The notes below the pieces were generated by a model, which was not told the origin of the DNA, did not search any database, and worked only from the letters and a program-made list of their open reading frames with translations. A stretch of DNA of 64,000 bases, taken from Halofilum ochraceum (GTDB taxonomy: Bacteria; Pseudomonadota; Gammaproteobacteria; XJ16; Halofilaceae). The position numbers and the translations under genes are program-made. The number at the start of each line of letters is the position of its first letter. Position 1 is the first letter of the stretch. Shown in pieces: positions 1 through 64,000 of this stretch. The DNA is taken from NCBI RefSeq assembly GCF_001614315.2, contig NZ_LVEG02000017.1, positions 1 to 64,000 on the forward strand, written 5' to 3'.

Positions 1-31
1 GGTGCATTCGCGACGCGGTCACAGGATTCAT

Positions 32-54
32 GTAGGAGCGAGCTTGCTCGCGAA
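32..54 (+). repeat. REP palindrome, class I (GTAGGAGCG...)
   Basis: A GTAGG-led hairpin with arms GAGCGAGCTTGCTCGC. The same unit recurs at 15170-15195, 20074-20099 (reverse), 21515-21540 (reverse) and 62034-62058, always outside or at the edge of genes. This is the form of REP sequences mobilised by RAYT transposases in other gammaproteobacteria; no RAYT gene lies in this window. Confidence 0.85.
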
Positions 55-150
55 TGTACCCGCGATCGGGATCGGGAACCCCAGCGCGCGAATACCCCGA
101 GACTGCCCACCCGCGTGCATAGGCGCCGATGCATTTCCACCCGCGCGCGC

Positions 151-176
151 TCGGCTTCGCCGAAAACGCGCCTACG
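151..176 (-). repeat. REP palindrome, class III (CGTAGGCGCGTTTTCG...)
   Basis: Read on the minus strand it begins CGTAGGCGCGTTTTCGGCG and ends in a CGGCGAAGCCG hairpin. A near copy lies at 2628-2653. Its TAG is the stop codon of uvrD. Bases 1-171 hold this element, the class I REP and no gene that I can support. Confidence 0.75.
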
Positions 177-2361
177 GGACGGTTTCCAGGCGGGCGTAGG
201 CGAGTACGAGCCACTTGCTGCCGGCGTCGGCGAAGTTGACCTGTACTCGGGCGTGGGCGCCGTTGCCCTCGAAATCGAGCACCGTGCCCTCGCCGAACTT
301 CGGATGCCGCACGCGCTGGCCCATGCTGGGCACCCCTTCGGGCACCTCCTCCTCGGCCGCGAAGCGCCCGGCCGCGGCGGACGGCGGCATCCCCATCGGC
401 TGCCCCTGGGCGCGCGGGCGTACCTCGTCCACGAGCTCGCCCGGGAGTTCGCCGACGAAGCGTGACGGCACACCGAACACCTCACGGCCATACAGCCGCC
501 GCTGCTCGGCGCTGGTGATGAACAGGCGCTGCTGGGCGCGCGTGATGCCGACGTAGGCGAGGCGCCGCTCTTCCTCGAGACGACCGCTTTCCTCCAGCGA
601 GCGCTGGTGCGGGAACAGCCCTTCCTCGAGACCCACCAGGAACACGACCGGAAACTCCAGCCCCTTGGCCGAGTGCAGCGTCATCATCTGCACGCAGTCT
701 TCCCAGGCGTCGCCCTGACCCTCGCCGGCTTCCAGCGCCGCGTGCGCGAGGAAGGTCTCCAGCGGGCTCTGCTCCGCCGTCTCCTCATCCGGCGGCGGCG
801 TGAACGTGCGAGCGGCGGTGATCAGCTCTTCCAGGTTCTCCACCCGGGCCTGGCCTTTCTCGCTGCGATCGCGGCTGAAGTGATCGATCAGCCCGCTGGC
901 GTGGACGGCGTGTTCGACAATCGCCTCGAGATCACGCTCGGCCGCCTTCTCCGCGATACCGTCGACCAGTTCCAGAAAACCGCCGACGGCGGTCGCCGCC
1001 CGGCCGGAGAGCATGCGTTCATCGAGCGCCTGGCGCGCCGCGCGCCACAACGAGCTGCCGGCGGCACGGGCCGCCGCCCGCAGCTGCGACAGCGTTTTCT
1101 CGCCGACGCCGCGCGTGGGCTGGTTGACCACGCGCTCGAATGAGACATCGTCGTCACGGTTGGCGATCAGGCGCAGATACGCCAGCGCGTCCTTGATCTC
1201 GGCGCGCTCGAAGAAGCGCTGGCCACCATAAACCCGGTACGGCATGCCGCGGCTGATGAACTCCTGTTCCAGCGCGCGCGACTGGGCATTGGAGCGATAG
1301 AGCACGCCGCACTCGGCCCGCGTGCCGCCTTCGTCGATCCACGCCTCGACGCGGTCGGCAACGAACCGCGCCTCATCGGTCTCGTTGTAGGCGGTGTAAT
1401 ACGCGATCGCCTCACCCTCGACATCGGCCGTCCACAGATTCTTGCCGAGGCGCCCGCTGTTGTTCGCGATCAGCGCGTTCGCGGCGGCCAGAACGGTACC
1501 GGTCGAGCGGTAGTTCTGTTCGAGGCGGACAGTGGTCGTCCCCGGATAGTCCTTCGAGAACTTCTGGATATTCTCCACCCGTGCGCCGCGCCAGCCGTAG
1601 ATCGACTGGTCGTCGTCGCCAACGGCGGTCACGCAGCCGCGATCGCCGACCAACAGGCGCAGCCAGGCGTACTGGATGGTGTTGGTGTCCTGAAACTCAT
1701 CCACCAGCAGATGGCGGAAGCGGCTGCGGTAGTGATCGAGCAGTTGCGGGTTGTCGCGCAGCGTCTCCAGCGCCAGCAGCAGCAGCTCGGCGAAATCGAC
1801 GGCGCCCGCGGTCTTCCGGGACTGCTCGTAGGCCGCATAGATCCGCACCAGCTGTTCCTGCACCGGATCGACCGTGTCGCCGAGATGCTCGGGCCGGCGG
1901 CCCTCGTCCTTGTTGCCGTTGATGAAGCCCATCGCCTGCTTCGGTGGCCACTTGCTGTCGTCCAGCTCCAGATTGCGCAGCACACGGCGGATCAGACGCA
2001 GCTGATCGTCGGCATCGAGGATCTGGAAGCCCTGCGGCAGCCCCGCCTCGCGCCAGTGCGCGCGCAGCAGGCGATGCGACAGGCCGTGGAAGGTCCCGAC
2101 CCACATCGCCCCCGCCGTTGCCCCGACCAGCGACTCCACGCGCCCGCGCATCTCGCGCGCCGCCTTGTTGGTGAAGGTCACGGCGAGGATCGAATGCGAG
2201 GACATGCCCTCCACCGCCTGCAGCCAGGCGATGCGATGCACCAGAACGCGCGTCTTGCCGGAACCGGCGCCCGCGAGCACGAGCAGGGGCTTGCCCGCCG
2301 GGGCCGTAACGGCCTCGCGCTGGCGTTCGTTGAGGGGGTCGATGATCGGGGTGACGTCCAT
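172..2361 (-). CDS. uvrD: ATP-dependent DNA helicase II, UvrD
   Basis: Superfamily 1A 3'-5' DNA helicase acting in nucleotide excision repair and methyl-directed mismatch repair, where it unwinds and removes the excised strand. The 729-residue protein has the Walker A GAGSGKT at residues 31-37, the Walker B/DExx box VDEFQDT near 220, the GDDDQSIYGWRGA motif III region, and TLHSAKGLEF and YVGITRA motifs further on. The C-terminus carries the UvrD-type Tudor-like domain (GQRVRHPKFGEGTVL, then KWLVLAYARLE), which separates it from Rep. I start at MDVTPIIDPLN because homology begins there; about 40 upstream in-frame codons come from a repeat arm. The TAG stop lies inside a GTAGG-type REP palindrome. 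Monocistronic, following a 400 bp repeat-filled gap. Confidence 0.96.
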   Translation of the reverse strand: MDVTPIIDPLNERQREAVTAPAGKPLLVLAGAGSGKTRVLVHRIAWLQAVEGMSSHSILAVTFTNKAAREMRGRVESLVGATAGAMWVGTFHGLSHRLLRAHWREAGLPQGFQILDADDQLRLIRRVLRNLELDDSKWPPKQAMGFINGNKDEGRRPEHLGDTVDPVQEQLVRIYAAYEQSRKTAGAVDFAELLLLALETLRDNPQLLDHYRSRFRHLLVDEFQDTNTIQYAWLRLLVGDRGCVTAVGDDDQSIYGWRGARVENIQKFSKDYPGTTTVRLEQNYRSTGTVLAAANALIANNSGRLGKNLWTADVEGEAIAYYTAYNETDEARFVADRVEAWIDEGGTRAECGVLYRSNAQSRALEQEFISRGMPYRVYGGQRFFERAEIKDALAYLRLIANRDDDVSFERVVNQPTRGVGEKTLSQLRAAARAAGSSLWRAARQALDERMLSGRAATAVGGFLELVDGIAEKAAERDLEAIVEHAVHASGLIDHFSRDRSEKGQARVENLEELITAARTFTPPPDEETAEQSPLETFLAHAALEAGEGQGDAWEDCVQMMTLHSAKGLEFPVVFLVGLEEGLFPHQRSLEESGRLEEERRLAYVGITRAQQRLFITSAEQRRLYGREVFGVPSRFVGELPGELVDEVRPRAQGQPMGMPPSAAAGRFAAEEEVPEGVPSMGQRVRHPKFGEGTVLDFEGNGAHARVQVNFADAGSKWLVLAYARLETVP

Positions 2362-2423
2362 TGTCCTATTGTATCCGGGTGGGGGTTTGGGAGTCAGTGG
2401 CCGTGGCCATTTGAGCGTTGTCT

Positions 2424-2754
2424 GTTTCTCACGCAGAGGCGCAGGGCACGCCAGGGGCGCGGAGAAAAGCGAAAGATGCAAAAGGCCGTGGGTCGGGTTT
2501 TAACCCGACATCAAACGTAGGCGCGTCTTCGAGCGGCGCGGCTGAGCGCCGCTCGAATGCGCGCAGCACGCCGGGGCGGGTTCGCCCTTTGTCGATGACC
2601 TCGTCGCCGTACCCGCGAAGCGCGCGTTCGCCTTCGGCGAAAACGCGCCTACGTGCCTTCGCCGGCGAGCACATATGCCAACCCTGCCTATGCGCTGCTG
2701 CTTCTTAGCCCTTCTCTGCGCCCTTGGCGTGCCCTGCGCCTCTGCGTGAGAAAC
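2424..2754. repeat. Nested inverted-repeat element A (CACGCAGAGGCGC arms)
   Basis: Two 43 bp outer arms, 2424-2466 and 2712-2754, are inverted copies with about 41 of 43 bases matching (core TTTCTCACGCAGAGGCGCAG). Between them are a GGTCGGGTTTTAACCCGAC palindrome (about 2491-2509), an inverted pair CGTAGGCGCGT/ACGCGCCTACG at 2516-2526 and 2643-2653, a GAGCGGCGC/GCGCCGCTC hairpin at 2531-2554, and a TTCGCCTTCGGCGAA hairpin at 2628-2642. This fills the 2362-2762 gap between ubiB and uvrD, both on the minus strand. I see no gene in it. Confidence 0.9.
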
Positions 2755-2762
2755 GGACAGCG

Positions 2763-4433
2763 TTACCGCACGGCCACGGCACTGATCAACAGACTGATGC
2801 CGCCGACACCAAGAATCCATATGGGCAACCCGACCCCGGCCAGGGCAACCGGTGCCACGGGCGCGGCGCTGTAGACGATGGCGGCGGCGACGGTGAGGGC
2901 GCCGCCGGCGATCCCGCGGCGCGTGGCGCGGTGCTGGCGGCGCATTTCGCGGTGCAGCCGGTGCAGCTGGTCGCTCTTCCAGTGCACCTCGAGCTTGCCA
3001 TTGCGGGCGCGCGTGAGGACGTCGTGCGCGAGACCCGGCAGCTGGGGCAACTGCTCGCCCCATTCGGGCAACCGGTCCCGCAGATGGCGCAGCGTGGCCT
3101 TCGGGCCGACCTGACGCTTCATCCACTGCTCGAGGAACGGCTTGGCCGTGGTCCACAGATCGAGATCCGGGTAGAGATCGCGGCCCAGGCCCTCGATGTT
3201 GAGCAGCGTCTTCTGCAGCAGCACGAGCTGCGGCTGCACCTCCATCTCGAAGCGCCGCGCGGTCTGGAACAGGCGCATGAGCAGCTGGCCGAAGGAGATG
3301 TCCTTGAGCGGGCGCTCGAAGATGGGTTCACAGACGCTGCGGATCGAGGCCTCGAACTCATCCACGCGTGTATGCGCGGGCACCCAACCGGAATCGACAT
3401 GCAGTTCGGCCACCCGGCGATAGTCGCGGCGGAAGAATGCGAGGAAATTCTCGGCGAGGTAGCGCTGGTCCTGCGGCGCGAGCGTGCCGACGATACCGAA
3501 GTCGACCCCAATGTAGCGCGGATTGCCCGGATCGTCCCACTCGACGAAGATGTTGCCGGGGTGCATGTCGGCGTGGAAGAAGTTGTCGCGGAACACCTGC
3601 GAGAAGAAGATCTCCACACCACGCTCGGCCAGCACGCGCAGATCAACGCCATGGGCGCGGAGCGTCTCGACGTGGCTGATCGGGATGCCGCCGATGCGCT
3701 CGAGCACCAGCACATCGGTATGCGTGTACGGCCAGTAGACCTCGGGCACGTACATGATCTTCGAGCCCGCGAAATTGCGCCGCAACTGCTGCGCGTTAGC
3801 GCCCTCGCGCACCAGGTCGAGTTCGTCGATCAGGGTCTTTTCGAACTCGGCGACGACCTCGCGCGGGCGCAGCCGATGGCCCTCGCTCCAGAAGCGGGCC
3901 GCGAGTCCGGCGACGATGTACATAAGGCCCACATCACGCCGGATGCGCCGCTCGACCCCGGGGCGCAGCACCTTGACCACGACCTCGCGGCCATCGATCA
4001 GACGGGCCCCGTGGACCTGGGCGATCGAGGCCGAGGCCATGGGATCGGCGTCGAAGCGGCTGAACAGCTCACCCACCGGATGGCCCAGCGAGGCCTCGAT
4101 GGCGGCGCGCGCCTCGCTGGACGGAAACGGCGGCACGTGGTCCTGCAGCCGGGCCAGTTCGGTGGCGATGTCGTCCGGCAGCAGGTCGCGGCGCGTGGAC
4201 AACATCTGGCCGAACTTGACGAAGATCGGCCCCAGATCCTCGAGCGCCGACCGGATACGGACACCGCGGGGCTGACGGCGCGTATCGAGACGCAGCCAGG
4301 CACCGGGCGTCAGGTAATACAGGAAGCGTATGGGCCGGAACACCTGGGTGGCCCAGATGATCTCGTCGAGCCCGTGGCGCAACAGGATCCACTGGATGTG
4401 GATCACCCGCAGCATCTGGGTGACGCGGATCAT
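2763..4433 (-). CDS. ubiB: UbiB-family atypical kinase/ATPase for ubiquinone biosynthesis
   Basis: Membrane-associated ABC1/ADCK/UbiB protein needed for coenzyme Q synthesis, thought to use ATP to extract or deliver lipophilic CoQ intermediates. The 556-residue length is typical. Visible motifs are the KxGQ-type [16 protein letters not shown] (about residues 68-83), the Ala-rich loop [11 protein letters not shown], the lysine in [11 protein letters not shown], and the [15 protein letters not shown] catalytic and metal-binding regions. The C-terminus has two hydrophobic stretches ([18 protein letters not shown] and [18 protein letters not shown]), the usual membrane anchor. It overlaps ubiJ by 4 nt (ATGA) and is the last gene of the ubiE-RDD-ubiJ-ubiB operon. 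Confidence 0.95.
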
Positions 4434-5047
4434 GGGTCCTCGCGCCCCTGGCGCTCGAGCCGGTTCACGCGGGCGGCCAGGCGATCGGCATCGGCGCGCA
4501 GACGGTCGACGGCATCCATCCAGTCATCGACCTCACCACGCGCCGGCAACGCCTCGATTTCATCGACCAGCCAGGCCCGCAGGTCCGTACGCCGATCGGC
4601 ACTGATCCGCGCGGCGCGCGTGCCGGCGGCGCGCAGCATGCGGGCGGTCTCGTGCGCGGGGATATCGCCCATCACGCGCCCCAGTGCCTCTTCCCAGTCG
4701 GGATCGAGGGTGTCGAACAGGCGCTTGTAGGCCTTCGCGACCTGGACGTCACCGCTCACGTGCAGGCTGCCGCCGAACAGGACCCGGGTGCCGCCGGTGG
4801 TGGCAAGCGCCGCGAGCGAGGCCGGCGGCCCACCGATGCGGGCCGCCGGCGGCACCTCCGGATCGTCCGTAAGGAGCAGACGCCCTGCCGCCGGCACCAG
4901 ATGGATATGCCAGTCCAGGCCGGTGACGTGGATCTCGAGCCCCTTGCCCTCGAGGCGCTCGACCCGCGCGCGTGCCGCGGCGTCGAGCGCCAGCGCGCCC
5001 TCGAACACCGGCTCGACGGCCCTGCAGATGCGGCCGACCAGGGTCAT
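4430..5047 (-). CDS. ubiJ: Ubiquinone biosynthesis accessory factor UbiJ (SCP2 domain)
   Basis: 205-residue soluble protein with an SCP2-like lipid-binding domain in its N-terminal half ([19 protein letters not shown] through [19 protein letters not shown]). UbiJ proteins scaffold the CoQ hydroxylation/methylation complex and bind ubiquinone intermediates. The C-terminal end ([22 protein letters not shown]) looks like a coiled coil, as expected for pairing with UbiK. Its start overlaps the RDD gene stop by 4 nt (ATGA) and its stop overlaps ubiB by 4 nt, so the genes are probably translationally coupled. The start at MTLVGRI is fixed by these overlaps and by homology. Confidence 0.9.
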
Positions 5048-5511
5048 ACGACGCTCGCCGGTTCGATATCGAGGATCTCCGAATCTTCGACCATGACCAC
5101 GCGTGTGCCCGCGATCTTGTCGTGCAGCCCCTGGCACTGGCGGTCGAAGACGATCCAGAGAAACCCGAGTCCCAGCGGCAGCGCCGACACGAAATAGCCG
5201 ATGTAACGAACGAGCGCGCGCAGATAGCCCGGCGGCTCACCGGTGCGGGCGTTGACCACCCGCAGATCGAGAAGGAGCTTGCCGGGCGTGCGACCGAACC
5301 GGCCCCAGCCGACGATGCAGACCACCGCCGGCAACAGTTCACGGATCAACGCCGCAAGCGTTGCGAGCGAGCCGGGATCCCCGAAAGCGGGCCAAGGCTG
5401 TCCGGTCAGAGCGATCGCGATCACACCGGTCAGGGAGAACAGCCACAGGGCATCGACGCCGAAGGCGGCCGCGCGGCGCCAGAAGCCGGCGTTGCGGACC
5501 GCGGTGGTCAC
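5044..5511 (-). CDS. RDD family membrane protein inside the ubi operon
   Basis: 155-residue integral membrane protein with the RDD signature: FWRRAAAFGVDALWLF near the start, then GRFGRTPGKLLLDLRVVNARTGEPPGYLRALVRYIGYFVS split into separate motifs, and a final DRQCQGLHDKIAGTRVV. About three to four hydrophobic segments can be seen. I chose a GTG start (VTTAVRNAG) that overlaps the ubiE stop in a GTGA arrangement; its own stop overlaps ubiJ by ATGA. The RDD function is not established beyond membrane residence, with ion exchange reported for some members. Its tight placement between ubiE and ubiJ is unlike the E. coli ubiE-ubiJ-ubiB order and suggests a link to quinone metabolism or membrane homeostasis (inference). 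Confidence 0.85.
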   Translation of the reverse strand: MTTAVRNAGFWRRAAAFGVDALWLFSLTGVIAIALTGQPWPAFGDPGSLATLAALIRELLPAVVCIVGWGRFGRTPGKLLLDLRVVNARTGEPPGYLRALVRYIGYFVSALPLGLGFLWIVFDRQCQGLHDKIAGTRVVMVEDSEILDIEPASVV

Positions 5512-6290
5512 GCGCGGTACCCCGTGTGCACCGCCACCACACCGCCGGTGAGATTGTTCCAGCTGCAGTGGACGAGGCCCGCGGTTTCCATCATGCCCTT
5601 GAGCGTCGGCTGATCCGGATGCATGCGGATCGACTCGGCGAGGTAGCGATAGCTGTCGGCGTCGCCGGCCACCCACTGGCCGAGCTGGGGCAGCACGCTG
5701 AACGAGTACGTGTCGTACAGCCGGCGGAACCATGCCCCCGCCGGCCGCGAGAATTCGAGTATGACCAGGCGCCCACCGGGCCGCAGCACGCGCGTCATCT
5801 CGGCGAGCGCGCGCGCCTGATCCGTGACGTTGCGCAGGCCGAAGCCGATGGTCACACAGTGGAAGTGGCGATCCGGGAACGGCAGGTACTGGGCATCGGC
5901 CTGGACGAAGCCCATGCGGGTGCCGACGCCTTCGTCGATCAGGCGATCGCGGCCACGCCCGAGCATGCTGGCATTGATATCGGAGGCGACCAGGTAGCCG
6001 CGCTCGCCCATGGCGCGGGCAAGGCCCGCGGCCAGATCACCGGAACCGGTAGCGAGATCCAGCGCCCGCTCACCGGGCCGAACCCGGGCGCGCGCCAGCG
6101 CGAAGCGTTTCCACAGCCGGTGCATGCCGCCCGACATCAGGTCATTCATCAGGTCATAACGGGACGCGACCGAGTCGAACACGGCTCCCACGCGGGCGGA
6201 CTTCTCGCCCACCGGGACCTCGCGATAGCCGAAGTGCGTGGTTCCTTCGCTATCGCGATCGCCGGGATCGTCAGGTCTGTCGCTGGACAC
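5508..6290 (-). CDS. ubiE: Demethylmenaquinone/2-methoxy-6-polyprenyl-1,4-benzoquinol C-methyltransferase
   Basis: Class I SAM-dependent C-methyltransferase of ubiquinone and menaquinone synthesis. The protein (260 residues with the chosen GTG start, VSSDRPDDPG) has the family N-terminus THFGYREVP, the VASRYDLMNDLMSGGMHRLWK signature in two parts, SAM motif I LDLATGSGDLAAGLAR, FGLRNVTD, VLRPGGRLVILEFSRP, and the C-terminal ADSYRYLAESIRMHPDQ and NLTGGVVAVHTGYR. The start is inferred: an earlier ATG would run about 35 codons further into the DUF971 gene, while GTG at 6290 gives a normal length and a 20 nt overlap. First gene of the ubi block, likely cotranscribed with DUF971 upstream. Confidence 0.94.
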   Translation of the reverse strand: MSSDRPDDPGDRDSEGTTHFGYREVPVGEKSARVGAVFDSVASRYDLMNDLMSGGMHRLWKRFALARARVRPGERALDLATGSGDLAAGLARAMGERGYLVASDINASMLGRGRDRLIDEGVGTRMGFVQADAQYLPFPDRHFHCVTIGFGLRNVTDQARALAEMTRVLRPGGRLVILEFSRPAGAWFRRLYDTYSFSVLPQLGQWVAGDADSYRYLAESIRMHPDQPTLKGMMETAGLVHCSWNNLTGGVVAVHTGYRA

Positions 6291-6630
6291 CGGCTTCCTC
6301 CAGACGCGCCAGATAGCTCTGCCAGTTCTCCTCGAACTGCGCGGCGAGCGTGTAGAGGTGCTCCCACGTATAGATGCCCGTGTCGTGGCCATCATCGAAC
6401 ACCAGCCGAACGGCGTAGTTCCCGACCGGGTCGATCCGCTCGATGTTCACGTGCTCTTTGCCGAACACGAGGACCTCCTGCCCGGGGCCATGGCCCTGTA
6501 CCTCGGCCGAGGGCGAGAACACGCGCAGGTATTCGCAGCTCAGGCGTTTCTGGAAGCCGTCCTCGAACGCGACTTCGAGTTCGCGCGACTGCTTATGGAG
6601 CGTGATATCGGTGGGCTTGGGTACCGCCAT
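6271..6630 (-). CDS. DUF971 protein (gamma-butyrobetaine hydroxylase-like N-terminal domain)
   Basis: 119-residue single-domain protein of the DUF971 family, recognisable from ITLHKQSRELEVAFEDG, LSCEYLRVFSPSAEVQGHG, VNIERIDPVGNYAVRLVFDDGHDTGIYTW (split) and the final tyrosine/tryptophan-rich YTWEHLYTLA. The family is found next to hslU and ubiE in many gammaproteobacteria, and related domains occur in Fe-S carrier fusions. Its function is not settled. The ATG at 6630 is preceded by a clear GGAGG at good spacing, which decides the start against longer alternatives. Its 3' end overlaps ubiE. Confidence 0.88.
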   Translation of the reverse strand: MAVPKPTDITLHKQSRELEVAFEDGFQKRLSCEYLRVFSPSAEVQGHGPGQEVLVFGKEHVNIERIDPVGNYAVRLVFDDGHDTGIYTWEHLYTLAAQFEENWQSYLARLEEAGVQRQT

Positions 6631-6702
6631 TGGGCCTCCGTTGGGTGCGGGCATGCCGTCGCCCGGTGCGGCCCGGGGCTTCGGCGCAACCCGCGCACCG
6701 CG

Positions 6703-6734
6703 TCCCCGGATTCCGCTGCGCTGCATCCGGGCTA
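6703..6734 (-). repeat. REP palindrome, class IV (GTAGCCCGGATGCAGCG...)
   Basis: Minus-strand reading begins GTAGCCCGGATGCAGCGCAG and closes with CGGAATCCGGGGA; an imperfect hairpin in the gap between hslU and the DUF971 gene. A degenerate relative (GCATCCCGGCTAC) sits between parA and parB at about 50485. This REP type is common in gammaproteobacterial genomes. It may also act as the hslVU terminator region (inference). Confidence 0.75.
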
Positions 6735-6755
6735 CGGTCCGGGGTCATTGCGTGG

Positions 6756-8099
6756 TTACAGAATATAACGCGACAGATCGTCGTCGCCGACCAGTTCGGC
6801 CAGCTGTTCGTCGACGTAGGCCGCATCGATCTCGATCGACTCCCCGCTGCGATCCGGTGCCTCGTACGACAGGCGCTCGAGCAGACGCTCCATCAGGGTG
6901 TGCAGGCGGCGTGCACCGATGTTCTCGGTCCGCTCGTTGACCTGCCAGGCGATCTCGGCGATCCGGCGGACGGCGTCGGGCTTGAGCGTCAGCTCGATGC
7001 CCTCGGTCTGCAGCAGCGCGCTGTACTGCGCCGTCAGCGAGGCATCCGGCTCAGTCAGGATGCGGACAAAGTCCTCGGTCGTGAGCGCGGCCAGCTCTAC
7101 CCGGATGGGCAGGCGCCCCTGCAGTTCCGGGATCAGGTCCGAGGGCCGCGCGACGTGGAATGCGCCCGAGGCGATGAACAGGATGTGATCAGTGCGGACC
7201 ATGCCGTACTTGCTGGACACGGTACTGCCCTCGATCAGCGGCAACAGGTCGCGCTGCACGCCCTCGCGGGAGACATCGCCGCCGCTGCCGCCCTGCTCGC
7301 CGCGGCGCGTGATCTTGTCGAGCTCGTCGAGGAAGACGATGCCGTTTTCCTCGACCAGCTGGATGGAGCGCGCCTTGAGGTCCTCCTCGTCGATCAGCTT
7401 GTCGGCCTCCTCGTCGATGAGCTGGCGCAGCGCGTCACGCACGGTCATTTTCCGGCGCTGGGAGCGGCCGCCCCCGAGCTGGCGGAACATGCCCTGCAGC
7501 TGCTGGGTCATCTCCTCCATGCCGGGCGGCGACATGATGTCGACGCCCTGCCCGCCGCCGCTGACGTCGATCTCGATCTCGCGCTCATCGAGTTCACCTG
7601 CACGCAGCTTCTTGCGGAACTTCTCGCGCGTCTCCGACCCCTGGGGTTTCGGCTGATCCTGCTCCCAGCCACCCTGCTGGCGCGGCTGCGGCAGCAGCGC
7701 ATCGAGCACGCGGTCCTCGGCGGCCTCTTCGGCCTTCGGGCGCAGGCGCTCGATCTCGCGCTCACGCAGCTGTTTGAGCGCGACATCGACCAGATCGCGG
7801 ATGATCGACTCCACATCGCGCCCGACGTAGCCGACTTCGGTGAACTTGGTCGCCTCGATCTTGGTAAACGGCGCCTGCGCCAGGCGTGCCAGACGGCGCG
7901 CGATCTCGGTCTTGCCGACACCCGTCGGCCCGATCATCAGGATATTTTTGGGCGTGATCTCCTGACGCAGGGGCTCATCCACCTGCTGCCGCCGCCAGCG
8001 GTTGCGCAGCGCGATCGCCACCGCGCGCTTGGCGTCGTCCTGGCCGACGATGTGGTGGTCGAGTTCGGCGACGATTTCCTTCGGGGTCATCTGCGACAT
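6756..8099 (-). CDS. hslU: ATP-dependent protease ATPase subunit HslU
   Basis: AAA+ unfoldase that feeds substrates to the HslV peptidase chamber. 447 residues, full length. The N-terminus [21 protein letters not shown] matches the family; Walker A is [13 protein letters not shown] (about residues 55-67), Walker [12 protein letters not shown], the pore loop GYVGRD near 90, and the C-terminal sensor region [15 protein letters not shown]. The protein ends in the hydrophobic tail DLSRYIL that docks into HslV. A long inserted I-domain (about residues 110-245) is acidic and contains [17 protein letters not shown]. It lies 5 nt downstream of hslV in the same operon; regulation in relatives is by heat shock, but I see no clear sigma-32 site. 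Confidence 0.97.
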
Positions 8100-8104
8100 G
8101 GACG

Positions 8105-8635
8105 TCAGGCCTCCAGCGTCTCGATCGTGCGCTGGTGATTCGTGTAAATACAGATATCGCCGGCGATCTCCAGCGAACGCTCGCAGATCGTGTGCGCATC
8201 GAGCTCAGTGTTGTCGAGCAGTGCGCGGGCCGCCGCCTGCGCGTAAGGGCCACCGGAACCCATCGCGATCAGGCCCTGCTCGGGCTCGATGACATCCCCG
8301 TTGCCGGAGATCATCAGCGACTGCTCGTGATCGGCCACGGCCAACAGCGCCTCGAGGCGGCGCAGCATCCGGTCCGTGCGCCAGTCCTTCGCGAGCTCGA
8401 CCGCCGCACGGGTGAGATGGCCGCTGTGTTCCTCGAGCTTGGTCTCGAAGCGCTCGAACAGCGTGAAGGCATCGGCCGTGCCGCCGGCGAAGCCCGCCAG
8501 GACGCGGTTGCGGTAGAGGCGACGCACCTTGCGGGCATTGCCCTTCATTACGGTATCGCCGAGCGTGACCTGACCATCGCCCCCAAGGGCGACGGCGCCA
8601 TCGCGGCGGACGCAGACAATCGTGGTTCCGTGCAT
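8105..8635 (-). CDS. hslV: ATP-dependent protease peptidase subunit HslV
   Basis: Threonine peptidase that forms the dodecameric core of the HslUV protease. 176 residues. The mature N-terminus should be the catalytic Thr of [10 protein letters not shown], but here it is preceded by Met-His-Gly, so removal of a three-residue propeptide is needed rather than simple Met removal. Other motifs are [21 protein letters not shown] (split), [17 protein letters not shown] and [17 protein letters not shown]-like [15 protein letters not shown]. The start is the only ATG close to the Thr. Transcribed divergently from the PilZ-like gene at 8769. Confidence 0.96.
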
Positions 8636-8681
8636 GCTACAGTGCCGGTCGGGGAAAAAACGGGACCGGCAGTCTACACGA

Positions 8682-8709
8682 TTGACCGGGCCGCACGGCA
8701 GGGTAATAC
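8682..8709 (+). promoter_or_regulatory. Predicted sigma-70 promoter for the PilZ-like gene pair
   Basis: TTGACC at 8682-8687 and TAATAC at 8704-8709 with a 16 bp spacer, placed about 60 nt upstream of the ATG at 8769 in the hslV/PilZ divergent gap. Judged by eye only. Confidence 0.5.
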
Positions 8710-8768
8710 GCGTGTTCCGGCGCCCGGCGGGGGAGAGCGGGAACGGCGCGGCCAGGAGGTCGCCAGCG

Positions 8769-10586
8769 ATGGCACTCGAACCAGGCGTCCCGCCTCGTGA
8801 GCCGCCGCAGCGCGGGGGATTCCCCGTGCGCAGGCGCGCCCTTTCGCAGTGGCTGTCGGGACTCGCCCATCTGGACCGCCGCGAGCGCAGCCGCCGTCTC
8901 CACGAAGGGGTACACACCCTGAACCGACTGGAGGTCCCGCCGCGCCGCCGCCTCGCCCTGATGGAAGAACTCCGCCCGGCGATCCGGGAAGTCCTCGATT
9001 ATCTCTCCAGCCGCATCCAGTCCCAGGCGCTGCCGTTGCCCGACCGGGCGCGCCGGATCTACGACCTCAATATCGATCTCCTGCGCGAATGCGCCCTCGG
9101 CTACAGCATCGTACTGCTGGCCGAAGGCCCGAATGGTCGTCGTCGCCGGATCGCGCCGGCCGCCGAGCGGGCCCTGGCACTGCACGGCGAGTGGATGCTG
9201 CGTTCGGCGCAGATCTACGCGCGGGTACCGGACGCGTTCTGGGAGAGCGTAAATGCCATTTACGACATCGCCGACCGCGCCGGGGTCGCCTACCGGGCGG
9301 TCGAGGATGCTGACCTGCCGCAGGGCGATGGACAACCGACCTCGCAGTCACCGATCGGCATCTACCGGCGCATTCTCCTGTTCGCCCTCGCCGGGACCCA
9401 GGGCCTGCGGCGCGGGGAGGCCGAGCGCATCTACCGGGCACTGGCCACCTGGGCCGATGACGCCCACCTGGGCATCGACGACGGCGCCGTGTCAGGGGGC
9501 ACCTGTTTCGCCATCGACCTCGAAACCGCGCGCGGCCCCTCGCCGCTGAGCGAATGGACGGTTACGCCCGAGGCGCGCATCCGGGTGCTGGAAGTGGATT
9601 CGGTGGTCGACCGTGTGGAGGCGCTTTACCGGCAATCGCCGCCCGACGACTCGCCGCTCGCCGACCGCAATCGCGTCGGCGCCGCGGCGCTGCGGCGCCT
9701 GATCGACAGCTGGCGACCGTCCACCCATGAACGCAGCGAGCGCGCGCAAAGGGGCGAGGAAGTCGATGCGGAGGTGGCGCTGAGCGTGATCGTCGCCCGC
9801 CTCTGGGCCGAGTTCGCCCCGGAGGAAGCGAAAAAACGACGACGGCATCGGCTCGAGACGCCCGGTGCCGCACTCACGCTGCAGACGATCGAGGCCCCGG
9901 AAGATCAGCGCGGGGAATCGGCGGAGCGAACCGCCGGCGCCTCCTGGGACGAAGTGGAGGTCGGCCAGGATCGCTCCGGCGGCTACGCCGCCGCCCGCCG
10001 TGCCGAGGCGCGGCTCGACCGCGAGGGGACCCGACCGGAGAATCCCCGCTGGTTGCTGCAGGATGTCAGCGCCACCGGTTGGCGCCTGTGGTGGGCCAGC
10101 GACGGCTCGTCGCGGGCCACGGTCGGAGAACTGGCGGCGCTGCGCCTCGCGGCGGATGACGACAGCGATTATCGCTGGTCGATCGGCGTTATCCGCCGCA
10201 TGCAGTTCCTGGACGACGAGCGCTTCGAGATCGGCGTACACGCCCTGTCACGGCGGGCGACTCCGGCGCGCGTGCGGCGCGAACCGGCGAACCCCAACCG
10301 CAAGCGTGACCGCCGCAGCGAATCGAGTGAACCCGCCCTGATGCTGCCGGCCAGCCAGACGCTCGACACCGCCGCGACGCTGCTGGTGCCGGCGCATATG
10401 TTCCGCCAGGGCGATATCCTCGAACTCGACCTGCCGGAAACACTGTTGCGGATTCGCCTCGCGACGATCCGCGAGAACACGGGCTCGTTCAGTCAGTACG
10501 AAATCGAGACCGCACCATCGCGCGGTCGCAGCGCGCAACAACGACACGGCGGCTCGACGGGCGCGGACCCGGGGCAAGGAAGCTGA
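8769..10586 (+). CDS. Large PilZ-like protein, first of a tandem paralogous pair
   Basis: 605-residue, probably cytoplasmic protein without signal peptide or membrane segments. The first 400 residues are mostly helical and Arg/Glu-rich ([60 protein letters not shown]). The C-terminal part, from about residue 420, reads [16 protein letters not shown] with Asp432, matching the DxSxxG half of a PilZ c-di-GMP motif, followed by VGELAALRL and [21 protein letters not shown] as in PilZ beta strands. The RxxxR half is not clear-cut. The ATG at 8769 follows AGGAGG. The gene at 10761 is an obvious paralogue along the whole length. Proteins of this shape are seen in Chromatiales and Pseudomonas; a c-di-GMP receptor role is inference. 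Confidence 0.8.
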
Positions 10587-10760
10587 ACCACACGATCGGT
10601 CAACAACACGGGGGAGTCACCGACATGGCGGTTCCATCGGAACACACCTGCACCAGGGAGCACAGGCGCCGGATTCCAGTCATGCACATTGTCGGCACGG
10701 CCATTGCAGGAGATACCACGCAGCCGCGGCTACTCGCGATCTGCGCCAGGAGGCACGGCA

Positions 10761-12542
10761 ATGGCACTTGATTGGTTACGGGTCGGTCGAACGCGTTCAT
10801 CCGCGAGCGGATTCCCCGATACCCCGCGGGCGCTGCGGCGCTGGCTCGATGCCGCCGAACGGCAGGAACACCGGACATTGTCCCAACGGCTGCTGGAGGC
10901 GGCGCGCGCGCTCAACGGCATGGACCTGGCCCCGCGCGAGCGCCTGCGGATGCTCGAGTTGATGCGCCCGACCGCCCGCAAGGGGCTCGACTATCTCGGT
11001 GGCCGCATCCACGCCCAGGCGCTGCCGCTCCAGGTCGCGGCGCGGGTCGCATTCGACCTGGATCTGGAACTGCTGGACGAGCTGACACGCGGTTACGAGG
11101 ACGCGCTCACGCGCGAACCCGCCGGTCTGCGCCGCCGCACGGCGGCGCTTGCAGCCGAACGCGCGCTCACCCTGCTGGGCGAACAGATGCTGCGCGTAGC
11201 CCAGACCTACGGCACCCTCGATGACGGCTTCCACGAACGGGTCAACAGGGTCTACCGGCGGGCGGAAGCGGCGGACGCCGCGGGGCACGCGGTCGAGAAC
11301 GACCAGCTGCGCTTCGCCGCCCGTCAACGGCAGTCGCCGGAGACCATGTTCAAACGCATATTGTTATTCGATCTCGCCGGTGTGCAGGGATTTCGCCGCG
11401 GCGAAGCCAGGCGGCTCTACCGCGCGCTTGAGGGTTGGGCCGACCTGGCGCGGCTCCATGGGGTGGACAGCGACGTGGACAACAGCTTGCCGCGGTTCGC
11501 CGTCGACACGGATTCCGGCGAGCCACCGCGGTTGCTGGAAGAGGCCGGAAGCGGCCCCGGTGTGCGCATCCTCGAAGTGGACGACCTCGTGCACCACGTC
11601 GAGCAGCAGCGCATCGACCGGGGCCCGGAGGACAACCCCGTACCCGCCGAGAACGAACTCGGCGCGACCGCTCTGGCGCGGCTCGTCGACAACTGGCGGC
11701 CCGGCAACTATCAACGCAGCGCCCGCACGCGGCGAGGCGTTGAGGTCGATGCCGAGGCCACCCTGAACGTCATCCACGCCCGCATCGCGATGGAGCTCGA
11801 ACCGGAGGAAGCCGAGCCGGATCCGGTGGCCGAGACCGCGGGCTGGTCGCTGGAACCCATCGGCGAGGGCTCATCGGGTGACGCCGCCCGCCTGGATGGG
11901 GTACGCCCGGGGATCAACTGGAACGAGGTCTCGCGCGGACGCGATCTCTCCCCCAGTTACGTGGCAGCGCGCGAAGAGGAGGCGCGCCTCGTGCGCTCCG
12001 AGGCCCAGAACCTCGCGCCACGCTGGCTGCTCGCGGACGTCAGCGCCTCCGGATTCCGCCTGATCTGGGACGGCTCGGGTTCATGCCGGGCCGCCGTGGG
12101 CGAACTGGTCGCGCTCAAACTCACGAACCGCCCCGACCAGCGTGGCCGCTGGTGCGTGGGCGTCGTCCGGCGCATGCGCTTCCTCGACGAGCGGCGGTTC
12201 GAGATCGGGGTCGAGGCCCTGTCCCGCACGACCCTTCCGGCCCGCGTGCGTGCCGAGCCCGCGAACCGCAACGTCACCCGCTTCCGTGACAGCGAGTCGA
12301 GCGCACCGGCGGTCGTCCTGCCGGCCGACCGGGCCCGCGGGCTTCCGACCACGGTGGTGGTGCCGGCCCACATGTTCCGGGAGGGCCAGATCATTGAACT
12401 CGACCTGCACGACCGGATGCTGCGGCTCGTGCTGAACAACCTGCGCGAGGAGACCGGGGCCTTCAGCCGCTATACCGTGACACCGGCCCCCGAGCGCGGT
12501 CGCCACGCCGCCGGCGATACCCGCTTCGCCGAACACTCGTAA
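10761..12542 (+). CDS. Large PilZ-like protein, second of a tandem paralogous pair
   Basis: 593 residues, collinear with the preceding protein: LRRWLDAAERQEHRTLSQRL, GLDYLGGRIHAQALPLQ (compare [17 protein letters not shown]), FKRILLFDLAGVQGFRRGEA, ALARLVDNWRPGNYQRSART, then the C-terminal RWLLADVSASGFRLIWDG (Asp426 of DxSxxG), VGELVALKL and WCVGVVRRMRFLDERRFEIGV. Both proteins also end alike with VVPAHMFREGQIIELDL. The ATG at 10761 follows CAGGAGG. A 174 nt gap separates it from its partner; I see no convincing promoter there, so they may be cotranscribed. The degree of divergence and conserved strands argue for an old duplication with two retained functions. Nucleotide-binding is inferred, not shown. 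Confidence 0.8.
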   Translation: MALDWLRVGRTRSSASGFPDTPRALRRWLDAAERQEHRTLSQRLLEAARALNGMDLAPRERLRMLELMRPTARKGLDYLGGRIHAQALPLQVAARVAFDLDLELLDELTRGYEDALTREPAGLRRRTAALAAERALTLLGEQMLRVAQTYGTLDDGFHERVNRVYRRAEAADAAGHAVENDQLRFAARQRQSPETMFKRILLFDLAGVQGFRRGEARRLYRALEGWADLARLHGVDSDVDNSLPRFAVDTDSGEPPRLLEEAGSGPGVRILEVDDLVHHVEQQRIDRGPEDNPVPAENELGATALARLVDNWRPGNYQRSARTRRGVEVDAEATLNVIHARIAMELEPEEAEPDPVAETAGWSLEPIGEGSSGDAARLDGVRPGINWNEVSRGRDLSPSYVAAREEEARLVRSEAQNLAPRWLLADVSASGFRLIWDGSGSCRAAVGELVALKLTNRPDQRGRWCVGVVRRMRFLDERRFEIGVEALSRTTLPARVRAEPANRNVTRFRDSESSAPAVVLPADRARGLPTTVVVPAHMFREGQIIELDLHDRMLRLVLNNLREETGAFSRYTVTPAPERGRHAAGDTRFAEHS

Positions 12543-12644
12543 TGCAGGACGGATTCCTGTCACTCACCAGCGGCCGGCTCAGGTCGGCTTGCCAGCGAAG
12601 TAAGCCGGCCGGCTGAGGCTCGTGACGGCTTGTGGGTAGCTCAC

Positions 12645-12674
12645 GCCGGCTGTTGCCTTACGGCAAAAGCCGGC
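12645..12674. terminator. Repeated GC hairpin (class V) between convergent genes
   Basis: GCCGGCT-g-TTGCC-ttac-GGCAA-a-AGCCGGC forms a 12-pair hairpin. An almost identical copy lies at 20129-20158. Both sit between convergent genes, so each could be a bidirectional terminator; followed by no long T tract. The rest of the 12543-12696 gap has a further AGCCGGCCGGCT palindrome near 12603. Confidence 0.65.
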
Positions 12675-12696
12675 CCACGGTCGCGCGGCCACCGAT

Positions 12697-13626
12697 CTAC
12701 TCGCCGCCGTCCGAACTGCCCCCGTTGCCACGCCGCGCGCGCGGATGTGCGCGTTCGTAGACGTCGGCCAGATGGCTGAAATCCAGGTGCGTATAGATCT
12801 GCGTCGTGGCGATATCGGCGTGACCGAGCAGCTCCTGAACCGCGCGCAGATCCCCGCTGGACTCCAGCAGATGCGTGGCGAAGGAATGCCGCAGCATATG
12901 CGGATGCACGTTGCGTGGCAGGCCCAGGCGCCGCGCCCAGTGAGCGACCCGAGCCTGGATCGCGCGCCGTGACAGCCGCTGGCCACGCGCGCTGATGAAC
13001 AGCGCCGGTTCGTCGGCGTCGGCCCATTCGGAACGCGCCCGCAACCAGTCGCCGAGCGCCTTCCGCGCCGCGCCGCCCAGGGGCACGATGCGCTCCCGCT
13101 GGCCCTTGCCGAGCACCCGGGCCGTCGCCTCCCCGAGATCGACCCCGGTTACGTCCAGCCCCGCCAGTTCCGCCAGCCGCAGGCCCGAGGAGTAAAACAG
13201 TTCCAGCAGGGCCCGATCCCGGCATTCGCGGGGTCCCGTCCCCGGTACGCTCACCAGCCGCTCGACCTCTTCGACCTCCAGCGCATGCGGCAGCGGCCGC
13301 CCCGAGCGTGGCGGCCGAATATCGGCGGCCGGATCGAAACGCACCCGGTTCTCCCGCAGCAGCCAGCCGAAAAGGGCCCGGATCGCCGCCAGCGAGCGGG
13401 CCAGCGAGCGACCACTCAGTCCACGCCGGTGCTCGGCGGCGACAAAGCGCTGCACATGATCGGCGGTCACGGCGGACCAGTCGTCGATCGCGTCGTGCTC
13501 AAGGAAGGCGCGGAAGCGGGCCAGATCACGGCCGTATTCGCTGCAGGTGGCGGGCGAGGCGTTACGCCCGTTGCGGAGGTTGTCGAGGAAGCGGTCGAGG
13601 TCCGTCTGTAGCGTCACACCGGACAC
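12697..13626 (-). CDS. xerC: Tyrosine recombinase XerC
   Basis: Site-specific recombinase that, with XerD, resolves chromosome dimers at dif. 309 residues. N-terminal SAM-like core-binding domain (residues 5-90) is followed by the catalytic domain with the full set of active-site residues: Arg150 (YSSGLRLAEL), Lys174 (GKGQRERIVPL), His243 and Arg246 (HMLRHSFATH), His269 (LLGHADI) and nucleophile Tyr278 (QIYTHLDF). The absence of an XerD-like N-terminus and the dapF-DUF484-xerC context make it XerC. Its start overlaps the DUF484 stop by 13 nt. Confidence 0.95.
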   Translation of the reverse strand: MSGVTLQTDLDRFLDNLRNGRNASPATCSEYGRDLARFRAFLEHDAIDDWSAVTADHVQRFVAAEHRRGLSGRSLARSLAAIRALFGWLLRENRVRFDPAADIRPPRSGRPLPHALEVEEVERLVSVPGTGPRECRDRALLELFYSSGLRLAELAGLDVTGVDLGEATARVLGKGQRERIVPLGGAARKALGDWLRARSEWADADEPALFISARGQRLSRRAIQARVAHWARRLGLPRNVHPHMLRHSFATHLLESSGDLRAVQELLGHADIATTQIYTHLDFSHLADVYERAHPRARRGNGGSSDGGE

Positions 13627-14315
13627 TGCGTATAGCGGGCAATGCCGGCCGAGACCAGCTCACCGAGTTGTTCCAGGAAGAGCCTCCCCATATCCGGGGT
13701 GAAATGCCCGGAATCGTGGCTGCCGAGCCCGATCAGGCCACTGACCCGGCCCGCGCGCAGCGGCGCGACCGCCGCGGACGCGGTGTGTTCGGCACGCTTG
13801 CCGAACAGCGCGGCCTGCTGCTCGTCACTCAGTCGCCCGCAGACCGCGGCGCCGCGCTCCAGCACGCCGGCAAAGGCCTGCGCGACGGCGCCGTCGCCGG
13901 CCAGGAAATGGCCATCGGCGGGGCCTTCGTGATCGATCAGCACGATCACCGCCTCATCGGCGGCGAACTCGCTCAGCAGGGTGTCGCGCACCAGCGCGAG
14001 GACGCCGTCGAGCGACTCCGCCTCAAGCAGTCCGCGGCCGAGTGCCAGCAGCTGGGCACCGACCCGCTCGTTGTCACGGGCCGTGCGCATGAGTTCCGCG
14101 AGCTTGCGCTCCAGCCGCTCGTTGCGCTCACGCAGCGTCGCCACCTGGCGCTCGATCAGGGAGACCGCGCCCGGCCCCGGTCGGTGCGGTATGTCCAGCG
14201 CCACCAGCACATCCTCATTCCGTTCGAGGAAATCCGGGTGCGTGCGCAGATATTCGGCGACGGTCTCGTCGTCGAGTTCGGTCATCGGGGCTGTGGTCTC
14301 TGGCGAAGTCGTCAT
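13614..14315 (-). CDS. DUF484 family protein (GAF-like)
   Basis: 233-residue cytoplasmic protein of the DUF484 family that sits between dapF and xerC in many gammaproteobacteria. The N-terminus has the typical [18 protein letters not shown], then a coiled coil ([20 protein letters not shown]), then a GAF-like domain (residues 90-225) ending with [18 protein letters not shown] and [16 protein letters not shown]. Its function is unknown; linkage to xerC is conserved. The ATG at 14315 overlaps the dapF stop (ATGA), which fixes the start; an alternative Met lies ten codons on. Confidence 0.88.
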
Positions 14316-15139
14316 CGGGCGAGCGTCCCGTAGAAGGCGGTTTCGGCCGCGCCGGTCATCCATAACGGATTATCCGCGCCGGCCCAGTCAATCACAAGTT
14401 CACCGCCGGGCAATGCCACCGTCACACTGGCGTCAAGCAGGCCCCATAGCCGCCCGACCGCCACCGCGCCGCAGGCGCCGGTGCCACAGGCCGCGGTCTC
14501 GCCGGCGCCGCGCTCCCACACGCGCAGCAGGATCCGATCGCGGTCGATCACCTGCATGAATCCGGCGTTTACGCGGCGCGGGAAGCGCGAATGGTGCTCG
14601 ATCACGGGGCCAAGCTCGGTCACCGGCGCCGCGGCAACGTCATCGACGCGCAGCACCGCATGCGGATTGCCCATCGATACCGCGCCGATCTCCCACTCGG
14701 TCCCGCCGGCCTCGAGCGGGTAGCGCTCGGCGCGCGCCGGCGCATCGAACGGGATCTCCGCCGGCTCGAAGCGCGGCACGCCCATGTCCACGGCGACGCG
14801 GCCATCCGGCATGAGCTGCGTGTGGATCATCCCGCCCAGCGTCTCGAAGCTGATCCGATCGGCATCGGTCAACCCACGATCGCGCACGAAGCGCGCGACA
14901 CAACGGGCCCCATTGCCGCACTGCTCAACCTCGGCGCCATCGGCATTGAAGATGCGATAGCGAAAATCACCCTCACCCTCGGCGGGCTCGATCAGCAGGA
15001 TCTGATCACAGCCCACGCCCCGGTGACGATCCGCCAACCGATTCAGCACGTCGTGTTCCAGCCACACGCACACCGACACCCCGTCGATCACGACGAAGTC
15101 GTTCCCCAGCCCGTGCATCTTCGTAAAGTCCAGCGTCAT
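14312..15139 (-). CDS. dapF: Diaminopimelate epimerase
   Basis: Converts LL- to meso-diaminopimelate, a precursor of both lysine and peptidoglycan. 275 residues, with the two catalytic cysteines Cys74 (EQCGNGARC) and Cys218 ([11 protein letters not shown]), and the family start [15 protein letters not shown]. The ATG at 15139 follows GGGAGG. Heads dapF-DUF484-xerC; upstream lie two REP palindromes and the methyltransferase gene rather than lysA directly. Cofactor-independent racemisation by the two thiols is the known family mechanism. Confidence 0.97.
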
Positions 15140-15169
15140 CCGCCTCCCGTAATCACTCGACCCGATACC

Positions 15170-15249
15170 GTAGGAGCGGGCTTGCCCGCGAACCGACGTC
15201 CCCCGGCAACACACCAACAAATACCGTAGGTCGGACTTCAGTCCGACAC
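15170..15249 (+). repeat. Two adjacent REP palindromes, class I and class II
   Basis: Class I unit GTAGGAGCGGGCTTGCCCGC at 15170-15195 and class II unit GTAGGTCGGACTTCAGTCCG at 15226-15249, in the same orientation, in the 183 bp gap between the methyltransferase stop and dapF start (both genes on the minus strand). Different REP families lying side by side is repeated elsewhere in the window. Confidence 0.85.
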
Positions 15250-15322
15250 TCGCAAGCCCAGGCGCCATCCACTCCTCACCGCGCCCAGAACTCCCCCAAC
15301 CCGACGCGACCCAACCAAAAAC

Positions 15323-15982
15323 CTACCGATACCCCCAAACCACCAGATGATGGTCATCAATCAGACCAACCGCCAGATCCAGCCCCGCCGCACGCAACTG
15401 CCCACGCACCTCGTCCACGGTAAACGCCGCATGCAACGAAGCCCGAAAATCCCGCTGCAACACCTCGGGCTCGGCGGCCATATCGGCCACCAGCGCATCC
15501 ACAGCGGCCTCATCCTCAGGCCGCGCAAGATCGGCGATAAACACCGGCGCTCCCGAAAGCGTGGTTTCCGCGACCACTCGCCACAACACCATCGGATCAT
15601 GCAGATGATGCAGCAGGCTGTTCGAGATCACCGCGTCGTAGCCCACCCGCGGCGGCGCCTCATCGGGCAGCATCACCCGATACAGCCGCACCCGCTCACC
15701 GAGCCCGTCACGCTCGATGCGCTCGCGCCCGGGCGCCAGCATCGCCTCGGCACCATCAATGCCATCGACCCGCACGCCCGGAAACCGCCGCGCGACCCGA
15801 ATCGAGATATCCCCGGGCCCACAACCGATATCCAGCACATGCCCGGTGGCGGGAAAATCCGGCAACCGCGCGACCAGCGCATCCACGATCGCGCCATGCG
15901 ATGCCTCGAAATCGGCCCCCGCGTAGGCAGCGGCCTGCTCGGCCTCATCCATCAGTTCGGGTTCGGGCGTACGCTCCAGCAT
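15323..15982 (-). CDS. Class I SAM-dependent methyltransferase, substrate unknown
   Basis: 219 residues. SAM motif I is VLDIGCGPGDISIRVARRFP (about residues 48-67), followed by VDGIDGAEAML (motif II), YDAVISNSLLHHLHDP (motif IV) and APVFIADLARPEDEAAVDAL. The protein ends with DLAVGLIDDHHLVVWGYR, reminiscent of UbiE-like and small-molecule methyltransferases, but I do not recognise the substrate. It begins one base before the end of lysA (TGATG), so it is translationally coupled to lysA. In Pseudomonas lysA is followed by dapF directly, so this is an insertion into a conserved block. Confidence 0.85.
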   Translation of the reverse strand: MLERTPEPELMDEAEQAAAYAGADFEASHGAIVDALVARLPDFPATGHVLDIGCGPGDISIRVARRFPGVRVDGIDGAEAMLAPGRERIERDGLGERVRLYRVMLPDEAPPRVGYDAVISNSLLHHLHDPMVLWRVVAETTLSGAPVFIADLARPEDEAAVDALVADMAAEPEVLQRDFRASLHAAFTVDEVRGQLRAAGLDLAVGLIDDHHLVVWGYR

Positions 15983-17262
15983 CACTCCGCGTCCGCACTG
16001 GCCGCCGTATCCGTTTCCGGCGCCAGGCACTTCTCCGCGACCCACAGATCGGCCAGCGCCTCACGCGCCCGCACCAGCTGCGCGCGATCGCCATCCACCA
16101 TCACCTCGGCCGGCTTCGGCCGCGTGTTGTAATTCGAAGCCATCACGAACCCGTAGGCGCCCGCCGAGCGCACCGCCAGGAGATCGCCCGCCTCCACGGC
16201 CAGCGGCCGATCATGGCCGAGGAAATCCCCGGACTCGCATACCGGCCCGACCACATCGCAGGGCAACGCCTCGCCGTCGCGCTCGACCACCGGGATGATC
16301 GCCTGCCAGGCGTCGTACAGCGACGGCCGGATCAGGTCATTCATGCCGGCATCGACGATCGCGAAGCGCTTCTTCGGCGCCTGCTTCATGTACTCCACGC
16401 GCGTGACCATGATCCCGGCGTTGCCGGCGATCGCGCGCCCGGGCTCGACCCGGATCTCGCAGTCCACGTCGCCCAGCGCCCGATCGATTGCCGCCGCCCA
16501 CTCGGTGGGATGCGGCGGCTGCTCGTCGCGGTACGGGATCCCGAGCCCGCCACCCAGATCCAGATGTTCGATCTCGATGCCATCGGCCATCAACTCGGCG
16601 CGCAGCGCCAGCACCCGATCGACCGTATCGACGAACGGCTGGACGTCCGTCAGTTGCGAGCCGATATGGCAGTCGATCCCGACCACGCGCAGATGCTCGC
16701 TGTTGGCGGCGTGCCGATACAGCGGCGGCGCGGCGTCGATGGCGATGCCGAACTTCGAGGTCTGCATCCCGGTCGCGATGTAGGGATGCGTCTTCGGATC
16801 GACATCGGGATTCACGCGCAGCGAGATCGGCGCGACCCTGCCCGCGCCCGCGGCGATCGACTCGATCCGCTCCAGCTCCGCCGCCGATTCGACATTGAAG
16901 CAGCCGATCCCGACGAACAGCGCGCGCTCGATCTCGGCCGCGCTCTTGCCGACCCCGGAAAAGACGATATCGGCCGGCGCGGCGCCGACCTTCAGCACAC
17001 GCTCCAGCTCGCCCACCGAGACGATATCGAACCCCGAACCCAACCGCGCCAGCACGTCCAGCACCGCCAGATTGGAGTTCGCCTTCACCGAATAGCACAC
17101 CCGGTGGGGGCGCCCTGCCAGCGCGCGGTCGAACGCATGCCAGTGACGCTCCAGCGTCGCGCGCGAATACACATACAGCGGCGTCCCGAAGCGCGCCGCC
17201 AGCGATTCGACGTCGATCGACTCGGCGTACAGGCGCCCGTCGCGGTACTCGAAATGATCCAT
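15982..17262 (-). CDS. lysA: Diaminopimelate decarboxylase
   Basis: PLP-dependent, fold-type III decarboxylase catalysing the last step of lysine synthesis, meso-DAP to lysine plus CO2. 426 residues. The PLP lysine is Lys60 in CYSVKANSNL; the glycine-rich phosphate site is HLDLGGGLGIPY; EPGRAIAGNAG and the active-site Cys/Glu loop VGPVCESGDFLG are present, as is the C-terminal AGAYGFVMASNYN. Start at MDHFEYRDGRL is set by homology, 10 nt after the lptM stop. Operon order lptM-lysA-methyltransferase. Confidence 0.97.
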   Translation of the reverse strand: MDHFEYRDGRLYAESIDVESLAARFGTPLYVYSRATLERHWHAFDRALAGRPHRVCYSVKANSNLAVLDVLARLGSGFDIVSVGELERVLKVGAAPADIVFSGVGKSAAEIERALFVGIGCFNVESAAELERIESIAAGAGRVAPISLRVNPDVDPKTHPYIATGMQTSKFGIAIDAAPPLYRHAANSEHLRVVGIDCHIGSQLTDVQPFVDTVDRVLALRAELMADGIEIEHLDLGGGLGIPYRDEQPPHPTEWAAAIDRALGDVDCEIRVEPGRAIAGNAGIMVTRVEYMKQAPKKRFAIVDAGMNDLIRPSLYDAWQAIIPVVERDGEALPCDVVGPVCESGDFLGHDRPLAVEAGDLLAVRSAGAYGFVMASNYNTRPKPAEVMVDGDRAQLVRAREALADLWVAEKCLAPETDTAASADAE

Positions 17263-17272
17263 CGGGCGGCCC

Positions 17273-17395
17273 TTACTCGTCGGTTTCTTCGGTGGACTCG
17301 TCCTGTGACTCGTCCGGCATGTACAGCGGGCCCTTCTGGCCGCAGCCGGCGACGAGTACCAGTACACAGGCGAGCAGCAGCAGTCTCGGCGTCAC
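17273..17395 (-). CDS. lptM: Small LptM/YifL-type lipoprotein
   Basis: A 40-residue lipoprotein: GTG start, hydrophobic signal VTPRLLLLACVLVLVAGC with the lipobox VAGC, then the family's hallmark CGQKGPLYMPDE immediately after the acylated cysteine, and a Glu/Asp/Ser-rich tail. LptM assists assembly of the LPS translocon LptD/LptE in E. coli. Too short for standard gene calling. The neighbouring lysA (10 nt downstream) matches the lptM-lysA-dapF arrangement of Pseudomonas. No strong Shine-Dalgarno precedes the GTG, so the exact start is less sure. Confidence 0.85.
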   Translation of the reverse strand: MTPRLLLLACVLVLVAGCGQKGPLYMPDESQDESTEETDE

Positions 17396-17507
17396 GGCGC
17401 GCGCTCCGGGCAGATTCAGGCAGATCGCACAGTATAAACGCCGGTGAGAGATGCGCCCACGGGGGACTGGCGTGAGGGGGCCTTGGGGCAATTCACGCGT
17501 GGGCTTG

Positions 17508-17550
17508 GGTTCTCGCCAAGCCGCGGAGTGCGCCAAGGATCGCAAAGGAG
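17508..17550 (+). repeat. Solitary repeat arm (CTCGCCAAGCCGCGGAG)
   Basis: GGTTCTCGCCAAGCCGCGG and the following CGCCAAGGATCGCAAAGGAG resemble one outer arm of elements D and E (31348, 46755), but no inverted partner is found within this 277 bp gap between lptM and the carboxylesterase gene. It looks like a decayed or half element. Confidence 0.6.
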
Positions 17551-17672
17551 GATAAGCGAGCGAGGTGCCCGGAAGCCGGATGGGGATGGTTCCGGAAGCC
17601 AGCAGGCGTGGTCGGTCGTGGCCAGCCGGGCGGCTTGCGGGGAGGCCGGGCGGCGGGGAGAATCCGGGCGCT

Positions 17673-18353
17673 ATGAGTGACAATCTCCCTGAATGCATAG
17701 AAGTCCCCGCCCCCGGCGAGCACCGCTGGAGCGTGATCTGGCTGCACGGACTCGGCGCGGACGGGAGCGACTTCGAGCCGATCGTGCCGGAGTTGCGCTT
17801 GCCTTCGGGTCATGGTGTGCGGTTCGTGTTTCCGCACGCGCCGGAGCGGCCGGTGACGGTGAACGGCGGGATGCGGATGCGGGCCTGGTATGACATTGCC
17901 GGGGTGGATCTCGCTTCGAAGGAGGATGAGGAAGGCATCCTGGATTCAACCGGAATGGTCGAGGCGCTGATCGCACGGGAGAAGGCGCTCGGTGTTCCGG
18001 CTGCGCGGATCGTGCTGGCCGGGTTTTCGCAGGGTGGTGCGGTCGCGCTGCATGCGGGGCTGCGGCATAGGGAGCGGCTGGGCGGGATCATGGCGCTGTC
18101 GGCGTATCTGCTGCTCGCGGATCGGCTCGAGGACGAGATGAGTGCCGGGAATCGGCTGACGCCGATTTTCCAGGCGCATGGCGAGCAGGATCCGGTGGTG
18201 CCGATGGAGCTGGCGGGGTATTCGCGTGACCGGATCGGGGCGGTGCGCCCCGTGCCGGAATGGCATACGTATTCAATGGGCCATTCCGTGTGTGGTGAGG
18301 AGATCGGCGACATTCGGAAGTGGTTGGTGGATACGGTGGGGGTCGGTCAGTAG
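17673..18353 (+). CDS. Phospholipase/carboxylesterase family alpha/beta hydrolase
   Basis: 226-residue cytoplasmic serine esterase of the carboxylesterase II / acyl-protein thioesterase-like family (EstB of Pseudomonas). Oxyanion loop VIWLHGLGADGSDFEPIVPEL, nucleophile elbow GFSQGGAVAL with Ser119, Asp173 in HGEQDPVVPM and His204 in MGHSVCGEE complete the triad. It would hydrolyse short-chain carboxylic esters; the natural substrate is unknown. The ATG at 17673 has only a weak upstream purine run (GGGGAG, rather far), but homology begins there. Stand-alone gene. Confidence 0.93.
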   Translation: MSDNLPECIEVPAPGEHRWSVIWLHGLGADGSDFEPIVPELRLPSGHGVRFVFPHAPERPVTVNGGMRMRAWYDIAGVDLASKEDEEGILDSTGMVEALIAREKALGVPAARIVLAGFSQGGAVALHAGLRHRERLGGIMALSAYLLLADRLEDEMSAGNRLTPIFQAHGEQDPVVPMELAGYSRDRIGAVRPVPEWHTYSMGHSVCGEEIGDIRKWLVDTVGVGQ

Positions 18354-18387
18354 CACCGGGTCCCGCAACGGACGTGAACCGTGCGTT

Positions 18388-18517
18388 GTAGGCCGGTTCT
18401 CGGCGGCGCCTGTTGTTCGGAGATGTAATGGCACTCACCGCCGGAAATGCCGGCATTGCGCGGCGAAGGGCCGTGTGGGGGTTGCGGATCGCCGTGGGCC
18501 GCGCAAAGCCGGCCTAC
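18388..18517. repeat. Inverted REP-like pair (GTAGGCCGG ... CCGGCCTAC)
   Basis: GTAGGCCGG at 18388-18396 and CCGGCCTAC at 18509-18517 face each other across about 110 bp in the gap between the esterase and the Gly-rich gene. The right copy continues as GGCCGCGCAAAGCCGGCCTA, a further GTAGGCCGGCTTTGCGCGGCC class. Confidence 0.6.
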
Positions 18518-18544
18518 GTTGGCGTGTGACAGGGAGGTTCGGCG

Positions 18545-19183
18545 ATGGGCGATTCAGCGCCGGTGTACGCGCAGGAGATCGAGGAGCCGGTTGAGGCGGT
18601 CTTCGAGTCCAGCGGTCCGTTCGGGCTTTCATGGTCTTCTCGGGTCGTGCTGCGCCAGGGGGATACGTCGCTGGCGACCGTGCATCTCGCGGAGGAGACG
18701 GGCTTCCGACGGGCGTTTGGTTCGATCGATTTCGGCGCGCGGTCTTTCACGCTCACGATGCCGCCGGATCGGACGCTGGGCGAGATGCTGGCGGAGTTCT
18801 TCACCCGGTATCGGCGTCGGCGGGTATGGCGCGCCGGTTCGGGGATCGTTACCGAGATCCGCGATATCACGCAGGACGACAAATCCGCCCTCAAGGGCAC
18901 TTTCCAGCGCGACGGGACGAGTTACGTGATCGAGCGACCGATCGATACCGGTTTTCTCGGCCGCACGGAGGGCGACATTCGCGTAATGGCGAATCACCGT
19001 GAGGTCGCGCGCATCGAGGAGAGCCTGGCGGACCAGGCGATCATGGTGATTACCCCGACTGCACCGGTGCGGCTTGATGTGATCGCGATCGCCTTCGATC
19101 TCGGGATGTCGCTGGCACTGCCGCGCGGCGGTGGTGGTGCCGGGGGCGGTGGCGGAGGAGGCGATGGTGGCGGGGGATGCTGA
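18545..19183 (+). CDS. Conserved-looking protein of unknown function with Gly-rich, Cys-ending tail
   Basis: 212 residues, no signal peptide. I do not recognise the family. Residues 1-190 read as a beta-rich soluble domain (SSRVVLRQGDTSLATVHLAE, GAGSGIVTEIRDI-like AGSGIVTEIRDITQDD, SYVIERPIDTGFLGRTEGD), loosely like Tubby/LURP-one folds that carry long-chain or membrane-linked functions (weak inference). The hydrophobic stretch VRLDVIAIAFDLGMSLAL precedes a tail of almost only glycine ending in GGGGC. GGGAGG precedes the ATG at 18545. Its end overlaps the cbiZ start by 20 nt, so the two are probably translated together. Confidence 0.75.
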   Translation: MGDSAPVYAQEIEEPVEAVFESSGPFGLSWSSRVVLRQGDTSLATVHLAEETGFRRAFGSIDFGARSFTLTMPPDRTLGEMLAEFFTRYRRRRVWRAGSGIVTEIRDITQDDKSALKGTFQRDGTSYVIERPIDTGFLGRTEGDIRVMANHREVARIEESLADQAIMVITPTAPVRLDVIAIAFDLGMSLALPRGGGGAGGGGGGGDGGGGC

Positions 19184-19868
19184 CGACGGCCGTGGAGTAA
19201 TCCCTCGACATGGCATCGAGGGGATCCGCCATGTGCGTGATCTGCGGTGGAATGCGCTGCTGTTCGACGAGCCCCGCCCGGTTCTTTCTTCGGCACCGGT
19301 AAATGGCGGCGATGTGATGGCCGAGCGGGTCGTAAATCTCTGTGTAGATGGGCCCGATGTGGTGGCGGCCTGTGACGATCCGGCGGGTACGTTCGCTTCG
19401 ATTTCGAGGGCACAGGACTGGCGCGGTGCGACCGTGGGTCTGATGACCGGCGTAGCCGCGGCGAACGCCGGGATCGCGCGCGAGACTCATGATGACGTCG
19501 AATGGCTGGTGCTGGCGACGGTCGGCTTCAGTAACGCGCACCGCGCCGGGGGGCCGGCGGTGGAGAACGCCGGTCCGGGGACGATCAATGTCATTGCGGC
19601 GAGTTCGCTTGCTTTGACGGCGGCCGCGCGGGCGGAGGCGTTGGGGCTCGTCGTGGAGACGAAAGCGGCGGTATTGAGCGATCACGGGATCGTTGCGGCC
19701 GGAGGCGGGACGGCGACGGGCACGGGAACGGACGCGGTCGCGATCGTCGGTGCGCCCGGGGAAGCCGACACGCCGTATACGGGGTATCACACGGTATCCG
19801 GTCGTTGCCTCGCGGCGGCGGTGATCCGGGCTATGGGGTTGTCGATGGAGGCCGGGCGTGGGGGGTGA
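19164..19868 (+). CDS. cbiZ: Adenosylcobinamide amidohydrolase CbiZ
   Basis: Cleaves the aminopropanol side chain of (pseudo)adenosylcobinamide to give adenosylcobyric acid, allowing salvage of incomplete or foreign corrinoids. 234 residues. Family motifs seen: VLSSAPVNGGDV and ERVVNLCV near the N-terminus, VLATVGFSNAHRAG, PGTINVIAASSLALT, ETKAAVLSDHGI, and the diagnostic ATGTGTDAVAIV followed by a YTGYHTVSG loop. The ATG at 19164 overlaps the previous gene; GGAGGAGG before it is also glycine codons of that gene. No other cobalamin genes are in the window, so it is a solitary salvage enzyme here. Confidence 0.83.
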   Translation: MVAGDADDGRGVIPRHGIEGIRHVRDLRWNALLFDEPRPVLSSAPVNGGDVMAERVVNLCVDGPDVVAACDDPAGTFASISRAQDWRGATVGLMTGVAAANAGIARETHDDVEWLVLATVGFSNAHRAGGPAVENAGPGTINVIAASSLALTAAARAEALGLVVETKAAVLSDHGIVAAGGGTATGTGTDAVAIVGAPGEADTPYTGYHTVSGRCLAAAVIRAMGLSMEAGRGG

Positions 19869-19902
19869 GGTTCGGTTGTGGCTTTGATGTGGCGTTGTCC
19901 GG

Positions 19903-20158
19903 TTTTCCTCGCGGAGGCGCTGAGGGCGCAGGGTGCGCGGAGGAAGGCGGGGGTTTCTTGATTGTATGGTTTCTCGGCGCCCTCGGCGCGCTTTGCGGCT
20001 CTGCGAGAGATTGGTTTTTGAGGGATTGCTGTAACGCCTTGGGGATGGCACCGGGTTCGGGACTCGTGTGATCGGTTCGCGAGCAAGCTCGCCCCTACAG
20101 GTTGCGGTTTGATCCTCTGCAGTGGGTTGCCGGCTGTTGCCTTTTGGCAAAAGCCGGC
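19903..20158. repeat. Repeat cluster B: CGCGGAGGCGC arms, class I REP and class V hairpin
   Basis: This fills the 324 bp gap 19869-20192 between convergent cbiZ and the first BLUF gene. Imperfect inverted arms lie at 19903-19945 (TTTTCCTCGCGGAGGCGC) and 19971-20010 (TTCTCGGCGCCCTCGGCGCG), related to element A arms. A class I REP in reverse lies at 20074-20099 and the class V hairpin at 20129-20158 (TTGCCTTTTGGCAA inside CCGGCT/AGCCGG). I see no gene here. Confidence 0.8.
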
Positions 20159-20192
20159 CTGCTTGTTTGCTGGCGCGTGCGGGGCGTGGCGT

Positions 20193-20651
20193 TCAGGCTG
20201 TTGCGGGCGCGCCTTCGTCCTGGCCGGATGCCAGTAACTCGACCAGATCCGAGAGCATGCGGTCATTGAGTTGATACGGGTCGAATGCGCTCAGGCCGTG
20301 GCGTTTGAGGAACGCGGCCATTTCATCTTCGAGCGTCAGGAACTTCATATTCCATGCCGCGAACCGGAGTTCGTCACGGGCCTCGTCCCGCAATACTTCG
20401 ATATCTTTGTTGCGCGGGTCCTCGCGGATCGCGTCGAACAGCGCGTCCACCGTCTCGGGCTGGCCTTCGAGGATCTGCAGGAACTTGCCCTGACCGAAGT
20501 GCAGCACGCCGACGATGCCGCGCTTCGGGTTGGAGCGGCGGCTGTGGCTGACGATCTTCATGAGTTCGCGCTGTGTTTCGGGGTGGCTCAGATCACGGCC
20601 GATGGTGGCGGTGCTTGCGTACACGAGCTGCTTGTACGGACTGTCCGTCAT
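20193..20651 (-). CDS. BLUF-domain blue-light photoreceptor, short single-domain (copy 1)
   Basis: 152 residues: one BLUF flavin-binding domain (about 7-105) plus a short C-terminal helical extension with FLKRHGLSAFDPYQLNDRML. All residues of the photocycle are in place: Tyr11 (QLVYAST), Asn41 (SNPKRGIVG), Gln59 (KFLQILEG), Trp100 and Met102 (WNMKF). BLUF proteins bind FAD and shift hydrogen bonding in blue light; single-domain forms act through partner proteins. No output domain is fused. 68 nt downstream of a paralogue with the same residues at the same positions; order on the minus strand is copy 2 then copy 1. Confidence 0.92.
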   Translation of the reverse strand: MTDSPYKQLVYASTATIGRDLSHPETQRELMKIVSHSRRSNPKRGIVGVLHFGQGKFLQILEGQPETVDALFDAIREDPRNKDIEVLRDEARDELRFAAWNMKFLTLEDEMAAFLKRHGLSAFDPYQLNDRMLSDLVELLASGQDEGAPATA

Positions 20652-20719
20652 GATGACTCCGGGTAATGGGTTGGCTGGCGCTGTGCGGTCGCTCGCCGCT
20701 GCTGATGCGAACGCGGACC

Positions 20720-21226
20720 TCAGCGGCGGCCGAACATTCTCTTGAGCAGTGAGTTGCCCCGTCCGTAGTTCTGATCGGGGTCGTTGAGCGGCGCGCGGCC
20801 TTCGACGAGCGTTCGGATCAGGTCATCGATGATGGCTTCATCGAAACGGTACGGGTTGAACCTGCGCATGCCGTGGCGCTTGAGCAGTGCTTCCACATCT
20901 TTTTCCAGCGGCACGTACTTCATGGACCAGTCGGGGAAGAACCGCGTCTCGGTCTCGCGCACGCTCAGGACCTCGAGGTCGCGGTGGCGGTCGTCAGCGG
21001 CGATGCGTTGGTACAGCGTGTTCACCGCTTCGCGCGGTCCCTCGATACCCTGGAAGAAGTAGCCATAGCCGTAATGAAGTACCCCGCCGATCCCCTGCTT
21101 CGGGTTATTGATTTTGCAGGCGCGCAGGATGCGGCCGATCTCGAGGTCGACACTGCCGCTGCCGCCACTGGTGTCGAAGTTGGCGGTGCTGGCATAGGTC
21201 AGACGGGTGAGTGGTTCGCTGGCCAT
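20720..21226 (-). CDS. BLUF-domain blue-light photoreceptor, short single-domain (copy 2)
   Basis: 168 residues, paralogous to copy 1 and upstream of it on the same strand. Tyr11 (RLTYAST), Asn41 (NNPKQGIGG), Gln59 (YFFQGIEG), Trp100 and Met102 (DWSMKY) are conserved. The C-terminal extension is longer and basic (YGRGNSLLKRMFGRR) after the shared LLKRHGMRRFNPYRFDEAII. The shared tail beyond the BLUF core suggests that both belong to one subfamily whose tail has a function. No EAL, GGDEF or transcription-factor output lies next to them, so the partner is unknown. Confidence 0.92.
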   Translation of the reverse strand: MASEPLTRLTYASTANFDTSGGSGSVDLEIGRILRACKINNPKQGIGGVLHYGYGYFFQGIEGPREAVNTLYQRIAADDRHRDLEVLSVRETETRFFPDWSMKYVPLEKDVEALLKRHGMRRFNPYRFDEAIIDDLIRTLVEGRAPLNDPDQNYGRGNSLLKRMFGRR

Positions 21227-21343
21227 GGGTTATTCCGGTGCGCGTGTTTGCGAATGCGGACGTACTTCAGGCCCTTCGGTCTGGAATCGGTTCTGGATTT
21301 CGGGGGCGATCGAGGGATCGTGGTTTCGGGTTGGTGTTGTGCG

Positions 21344-21451
21344 TTTTTCCTCGCAGAGGCGCGGGGTGCGCAAAGATTGCGGGGAGAGCAAAGGTCTATT
21401 CAATCACGGTTTTCTCTGGGCTCTTTGCGGGCACCGCGCCTCTGCGTGAGA
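21344..21451. repeat. Nested inverted-repeat element C (CGCAGAGGCGCGG arms)
   Basis: Left arm begins TTTTTCCTCGCAGAGGCGCG (21344 on), right arm 21411-21451 reads TTTCTCTGGGCTCTTTGCGG and GCGCCTCTGCGTGAGA; they are imperfect inverted copies related to element A. It lies in the 309 bp gap 21227-21535 between argH and BLUF copy 2 (both on the minus strand). Apart from this and the REP at its right edge I see nothing else in the gap. Confidence 0.8.
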
Positions 21452-21514
21452 TGGTTTTTTTGCGGAGTTTCCCTGAACCCCCTGAAGGGGTGGCGGTTCG
21501 GGAGTCCTGTTGTC

Positions 21515-21540
21515 GGTTCGCGAGCAAGCTCGCTCCTACA
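21515..21540 (-). repeat. REP palindrome, class I, supplying the argH stop codon
   Basis: Minus-strand reading TGTAGGAGCGAGCTTGCTCG then CGAACC. The TAG of the leading GTAG is the stop codon of argH (21536-21538), so the element was inserted at, or the gene end was replaced by, the REP. Confidence 0.85.
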
Positions 21541-22945
21541 GGGGGAGCGTTTGGTTGAGGCGATTGTGGCCCCGTTTTGTGGCGGCGCGGACCTGGTCGG
21601 GGGCGGTGCCGCCGAGGTGGTCGCGGCTGGCGGCGGAGCCTTCGAGGGTGAGGACTGCGTACACATCCTGCTCGATGGCGCTGGAGAACTGCTGCAGGTC
21701 GTAGAGTGAGAGTTCGGCGATATCGCAATTCTCATCGATGGCTTTGCGCACGGTCTTGCCGACGATCTCATGGGCGTCGCGGAAGGCGACGCCTTTTCTG
21801 ACCAGGTAGTCGGCCAGATCGGTGGCCGTGGCGAAGCCTTTCCTGGCGCGGTCCGCCATGTTCTCCGGTTTAATCTCGATCGCCGGGATCATGTCGGCGA
21901 AGGCGCGCAGGGAACCGGCGAGCGTATCCACTGTATCGAACAGCGGTTCCTTGTCTTCCTGGTTGTCCTTGTTGTACGCGAGCGGCTGGCTCTTCATGAG
22001 CGTGAGCAGGCCCATGAGGTGGCCGTTCACTCTTCCGGTCTTGCCGCGCACGAGTTCGGGGACGTCCGGGTTCTTTTTCTGCGGCATGATCGACGAGCCG
22101 GTGCAGAAACGGTCCGGCAGGTCGACGAAGTCGAACGCGGGCGAGGTCCACAACACCAGCTCTTCGCTCATGCGCGAGAGGTGCATCATGGTGGTCGCCC
22201 CCCAGTGACAGAACTCGATGGCGAAGTCGCGGTCGCTGACGGCATCGAGCGAGTTCTCGGCCGGGCGCTCGAAGCCGAGCAGATCGGCGGTCATGTTGCG
22301 GTCGATCGGGTACGGCGTGCCGGCGAGCGCGGCGGCGCCGAGCGGCATCACGTTGGTGCGCCTGCGGCAGTCCATCAGCCGGTCGGCGTCGCGGAGCAGC
22401 ATCTCGAACCACGCCAGCATGTGATGACCGAAAGTCACGGGCTGCGCGGTCTGCAGATGGGTAAAGCCGGGCATGACGGCGTCAGGATGACGGCCGGCCT
22501 GTTCCAGCAGGCCTTCGCAAAGGCGCCGGAGTTCAGTGGCGAGGCCGTCGATGGCATCGCGCAGGTACAGACGCAGGTCGGTGGCGACCTGGTCGTTGCG
22601 CGAGCGACCGGTGTGGAGTTTCTTGCCGGCATCGCCGATGCGTTGCGTCAGTGCGTGCTCGATGTGCATATGCACGTCTTCGAGTGCGTCGTTCCACTCG
22701 AAGCGGCCGGCGTCGATATCGCCCTCGACGCCGTCCAGGCCTTCGAGAATCGCATCGAGTTCGGCATCCGTAAGGACACCGACGGCGGTCAGCATTCGCG
22801 CGTGCGCGCGCGAGCCCATGATGTCGTGGCGGTAGAGCCGACGGTCGAAGGTCTGCGAGGCGGTGAAGGCCTCGACGAAGGCGTCGGTCGGTTCGGTGAA
22901 GCGGCCACCCCAGGGTTTGGCGCCACTGTCGTCACTGCCACTCAT
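21536..22945 (-). CDS. argH: Argininosuccinate lyase
   Basis: Cleaves argininosuccinate to arginine and fumarate, the last step of arginine synthesis. 469 residues; member of the fumarase/aspartase superfamily with the signature [23 protein letters not shown] (residues about 285-307), the [16 protein letters not shown] substrate loop, and [15 protein letters not shown] carrying the catalytic His. [16 protein letters not shown] is the normal start; AGGAGAG precedes the ATG at 22945. The last residues (LNQTLPL) and stop are joined directly to a REP palindrome. Divergently transcribed from algZ, as in Pseudomonas. Confidence 0.97.
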
Positions 22946-23049
22946 TACGGCTCTCCTGTCGGCGAGGGGGAAGTATAAAGGAGTGGATACAGGGCGTGCA
23001 GTTCCGCGGCGCATGTGCACCGCTGGCGGCGCGCGTCTATGATGGCTCC

Positions 23050-24093
23050 ATGAGCGCGAACGAGCCTGGCAAGCGACCGTTTCTGCCGGACTTCTGTGAG
23101 CAGGGCAATCTGCTGCGCACGATGGTGATCGCGCAGTTGCTCGTGTTCGTGCTCGTGGCCGCTACCCCCGGCGACTGGTTCGAGCGATTGCGGTCGCTGG
23201 CGACGATGTCGCTGTTCATCCAGTGGGTGGCTATCGTCGATATCGCGCTCCTCTGCGGGCTGCAGGGTCGACTGGCCCGCCTCGATGACCGGCTGGCGGC
23301 ATTGGCTGCGTTCGGTTTGCTGCAGGTCGTAACACTGTCGTTTACCTGGATCGCGCACGCGATCGCACGCGCCATTTTCCTGCCGCTCGGTACGATGGAA
23401 CTGTCCACACTGCTCCTCGAGAACGGCGTGATCAGCGTGATCGTCAGTGCCATCGCGCTCCGGTATTTCTACGTGACGGCGCAATGGCAGCGCGACGTGG
23501 AGGCCTCAGCCGAGGCCCAGGTACAGGCGCTGCAGGCGCGCATCCGACCGCATTTCCTGTTCAACAGCATGAATACGATCGCGAGCCTGACGCGTTCTGA
23601 CCCTGCGACCGCCGAACATGCGGTCGAGGATCTGTCCGAACTGTTCCGCGCGGCGCTCGCCCACAAGCCGTATGTCCCCCTGGCCGAAGAACTGGAACTG
23701 GTGGGCAGTTACCTGCGCATCGAGGGTCAGCGCCTGGGTGAGCGCCTGCGGGTGGAATGGGATCGCGACGCGGATGCGGATGACGTCGAGATCCCGGCGC
23801 TGTCGCTGCAGCCGCTGGTCGAGAATGCGGTCTATCATGGCATCGAGCAGTGCACGGCCGGTGGACGCATCCGGATCGTGACGCGCAAGGGCGACGACGC
23901 GGTCACGGTGACCATCAGCAACCCCCTGCCCGCGTCCCCACGACCGTCAAAGGGCCACCGCATCGCCCAGGACAATGTCCGCCAGCGGCTGGCATTCGCC
24001 TACGATGAAGGGGCACGCATGGACGTCCAGGACGATGATGGCGATTATCAGGTGACGATCCGGATCCCGCTGGCCAGGAGCGAAACGACATGA
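23050..24093 (+). CDS. algZ: AlgZ/FimS-type membrane sensor histidine kinase (LytS family)
   Basis: 347 residues. The N-terminal [20 protein letters not shown] is typical of AlgZ, followed by about four membrane segments (residues 22-140). The kinase part has the LytS-type His box [17 protein letters not shown] with His168 and the N-box [14 protein letters not shown], with a short ATPase region lacking long G boxes. In Pseudomonas this atypical kinase works with AlgR to control alginate, twitching motility and virulence. ATG at 23050; the stop overlaps algR by 4 nt (ATGA). Adjacent to argH in reverse orientation. Confidence 0.92.
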
Positions 24094-24833
24094 AAGTGCT
24101 GGTGGTGGATGACGAGACGCCGGCAAGAGCGCGGCTGACGCGCCTGGTCTCGGAGCTCGACGGGTTCGAGGTCGTGGGTGAGGCCGGCGACGGCGCCGAG
24201 GCGGTCCGGCGCGCCGAGGACACCGGTGCGGATATCGTGCTGCTGGACGTGCGGATGCCCGGCATGGATGGTCTCGAGGCGGCGCGGCACATCGCCCACA
24301 CCGATCCGCCCCCGGCCGTGATTTTCACGACCGCCTATGGCGACCACGCGCTGGAGGCGTTCGAAGCCCATGCCGCGGATTATCTGCTCAAACCCGTGCG
24401 CGCGGACCGGCTGGCGCGTTCACTGGCGGCGGCCAAAAGGCCGACGCGGGCACAACGCACCGACCTTCCCGAATCCGATCAGCCGCGTGAGCAGATCTGC
24501 GCCCGCCTCGGCGGCGAGCTGCAGCTTGTACCGGTAACGGATGTCCTGTACTTCCTCGCCGAACATAAATATGTCACCGTTCATCATCGTTTCGGCGAAC
24601 TCCTCATCGAGGAATCGCTGAAATCGCTTGAGCACGAATTCGGCGACCGGTTCATGCGCATCCACCGCAATGCCCTGGTCGCGGAAGCCTGGGTCGGCGG
24701 CCTCCGCCGCGGGCCCGACAATCAGAACCGCATCTGGTTCAAGGCCAGTGACGCCACCCTCGAGATCAGCCGACGCCATCTGCCGGCGGTGCGCCGGCGT
24801 CTGAAAAATGCCGGCACCCAGTCCGGCCGGTGA
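24090..24833 (+). CDS. algR: AlgR-type response regulator with LytTR DNA-binding domain
   Basis: 247 residues. Receiver domain 1-115 with acidic pocket (VVDDE), phospho-acceptor Asp53 (LLDVRMPGMDG), and Lys in YLLKPVRA. The C-terminal LytTR domain (about 135-240) includes VTDVLYFLAEHKYVTVHH and the FMRIHRNALV motif. It would bind direct-repeat promoters; targets cannot be seen from this window. Its gene overlaps algZ and its stop TGA is within a GTGACTTCC context just before hemC, so it may be cotranscribed with the haem genes. The algZ-algR-hemC-hemD order is conserved in Pseudomonas. Confidence 0.93.
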   Translation: MKVLVVDDETPARARLTRLVSELDGFEVVGEAGDGAEAVRRAEDTGADIVLLDVRMPGMDGLEAARHIAHTDPPPAVIFTTAYGDHALEAFEAHAADYLLKPVRADRLARSLAAAKRPTRAQRTDLPESDQPREQICARLGGELQLVPVTDVLYFLAEHKYVTVHHRFGELLIEESLKSLEHEFGDRFMRIHRNALVAEAWVGGLRRGPDNQNRIWFKASDATLEISRRHLPAVRRRLKNAGTQSGR

Positions 24834-24838
24834 CTTCC

Positions 24839-25765
24839 ATGACCGCGACAAGACTCCGTATCGCCACCCGCAAGAGCCCGCTCGCCTGGTACCAGGCCGA
24901 GTTCGTCGGCCGCCGCCTGCAGGCCGCCCACCCGGATCTCGAGATCGAACTGGTGGGGATGAAGACCGAGGGCGATCGCGTCCTCGACCGGTCGCTCGCG
25001 GCGATCGGTGGCAAGGGGCTGTTCGTAAAGGAACTGGAGGAAGGTCTGCTGGATGGCCGCGCCGATATCGCGGTGCACTCGATGAAAGACGTGCCCGGTT
25101 ATTTCCCCGAGGGCCTGCATCTGCCCGTGATCCTCGGGCGCGAGAGCCCGTTCGACGCCTTCGTCTCCAACGATTATGACGATCCGCGCGCACTGCCCGA
25201 GGGCGCGGTCGTCGGCACCTGCAGCCAGCGCCGTGCCAGCCAGCTCCTGTATGCCCTGCCCCACTGCCGGATCCGGGAACTGCGCGGCAACGTGAACACG
25301 CGGCTGGCGAAACTGGACGCCGGCGAGTTCGACGCGATCGTGCTGGCGGTGGCCGGGCTCGAACGGCTGGGGTTCGAGGCGCGGATCACCCGCGCGCTCG
25401 ATTCCGACCTGTGCCTCCCGGCGATCGGCCAGGGGGCACTCGGGATCGAGTGCCGCCGCGACGACCCGGAGGTCGAGACCCTGATCGGCGCGCTCGATGA
25501 TGCCGAGACCGCCGCCTGTGTGCGGGCCGAACGGGCCGTCAGCCATCGCCTGGGCGGCAGCTGTCTGTCGCCGATCGCGGGCTACGCCGTGATCGAGGAC
25601 GACGCCATGCACCTGCGCGCGCGTGTCGCGGCGCCGGACGGCAGCGCGCTGATCGCCGGCGAACGCGCGGGCCCGGTCGCGGATGCCGAGGCCCTCGGCA
25701 GCGGGCTGGCCGAGGAACTGCTCGGCCGGGGCGCCGAGCGCCTGCTCGCGGCCGCGTCGGCCTGA
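24839..25765 (+). CDS. hemC: Porphobilinogen deaminase (hydroxymethylbilane synthase)
   Basis: Polymerises four porphobilinogens to hydroxymethylbilane. 308 residues from the ATG at 24839 (MTATRLRIATRKSPLAWYQA); a GTG three codons earlier overlaps the algR stop and is a possible alternative. Family motifs are GGKGLFVKELEEGL, DIAVHSMKDVP, the Arg-rich GTCSQRRASQLL and LRGNVNTRLAKL, and the dipyrromethane cofactor cysteine in LGGSCLSPIAGYA. Gap to hemD is 3 nt, implying a hemCDXY operon. Confidence 0.96.
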   Translation: MTATRLRIATRKSPLAWYQAEFVGRRLQAAHPDLEIELVGMKTEGDRVLDRSLAAIGGKGLFVKELEEGLLDGRADIAVHSMKDVPGYFPEGLHLPVILGRESPFDAFVSNDYDDPRALPEGAVVGTCSQRRASQLLYALPHCRIRELRGNVNTRLAKLDAGEFDAIVLAVAGLERLGFEARITRALDSDLCLPAIGQGALGIECRRDDPEVETLIGALDDAETAACVRAERAVSHRLGGSCLSPIAGYAVIEDDAMHLRARVAAPDGSALIAGERAGPVADAEALGSGLAEELLGRGAERLLAAASA

Positions 25766-25768
25766 GTC

Positions 25769-26533
25769 ATGTCCTCGCCGCTGGCCGGACGCTCGGTACT
25801 GGTTACCCGGCCGCGGGAGCGGGCGGGGGACCTGATCGATCGGCTTTCGGCCCTCGGCGCCCGACCGGTTGCCTGTCCCGTCATCGAGATCCAGCCCCTG
25901 CCCTGGACCGGCGCGCGCGATGCCGGGGGGTACGATATCGTCATCTTCACGAGTCCCGCCGCGGTGCAGCATGGCACCGACGGCATGGATCTGCGGGGGA
26001 CGTTCGAGGTCGCCGGCGTCGGGCCCGCGACCACGGCCGCGTTGCGCGAGCGCGGTTTCGGCGTCACCGTGGAACCCGTCAATACGAACGACAGCGAGGG
26101 TCTGCTGGCCCACCCGGCGCTGGCGCCGGAACGCGTTTCCGGGCGCCGGGTGCTGATCGTCCGCGGCGAAGGTGGACGCGGGTTGCTGGGCCGCAGCCTC
26201 GTGGCACGCGGCGCGAGGGTCGATTATGCTGAGGTGTACCGGCGGGCCCGCCCGGCCGGACCATTGCCGGCCGAGGCGGCCGGGTGCGACGTGATCACGG
26301 TCACCAGCAACGAGGGAGTGACCAACCTGCTTGCCATGATCGAACCGGCCAACCGTGCACGCATGCTTGACCGCCCGCTGGTGGCCGCAAGCGAGCGGGG
26401 GGCAACCCAGGCGCGCGAGGCCGGGTTCACGGGGCCGATCGCGGTAGCCGGAGGTGCCAACAGCGAATCGATCATTACCGCGGCCGAACAACTGGCCATA
26501 TCGTCATCGCAGGGAAAAACGGGGTCCGCATGA
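25769..26533 (+). CDS. hemD: Uroporphyrinogen-III synthase
   Basis: Cyclises hydroxymethylbilane to uroporphyrinogen III, with D-ring inversion. 254 residues. The family is poorly conserved, but the two-lobed pattern is clear: VLVTRPRERAGDLIDRLSAL at the N-terminus, DIVIFTSPAAVQHG, VAGVGPATTAALRERGF, VLIVRGEGGRGLL and the last-domain DVITVTSNEGVTNLL. The position between hemC (3 nt) and hemX (ATGA overlap) supports the call. Cytoplasmic enzyme. Confidence 0.92.
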   Translation: MSSPLAGRSVLVTRPRERAGDLIDRLSALGARPVACPVIEIQPLPWTGARDAGGYDIVIFTSPAAVQHGTDGMDLRGTFEVAGVGPATTAALRERGFGVTVEPVNTNDSEGLLAHPALAPERVSGRRVLIVRGEGGRGLLGRSLVARGARVDYAEVYRRARPAGPLPAEAAGCDVITVTSNEGVTNLLAMIEPANRARMLDRPLVAASERGATQAREAGFTGPIAVAGGANSESIITAAEQLAISSSQGKTGSA

Positions 26534-27900
26534 ACGATCAACGTTCGGACGATGACCGGCGCAGCGATAAGCCCGGTCCCGAGGAGAGCGACGAGCGCAT
26601 GCCGGCGCCGGAGGAGTCGTCGGACGCGTCCACGGATCGCACGGAACCGGATAACGCGGTTGAGCCGGACTCGGGGCAGCCTCAGGAGCCGGACCCGGAG
26701 AGCGAGTCAGGCTCGCGCGAGGGGGCCGACACGGACGAGGCGGAGCCAGCGACTGCCGACCACGGCGGGGAGGGTTCCCGGGACAGCAGTGCGGACGACG
26801 ACGGCGACGGTACGGATGACGGCGCGGCCGCCGCGGGCCCACCGCGGCGGCGCGGCGGCAGGTGGGTGCTTGCGCTGGCGCTGCTGATCGCCCTCGTGGC
26901 GGCCGGCGCCGCCGGTTATCTCGGGTGGCGCCTGTACAGGCTCGAAGAGCGCGTCGCCGACATCCCCGCGCAGCGCGCAGCGGCGCTGGAGCCGCTGGCA
27001 GAGCGGTCCGCGCTGCAGACGCTCGAGCGCCAGTTCGAACAACGCCTCCAGGCCGCGGTCGACGACAAGGCGGACGCGCTGATCTCCGCGCGCGATGAGG
27101 CGCTCGGCGAGGTGCGCGAACGGTTGGCGACGCTGGAATCGGGCGTTGAAGATATCCGCGAACTCGCGGCCCGGGATCATATCAACTGGCGCCTGGCGGA
27201 AATCCGTTACCTGCTCGCGATCGCCCAGCGCCGCGTCATGATCGACCGCGACGTTCGCAGTGCGGTCGCCGCACTCGAATCGGCCGACCAGGCCATCAGC
27301 GAGTTCGGCGACGTACGACTGCTGCCGCTGCGCCAGCGTATCGTCGACAACCTTTCCGCCCTGCGCTCGGTGGAGACCGCGGATATCGAGGGCATCGCGC
27401 TGCGGCTGCAGAATCTGCTCGGGCGCGTGCCTGAACTGCCCGCCGCCGGCAGCCGGACAACCGTTACTGACGCCACGGGCGATGGCACCGGCGCCGGGGG
27501 CTGGTGGGATTCGCTCGTCACGAGGCTGGATCGATTCGTGACCGTGCGTCGGCGCGAGGCGGCGCCCGAACCCGGCCGGCCACAACCGTCTACGGAACTG
27601 CCGGAGGCGGATAGCCTGGTGCTGGCGCTGGAGCGGGCCCGCAGCGCGGCGCTGGCGCGTGACCCGGCAGCATATCAGCGCGCACTGGAGCGGGCGTCGA
27701 CGGCGCTGGACAACGGTTTTGAAACGGATGTGCCGGTTACCGAGCGCTTCCGCGAGGGGCTGGCGTGGTTACGGGAACGGCCCGTCGAGGTCGAGCTGCC
27801 CGACCTGGCACCGACCGTGGATCTCGCCGAAAAGCTCTCGGCGCGAATCGAATCGAGCCGCGAGGACACTCCGGCCACAGGCGACGAGGCGGAGGACTGA
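26530..27900 (+). CDS. hemX: HemX family membrane protein with long acidic N-terminus
   Basis: 456 residues. The first 100 are a disordered, highly acidic tail (many Asp, Glu, Ser, Pro), then a basic RRRGGR stop-transfer and one membrane span at about 112-133 (WVLALALLIALVAAGAAGYL). The periplasmic part begins with a coiled coil (ERVADIPAQRAAALEPLAER onward) and contains the family's WRLAEIRYLLAIAQRRVMID and LLPLRQRIVDNLSALRSVE. It is annotated in relatives as a putative uroporphyrinogen-III C-methyltransferase, but no SAM-binding motif is present; a structural or regulatory role is more likely. Overlaps hemD by 4 nt, 3 nt before hemY. Confidence 0.9.
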   Translation: MNDQRSDDDRRSDKPGPEESDERMPAPEESSDASTDRTEPDNAVEPDSGQPQEPDPESESGSREGADTDEAEPATADHGGEGSRDSSADDDGDGTDDGAAAAGPPRRRGGRWVLALALLIALVAAGAAGYLGWRLYRLEERVADIPAQRAAALEPLAERSALQTLERQFEQRLQAAVDDKADALISARDEALGEVRERLATLESGVEDIRELAARDHINWRLAEIRYLLAIAQRRVMIDRDVRSAVAALESADQAISEFGDVRLLPLRQRIVDNLSALRSVETADIEGIALRLQNLLGRVPELPAAGSRTTVTDATGDGTGAGGWWDSLVTRLDRFVTVRRREAAPEPGRPQPSTELPEADSLVLALERARSAALARDPAAYQRALERASTALDNGFETDVPVTERFREGLAWLRERPVEVELPDLAPTVDLAEKLSARIESSREDTPATGDEAED

Positions 27901-27903
27901 TCC

Positions 27904-29193
27904 ATGCGTTTGCTCCTCATTACGATCCTCCTGCTCGCCGCCGCCGTGGGCGGCGCGGTAATGCTCCAGCAGTATCCCGGCTACGTCTATCTTGAGGTCG
28001 GGCTCTGGACGGTAGAGACCACGCTGGCGTTCCTGATCGCAGCACTGGTTTTGGCCTTTGTTCTGCTCTATATCGTGCTCCGGCTGCTCGGGCTCGTCGT
28101 GCGCACGCCGCGCGCGCTGCGTAGGGGTAGCTACGGGCGCCGCACCGAACGCTCGCGGCGCGGACTCACGCGCGGCCTGATCGAGATGGCCGAGGGCCGC
28201 TGGGGGCAGGCGGAGAAGATCCTGACGCGGCACGCGCCGGATTCCGATACCGCCCTGCTGCATTATCTCGCGGCCGCGCGGGCGGCCCAGCAGGCCGGTG
28301 CCTACGAGCGCCGCGACAATTATCTCAAGGCGGCGATCGAGGCCAACCCCGAGGCGGACGTGGCCGTATCACTCACGCAGGCGGAACTGCAGCTCGCCCA
28401 TCATCAGACCGAGCATGCACTCGCGACGCTGAACCGGCTGCGCGGGCTGGCACCGCAGCACAGCTATGTCCTCAAGCTGCTGGCACGGCTCTACGCCGAG
28501 ACCGAGGACTGGGAGAGTCTGAGCGAGCTCGTCCCCGAGCTGCGCAGCCGCAAGGTCCTGGCGCGCGAGCGGATCGACATGCTGGAGCGCGCGGCGGCAC
28601 TCGGGCGCCTGTCCGAACGGGGCATGGATGGCGCGGCGATCAAGGCGGTCCATGAGTCGCTGTCGCGGCGGATGCGCGACGACCCGGATATCGTGCTGGC
28701 GTACGCCGAACGCCTGATGAATGTGGATGGGAACGAAACGGCGGAGAAGCAGGTCCGCCATGTGCTTGGTCGCCAATGGGACGAGCGCCTGGCCCGCTGT
28801 TACGGCCGCATCCGCTGTGAAGAACCCCAGCGGCAACTGGAACACGCGGAGGCCTGGCTCAAGGAGCACGGGCGCAGCGCGATGCTGCTGCTGACTCTGG
28901 GCCGGCTGTGCGTGCGTAACCGCCTCTGGGGCAAGGGACGGATCTATTTCGAATCGAGCATCGGCATCGAGCCGCGCGCGGAGACGTATTTCGAGCTGGC
29001 GAACCTGCTGGACGAACTTGGCGAGTTCGGGCCCGCACGCGAGCAGTACCGGACGGGGCTGGCAAAGGCCGTGGAAAGCGGCGACGGCAACGGAAGGCGG
29101 GGTCCCGCCCGGATCCCGAGAGAGCGACTGCTGGCCGGGGCGACGGATCTGCCGGAGCAGGCGCTGCTGCCGACCGCTCGCGCGAGCGAGTGA
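27904..29193 (+). CDS. hemY: HemY family TPR membrane protein
   Basis: 429 residues. Two N-terminal membrane spans (about 3-21 and 40-65) are followed by a cytoplasmic helical-repeat domain of TPR type (RGLIEMAEGRWGQAEKILTR, LLHYLAAARAAQQAGAYERR, LRGLAPQHSYVLKLLARLYA, and later ARCYGRIRCEEPQRQLEHAE). Bacterial HemY of this type is linked to late haem synthesis by operon position and reported interactions, and is not protoporphyrinogen oxidase. It closes the algZR-hemCDXY run. The first ATG lies 3 nt after hemX. Confidence 0.92.
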   Translation: MRLLLITILLLAAAVGGAVMLQQYPGYVYLEVGLWTVETTLAFLIAALVLAFVLLYIVLRLLGLVVRTPRALRRGSYGRRTERSRRGLTRGLIEMAEGRWGQAEKILTRHAPDSDTALLHYLAAARAAQQAGAYERRDNYLKAAIEANPEADVAVSLTQAELQLAHHQTEHALATLNRLRGLAPQHSYVLKLLARLYAETEDWESLSELVPELRSRKVLARERIDMLERAAALGRLSERGMDGAAIKAVHESLSRRMRDDPDIVLAYAERLMNVDGNETAEKQVRHVLGRQWDERLARCYGRIRCEEPQRQLEHAEAWLKEHGRSAMLLLTLGRLCVRNRLWGKGRIYFESSIGIEPRAETYFELANLLDELGEFGPAREQYRTGLAKAVESGDGNGRRGPARIPRERLLAGATDLPEQALLPTARASE

Positions 29194-29281
29194 GTCCCGG
29201 CTACCGCGTTTCGGCTCGAGCAACCCGTCTGGGTGACCGTCCGGGCGAGCCGCGCGCGCCGACGCCGAGGCCCCAACTCGC

Positions 29282-30334
29282 TCAGCCGGGATCGATTCCG
29301 GCTGCGGCCATCCCCTGGACCGCATCGGGCGCGTAATCGAAGGAATCGAAAAACAGCGCATCGCGCGGCAGGCCCGCCGCGCGGAACGTCGTTCGGCCGG
29401 CTTCGATCATCGGTGGCGGGCCCGACATGTAGACCTCATGACCGCTGAGATCCGGGTAGCGCTGCGCCACGACCTCGTGCACGAAACCGGTGGCGCCGGT
29501 CCATTCGTCCTCGGGCTCGGGATCGGACAACACCGGCGTGAACTCGATCCAGTCATGGGTCTCCGCCCAGCTCTGCGCGAGTTCCGCCATGTAGAGGTCG
29601 CGTTTGGCGCGCACGCCCCAGAAGATGTGCAGCGGACGGTGATTCCGGCTGGCGATCGCGTGCTCGACCATGCTCTTCAGCGGAGCGAAACCGGTGCCGC
29701 CGGCCATCAGGATCGCGGGCCGGTCCGATTCCTCGCGCAGATAGAATGAGCCCAGCGGGCCCTCGAAGCGCAGGACCGCCTTGGGCTTCATGTCCTCGAG
29801 CAGTTGATCCGAGAAACGGCCCCCCGGCACGCGCCGCACGTGCAGCTGGAGGTAGTCGTCGTCGTGCGGCGGGTTGGCGAGCGAGAAGCTGCGGCGCTTG
29901 CCGTCCTTGAGCAGGAGATCGATGTACTGCCCCGCCAGGAACTGCAGGCGCTCGGCCGCGGGCAGTTTCAGTTTCAGGAGTTTGACGTCGTGGCAGAGCT
30001 CTTCGATCGCGGCGAGCCGGACCGGCAGCGTGCGCACGACGATATCGCGGGCCGCTTCCACCTCCTGGACCTCGACCTCGCCGTCTTCCTGTGGCTGCGC
30101 CTGGCAGAGGATCACCTGGCCCGCCGCTTCGCCCTCTTCCGTCAATGCCGGCGGACGCCCGCCCGTGTAACTGAACGAGCCGCTGACGATCTCGCCGAGG
30201 CAGGCCGCGCAGGTGCCGTTACGGCAGCCGTACGGCAGCGCGTATCCCTGACGCAGCGCGGCATCGAGCACGCTCTCGCCGGATTCGACATCGATCTCAT
30301 GGCCACTGGGGCGGATAACGACGCGGTTCGCCAT
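29282..30334 (-). CDS. 2Fe-2S ferredoxin / FAD-NAD(P)H oxidoreductase
   Basis: 350 residues in three domains. An N-terminal plant-type [2Fe-2S] ferredoxin (1-90) has Cys37, Cys42, Cys45 (YGCRNGTCAAC) and Cys77 (VILCQAQ). An FAD domain has RRSFSLANPP, and a C-terminal NAD(P) domain has LMAGGTGFAPLKSMVEHA and HIFWGVRAKRDLY. It resembles CDP-6-deoxy-delta-3,4-glucoseen reductase-like proteins and phenol hydroxylase/methane monooxygenase reductases. In gammaproteobacteria such a gene often lies near ubiD. The electron acceptor is unknown. ATG at 30334; single gene, followed by a 248 bp gap upstream. Confidence 0.9.
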   Translation of the reverse strand: MANRVVIRPSGHEIDVESGESVLDAALRQGYALPYGCRNGTCAACLGEIVSGSFSYTGGRPPALTEEGEAAGQVILCQAQPQEDGEVEVQEVEAARDIVVRTLPVRLAAIEELCHDVKLLKLKLPAAERLQFLAGQYIDLLLKDGKRRSFSLANPPHDDDYLQLHVRRVPGGRFSDQLLEDMKPKAVLRFEGPLGSFYLREESDRPAILMAGGTGFAPLKSMVEHAIASRNHRPLHIFWGVRAKRDLYMAELAQSWAETHDWIEFTPVLSDPEPEDEWTGATGFVHEVVAQRYPDLSGHEVYMSGPPPMIEAGRTTFRAAGLPRDALFFDSFDYAPDAVQGMAAAGIDPG

Positions 30335-30498
30335 CGGGATTCGCTCGGACTGGGTTGGAGAATCGGCGATTGTGGCCGATCAGCGCGGCTTGCGGAAGGG
30401 CCGCAGCGGGTGGCGGGACGCGATCCGAGGGCGTTCCAGTCCCGCCGCGGTGCAGAAGGCACCAGGAAAGGCGGAGGACCGTGCCGTCGGGAATTCCT

Positions 30499-30522
30499 GT
30501 AGGTCGGGCTTCAGTCCGACAC
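30499..30522 (+). repeat. REP palindrome, class II (GTAGGTCGGGCTTCAG...)
   Basis: GTAGGTCGGGCTTCAGTCCG plus ACAC, in the 249 bp gap between the reductase start and the end of the ParA-like gene. A half copy (GGTCGGACTGAAGG) follows at about 30537-30550. Confidence 0.8.
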
Positions 30523-30583
30523 GCGGTGCCCGGAGCGGTCGGACTGAAGGGCGGCCGTGGTTACGCCACCGGCCCGGTATCGC

Positions 30584-31222
30584 TCAGCCCGGCTTGCTGC
30601 GCTTGCTGTTGAGCCAGCGGACCACGGGCTGCCACTGCTCACGATCGGTGACCGTGGCATACGGCGCCAGTTCGAAAATGCCGAGCCCCCGTTCCGCCGC
30701 CCGGATATAGTTCATGTTGTCGCGCAGGGTGGTGAGGATCGGCACGCGCTGGCGACGCAGATGCTGGTCGAGCTCGCCGTAGACCCGGGTGTAGGTGCGG
30801 GCGCGGTTCTCGATCAGGGCGAATTTTGCCTGCCTGGACTGGATCCGTTTGTTGCGCCGCATCTCTTCGAGGAAGTTATCGGCGGCTCGCCAGTCGATAG
30901 GAGACGGCAGCACGGGGACGATGAAGGTGTCGGCCCGGCGCATGAGATTGCCGAGGTCGGCACCGTGCACGGCTGCGGGCGCGTCGAAGATGGCCATATC
31001 CGCGCTGCGCGGGAGGCGTGCGCCTTTGGTGGTGGCATCGACCCCACGGATCGGCGGCCGGCCCGCGGGCCGCTCCTCGAGCCACGCAAGCGACGAACCC
31101 TGGGGATCGAGATCGGCGAGGACAACGTCCTTGCCCTGGGTGGCGTAGTAACTCGCGAGATTGGTCGCAATGGTACTTTTGCCCGACCCTCCCTTCGCGT
31201 TCAGAACCATGATCTGGCGCAT
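30584..31222 (-). CDS. Orphan ParA/MinD-like ATPase
   Basis: 212 residues. Deviant Walker A KGGSGKST at residues 10-17 (MRQIMVLNAKGGSGKSTIAT), Walker A' DLDPQGSSLAWL near 38, and DMAIFDAPAAV as Walker B. It has no N-terminal DNA-binding domain and no parB next to it, unlike the true parA at 49679. Orphan ParA-like ATPases position cargos such as chemoreceptor arrays, flagella, carboxysomes or plasmids; here the cargo is unknown. ATG at 31222 is the start that precedes the P-loop by the normal distance. Flanked upstream by repeat element D. Confidence 0.88.
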   Translation of the reverse strand: MRQIMVLNAKGGSGKSTIATNLASYYATQGKDVVLADLDPQGSSLAWLEERPAGRPPIRGVDATTKGARLPRSADMAIFDAPAAVHGADLGNLMRRADTFIVPVLPSPIDWRAADNFLEEMRRNKRIQSRQAKFALIENRARTYTRVYGELDQHLRRQRVPILTTLRDNMNYIRAAERGLGIFELAPYATVTDREQWQPVVRWLNSKRSKPG

Positions 31223-31347
31223 TGGGCCCCCACCGGGTTGTTGAACCGCCCCGATAGTGGCGCAATTCTTTGCGCGTGCCAAGTTCGGCGGGTTTATTGT
31301 GGACGATGCCCTGAATCAGGCGTGGTCGGGCAGGATATATGGGTGAT

Positions 31348-31603
31348 GGTTCTCGCCAAGGCGCAAAGGGCGCCAAGGGACGCGAAGAAAGGCGTAGGTC
31401 GGGTTGTAACCCGACACTTGGTGGCCCCCGGCTCTGCGGGATTGCACCCCGCACGGAACTCCTGAAGCGGCGGGTGAGATCCCTCTCCATGACCTGATCG
31501 CCGTACCCTCCGACAGGTCGTTGTCGGGTTACAACCCGACCTACGTGTTTTCTTAAGGCTTTCCTTGGCGCCCCTTGGCGCCCTTCGCGCCTTGGCGAGA
31601 ACC
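31348..31603. repeat. Nested inverted-repeat element D (CTCGCCAAGGCGC arms, class II REP, unique centre)
   Basis: Outer arms 31348-31390 and 31560-31603 (GGTTCTCGCCAAGGCGC at each outer end) are close inverted copies. Inside them, class II REPs at 31393-31416 and 31522-31545 (GTAGGTCGGGTTGTAACCCG) also face each other. The centre, read on the minus strand, has GGCGATCAGGTCATGGAGAG and TCACCCGCC, shared with element E. It fills the 422 bp gap 31223-31644 between ubiD and the ParA-like gene; no gene is seen. Confidence 0.92.
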
Positions 31604-31644
31604 AAAGCCCACACTGGATCAGCCCGCCGACATCACGCAGTCCC

Positions 31645-33120
31645 TCACGTCGACGTATCGATCCCCAACTCGTCCCAGATCGCATCCACTCGAGCGACGG
31701 TGGCATCGTCCATGCGGATCGGGCGGCCCCACTCGCGGTCGGTCTCGCCGGGCCATTTGTTGGTGGCGTCCATCCCCATCTTGGACCCGAGCCCGGCGAC
31801 TGGTGAGGCGAAGTCGAGGTAGTCGATAGGCGAGTTGTCGATGAAGGTGGTATCGCGCCGCGGATCCATGCGCGTGGTGATCGCCCAGATCACGTCGTTC
31901 CAGTCGCGGGCGTTGACGTCGTCGTCCGTCACCACGACGAACTTGGTGTACATGAACTGTCGCAGGAAAGACCAGACCCCAAGCATCACGCGCTTGGCGT
32001 GGCCCGGATACTGCTTCTTCATGGTCACGACCGCGAAACGGTACGAGCAGCCCTCCGCCGGCAGGTGGAAATCGACGATCTCCGGGAACTGCTTGCGCAG
32101 CAGCGGCGTGAACACCTCGTTCAGCGCGAGGCCGAGCACCGCCGGCTCGTCCGGCGGGCGGCCGGTGTAGGTCGAGTGGTAGATCGGATCCCGGCGGTGG
32201 GTGATCCGGTCGATGGTGAAGACGGGGAATTCCTCGACCTCGTTGTAGTACCCGGTGTGGTCGCCGAACGGGCCTTCGGGCGCTGTATCGCCCGGGTGCA
32301 GGTGGCCCTCGAGGACGATCTCGGCCCGCGCGGGTACCTGCAGGTCGGAGCCGATACAGCGCACGAGTTCCGTGCGGCTGCCCCGCAGCAGGCCCGCGAA
32401 GGCGTGTTCGGAGAGCGCGTCCGGTACCGGCGTGACCGCGGCCAGCGTCGTCGCCGGGTCGGCGCCCAGGGCGACCGCGATCGGGAACGGTTCGCCCGGG
32501 TGCGCGGCCTGCCAGTCGCGGAAATCGAGCGCCCCGCCCCGCTGCGCGAGCCACCGCATGATCACCCGGTTCGGGGCGATCACCTGTTGGCGGTAGATGC
32601 CCATGTTCTGGCGTTCGCGCTCGGGGCCACGGGTCACCACCAACCCCCAGGTAATCAGCGGACCGGCGTCGCCGGGCCAGCAGGTCTGTACCGGCAGTTG
32701 CGAGAGATCGACCTCGGCACCGGACTGGACGACCTCCTGACAGGGCGCGCGGCGGACCGTCTTCGGCGCCATGTCGAGAACTTTCTTGTACAACGGCAGG
32801 CTCTTCCATGCCTCACGGATGCCCTTCGGGGGATCGGGCTCCTTGAGGAACGCGAGCAGGCGGCCGATCTCGCCCAAGGCCTCTTTGTCCTCGGCGCCCA
32901 TGCCGCGCGCGACCCGGGACTCGGTCCCGAACAGGTTGCCCAGTACCGGAGTCGAGAACCCCTTCGGTTGCTCGAACAGCAGCGCGGGCCCGCCGCGTCG
33001 CAGTGTCCGGTCACAGATCTCCGTCATTTCCAGATACGGATCGACCGGATGCCGGACGCGCACCAGGTCGCCGGCGCGTTCCAGTCCCTCGATGAACTCA
33101 CGCAGGTCGCGGTATTCCAT
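31645..33120 (-). CDS. ubiD: 3-octaprenyl-4-hydroxybenzoate decarboxylase UbiD
   Basis: Prenyl-FMN-dependent decarboxylase of ubiquinone synthesis (decarboxylates 4-hydroxy-3-polyprenylbenzoate). 491 residues, full length. Family signatures: [20 protein letters not shown], the [20 protein letters not shown] loop, [19 protein letters not shown] with substrate/prenyl-FMN contacts, the catalytic E-R-E type segment [14 protein letters not shown], and [20 protein letters not shown]. It needs UbiX for the cofactor; ubiX is not in the window. Starts 10 nt after xthA stop, so the two are likely cotranscribed. Confidence 0.96.
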
Positions 33121-33130
33121 AGCCGCCCCC

Positions 33131-33898
33131 TCAGGCCGCGAAGGCGGCGATCACGGGCGCGTGGTCGGACGGGCGCTCGTTGCGGCGGGGTGCGACGTCG
33201 ATCACGCACGACTCGCAGGCATCGCGCAGCATGTCCGAGGCGAGCACGAGGTCGATGCGCAGCCCGAGGTTCCGGCGGAAGGCGTTCATGCGGTAGTCCC
33301 ACCAGGAAAACGCGCGCTCGGGCTGCTCGAACAGGCGGAACGTATCGGTCAGCCCGACGCCGCACAGACGCTGCAGGGCCGCGCGTTCGGGTTCACTGCA
33401 GTGGATCTCGCCGGCCAGGGCTTCCGGGTCGTGGACATCGGTATCCGCCGGCGTGATGTTGAAGTCGCCGACCACGGCGAGGCGCTCGTGACGAGTGCGC
33501 TCGTCGGCCAGGTGCGCCGTCATCTTCTCCAGCCAATCCAGCTTGTACGCATACTTCTCGCTACCGACCTCGGAACCATTGGGGACGTACAGGTTGTAGA
33601 TCCGGACACCGTTGACGGTGGCGCCGAGAATCCGGCGCTGCGGATCGTCGAGCCCCGGGATATCACGGATGACCTCCGTGGGCTGGGTACGCGCGACCAG
33701 TGCTACCCCGTTGTATGTCTTCTGCCCACTGAAAACGACGTGCCAGCCGGCGTCCTCGAATGCCCTGCGCGGGAAATTCTCATCCGTCAGTTTCGTCTCC
33801 TGGATCCCCAGCACATCCGGCTGCGCTTCCTCCAACCAGGCCAGAACCTGCGGCAGACGAACCTTGAGCGAATTGACGTTCCAGCTGGCAATTTTCAT
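33131..33898 (-). CDS. xthA: Exodeoxyribonuclease III (AP endonuclease)
   Basis: Base-excision repair enzyme with AP endonuclease, 3'-5' exonuclease and 3'-phosphatase activity. 255 residues of the EEP fold: [19 protein letters not shown], metal ligand Glu34 in [29 protein letters not shown], catalytic [15 protein letters not shown] and the terminal [10 protein letters not shown]. The upstream sequence is AT-rich (ATATATAAAAATCAAT region at 33901-33916), which may hold the promoter. Followed by ubiD 10 nt downstream. Confidence 0.95.
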
Positions 33899-33950
33899 AA
33901 ATATATAAAAATCAATCGTTTAGGTTGTTCTTTGGCGCCCGGGAAGGCGG

Positions 33951-34333
33951 GAACCACGGATGGACACGGATGAACACAGATTGGCTCCCGGGGGCAGTTC
34001 GCTTTGGGGAGCTTCGCTGATGTCATGGAGCGTACGACAGGTTTTTTGGAACCACGAATGAACACGAATGCACACGAATAGTTCTTCGGGGCCAGGAAGT
34101 CGTGTCGGAGCTTGCGCTGATACCTTTGTGGCCCCGGGGAGCCGCGAGAAATCAGTGCAAGCCTTCAGCGAAGCTCCAACACCAGTGGTCAACCCGAAAC
34201 GCCATCCGTGTTCATCTATGTCCATCCGTGGTTCTCAACCCCCGGTTCCACCCCGCCTCCGTTTCAGCGTTCCTCCACGAACGCATCGGCACCCTCAGAA
34301 CCATTCGTGTCCATTCGTGTTCATTCGTGGTTC
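33951..34333. repeat. Two interleaved inverted-repeat elements (CACGGATG and CACGAATG arms)
   Basis: Four arms occur in the order 1, 2, 1', 2'. Arm 1 33951-33984 (GAACCACGGATGGACACGGA) pairs with 34201-34234, about 29 of 34 bases. Arm 2 34049-34085 (GAACCACGAATGAACACGAA) pairs with 34297-34333, about 35 of 37 bases. Each arm is made of 10-12 nt quasi-repeats. Inner pair GGAGCTTCGCTG 34008-34019 and its exact inverse 34166-34177 belong to element 1; a variant GGAGCTTGCGCTGAT lies near 34107. This fills the 458 bp gap 33899-34356 between prlC and xthA; I see no gene. Confidence 0.92.
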
Positions 34334-34356
34334 TTTCTTTCACGAACCCGCGCGAT

Positions 34357-36411
34357 TCACGCAGCCAGGCCGGATTGGCGCAGCAGGGCGTTGGGGTCGG
34401 GTTCGCGGCCGCGGAAGGCTTTGAAGGATTCCAGTGCCGGGCGCGAGCCGCCCTGTTCCAGGAAGGCGTGCAGGAAGGACTCGCCCGTCTCGCGATCCAG
34501 AATGCCCGCCTCTTCGAACTTCCCGAAGGCGTCGGCCGAGAGGACTTCCGCCCACTTGTAGCTGTAATACCCGGCCGCATAGCCGCCCGCGAAGATGTGC
34601 ATGAAACCGTGGGCGAAGCGATTGAAGGCCGGTGGATGCACGAGCGCGACCTGATTACGGACCTGCTCCAGCAGTTGCTGAATGTCGTCGACGCTCGGCT
34701 GCTCATGCTCCAGGTGCAGACGGAAATCGAACAGCGAGAACTCGAGCTGGCGCATGAGGCCGAGCGCCGCCTGGAAATGTCGGCTTTCGTGCAGGCGATT
34801 GAACAGCTCTTCGGGAAGCGGCGATCCGTCGTCGACATGGCCCGCGATCATATCGAGGGGTTCGCGCTCCCAGCACCAGTTTTCCATCAGCTGGCTCGGC
34901 AGTTCGACGGCGTCCCACTCGACGCCATTGATGCCCGCGAGACTGGGCACATCCACCAGCGTCAGCATGTGGTGGAGGCCGTGACCGAACTCATGGAACA
35001 GCGTGATCACCTCATCGTGGGTGAACTGCGCGGGGCGATCCCCCACCGGCGGTGTGAGGTTGCAGGTCAGGAACGCAACCGGTGACCGCACGCCGTCCTC
35101 AAACCGCATGCGGCTCGTGCACCCATCCATCCAGGCGCCGCCGCGTTTCCCCGGCCGGGCATAGAGATCAAGGTAGAAGCCGCCGCGTTCGATGCCGTTA
35201 GCGTCAAGTACACGATAGTATGAGACGTCGTCGTGCCATGTTTCCACGCCTTCGACCGGTTCGATATCGATGCCGTACAGGGTTCGGGCGATCCGGAACA
35301 GGCCATCGATTACGCGGGGCGCCGGGAAAAACGGGCGCAGCATCTCGTCGGAGATATTGAAGCGCGCCTGGCGGAGCTTCTCGCTCGCGTAGGCCGTATC
35401 CCAGGCCTGCAGGTCATCGATCCCGAGATGTTCCACCGCGAACGCCCGCAAGCTCTCGATCTCCGCGCGCCCGGCCGGGAGGCCTCGCCCCGCGAGGTCA
35501 TTGAGGAATCGCAACACCTCATCGGGTCGGCGCACCATCTTGGTCGCCAGCGACAACTCGGCGTAGTTGGCATAGCCGAGCAGCTGCGCCTTCTCCTGAC
35601 GCAGCGCGACGATCTTCTCCATCGCCGGGCCGTTATCCCACTTACCGGCGTCGGGACCCTGATCCGATGCGCGCGTAGTCCACGCCTCATACACCTCACG
35701 CCGGAGTTCACGGTCATCGGCCGTGGTCATGACGGCGTGGAAGAGCGGGAACTCCAGGGTCAGCAGCCAGCCGTCCACACCTTCGCGTTCCGCCGCTGCC
35801 CGGGCCATACCCAGCGCATCGGGCCCGAGGCCCGACAGGTCGTCCTCATTCGTGATCGGCTTGCGCCAGGCGTTGGTCGCATCGAGCACGTTCTCCTGGA
35901 ATCGCGACTCCAGTTCGGCAAGCTCGGCCTCGATCGCGGCGAAGCGTTCACGGTCGTCACCTTCCAGCGCCACACCGCCGAGACGGAAATCCCTCAGGGC
36001 ATCATCGACCGCCTTGCGCTGCGTCGCGTCGAGGTGCTGATACTCATTGCCTTCCGCGATCTGCCGCCAGGCGGCATAGAGACCGCGATGCTGGCCCAGT
36101 TCCGTGTGGAAGTGGCTGAGCTTCGGCAGGCAGCGGTTATAGACGGCCCGCAGCGCATCATCGCCCAACACGGCATGGAGATGCCGGACCGGCCCCCACA
36201 TGCGGGTGAGCCGATCGAGCTCACGCTCGAGCGGTTCAACGAAATTGTTCCACGTGAAACCTTCCTGATTATCGAGAAGGGCTTCGATGCGCTCTCGCGC
36301 CTCGGCGATCAGGTAATCCAGGGCGGGTTCGACGTGGTCGGCATGGATACGCTCAAACGGCGGCAGACCGGGGTAGTCCACCAGCGGATTCGACGCGGAA
36401 TGGTCGGTCAC
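34357..36411 (-). CDS. prlC: Oligopeptidase A (M3 metallopeptidase)
   Basis: Cytoplasmic zinc endopeptidase that degrades signal peptides and other oligopeptides. 684 residues. The zinc motif HEFGHGLHH is near residue 470, with the downstream Glu ligand in the NGVEWDAVELPSQLMENWCWE segment. The N-terminus NPLVDYPGLPPFERIHADHV is the normal start of the family. The C-terminal AAGYYSYKWAEVLSADAFGKF is also characteristic. It lies 33 nt downstream of gyrB on the same strand. A parS-like palindrome is embedded in its N-terminal coding region (36246-36261). Confidence 0.96.
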   Translation of the reverse strand: MTDHSASNPLVDYPGLPPFERIHADHVEPALDYLIAEARERIEALLDNQEGFTWNNFVEPLERELDRLTRMWGPVRHLHAVLGDDALRAVYNRCLPKLSHFHTELGQHRGLYAAWRQIAEGNEYQHLDATQRKAVDDALRDFRLGGVALEGDDRERFAAIEAELAELESRFQENVLDATNAWRKPITNEDDLSGLGPDALGMARAAAEREGVDGWLLTLEFPLFHAVMTTADDRELRREVYEAWTTRASDQGPDAGKWDNGPAMEKIVALRQEKAQLLGYANYAELSLATKMVRRPDEVLRFLNDLAGRGLPAGRAEIESLRAFAVEHLGIDDLQAWDTAYASEKLRQARFNISDEMLRPFFPAPRVIDGLFRIARTLYGIDIEPVEGVETWHDDVSYYRVLDANGIERGGFYLDLYARPGKRGGAWMDGCTSRMRFEDGVRSPVAFLTCNLTPPVGDRPAQFTHDEVITLFHEFGHGLHHMLTLVDVPSLAGINGVEWDAVELPSQLMENWCWEREPLDMIAGHVDDGSPLPEELFNRLHESRHFQAALGLMRQLEFSLFDFRLHLEHEQPSVDDIQQLLEQVRNQVALVHPPAFNRFAHGFMHIFAGGYAAGYYSYKWAEVLSADAFGKFEEAGILDRETGESFLHAFLEQGGSRPALESFKAFRGREPDPNALLRQSGLAA
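36246..36261. promoter_or_regulatory. parS-like ParB site within prlC
   Basis: TGTTCCACGTGAAACC, centred on CACGTG, differs by two bases from the perfect palindrome at 38904. It encodes part of FTWNN in PrlC. It is about 5 kb from the predicted origin. Confidence 0.6.
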
Positions 36412-36444
36412 GAATTCTTTCCAGTTACGACAGAATGTTGGAGA

Positions 36445-39967
<3,523 letters not shown>

Positions 39968-40001
39968 GGCGACCCGGCCAACGACTCGCGTGGCATACGG
40001 C

Positions 40002-41105
40002 TCAGAGGCGCATCGGCATCACGACATGCCGGCATTCATCCGATGCCACATCCGTGATCAGACAGCTGCTATTGGAATCATTGAACTGCGCCTGGACGGT
40101 GTCGCCCTCGATACTTCCCAGGATGTCCAGCAGATACACCACGTTGAACCCGATCTCGAGCGCCTCGCCGGCGTACTCGACCTCGATCTCCTCTTCCGCT
40201 TCCTCCTGATCCGGATTGTGCGTCTGGACACTCAGCCCGGACCCGTTCAGCGCAAGCCTCACGCCCTTGTATTTCTCGTTCGACAGGATCGACGTGCGTG
40301 CCAGCGCCTGACGCAGTGTCTCCCGGTCGGCCCGCATCTCGTAGGCACCGCCTTCCGGAACCACGCGGGTGTAATCCGGGAACCGGCCATCGATCAGTTT
40401 GGACGTGAACCGCAACCCCGGGATGTCCACCTGGATGTGATTCCCGCCGACCCGAACGGTAACCGGCTCTTCCGCGTCGGAATCGAGCAGCCGCGCGAGT
40501 TCAATCACCCCTTTGCGCGGAACGATGACCTGCTGACCCTCGGCTCCGGGCAGTTCGGTCCGGATTTCGCACATCGAGAGGCGATGGCCATCCGTCGCCA
40601 CGGTCCGCAGGCGATCCCCCGCGAGCTCAAACAGGAGACCATTGAGGTAATACCGCACGTCCTGTTGCGCCATGGCGAACCCGATACGGTCGATCGCGCG
40701 CTTGAGTTCGGCTTGGCCCAGCTGGAACTCGACCTGCGCCTGCACCTCGTCGACGACCGGGAATTCAGCCGGCGGCAGCGTCACCAGCGTAAACCGGCTG
40801 CGACCGGAGCGGACCACGACCCGCTCACCGTCCAGTTCCACACCCACCGAGGCGCCGGTCGGCAGATTCCGGCAGATATCGAGCAGTTTGCGCGCCGTCA
40901 CGGTCGTCTCGCCCGGGCGTTCCACCTCGACCGCGACGTCCGCGCGCAGCTCGATTTCCAGATCCGTTGCGGTCAGCTGCAGACCATGATCAGTTGCACG
41001 GATCAGCACATTGGCGAGGGCCGGCAGCGTCTGCCGCCGTTCCACCGCACCGATCACCTGCTGCAGCGGTTTCAGAAGCGATTCGCGCGCTATCTCGAAT
41101 TTCAT
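40002..41105 (-). CDS. dnaN: DNA polymerase III beta subunit (sliding clamp)
   Basis: Ring-shaped processivity clamp. 367 residues, three similar domains. N-terminus MKFEIARESLLKPLQQVIGA and ERRQTLPALANVLIRA, then FRSGRSRFTLVTLPPAEFP-like RSGRSRFTLVTLPPAEFP, and the C-terminal AQFNDSNSSCLITD leading to the conserved HVVMPMRL end are all present. An acidic loop EEAEEEIEVEYAGEA is found in domain 3. Transcribed after dnaA with a 241 bp gap that carries the predicted oriC, unlike E. coli, where the two genes almost touch. Confidence 0.98.
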   Translation of the reverse strand: MKFEIARESLLKPLQQVIGAVERRQTLPALANVLIRATDHGLQLTATDLEIELRADVAVEVERPGETTVTARKLLDICRNLPTGASVGVELDGERVVVRSGRSRFTLVTLPPAEFPVVDEVQAQVEFQLGQAELKRAIDRIGFAMAQQDVRYYLNGLLFELAGDRLRTVATDGHRLSMCEIRTELPGAEGQQVIVPRKGVIELARLLDSDAEEPVTVRVGGNHIQVDIPGLRFTSKLIDGRFPDYTRVVPEGGAYEMRADRETLRQALARTSILSNEKYKGVRLALNGSGLSVQTHNPDQEEAEEEIEVEYAGEALEIGFNVVYLLDILGSIEGDTVQAQFNDSNSSCLITDVASDECRHVVMPMRL

Positions 41106-41346
41106 CGGCTGATCCCTGATTATTAGTGGTCTTATATAAACCTATTACTGTTATTAGTGCCGGCCAACGCTGCGGATAACCGTCCAATTTCCCCGACAGA
41201 TCAGATACTTATAACCGTCTTACCCTGTGGGGCGATGGCCCGCTGGCCTGTTCCCCACCTGTGGACAACTTGTGGTCCGAATCGCGTCGATTTCATCCTA
41301 CCCGCGTTACACTCACGTTTTCCACAGGATGCCCACGGCTTGTGCC
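41106..41346. other. oriC: Predicted chromosomal origin (oriC) between dnaN and dnaA
   Basis: The gap has an AT-rich patch at about 41117-41158 (TATTAGTGGTCTTATATAAA and on) and three sites one mismatch from the DnaA box TTATCCACA: TGCGGATAA 41171-41179, TGTGGACAA 41260-41268, and TTTTCCACA 41318-41326. Weaker matches (TTCCCCACC) lie near 41251. The nearby gene strands diverge and parS-like sites are close. The dnaA-rpmH gap (42718-43005) has no such cluster. Confidence 0.7.
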
Positions 41347-42717
41347 TCAGCTCGTCAGAATCCGCATCATGTTGGAATAGTCTTCATCGATCCGGACGTC
41401 ACCCTCGCGCAGTTCCGCGATCTTGCGGCAGGCGTGGAGAACGGTCGTGTGATCGCGCCCGCCGAACGCGTCGCCGATCTCGGGCAGGCTGTGGTTCGTC
41501 AATTCCTTGGCTAGGACCATCGCCAGCTGCCGCGGGCGCGCGATCGAGCGGCTGCGCCGTTTGGACAGCAGATCGGCGACGCGGATCTTGTAGTACTCGG
41601 CGACCGTCTTCTGGATGTTCTCCACCGTCACCAGCTTGTCCTGCAGCGCGATCAGATCGCGCAGCGCTTCGCGCGCGAACTCGAGCGTGATGGGCCGCCC
41701 GGTGAAATGCGCATTGGCGATCACCCGTCGGAGCGCCCCCTCCAGTTCACGCACATTCGAGCGGATCCGCTTGGCGATGAAAAACGCGACCTCATCCGGC
41801 AGGGCGATCTCCGCCTGTTCCGCCTTGCGATGCAGGATCGCGACCCGGGTCTCGAGCTCCGGCGGTTCGATCGCCACCGTCAGGCCCCAGCCGAAGCGCG
41901 ATTTGAGCCGCTCCTCGAGCCCGTCCACCTCCTTGGGATAGCGGTCGCAGGTGAGGATCACCTGCTGGTCTCCTTCCAGCAATGCATTGAAAGTGTGGAA
42001 GAATTCCTCCTGCGAGCGTTCCTTGCGGGCGAAGAACTGGATGTCGTCGATCAGCAGTCCGTCGAGGGAGCGGTAGAAGCGCTTGAACTCATTGATCGCG
42101 TTCCGCTGCAGCGCCTTGACCATATCGGCGACGAAGCGTTCGGAGTGCAGATAGACGACCCGGGCATCGGGCTTGTGCGCAAGCATGGCATTGCCGATGG
42201 CGTGCATCAGGTGGGTCTTGCCGAGGCCCACCCCGCCGTAAATGAACAGGGGGTTATAGGCGCGCCCGGGATTCTCGCCGACCTGCAATGAGGCCGCTCG
42301 GCAGAGCTGGTTCGATTTGCCCTCGACGAAGGTCTCGAAGGTGAATTCGCGATTGAGATTGTGCTCGATGCGCTGCTGCGGGCGCCCGCGACCGTGTTCC
42401 GAGAGAGCGGCCGGAGTGGGATCCTCCACGGCGGCGGCTGGTTCCGGGTTCGCCGCGGGCGTGGCCGGGCGTGGCTGGCTGCCGACTTCGAGGACGACGC
42501 GCTCGGGCGCATCGTCGCCCAGGTCCTGCACGATCGCGTCGATGCGCGGGAAAAAGTGCTCGCGCACCCAGTCCAGCACGAACCGGTTGGGCGCGTAGAG
42601 CTTCAGGACCCCCGCCTGCAGCTCGGGCTGGAGCGGGCGGATCCACGTGTTGAGCTGCTGATCCGACAGTTCCCTTTCGAGTTGTGTCAGACAGCGGTTC
42701 CAGATGGCGGCGCCCAA
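41347..42717 (-). CDS. dnaA: Chromosomal replication initiator protein DnaA
   Basis: AAA+ initiator that binds DnaA boxes and melts oriC. 456 residues if started at TTG 42717 ([20 protein letters not shown]), where homology begins; no ATG or GTG is suitably placed, and AGGAAGG lies about 10 nt upstream. Domain I (IW..CL..L through FNTW-like LNTWIRPLQ) is followed by a short, Ala/Pro-rich domain II (about 90-115), the AAA+ domain with Walker [14 protein letters not shown] and Walker [10 protein letters not shown], and domain IV with [22 protein letters not shown] and [14 protein letters not shown]. Order dnaA-dnaN-recF-gyrB is classical. Confidence 0.96.
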
Positions 42718-42925
42718 GGCTCGAATTCCTTCCTGCGACGGGATTTTGCGTGCGTGCCACGTGGACGGCGCAGGCGGGCGACCCGCGCTCGCCGGCCAGC
42801 ATCGCCTCCTGCCGCCAGGTACTCGTGGCGGCCGGCCGCCCCATGCGGGATCGACTCGGCGCAGGCACCGGGAATGACGCCGCAGTGTACGCCCGTTGCA
42901 CAGGGCGATCCATACACCACAGACA

Positions 42926-42954
42926 TTGACCCGGAGCGCGCTCGCCGCTACGAT
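42926..42954 (+). promoter_or_regulatory. Predicted sigma-70 promoter for rpmH-rnpA
   Basis: TTGACC 42926-42931 and TACGAT 42949-42954 with a 17 bp spacer, ending about 50 nt upstream of the rpmH ATG. The rest of 42718-43005 is GC-rich and shows no gene. Confidence 0.55.
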
Positions 42955-43005
42955 TCCGCGCTTGTCCGCGCCCCTCCGGGCCCGTCGAACAGCCGGATAT
43001 CGATC

Positions 43006-43140
43006 ATGAAGCGAACGTTTCAGCCCAGCACGATTCACCGCAAGCGCACGCACGGCTTCCGTGCCCGTATGGCCACCCGTGCCGGTCGCGCCGTGCTCAA
43101 GGCACGCCGCGCCAAGGGCCGTCATCGCCTGACGCCGTGA
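43006..43140 (+). CDS. rpmH: 50S ribosomal protein L34
   Basis: 44-residue, highly basic ribosomal protein: [19 protein letters not shown], then [20 protein letters not shown] and HRLTP, an unmistakable L34. First gene on the rightward arm, in the usual rpmH-rnpA pair. Its stop overlaps no gene; rnpA begins 31 nt later. Confidence 0.98.
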
Positions 43141-43171
43141 TCGCCGGCCGGCCGTCGGCGTCCCGTTCCGC

Positions 43172-43525
43172 GTGGCCGGCTTTCCGCGCCATCACCGTTT
43201 GCTGCGGCCGGTCGAGTTCCGCGCCGTTTTCGAGCGGGCGACCCGGGCAGGCGATTCGCGGGTAACCGTGCTGGCCCGAGCGAACGCCCTGCCGTACGGA
43301 CGGCTTGGCCTTGCCGTCGGCCGTCGCAAGATCGCCCTCGCCACGCGGCGCAACACGTTCAAGCGGGTCGTGCGCGAGAGCTTCCGCGCCCATCCCGAAT
43401 ACACGGCGGGCCTCGATTTCATCGTACTGCCCAAGCCCGCCGCCGCCCGGGCCGATCGTGCCGAGCTGCGGGCGAGTATCGATCGCCAGTGGCGCATCCT
43501 CCATCAACGGCTGGCCAGAACCTGA
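43172..43525 (+). CDS. rnpA: Ribonuclease P protein component
   Basis: Basic protein cofactor of RNase P, which matures tRNA 5' ends. 117 residues with a GTG start ([20 protein letters not shown]). The family signature is read as [29 protein letters not shown] in two parts: [15 protein letters not shown] and [20 protein letters not shown] at 43137 is in another frame, so 43172 is the best start. The membrane insertion factor gene yidD that usually follows is absent: only 36 nt separate rnpA from yidC. Confidence 0.95.
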
Positions 43526-43561
43526 GACCGCCGCAGCGAAACCTCGGAGCCGTACCAGAAA

Positions 43562-45388
43562 ATGGATAACCAGCGGTTATTTCTCTACGGGGCGCTCGGC
43601 CTGCTCCTGCTGCTGATCTGGCAGACTTGGCAGGTCGACTATGGCCCGCGGCGTGAAGGCACCGCACCGGCGACCGCCGAGCGTTCCGCCGACGGTGACG
43701 GCTCCGCCACCGCTCCGGGGGATACCCCCGAGGGTCCGGTAACCGCCGATGCGGGCGATGACGGTACGCCCTCCGACGCCAGCCTCGACGACGCCCCGGG
43801 CCAGGCACCGATCGAGAAGGGTCGGCGCATCCAGGTCGTGACCGATCGTCTGGACGTCACCATCGATACGCGCGGTGGCGATCTGCGCCAGGCATTCCTG
43901 CGCAAGTACAAGGCCGAGAGCGGCGGCGACGAGCCGGTCGAACTCCTGACGGATACCGGCGGCGACCTGTTCGTGGCGCAGTCCGGCCTGCAGGCCGGCG
44001 ACCAGCCCGCGCCGACGCACCACGCCGAGTTCAGGGCCGAGGCTGACGAGTACCGCCTGGCCGAGGGGGAGGACACGCTGCGGGTGCCGCTCGTGTGGTC
44101 CGGCGACGGTGTGCGCGTGACCAAGACCTATACCTTCCATCGCGACAGCTACGTCGTCGATGTCGCTTTCGACGTCGAGAATACCGGCGACTCGCCTTGG
44201 GTGGGGCGCCAGTACCGCCAGTTCCAGCGCTACCAGATCCCGAGCGAGGAGCAGCCGACCCTGCTGCCGGCATTTTTCGGTGCCGCGTACTACAACAGCG
44301 AGGACAAGTACGAACAGATCGCCCTCGAGGACATCGCCGAAGAGCCGATGCAGAAAACCTTCGAGGGCGGCTGGGCCGCCATGGTGGAGCACTATTTCGT
44401 AACCGCCTGGCTGCCCAGCGAAGGGGAGACCAATACCTATTACACCAAGGCGCTCACCGACGGCGCGCAGCCGCGCTATCTGATCGGGCTCTATTCGACG
44501 GCGAAGGAGGCGGCCAGCGGCGAGAGTATCTCCTTCTCGAACCGGCTCTACGTCGGCCCCAAGGACACGGATTATCTGGCGGGGCTCGCCGAGGGTCTGA
44601 CCCTCACGATCGACTACGGCTACCTCGCGTTCCTGTCCGAACCGCTGTTCTGGGTACTGGACTGGCTCCACTCGTACGTCGGCAACTGGGGCTTCGCCAT
44701 CATCCTGCTGACGCTGCTGATCAAGCTCGTCTTCTACAAGCTCTCCGAGAAGAGCTACCGCTCGATGGCGAAGATGCGCAAGCTGCAACCCAAGATCCAG
44801 CAGCTCAAGGACCGTTACGGCGACGACCGCGAACGCATGGGTCGCGCCATGATGGACCTGTACAAGACCGAGAAGATCAACCCGCTCGGTGGCTGTCTCC
44901 CGATCCTGGTCCAGATCCCGGTCTTTATCGCGCTCTACTGGATGCTGCTGGGGACGGTCGAACTGCGCCACGCGGATTTCATCCTCTGGATCAATGACCT
45001 TTCCGTGCGCGACCCGTGGTTCATCCTGCCGCTGCTCATGGGCGCCTCGATGTGGGCGCAGCAGAAGCTGAACCCCGCGCCGGTCGACCCGATGCAGCAG
45101 AAGATCTTCGCGGCCCTGCCGGTCGTGTTCACGGTCTTCTTCATGTTCTTCCCGGCGGGGCTCGTGCTGTACTGGCTGACGAACAACGTCCTGTCGATCG
45201 CGCAGCAGTACTACATCACGCGCCATGTGGTCGGCGATGTACCGGGCCGCGACAAGGGCAAGGGCAAGGGCACTGACAAGGCCGAGCCCGAGGACGACAC
45301 GCAGGCGGAGGCGTCCGAGGCCATTGCAGACCAGTCCGGTGCCGACCAGTCTGGCCACCGTAGCGACGACTCCGCCCGGGATCGCTGA
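43562..45388 (+). CDS. yidC: Membrane protein insertase YidC
   Basis: Inserts and folds inner-membrane proteins alone or with SecYEG. 608 residues, longer than E. coli because of an acidic linker (about residues 35-90) after the N-terminal span MDNQRLFLYGALGLLLLLIW and an acidic C-terminal tail. The periplasmic P1 domain covers about 90-350. The conserved five-span core has WGFAIILLTLLIKLVFYKLS, the insertion-groove Arg in KLSEKSYRSMAKMRKLQPKI, the NPLGGCLPILVQIPVFIALY motif (split) and FFMFFPAGLVLYWLTNN. 10 nt before mnmE. Confidence 0.97.
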   Translation: MDNQRLFLYGALGLLLLLIWQTWQVDYGPRREGTAPATAERSADGDGSATAPGDTPEGPVTADAGDDGTPSDASLDDAPGQAPIEKGRRIQVVTDRLDVTIDTRGGDLRQAFLRKYKAESGGDEPVELLTDTGGDLFVAQSGLQAGDQPAPTHHAEFRAEADEYRLAEGEDTLRVPLVWSGDGVRVTKTYTFHRDSYVVDVAFDVENTGDSPWVGRQYRQFQRYQIPSEEQPTLLPAFFGAAYYNSEDKYEQIALEDIAEEPMQKTFEGGWAAMVEHYFVTAWLPSEGETNTYYTKALTDGAQPRYLIGLYSTAKEAASGESISFSNRLYVGPKDTDYLAGLAEGLTLTIDYGYLAFLSEPLFWVLDWLHSYVGNWGFAIILLTLLIKLVFYKLSEKSYRSMAKMRKLQPKIQQLKDRYGDDRERMGRAMMDLYKTEKINPLGGCLPILVQIPVFIALYWMLLGTVELRHADFILWINDLSVRDPWFILPLLMGASMWAQQKLNPAPVDPMQQKIFAALPVVFTVFFMFFPAGLVLYWLTNNVLSIAQQYYITRHVVGDVPGRDKGKGKGTDKAEPEDDTQAEASEAIADQSGADQSGHRSDDSARDR

Positions 45389-45398
45389 TCGGGCGCCC

Positions 45399-46733
45399 AT
45401 GATCGAACCGGACACGATCGCCGCCCCCGTCACCCCGCCCGGGTATGGCGGGGTCGGCATCGTCCGGGTCAGCGGCCCGGCCGCGGGCACGATCGCCGCC
45501 GCCGTGGCGCCGCCCCTGCCGCCGCCCCACCGCGCTGCGCTGCGCCCGTTCCGAGACAGCGCCGGCATCACGCTCGACGAGGGGCTGGTCCTCTGGTTCC
45601 CCGGTCCGGGTTCCTACACCGGCGAGGACACGGTCGAGTTCCACGGCCACGGCGGCCCCGCCGTCGTCGATGCGCTGTACGCCCGCATGCTGGAACTCGG
45701 GGCGCGCCCGGCTCGCCCCGGCGAGTTCACCGAGCGCGCCTTCCTCAATGGCCGCCTTGATCTCGCCCAGGCCGAGGCGGTCGCCGATCTCATCGAGAGC
45801 GGTGACGCCGCCGGCGCCCGCGCCGCGATGCGCTCGCTGGAGGGCGCGTTCTCCCGCCGCGTGCATGCCCTGCGCGATGAGCTGACGACCCTGCGCGCCT
45901 GGATCGAGGCCGCGCTCGATTTCCCCGAGGACGAGATCGACTTTCTGGCCGATACGGCGCTGCGTGACCGCCTGGATGCCCTGATCGCGGATCTCGCCGA
46001 CACGCGCGCCAGCGCCGCCGAGGGCCGGCGGCTGGTCGAGGGCCTGACGCTCGTCATCGCCGGCGCCCCGAACGCGGGCAAATCCAGCCTGCTCAATGCC
46101 CTCGCCGGCGCCGACAGCGCGATCGTCACCGACATCGCTGGCACCACCCGCGACGTCCTGCGTGAATCGATCCGCCTCGACGGCGTGCCGCTGACCCTGC
46201 TCGACACCGCCGGCCTGCGCGCCACCGACGATCCGGTCGAGTCCGAGGGCGTGCGCCGCGCGCGTGCCGCGCTGGACGAGGCGGATCGCGTTCTTCTGGT
46301 CGTCGACAGCGCCGCGGATGCCGACGCGGAAACGCCCGAGCTCCCACCCGGCGCGGTCGTCGACACGGTCCGCACCAAGATCGACCTCACTGGTGAAGAG
46401 GCCGGCGTGATCGACACGGAGACGGGGCGTGTCTTCCGCCTTTCGGCCGTCACCGGCGAGGGCCTCGACGCCCTGCGCGCCCACCTGCGCACCCTGCTCG
46501 GAACGGGCCCCGAAGGCGGCGCCTTCAGCGCCCGCCGCCGCCATCTCGACGCCCTGGACCGGGCCGATGGGGAAATCCGCGCCGCGCGCACGGAACTGGT
46601 GGATACCGGCGCCGGCGAACTCGCCGCCGAACGCCTCCGCCAGGCCCAGACCGCCATCGGCGCCATCACCGGCGAAACCACCACCGAGGACCTGCTGGGC
46701 GAAATCTTCAGCCGGTTCTGTATTGGCAAGTGA
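45399..46733 (+). CDS. mnmE: tRNA modification GTPase MnmE
   Basis: With MnmG it installs 5-(carboxymethylaminomethyl)uridine at wobble U34 of several tRNAs. 444 residues. N-terminal tetrahydrofolate-binding domain (TIAAPVTPPGYGGVGIVRVS through FHGHGGPAVVDALYARMLEL), helical domain, inserted G domain with GAPNAGKSSLLNAL (G1), DIAGTTRD (G2), DTAGLRATDD (G3) and RTKIDLTG (G4-like), and the C-terminal FCIGK. The ATG at 45399 starts at the family-conserved position. Unusually, the mnmE-mnmG gap is filled by repeat element E. Confidence 0.96.
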   Translation: MIEPDTIAAPVTPPGYGGVGIVRVSGPAAGTIAAAVAPPLPPPHRAALRPFRDSAGITLDEGLVLWFPGPGSYTGEDTVEFHGHGGPAVVDALYARMLELGARPARPGEFTERAFLNGRLDLAQAEAVADLIESGDAAGARAAMRSLEGAFSRRVHALRDELTTLRAWIEAALDFPEDEIDFLADTALRDRLDALIADLADTRASAAEGRRLVEGLTLVIAGAPNAGKSSLLNALAGADSAIVTDIAGTTRDVLRESIRLDGVPLTLLDTAGLRATDDPVESEGVRRARAALDEADRVLLVVDSAADADAETPELPPGAVVDTVRTKIDLTGEEAGVIDTETGRVFRLSAVTGEGLDALRAHLRTLLGTGPEGGAFSARRRHLDALDRADGEIRAARTELVDTGAGELAAERLRQAQTAIGAITGETTTEDLLGEIFSRFCIGK

Positions 46734-46754
46734 TAGGGCTTCGGGGCGCTGAAC

Positions 46755-47041
46755 CGTGTTTTGGGGTTCTCGCCAAGGCGCCAAGCGCGCCAAGGGACGC
46801 CAAGAACGGCGTAGGTCGGGTTTTAACCCGACACCTGCGTGTCGGGGTGTGAGGCGATCAGATCATGGAGAGGAATTTCACCCGCCTCGTCGGATTTCTG
46901 TGAAGCGGGGTGCAGCCCGACAGAATCGGGGCACCACGTGTCGGGTTAAAACCCGACCTACGAACTCTCCAGGCCTTCTTCCTTTGTCCTCCTTCGCGTC
47001 CCTTGGCGCGCTTGGCGCCTTGGCGAGAACCCGAAAACACG
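46755..47041. repeat. Nested inverted-repeat element E (CTCGCCAAGGCGC arms, class II REP, unique centre)
   Basis: 46 bp outer arms at 46755-46800 and 46996-47041 are inverted copies with one mismatch (GTTCTCGCCAAGGCGCCAAG core). Inside them, a perfect 24 bp inverted pair of class II REPs lies at 46811-46834 and 46938-46961 (GTAGGTCGGGTTTTAACCCG). The centre has GGCGATCAGATCATGGAGAG and TTTCACCCGCC, and GCGGGGTGCAGCCCGAC, all shared in order with element D on the opposite strand. It fills most of the 388 bp gap 46734-47121; no gene is seen. Confidence 0.95.
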
Positions 47042-47121
47042 CATCAGAATTCCCCAACCCAAGCTTCCACCGACAGTCGGTGATTTAACCTCAGCGGGTC
47101 GGGCGCTATCATAGGCCGGCT

Positions 47122-49013
<1,892 letters not shown>

Positions 49014-49014
<1 letters not shown>

Positions 49015-49679
49015 TGGCCACTACCGATCCGCTCGCGGCGGGTTTGCAGGCGCTGGGACAATCGCTGCCCGATGATCGCCGCGAGCGCCTGCTCGCCTAT
49101 CGTGACGAACTTGCGCGCTGGGGGCGGGTGCATAACCTCACCTCGGTACTGGATCCCGAGCGCATGGTGCCCGTGCATCTCCTCGACAGCCTTGCACTGG
49201 CACCACTGCTGCGTGGCGAGCGTATCGCCGATATCGGTTCGGGCGGTGGCCTGCCGGGCCTGCCGCTCGCGATCGCCGACCCGGATCTGGGCGTGACGCT
49301 GGTAGAGCCGCGCACCAAACGCGCCCTGTTTCTGGAACATATCGTCAGGACCCTGGGTCTCGGCAATGTTATTGTGGAACGTGCGCGAGTGGAGGATCTG
49401 CCGCCGAGCGCCACGTTCGACACACTGGTTACGCGCGCGTTCGGCAGTCTGGCGGAATTCGGTGCCGCGGCCGGGCATCTGGCGGCGCCCGGTGGCTGCC
49501 TGCTGGCGGCGAAGGGGCGTGATCCGGCGCGCGAGATCGAGGCACTGGGGCCCGACTGGATGGTCGAGGTCGTGCCGCTCGTGGTGCCGGGTGTCGACGC
49601 CCAGCGCCACGCCGTGCGCATGGTCCGGCGGGGCGAGCCCGCAGGTGCCGGGATGGATGATCAGGAGACGACAGGCTGA
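49014..49679 (+). CDS. rsmG: 16S rRNA (guanine527-N7)-methyltransferase RsmG
   Basis: Methylates G527 of 16S rRNA. 221 residues. The N-terminal helical cap holds the [20 protein letters not shown] motif; SAM motif I is [41 protein letters not shown] and [13 protein letters not shown] follow. It shares one base with the mnmG stop and one with the parA start, so translation is probably coupled across the three genes. Confidence 0.95.
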
Positions 49680-50476
49680 TGGCCCGCATCATCGCGATCG
49701 CGAACCAGAAAGGCGGCGTCGGCAAAACGACGACCGCGGTCAACCTCGCGGCCTCGCTCGCGTCGACGCACCGGCGCGTCCTGCTGGTCGACCTCGATCC
49801 CCAGGGCAACGCCACCATGGGCAGCGGCCTCGACAAGCGTGACCTCGCCCGCTCCGCCTACCATGTCCTGATGGGGGAATGCGCCGCCCGCGATGCCGTG
49901 GTGGCGCTGGACAAGGTTCAGTACGCGCTGCTGCCGGGCAACGGTGACCTGACCGCCGCCGAGGTCAAGCTGATGGAGAAGCTGGCCCGCGAGCAGCGGC
50001 TGAAGAAGGCGCTGGATACCCTGCGTGAAGACTACGATTACATCCTCGTGGACTGCCCGCCGGCGCTGAATATCCTCACGCTGAACGCGCTGGTCGCGGC
50101 CGACGGCGTCCTCATCCCGATGCAGTGCGAGTACTACGCGCTGGAGGGCCTCTCGGCACTGCTGAACACGATCGACGATGTCCGCGACACGGTGAACCCG
50201 GATCTCGTACTCGAGGGCCTGCTGCGCACGATGTACGACGGGCGCAACAACCTCGGCGCCGATGTCTCGGCGGAGCTGACCGAGCACTTCGGAGACCGGG
50301 TCTACCGGACCATCATCCCGCGCAATGTCCGCCTGGCCGAGGCGCCCAGCTACGGCCGCCCGGTGATGTACTATGATCGCACCTCGCGCGGCGCGCTCGC
50401 GTATCTCGCGCTCGCCGGCGAACTCCTGCGCAAGGACTCGAAGACGCGCTCGCGCGAGAGCGCCGGCGCAGCGTAG
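49679..50476 (+). CDS. parA: Chromosome partitioning ATPase ParA (Soj)
   Basis: Walker-type ATPase that moves ParB-parS complexes and so segregates the origin. 265 residues without a DNA-binding N-terminus (type Ib/chromosomal form). Deviant Walker A KGGVGKTT at 11-18, Walker A' [15 protein letters not shown], Walker [15 protein letters not shown] and the C-terminal [20 protein letters not shown] are typical. Follows rsmG directly; parB starts 57 nt on. The parS-like sites at 36.2-39.5 kb are its expected centromere. Confidence 0.97.
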
Positions 50477-50533
50477 GGGCGCTGCATCCCGGCTACGATC
50501 CAACAACCTGCTTTAACACGGAATCACGAAACC

Positions 50534-51406
50534 ATGTCCAGGAAGCGCGGTCTCGGGCGGGGCTTCAGTGCCCTCGTTGGCGATGGCCACTCGGTCGACT
50601 CGGTCACCGAGGTGACCGAAGAGGAAAAGCGCGACGCACTGCAGATGCTCCCCGTCGATCGCGTCCGCCGCGGACGCTACCAGCCGCGGCGGCATTTCGA
50701 TCCCGACGCGCTGCAGGAACTCGCCGACTCGATTTCCTCCCAGGGAATGGTGCAGCCGGTGGTCGTGCGCCCGGTCGACGGCGGCTTCGAACTCATCGCC
50801 GGCGAGCGCCGCTGGCGCGCCGCCCAGATCGCCGGGATGGACGAAATCCCAGGCGTGGTGCGCGAGATGGAAGATCAGGCCGCGGCAGCGATCGCCCTGA
50901 TCGAGAATATCCAGCGCGAGGATCTCAACCCGCTCGAAGAGGCGCGTGCAATCTCACGGCTGGTGGAAGACTTTGGCCTGACCCATCAGCAGGTCGCGGG
51001 CGCCGTCGGCCGCTCGCGCGCCTCCGTAAGCAACCTGCTGCGCCTCCAGGAGCTCGACGACAACGTCAAGGAACTGGTCGAGACCGGCCACCTCGAGATG
51101 GGCCATGCCCGGGCCCTGCTCGGCCTCAAGGGGGATCGCCAGCGCGCGATCGCCCGTCAGGTAGCGGATCGCGGGCTGACCGTGCGCGCCACCGAGCAGC
51201 TGGTGAAGCGCGAACTCGAAGGTGACAACGAGAAGCCCGCGAAACCGCCGAAGAAGGACGCCGACACGCGGCGCATGGAGCAGGATCTCTCCGAGAAGCT
51301 GGGCGCGGCGGTCACGATCCAGACCGGAACGGGGGGCCGGGGCAAACTGCAGATCAGCTACAACAGTATCGACGAGCTCGAAGGCATCCTCGAACACATC
51401 CGGTAA
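50534..51406 (+). CDS. parB: Chromosome partitioning CTPase/DNA-binding protein ParB (Spo0J)
   Basis: Binds parS and spreads as a CTP-dependent clamp. 290 residues. The N-terminal RKRGLGRGFSALVGD and DRVRRGRYQPRRHFDP are followed by the CTP-binding signature IAGERRWRAAQIAGM and NIQREDLNPLEEARAI, the helix-turn-helix FGLTHQQVAGAVGRSRASVSNLLR (about residues 155-178, split here) and a C-terminal dimer domain that ends KLQISYNSIDELEGILEHI. The gap to parA contains a degenerate REP (CATCCCGGCTACG). Confidence 0.96.
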   Translation: MSRKRGLGRGFSALVGDGHSVDSVTEVTEEEKRDALQMLPVDRVRRGRYQPRRHFDPDALQELADSISSQGMVQPVVVRPVDGGFELIAGERRWRAAQIAGMDEIPGVVREMEDQAAAAIALIENIQREDLNPLEEARAISRLVEDFGLTHQQVAGAVGRSRASVSNLLRLQELDDNVKELVETGHLEMGHARALLGLKGDRQRAIARQVADRGLTVRATEQLVKRELEGDNEKPAKPPKKDADTRRMEQDLSEKLGAAVTIQTGTGGRGKLQISYNSIDELEGILEHIR

Positions 51407-51463
51407 CCCGCGAACCGCGTCCGCACCGCGACGCCGTGCCGGGCCCGGACGGGCGCGGCCAAG

Positions 51464-51493
51464 TTGACCCCCCCGCGGACCGGTCTATATACT
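51464..51493 (+). promoter_or_regulatory. Predicted sigma-70 promoter of the atp operon
   Basis: TTGACC 51464-51469 with either TATATA 51486-51491 (16 bp spacer) or TATACT 51488-51493 (18 bp spacer), a good match in otherwise GC-rich sequence. Transcription from here would start near 51500, which favours the GTG start of atpI at 51560. Confidence 0.65.
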
Positions 51494-51559
51494 CGCGCGC
51501 TTCGTATGCAGCGCTTCGAGCGGGGCGACCGGTTGCTACGGTCTGGAGCGGAGTCACCC

Positions 51560-52805
<1,246 letters not shown>

Positions 52806-52831
52806 TGCGTGATGCCGTCGCACCGGTTTGA

Positions 52832-53095
<264 letters not shown>

Positions 53096-53163
53096 CAGTT
53101 CCGCCACGGTTGCCGCGTACTTTCCGCAACCGTCGTTGACGCCGAACCACCGGGGACGCAGTC

Positions 53164-53634
53164 ATGAACATCAATCTGACACTGCTCGGTCAGACTATCG
53201 GGTTCGCCCTGTTCGTCTGGTTCTGCATGAAGCTCGTGTGGCCGCCGCTTCGCGACGCGCTGCACGAGCGGCAGAAAAAGATCGCCGACGGCCTCGCGGC
53301 CGCTGAACGCGGCGAGCACGAAGAGGAGCTTGCCCGTCAGCGGGGCGAAGAGACCCTGCGTGAGGCGAAGGCCCAGGCCTCGGAGATCATCGAGAACGCG
53401 CAGAAACGCGGGAACGAGATCGTCGAAGAGTCGAAGGAGTCCGCCCGGAGCGAGGCCGAGCGCATCAAGCAGTCCGCCCAGGCCGAGATCGACCGCGAGG
53501 TCACCCAGGCGCGCGAGCATCTGCGTGGCCAGGTCGTCGCAATCGCGCTCTCGGGGGCCGAGAAGGTGCTCCGCAGCGAGGTCGACCAGGACAAACACGC
53601 CCGCGTACTCGACGAACTCGTCGAGGAACTCTAA
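53164..53634 (+). CDS. atpF: F0F1 ATP synthase subunit b
   Basis: 156-residue peripheral stalk subunit: one N-terminal membrane span ([20 protein letters not shown]) and a long charged coiled coil ([20 protein letters not shown] onward) that ends with [11 protein letters not shown], which contacts subunit delta. It lies between atpE and atpH, 12 nt before the latter. Confidence 0.96.
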
Positions 53635-53646
53635 GGGATCCGCGCA

Positions 53647-54180
53647 ATGGCTTCGAACCAGCTTGCCCGGCCCTATGCCGCGGCAGTTTTCGAACTCGCG
53701 AGTGCGAGCGGGCGTCGGGAGGAATGGTCCGGCACGCTGGCCGTGCTGGCGTATATCGCTGCCGATGAGCGCGTGGCGCGTGTCCTGCGCGCGCCCCGCC
53801 TGTCGCCGGACGAGCGCGCCGAGCTCGTGCTCGGAATCGCGGGGGACGATATCGAGGAAGGCGCGCGCAACCTCGTGCGCCTGATGGCCATCAATGGTCG
53901 GCTCCCCGTGCTGCCCGATGTCGCGCATCGCTACGAGGCATTGCGTGCCGAGGCCGAGGGCACGGTCGACGCCTGGATCACTTCCGCGGCCGAACTCGAC
54001 GAAGGCCAGCGTGAGCGCGTCAGCGCCTCCCTGCGCAAGCGTCTCGACCGCGAAATCCGTCTCCATTGCGAGGTCGACCCGTCGTTGATCGGCGGGGCCG
54101 TGATCCGGGCCGGAGACCTGGTCATCGACGGCTCGCTCAAGGGGCGCCTCGAGCGCCTGACGAGCCGCCTCGCCCACTGA
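53647..54180 (+). CDS. atpH: F0F1 ATP synthase subunit delta
   Basis: 177 residues. Connects the stalk to the top of F1. Family features: start [40 protein letters not shown] in the middle and the C-terminal [20 protein letters not shown] followed by [15 protein letters not shown]. Thirty nt precede atpA. Confidence 0.95.
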
Positions 54181-54209
54181 TCACCGGGAATTACAGAGGA
54201 ATCAACTCC

Positions 54210-55751
54210 ATGCAACTCAACCCGTCCGAAATCAGCGAGCTGATCAAGCAGCGCATCGAAGACTTCGATGCGGGCACCGAAGCGCGCACCGAAGGCACCG
54301 TCGTCAGCGTGCAGGACGGTATCGTCCGCGTACACGGCCTCGGCGAGGTCATGCAGGGCGAAATGATCGAGTTCCCGGGCGAAACGTTCGGCCTCGCGCT
54401 CAACCTCGAGCGTGACTCCGTCGGCGTCGTCGTGCTGGGCGATTACGTCCACCTGTCCGAAGGCGATACCGCCCGCTGTACCGGCCGTATCCTCGAGGTG
54501 CCGGTCGGGGAAGAACTCCTCGGCCGCGTCGTCGGTTCGCTCGGCAGCCCCCTGGATGGCAAGGGCGAGATCGGGGCCAAACAGACGGCACCGATCGAGG
54601 TGGTCGCCCCGGGCGTGATCGCGCGCCAGTCGGTCGACCAGCCGGTCCAGACCGGTCTCAAGGCGATCGACTCGATGGTCCCGATCGGCCGTGGGCAGCG
54701 TGAGCTGATCATTGGTGACCGTCAGACCGGTAAGTCGGCGATCGCCGTCGATACGATCATCAACCAGAAAGGCACGGGCATTAAGTGCATCTACGTCGCG
54801 ATCGGCCAGAAGCAGTCGTCGATCGCCGCGACCGTGCGCAAGCTCGAAGAGCACGGGGCGATGGAGCACACCATCGTGGTCGCCGCCGGTGCCGCCGAAT
54901 CCGCCGCCGCGCAGTACATCGCCGCCTATGCCGGCTGTGCCATGGGTGAATACTTCCGCGACCGCGGTGAAGACGCGCTCATCGTCTACGATGACCTGAC
55001 CAAGCAGGCCTGGGCGTACCGTCAGGTCTCCCTGCTCCTGCGTCGTCCGCCCGGCCGTGAGGCCTATCCGGGCGATGTGTTCTATCTGCACTCGCGGCTG
55101 CTGGAGCGCGCGGCGCGGGTCAACGCCGACTACGTCGAGAAGGCCACCGACGGCGAGGTCAAGGGCAAAACCGGGTCGCTGACCGCGCTTCCGATTATCG
55201 AGACCCAGGCGGGCGACGTCTCGGCGTTCGTCCCGACCAACGTGATCTCGATCACCGATGGCCAGATCTATCTCGAGAGCGATCTGTTCAACTCCGGCAT
55301 CCGCCCGGCGATCAACGCCGGCTTGTCGGTCTCTCGTGTCGGTGGCTCCGCGCAGACGAAGATCATCAAGAAGCTCGGTGGCACCATTCGACTGTCACTC
55401 GCGCAGTACCGCGAGCTGCAGGCGTTCGCCCAGTTCGCGTCGGATCTGGACGAGCAGACCCGCAAGCAGCTCGAGCGCGGGCAGCGCGTCATGGAGCTGA
55501 TGAAGCAGAGTCAGTATTCGCCGCTCTCGGTCGGCGAAATGGCGGTCTCGCTGTACGCGGCCACGCAGGGCTACATCGACGATGTCGAACTCAAGAAGGT
55601 CGTCGACTTCGAGTCCGCCCTGCAGAGCCACGTGAAGTCGAACTACAGCGCGCTGATCGAGAAGATCGACCAGAGCGGCGACTACAACGACGAGATCGAG
55701 GGCGAAATCAGGAAGGCCGTCGAGGACTTCAAGTCCAACGGCGTCTGGTAA
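54210..55751 (+). CDS. atpA: F0F1 ATP synthase subunit alpha
   Basis: 513 residues; non-catalytic nucleotide-binding subunit of F1. Start [20 protein letters not shown]-loop [15 protein letters not shown] near 170; the arginine finger region is in [20 protein letters not shown] and the following [14 protein letters not shown]. The C-terminus is typical. ATG at 54210 follows AGAGGA. All F1 genes are full length and intact. Confidence 0.97.
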
Positions 55752-55763
55752 ACGGAGCGCACG

Positions 55764-56675
55764 ATGGCCGGTGCAAAGGAAATCCGCGGCAAGATCTCGA
55801 GTATCCAGAATACTCAGAAGATCACCCGCGCGATGGAAATGGTCGCCGCATCCAAGATGCGCAAGGCCCAGAACCGTATGGCCGCCACGCGGCCTTACGC
55901 CGACAAGATGGTCAACGTGATCGGGCACCTGGCGTACGCCAATTCGGAATACCCGCATCCGTACCTGGTGGCCGCCGATTCGGTCAGTCGGGTGGGCTAT
56001 GTCGTGATCACGACGGACCGCGGTCTCTGCGGCGGCCTGAACGTCAATCTGTTCCGGCGCCTGATCCGCGATTTCCAGGCCCAGCACGAAAAAGGCGTCA
56101 CCATCGAAACCGCGGCGATCGGCCGTAAGGGTGCCCAGTTCCTCAAGCGCACGGGCTCGAACGTGGATGCCGAAGTCGACGGGCTCGGCGATACGCCGGG
56201 GTTATCGGATGTCATCGGCCCGATCAAGGCGATGCTCGAGGCCTACGACGAAGGCCGGATCCAGGAACTCCACCTGGTGCATAACCGCTTCGTCAACACG
56301 ATGACCCAGGAGCCGACCGTCCGTCGCCTGCTGCCGCTGGATCCGCCGGATCCGTCCGAAAGCGCGGCCAATCGGGACGAACAGAAGGAACTGGAAGCTC
56401 TGCGCGAGCGGCACTGGGACTACATCTACGAACCGGAGGCGGCCGAGGTCCTCGACGCGCTGTTGCAGCGCTACATCGAATCGCTCGTATACCAGGGCGT
56501 GGTCGAGAACATCGCCTGCGAGATGGCGGCCCGGATGATCGCGATGAAGAGTGCCTCGGACAACGCCGAGGACCTCATCGAGGATCTCCAGTTGCAGTAC
56601 AACAAGGCGCGCCAGGGCGCGATTACACAGGAGCTGACCGAGATCGTCTCGGGTGCAGCGGCCGTTTCGGGCTGA
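55764..56675 (+). CDS. atpG: F0F1 ATP synthase subunit gamma
   Basis: 303-residue central shaft. N-terminal helix [20 protein letters not shown] and [14 protein letters not shown], the [16 protein letters not shown] strand, and the C-terminal helix [38 protein letters not shown]. Slightly longer than E. coli gamma, with an extra charged stretch [20 protein letters not shown] around residue 195. Confidence 0.96.
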
Positions 56676-58118
<1,443 letters not shown>

Positions 58119-58130
58119 GGAGGTTACGTC

Positions 58131-58553
58131 ATGGCCACGACCATTCACGTCGACATCGTCAGCGCCGAGTCCGAGATCTACTCGGGCGAGGCGACGATGG
58201 TGCACGCACCGGCCGAACTCGGCGAAGTCGGCATCGCACCACGGCATACGCCGCTGGTGACGCGCCTCATCCCCGGTGACGTCCGCGTCAAGACCGAGAG
58301 CGGTGAAGAGGAGATCATCTACGTCTCCGGCGGGATCCTCGAGGTCCAGCCGTATGTGGTGACGGTGCTATCGGACAGCGCCGCCCGTGCGCATGATCTC
58401 GATGAGGCGGCGGTGGAAGAAGCGCGCCGCAAGGCCGCCGAGCGGATTTCGCAGCAGCAGGACGAATACGACTACGCCCGTGCCCGCGCGGAACTCGCGG
58501 AGGCGGCCGCCCAGCTGCAGACGATCCGGAAACTGCGCCGGCAACGCTCCTGA
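58131..58553 (+). CDS. atpC: F0F1 ATP synthase subunit epsilon
   Basis: 140 residues. N-terminal beta sandwich ([60 protein letters not shown]) and a C-terminal helical hairpin ([20 protein letters not shown] to LRRQRS) that can inhibit ATPase activity. Last gene of the atp operon, preceded by AAGGAGG. Confidence 0.96.
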
Positions 58554-58582
58554 TTACCGCGTACCGGTACGACAGTAACGCG

Positions 58583-58605
58583 GGCCGCCGGGCCGGCCGG
58601 CGGCC
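58583..58605. terminator. Strong GC hairpin after atpC
   Basis: GGCCGCCGG-gccgg-CCGGCGGCC, a perfect 9 bp stem with a 5 nt loop, 30 nt after the atpC stop and 27 nt before glmU. No T tract follows, so it may pause or attenuate transcription rather than fully stop it. Confidence 0.55.
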
Positions 58606-58632
58606 GCTGCCATTGCGCCGAGGCATCCCCTG

Positions 58633-60021
58633 ATGGGCCTGAACGTCATCGTGCTCGCGGCCGGGGAAGGCCGCCGGATGCGGTCCCGCGGCCCGAAAGT
58701 GCTGGTCGATCTCGCGGGCCGCACACTCCTGCAGCATGTGCTCGACCGCGCTGCCCTGCTCGGTGCCGACCGTGTGCGCGTGGTGGTCGGGCACGGCGCC
58801 GACGCCGTGCGAGCGGCCGTACCGCAAGGCGTCGAGACCGTCCTCCAGCCGGAGCAGCGCGGTACCGGCGACGCCGTGGCGTCGGCGCTGGGCGGGTTGA
58901 ACGCCAACGACACCACGCTCGTCCTCTACGGCGACGTGCCGCTGCCGCAACGCGCCACACTCGAGGCGCTCGTCGAGGCTGCCCACCGCACTGACCTGTC
59001 CCTATTGACCGTCAATGTCGACCATCCCGCCGGATACGGGCGGATCGTCCGCGACGCGAACGGGAACGTCAGCCGCATCGTCGAGGAGCGTGATGCGGGT
59101 CCCGAAGAGCGGGCGCTCACCGAGATCAACACGGGCCTGCTCGCTATGCGGACCGGGCCGCTCGCGCGGCACGTCGCCGCGCTCGACCGGGATAATGCCC
59201 AGGGCGAATACTATCTCACCGATGTCATCGGGCGCGTCGCCAGCGCCGGTGGGACGATCGCGGCCGTCCAGCCCGACCACGAGTGGGAAGTGCGCGGCGT
59301 GAACAGCCGCACCCAGCTCGCCGCACTTGAACGGACCTGGCAGGCCTGGCTGGCGGAGGAACTGATGGCAGCCGGCGTTTCCGTGCGCGATCCGGGCCGG
59401 ATCGATATCCGCGGGAATCTGCACGCAGAGTGCGACACCACGATCGATGTGGGCTGCGTCTTCGAGGGTGATGTCCGGCTCGGCGCCGGCGTGCGCATCG
59501 GTGCCCACTGCGTGCTGCGGGATACCACCGTGGCCGATGACGCGGTGATCGAGCCCCACAGTGTCCTCCAGGGCGCGGAGATCGGCCGCGGCTGCAGCGT
59601 CGGCCCCTTCGCGCGCCTGCGACCGGGGAGTCGCCTCCGCGAGGCGGCAAAGGTCGGGAATTTCGTCGAGACGAAAAACACCGATCTGGGTGCCGGCAGC
59701 AAGATCAATCATCTGTCCTACGTCGGGGATACGGAGGTCGGGCCGAAGTCGAACATCGGCGCCGGTGTGATCACCTGCAATTACGATGGCTACCGCAAAC
59801 ACCGGACCGTGATCGGCGAGCGCGCCTTCATCGGTTCGGATTGCCAACTCGTGGCGCCGGTTACCATCGGTGACGGCGCCACCGTCGGCGCCGGCACGAC
59901 CCTGACCAGCGATGCACCGCCCGAGCGCCTGACGGTCGGCCGTGCCCGCCAGCGTACGATCGAAGGCTGGACGCGGCCAGCCGACCGCGACGCGGGGCCC
60001 GACGACAAATCGTCGGAGTAG
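58633..60021 (+). CDS. glmU: Bifunctional GlcNAc-1-P uridyltransferase / GlcN-1-P acetyltransferase
   Basis: Makes UDP-GlcNAc for peptidoglycan and LPS. 462 residues. N-terminal pyrophosphorylase domain with VLAAGEGRRMRSRGPKVLVD (the usual GxGTRM has Arg for Thr), QRGTGDAV and LYGDVPL; C-terminal left-handed beta helix of hexapeptide repeats (from about 250) with NFVETKNTDLGAGSKINHLS, YVGDTEVGPKSNIGAGVITC and NYDGYRKHRTVIGERAFIGS containing acetyl-transfer residues. Follows atpC, as in E. coli. Confidence 0.96.
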   Translation: MGLNVIVLAAGEGRRMRSRGPKVLVDLAGRTLLQHVLDRAALLGADRVRVVVGHGADAVRAAVPQGVETVLQPEQRGTGDAVASALGGLNANDTTLVLYGDVPLPQRATLEALVEAAHRTDLSLLTVNVDHPAGYGRIVRDANGNVSRIVEERDAGPEERALTEINTGLLAMRTGPLARHVAALDRDNAQGEYYLTDVIGRVASAGGTIAAVQPDHEWEVRGVNSRTQLAALERTWQAWLAEELMAAGVSVRDPGRIDIRGNLHAECDTTIDVGCVFEGDVRLGAGVRIGAHCVLRDTTVADDAVIEPHSVLQGAEIGRGCSVGPFARLRPGSRLREAAKVGNFVETKNTDLGAGSKINHLSYVGDTEVGPKSNIGAGVITCNYDGYRKHRTVIGERAFIGSDCQLVAPVTIGDGATVGAGTTLTSDAPPERLTVGRARQRTIEGWTRPADRDAGPDDKSSE

Positions 60022-60137
60022 CCGCCGGGCGGGGCGCGCCGTGGCGCTTCCGCCGCGGTCTGCTATAAAAACCGGACGCGGTAGAACCGCCGTCGGCAGG
60101 GCGAGATGCCGCCGGCTGAATTCCGAGGGAGATCATC

Positions 60138-61973
60138 ATGTGCGGCATTGTCGGCGCGGTCGCTGAGCGCGACGTTATACCCCTGTTGCTCGAAGGCCTG
60201 CGGCGCCTTGAATACCGAGGCTACGACTCCGCCGGTATCGCCGTGCTCGATGATGAGGGACGGCTGGTGCGCCAGCGTGCGGTCGGTCGGGTCGAGGCGC
60301 TCGAGCAGACCCTCGAGCAGCATCCGCTCCGCGGTCATACGGGCGTGGCGCACACCCGTTGGGCGACCCACGGTGTGCCGCATGAACGCAATGCACATCC
60401 GCACCTGTCCGGTGACGACCTCGCACTCGTGCACAATGGCATTATCGAGAACCACGCCGTCCTGAGGGCGGCACTCGAGACCGCCGGTTACGAATTCACC
60501 TCGGACACCGATACCGAGGTCGTCTGCCACCGCATCCACGAGCAGGCCGGAAGCAACGGCGGCGATCTCCTCAAGGCGGTGCAGGCGACGGTCGCCGAGC
60601 TTGATGGTGCCTATGCCCTGTCCGCGCTGAGCCGCCAGGATCCCGGGCGGATCGTGGTCGCGCGCAGGGGTTGCCCGGTCGTGATCGGGCTCGGGATCGG
60701 CGAGAACTTCGTCGCCTCTGATGTGGCGGCCCTCCTGCCCGTAACCCGCCGTTTCGTCTTCCTCGAAGAGGGCGATGTCGCCGACGTCACCCGCACCGAG
60801 GTCCGGATCTTTGACAGCGCCGGGCAGCGCGTCGAGCGTGCGGAGCACGAGTCCGAACTGACCGCCGATGCGGTCGAGCGTGGCAACTACCGCCATTACA
60901 TGCTCAAGGAGATCTTCGAGCAGCCGCGCGCGATCGGCGATACCCTCGAAGAACGCACCGCCAATGGCCGCGTCCTCGACGCCGCCTTCGGTTATCAGGC
61001 AACGGAACTGCTGCCGCGCATCAGCGGTGTTCATATCGTCGCCTGCGGCACCAGTTTCCACGCCGCGATGGTCGCGCGCTACACGATCGAGCGCACGGCG
61101 CGGATCCCGGTCAACGTGGAGATCGCCAGCGAGTATCGCTATCGAGAACCGGTCGTGCCCGAGGGTACGCTGTTCGTGGCGATCTCCCAGTCCGGCGAGA
61201 CCGCCGATACCCTCGCCGCGCTGCGCGAGGCCAAACGTCTCGGTTACGCCGCGACCATGGCGATCTGCAACGTGCCGGAATCCTCGCTGGCGCGCGAGGC
61301 CGACCTGGTGGCGATGACCCGTGCGGGCCCGGAGATCGGCGTCGCATCCACCAAGGCCTTTACCACCCAGTTGACCGCGCTGGCGATGCTCACCCTCGTC
61401 CTCGCTCGGCGAACCGGCGACGCGGAAGGCGAAGGCGCCGCCGTGGAAGACCTGATCGGCCTGCCCGGGCGGATTGAACGTGTCCTCGAGCTCGATGCCG
61501 AGATCGCGGAACTCGCCGAGCTGTTCGTCGACAAACGCCACGCCCTGTTCCTCGGGCGCGGCATACACTATCCGATCGCGATGGAGGGGGCGCTCAAGCT
61601 CAAGGAGATCTCCTACATCCACGCCGAGGCCTACGCGGCCGGCGAGCTCAAGCACGGCCCGCTCGCCCTGGTCGACGAGGACATGCCCGTAGTGGCCATC
61701 GCGCCCAATGACGCGCTGGTGGAGAAACTCGCTTCCAACCTGCAGGAAGTCAGCGCGCGCGGTGGCCGCCTGATCGTATTCGCGGGTGACGACGTTCGCG
61801 TGTCGCTGCAGGCCGCGGACCGCGTGATCCGCGTACCGGGCAGCGGCACCGACCTCACCGATCCGGTCCTCTACACCGTGCCCCTGCAGCTGCTGGCGTA
61901 CCACGTCGCGGTCCTCAAGGGCACCGACGTGGACAAACCGCGCAACCTGGCGAAATCGGTGACGGTTGAGTAG
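60138..61973 (+). CDS. glmS: Glutamine-fructose-6-phosphate aminotransferase (isomerising)
   Basis: Makes glucosamine-6-phosphate, the first committed step to UDP-GlcNAc. 611 residues. Class II amidotransferase nucleophile Cys2 (MCGIVGAVAERDVIPLLLEG), GLRRLEYRGYDSAGIAV and HTRWATHGVP in the glutaminase half; two SIS domains with ACGTSFHAAMVARYTIERTA, ISQSGETADTLAALREAK and GRGIHYPIAMEGALKLKEIS; final DKPRNLAKSVTVE. The 116 nt gap from glmU has TATAAAAA near 60063, but I see no clear promoter or glmS-type ribozyme. Confidence 0.97.
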   Translation: MCGIVGAVAERDVIPLLLEGLRRLEYRGYDSAGIAVLDDEGRLVRQRAVGRVEALEQTLEQHPLRGHTGVAHTRWATHGVPHERNAHPHLSGDDLALVHNGIIENHAVLRAALETAGYEFTSDTDTEVVCHRIHEQAGSNGGDLLKAVQATVAELDGAYALSALSRQDPGRIVVARRGCPVVIGLGIGENFVASDVAALLPVTRRFVFLEEGDVADVTRTEVRIFDSAGQRVERAEHESELTADAVERGNYRHYMLKEIFEQPRAIGDTLEERTANGRVLDAAFGYQATELLPRISGVHIVACGTSFHAAMVARYTIERTARIPVNVEIASEYRYREPVVPEGTLFVAISQSGETADTLAALREAKRLGYAATMAICNVPESSLAREADLVAMTRAGPEIGVASTKAFTTQLTALAMLTLVLARRTGDAEGEGAAVEDLIGLPGRIERVLELDAEIAELAELFVDKRHALFLGRGIHYPIAMEGALKLKEISYIHAEAYAAGELKHGPLALVDEDMPVVAIAPNDALVEKLASNLQEVSARGGRLIVFAGDDVRVSLQAADRVIRVPGSGTDLTDPVLYTVPLQLLAYHVAVLKGTDVDKPRNLAKSVTVE

Positions 61974-61984
61974 CCAGCCGACGG

Positions 61985-62300
61985 TTTTCACGCAGAGGCG
62001 CGGAGCACGCGAAGGGCGCAGAGAAATTCCTTTGTAGGAGCGGGCTTGCCCGCGGTCCGCTCGAATGCGCGCAGCGCCCCGGGCGAGGTCATCCAAGCCT
62101 GGCTGGTTCTCTCGCCACGACGCGAGGGGCGACAGCGAGCCCCCAAAAAAGATGAATCACGCAGAGCCGCGGAGTGCGCAGAGTCTGAAAGAAAATCGAT
62201 ACTGGGCTAAACGCTCATGGCATTTCCATGTCGCCCGATTTTCGAAATATGGTTCAAAAGGTTTATTTACTTTGCGCCCTCTGCGGCTCTGCGTGATCCC
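61985..62300. repeat. Repeat cluster F: CACGCAGAGGCGC arms, class I REP, AT-rich centre
   Basis: This fills the 362 bp gap 61974-62335 between convergent glmS and yajL. An arm lies at 61985-62025 (TTTTCACGCAGAGGCGCGGA), a class I REP at 62034-62058, and CGCTCGAATGCGCGCAGC at 62058-62075, shared with element A. A second arm pair at 62154-62184 (GAATCACGCAGAGCCGCGGA) and 62269-62300 (inverse) encloses a patch of low GC (about 62185-62268), unlike the rest of the window. No gene is seen. Confidence 0.82.
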
Positions 62301-62335
62301 GCCTTGTTCCTGGCGCCCTGAAGAAAGCCCGAAGC

Positions 62336-62875
62336 CTACCGCTGCAGCCGCGCCTCGACTTCCCGACGCCGTTCGCGCGAGTCCAGCCGTTCGATGAGCT
62401 CCAGCGCGAAGTCCATGGCGGTGCCCGGACCGCGTGAGGTCGCGACGTGGCCGTCGATCTCGATCGGCGCATCACTGCTTTCGATGCCGTAGGGTTCCAG
62501 CGCCCCGGGGAAGGCGGTCACCGGGCCGGGACCGAGGAGGTTGTGGGCGGCGAGCACGCCCGGCGCGGCGCAGATCGCGCCGAGCCAGCCGTCGCCCTCG
62601 CGGTGCCGGTTGAGCATATCGATCAAGCGTTCGTCCTCGCGCAGCCGGTCGGCACCGGGGCCGCCGCCGGGCAGCACGATGGCGTCGAACGATTCGGCGG
62701 CCACCATGGCCAGTGTGGTATCGGGGACGAGGACGACCCCGCGGCTGCAGGTGACCGGGCCCTCCTCCAGTCCGGCGGTAACGACCTCGAATTCCGCCCT
62801 CCGGAACAGGTCGATCAGGGTTACGGCTTCGAGTTCCTCGCAGCCGCTGGCGATGGGGATGAGGATACGCGCCAT
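62336..62875 (-). CDS. yajL: DJ-1/PfpI family protein, YajL-like
   Basis: 179 residues. Conserved Cys102 in the nucleophile elbow GAICAAPGVLAAHNLL and the acidic partner Glu in SGCEELEAVTLIDLFRRAEF. VLVPDTTLAMVAAESFDAIV, LPGGGPGADRLREDE and the end ATSRGPGTAMDFALELIERL are typical of YajL/ThiJ. Relatives are oxidative-stress chaperones and reported protein or nucleotide deglycases, an activity still debated. It starts 55 nt inside the end of the upstream deacetylase gene. Confidence 0.9.
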   Translation of the reverse strand: MARILIPIASGCEELEAVTLIDLFRRAEFEVVTAGLEEGPVTCSRGVVLVPDTTLAMVAAESFDAIVLPGGGPGADRLREDERLIDMLNRHREGDGWLGAICAAPGVLAAHNLLGPGPVTAFPGALEPYGIESSDAPIEIDGHVATSRGPGTAMDFALELIERLDSRERRREVEARLQR

Positions 62876-63624
62876 TTCGTGTCTCCAGTGGCGGGAGTCC
62901 CGCAGCGTTCGATGTAGGTCGCCAGGTCCACGCGCTCGATCCCATTCGCACGCGATAGCCGGCGTTCGAGCACCCGCATCGTATCCGGCCGCGGGTGCGC
63001 GATCGCGAGCGCGCACCCGGTCTCGCGGGCGCGCGCGAACCAGGCCTCGGTCGCCCGCTCGATCGCGTCCGTGCCCTTCCGGTGATCGAGAAACACATGC
63101 CGGCGGGCGACGGCGATACCCGCGTCCCGCGCAGCCGCTTCGGCTTCCGTGGCGGCCGTCGTGCGGGAGTCGATGAACAGCAGTGGCGGCGACCGTTGGG
63201 CGAGTTCCCGCATGACGACATCCATGACTGAAGCCCGTGTCGTCAGGCCACTGCCCTGGTGATTATTCACGCCGACGGCCCCGGGGACCGAATCGACGGC
63301 GCGCCCCAGGCGCGCGCGCAGGGTGCTCTCATCCATATCCGCGAGCAGCGCATGGGGTGCGGCAGGACCGCGTTCGGTCTCCATCGGCATATGGACGAGG
63401 ATGTCGGTACCCGCTCGCCTGGCGGCCCGGGCAATGGCGGTGGTGTACGGTGCGTGGGGGAGGATCGCCACCGCGAACGGGGGTGGCAGCGCGAGAGCGC
63501 GCCGCGCGCTCTCGCGATTGTGCCCGAGATCGTCGATGATCAGCGCGGCGGTCGGGGCCGCTGCCGCCTGGCTGATGCCAAGCGCCAGCGTCAGGAGCAG
63601 CGGACCCCAGCGCCGCACCGCCAC
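62821..63624 (-). CDS. Divergent polysaccharide deacetylase family protein (DUF610/YibQ)
   Basis: 267 residues with a signal peptide (MAVRRWGPLLLTLALGISQAAAA split; cleavage after AAA near 23). The mature part follows the divergent deacetylase fold: AALIIDDLGHNRESARRALA, FAVAILPHAPYTTAIARAA, DILVHMPMETE, GAVGVNNHQGSGLT and LLFIDSRTTAATEAEAAARD. The family is periplasmic and linked to envC and ctpA in many proteobacteria; enzymatic activity is not established. Starts 4 nt after ctpA; its last 18 codons overlap yajL. Confidence 0.9.
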   Translation of the reverse strand: MAVRRWGPLLLTLALGISQAAAAPTAALIIDDLGHNRESARRALALPPPFAVAILPHAPYTTAIARAARRAGTDILVHMPMETERGPAAPHALLADMDESTLRARLGRAVDSVPGAVGVNNHQGSGLTTRASVMDVVMRELAQRSPPLLFIDSRTTAATEAEAAARDAGIAVARRHVFLDHRKGTDAIERATEAWFARARETGCALAIAHPRPDTMRVLERRLSRANGIERVDLATYIERCGTPATGDTKWRVSSSPSPAAARNSKP

Positions 63625-63628
63625 GCCG

Positions 63629-64000
63629 TTACTTCGAGCCGAAGATACTCAGGGCCTTGAGCACGTTGAGACCGACGTAGAGCTCGTAATCGCTGGTCGC
63701 GAGATCGCCGTTCTCCCCGTCGCCGGAGTCCGCATCCTCGTCTTTGGCCGCATCGTCCTTGTCTTCCCCGTTGGGGTTGGTCAGGTGCTGGGCCAGATCC
63801 GCCTCCGTCAGCGCGCCGACGCCCTCATCCTTGATCGAGGTGAGCCTGTATGCCCCGGTCGCGATGTCCGGCTCGATCCCTTCCGCCTGGATCGAGCGCC
63901 CGTCCGGCGTGTAGTAGCGCGCCGTCGTGAGCTTGAGTGCGCCGCCATTCGACAGGTCCTGGATCGTCTGCACCGAGCCTTTGCCGAAGGTCTGTTTACC
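63629..64000 (-). CDS. C-terminal processing protease (S41), partial, C-terminal 123 residues
   Basis: Runs off the right end of the window. The visible part starts [16 protein letters not shown], where the catalytic Lys of the Ser-Lys dyad is the GK-type residue of the TFGKGSVQ motif, then [20 protein letters not shown] and GIEPDIA as in CtpA/Prc proteases. An acidic linker ([20 protein letters not shown]) and a final helix [16 protein letters not shown] close the protein. Periplasmic tail-specific protease; order ctpA-DUF610 is conserved in proteobacteria. Confidence 0.92.

Follow-up and report, generated by a model that had tools for sequence, protein, structure and literature searches.

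REP doublets are usually regarded as free-standing units scattered between genes, and REPINs are thought to be mobilised by RAYT transposases. According to Di Nocera et al. (2013, PMC3733652), ordinary REPs lie near the 3' ends of genes. The closest published arrangements, described in the same paper, are the Pseudomonas elements that combine GTAG-1 units with unrelated stem-loops and the TIR families beside RAYT-like genes. Here, we describe element D of Halofilum ochraceum, in which a REP doublet is nested within a second, unrelated palindrome. The window denotes the whole stretch of 64,000 nucleotides that was analysed, and it was compared with the H. ochraceum genome (G000), a sister species (G001) and a more distant congener (G002); loci carry L-numbers. 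Our unbiased statistics cover 464 kb, comprising 400 kb of contig C1 and the window, and gene positions come from home-made gene calls.

Anatomy of element D and its relative E

Inverted-repeat analysis resolved D (31348-31603) into a two-layer palindrome, a hairpin nested in a hairpin (Table 1). The outer inverted repeat extends over 54 nt (31340-31393 and 31558-31611, 85% complementary) when its weak outer tips are included, the arms proper being 42 nt each, and the inner one over 29 nt (31388-31416 and 31522-31550, 93%). Both pairs are thus present where the preliminary description of this DNA had placed a doubly nested inverted repeat. The REPs between the arms, of the GTAGGTCGGGTTGTAACCCGACA type, begin at 31394 and, inverted, at 31522, and this sequence occurs at 15 places in G000 with at most one mismatch. 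They are GTAG-tagged, inverted palindromes that can fold into one hairpin, the features by which REPINs are recognised; judged by its sequence, the inner layer of D is a putative REPIN-like doublet with its GTAG ends towards the arms. The site of D is the 3' untranslated region of ubiD. Folded as RNA, D reaches z = -14.4 relative to shuffled sequences. The assertion that such structures are no chance hairpins also holds: all 35 long inverted repeats in the 464 kb fall into a few recurring families, one of which is the arm of D and E, and D is therefore a member of a class.

Table 1. Features of elements D and E and of the genes flanking D, in window coordinates
Feature	Position	Strand	Basis
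D left outer arm (A-arm; four CGCNAAG units, steps 8, 9, 10 nt)	31348..31389	+	profile match 31341-31390, E 2.6e-16
D right outer arm, inverted copy	31562..31603	-	profile match 31561-31612, E 1.5e-15
D left arm, weak outer extension	31340..31347	+	
D right arm, weak outer extension	31604..31611	-	
D left GTAG REP, GTAG end facing outward	31394..31416	+	
D right GTAG REP, inverted, GTAG end outward (head-head doublet)	31522..31544	-	
D centre (its relative in G000 is the E centre only)	31417..31521	not assigned	similarity search
ubiD (3' end ~40 nt from D)	31645..33120	-	Pfam UbiD 6e-86
ParA/MinD-like ATPase gene (start ~130 nt beyond D)	30584..31222	-	Pfam CbiA 1.7e-15
E left A-arm	46765..46808	+	arm pair reading, profile match
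E right A-arm	46988..47031	-	arm pair reading, profile match
E left GTAG REP	46811..46833	+	
E right GTAG REP	46939..46961	-	
E centre (antiparallel to D centre)	46834..46938	not assigned	alignment

Element E (46765-47031; z = -14.5 as an RNA fold) aligns with D in the antiparallel direction over its whole length at 73% identity, and the D centre (31410-31530) matches it at 77% over 121 nt (expectation value 2.4e-19), so that the kinship of the two elements goes beyond arms and REPs, as had been proposed. The shared parts differ in reach, however: the centre is common to D and E and, apart from a 23-nt scrap, was found nowhere else in G000, whereas the arms occur in dozens of elements. In the relatives, the search with the D centre returned pieces of ~30 nt in G001 and ~23 nt in G002, and nothing longer. 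Although the centres are antiparallel, one arm-REP junction agrees in parallel orientation (D, AAGAAAGGC|GTAGG; E, AAGAACGGC|GTAGG), as a flip through the REPs might produce. D is flanked by ubiD and the ParA-like gene, E by mnmE and mnmG. An origin of E by one recent segmental duplication of D, the case held to refute a defined unit, is rejected by these different neighbours, by flanks in which no sharing was seen and by the 77% identity.

The A-arm family and its variable interiors

The consensus of the outer arm, hereafter called the "A-arm", is GGTTCTCGCCAAGGCGCRRAGGGCGCCAAGGGACGCRAAGRA, in which the CGCNAAG unit occurs four times, in steps of 8, 9 and 10 nt, and the first 15 nt hardly vary. 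With D as the query, 139 matches were obtained in G000, mostly arms in inverted pairs, and a profile built from 36 arms matched 151 times in G000, 142 times in G001 and 19 times, more weakly, in G002. The A-arms of G000 form dozens of inverted pairs whose interiors differ, enclosing various REP doublets or none. In the 33 complete arm pairs of G000 that were read, GTAGGAGCGAGC-type REPs stand head-out in 14 and tail-to-tail in 2, GTAGGTCGGACTTCC doublets occupy 5 (and a partial one 1), GTAGGC-type repeats occur in 4, and 5 lack a REP. The GTAGGTCGGGTT REPs are present in two pairs, D and E, to which the D/E centre is likewise confined. Some elements (e.g., L053, L065 and L262) possess a third layer of CACGCAGAG-type arms. 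In the interior comparison, the centres proved mostly unrelated between elements; L032 and L049 share interior and junctions.

Consequently, the defined composite unit of about 256 bp inferred in the preliminary description does not stand as a single fixed unit, because the copies are unlike in their interiors and because, in G001, the arms at D enclose another interior. Taken as whole elements, the arm pairs have the terminal inverted repeats and the many copies of a MITE; a homogeneous body is lacking across the copies, whose interiors differ. Inspection of the flanks by eye recognised no target-site duplication, and the outer tips vary in length and sequence. At window positions 17499-17549, there is a solitary A-arm, up to which the G001 alignment reaches. 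Within its doubly nested arm pair, L065 (G000 C11:65700-67400) contains a long GGGCCAA tandem run that resembles an expanded arm unit.

The long-spacer (119-139 bp) head-out REP doublets are closely tied to the arms. In the 464 kb, 6 of 7 lie within arms, as compared to 0/3 short-spacer head-out doublets and 0/4 tail-to-tail doublets, and arm motifs flank only 62 of 20000 random positions on both sides (0.3%). Doublet and arms therefore belong together far beyond chance, and the term "composite" is partly borne out by this recurring combination, though not for one fixed unit. The long-spacer doublet of the D/E type was found only in D and E; one doublet of the seven, counting any type, lies outside arms.

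Y1_Tnp (PF01797) matches in G000, G001 and G002 show that the genus has RAYT-type genes. Of the genes examined, two sit between inverted REPs: one in G001 C61 between type-1 REPs, with a lone A-arm upstream, and one in G000 C2 between type-2 REPs, carrying one in-frame stop. None of the examined RAYT loci has a matched A-arm pair around the gene, and an autonomous transposon with A-arm ends was sought there without success; the only gene-enclosing arm pairs in the cross-phylum loci likewise contained no obvious transposase.

Turnover of the interiors between species

The close comparison rests on two genomes, G000 and G001, with loci matched by their flanks. Around D, the identity is ~85% with G001 and ~73% with G002. 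At the D locus of G001, the arms are in place around a GTAGGAGCGGGC-type doublet and another centre, and G002 lacks the element. At the E locus, the mnmE-mnmG gap, G001 has a lone CTCGCAGAG-type arm and G002 has none. As for the empty sites that were to be looked for in sister genomes, D and E are absent from G002 and E from G001, in intergenic DNA that has diverged so far that no junction can be read. A mobile or "hopping" composite, as suggested earlier, agrees with these absences and is left unproven, as neither a clean arm empty site nor a target duplication was seen.

Twenty-one positions have arms in both G000 and G001. Their interiors are the same at 8, inverted at 4 (L034, L045, L049 and L066), unrelated at 7 (D, L037, L041, L054, L056, L067 and L252) and deleted in one species at 2 (L064 and L271). 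Inversion thus affects 4 of the 12 alignable interiors. In all four, the arm-REP spacers flip along with the centre while the outside flanks remain unflipped, and at L034/L229 the switch point is in the arms themselves, no more than ~18 nt from their outer ends. L257 presents a clean 135-bp insertion with a GTAGGTCGGGC doublet in an arm pair; the corresponding arm pair of G001 lacks it. The inserted segment (~458-592 of G000 C1:708300-709400) has ends like AAGGAAGCTTTGATCA / TAATCAGAGGTTCC, and similar ends occur at L258-L260, L264, L265 and L267. At L236 (G001 C12, ~1520-1560, reverse orientation), the element has collapsed, its arms nearly fused without an interior, and the G000 element (L064) is full. 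A separate ~100-bp segment (window 15170-15293), whose two REPs differ in type, is absent in G001.

Placement, arm evolution and folding

Arm pairs lie between co-directional genes in 22 cases, convergent genes in 9 and divergent genes in 1 (n = 32), the scarcity at divergent sites having p = 0.001. All 22 co-directional pairs are nearer to the 3' end of the upstream gene than to the downstream start (p = 4e-5), at median distances of 39.5 nt and 122 nt, respectively. Since REP-less elements are placed likewise near 3' ends, this placement belongs to the arms.

Left and right arms are more alike within one element than across elements at positions 15-20 and in the outer tips (-15 to -3); at positions 21-40, the within-element complementarity is no higher than that between elements. 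Where G000 and G001 differ at arm positions 0-20, the left and right arms tend to change in concert (8 versus 3.2 expected; reached in 16 of 2000 shuffles), and outside these positions concerted change shows no excess over expectation. Exchange between the arms close to their outer ends could account for this pattern, as could a structural constraint. Between the species, arm positions 14-40 are 79% identical, equal to the centre (79%), so that no purifying selection is seen on the whole arm. Positions 0-14 reach 92%, a value biased because the arms were found by their outer block; with that bias, only the outer block looks specially conserved, and the comparison lends no support to purifying selection on whole arms.

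G-U pairs exceed A-C mismatches in the outer tips and not at positions 21-40, base composition being uncontrolled in this count. A known RNA family is not indicated, as no Rfam family reached its gathering cut-off in the window, D drawing only plant miRNA precursor models far below it. An intrinsic terminator is unsupported, the elements that were read having no U-tract behind them.

Distribution of the arm pattern

The exact spacing pattern of the arm occurs, among the matches listed, in Planctomycetota, Bacteroidetes, Lentisphaerae, Nitrospirae, Desulfobacteraceae, Acidobacteria, Chloroflexi, Gammaproteobacteria and others. Thirty-six of 86 arms from these matches have an inverted partner within 450 nt, compared with 0 in shuffled controls, and the loops of the cross-phylum pairs are often 6-50 nt. 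In these sequences, the basic form of the A-arm is a plain short hairpin. The model of the G000 arms matches 6 of 143 genomes of the class at E <= 1e-6; the exact A-arm subtype is therefore local, and the general pattern broad. In the literature searched, neither sequence strings nor topic led to a published account of the A-arm; A-arm strings had no matches, and related strings had three, all in papers on animal systems.

Several other palindromes deserve mention. In Stygiobacter electus (L133, 1794-4890), A-arms bound gene-holding segments whose products resemble, by eye, an ImmA/IrrE-type metallopeptidase and a nucleotidyltransferase. The window contains CACGCAGAG-type arm pairs with the 8-9 step pattern of the A-arms at 2419-2759, which encloses a GTGGGTCGGGTTTTAACCCGAC REP and differs from G001, and at 62156-62297. 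At 33951-34333, two inverted repeats of another family, with GAACCACGAATGAACACGAATG arms in 10-nt steps and many copies in G001, are interleaved rather than nested. Nesting in other families occurs on G000 C1 at 187417-187743, 244846-245133 and 375933-376599 (L281, L284 and L290), where CACGAATG arms stand together with CACAGATG or AACCAAAAAATGAAC arms.

Explanations for the nested architecture

How does a palindrome keep its place while its contents change? One composite, MITE-like non-autonomous element, with the A-arms as terminal inverted repeats and the REPs and centre as cargo, would move as a whole 256-bp unit, E being copied from D or the reverse. The arms, one arm-REP junction and the centre that D and E share would also fit such copying of the whole composite. 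Moreover, the mnmE-mnmG gaps of G001 and G002 lack E, G002 lacks D, arms with a long-spacer REP doublet recur, and L032/L049 share interior and junctions. We nevertheless regard this explanation as unlikely: most elements share no centre, the D arms of G001 hold another interior, neither a target-site duplication nor a clean arm empty site was seen, and the examined RAYT loci contain no transposase between matched A-arms. Less probable still is a selected structured RNA, in which the arms, perhaps with the REPs, protect or terminate the upstream mRNA as a 3'-end hairpin and the loop is free to vary. The position just after stop codons in 22/22 co-directional cases, the near absence between divergent genes, the very stable predicted folds and the within-element complementarity at the outer tips and positions 15-20 are consistent with it. 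However, positions 21-40 show no excess of such complementarity, and G-U exceeds A-C in the outer tips but not there, in a count uncontrolled for composition. Furthermore, the elements read have no U-tract after them, no Rfam family was found at cut-off, and REPs in general share the 3'-end placement (PMC3733652).

A dedicated site-specific inversion system, whose recombinase would recognise the conserved arm end GGTTCTCGCCAAGGCGC, seems very improbable. Its outer 15 nt are near-invariant, and 4/12 alignable interiors are inverted between unflipped flanks, but the analysis linked no recombinase to the arms, and no regulatory feature that a flip could switch was seen between them. General pathways could also act on arms of ~40 bp, and interiors are replaced as well as flipped. 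On balance, we favour a stable 3'-end hairpin frame, the REPIN-type interior of which is inverted and exchanged by recombination between the arms. This reading starts from what was observed, namely the anatomy, the arm positions common to both species, the inverted and replaced interiors, the placement at 3' ends and the enrichment of REPs.

Frame: In the recombination scheme that we favour, the outer layer is a copy of a widespread hairpin family, in which the CGCNAAG unit occurs three to four times at 8-9-10 nt steps, and the arm pair is a stable frame that stays at its site from one species to the other. The outer hairpin may be what the host tolerates or uses, as a 3'-end structure, and the interior mostly passenger DNA.

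Turnover: The interior between the arms is inverted in place and replaced by other interiors, most likely as the outer arm ends, which are nearly identical, recombine with each other or allow template switching between them. Recombination within one element would yield inversion, and recombination between elements would yield exchange. Because no donor of a replaced interior was identified, we infer, rather than observe, the exchange between elements; counter to it, the sole clean case, L257, gained its interior by insertion. No enzyme tied to the arms was found, and the species comparison does not demonstrate arm mobility.

A bolder proposal, to which we give little credence, is that the A-arms, the CACGCAGAG arms ("B") and perhaps the CACGAATG arms ("C") form one undescribed, phylum-crossing hairpin superfamily of repeated 7-8 nt units. 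Its members would act as 3'-end exchange frames, in which mobile palindromes nest and, perhaps with the help of a dedicated enzyme, are flipped and swapped by way of the conserved ends of the arms.

Comparison with known systems

Among intergenic MITEs, ERIC, YPAL and NEMIS are similar in being gene-adjacent, foldable palindromic intergenic repeats of 70-300 bp, as PMC3733652 summarises them. In contrast, the present elements have no Rfam match at cut-off, no target duplication that was seen, and nested contents that change between species. Spaced inverted repeats are also sources of rearrangement in E. coli, in work on interrupted palindromes, SbcCD and RecA (PMC3315005); that study concerns inverted chromosome duplications, whereas here ~250-bp interiors are inverted or replaced, as read from the species comparison.

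The "double inverted repeats" by RAYT-like genes of P. putida and P. fluorescens, and the TIRs of TIRYT genes, resemble our elements in that GTAG-1-like units are joined to unrelated stem-loops in hundreds of copies. In PMC3733652, however, the REP units are described as degenerate and the repeats flank transposase genes, while here no transposase was found between matched A-arms. The A-arms are set beside these repeats by description.

The REPINs, or head-head dimers of GTAG REPs with RAYT genes (Bertels and Rainey 2011, PMC3116915; Di Nocera et al. 2013, PMC3733652), are similar in their GTAG-tagged inverted doublets that form one hairpin, in the RAYT-type genes of the genus, and in their location in co-directional or convergent gaps near 3' ends. 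They differ in that nearly all long-spacer doublets here sit inside an unrelated outer arm pair, with centres mostly unrelated and an interior that flips or changes between species as the outer arms stay. One class of REP doublet thus occurs almost only inside a second, unrelated palindrome, the contents of which turn over at a fixed site, and the history of these REPs in the genus is therefore unreadable without the frame. The arm sequence itself, for which the literature searched provided no published name, recurs over many bacterial phyla, and its origin and spread are now testable.
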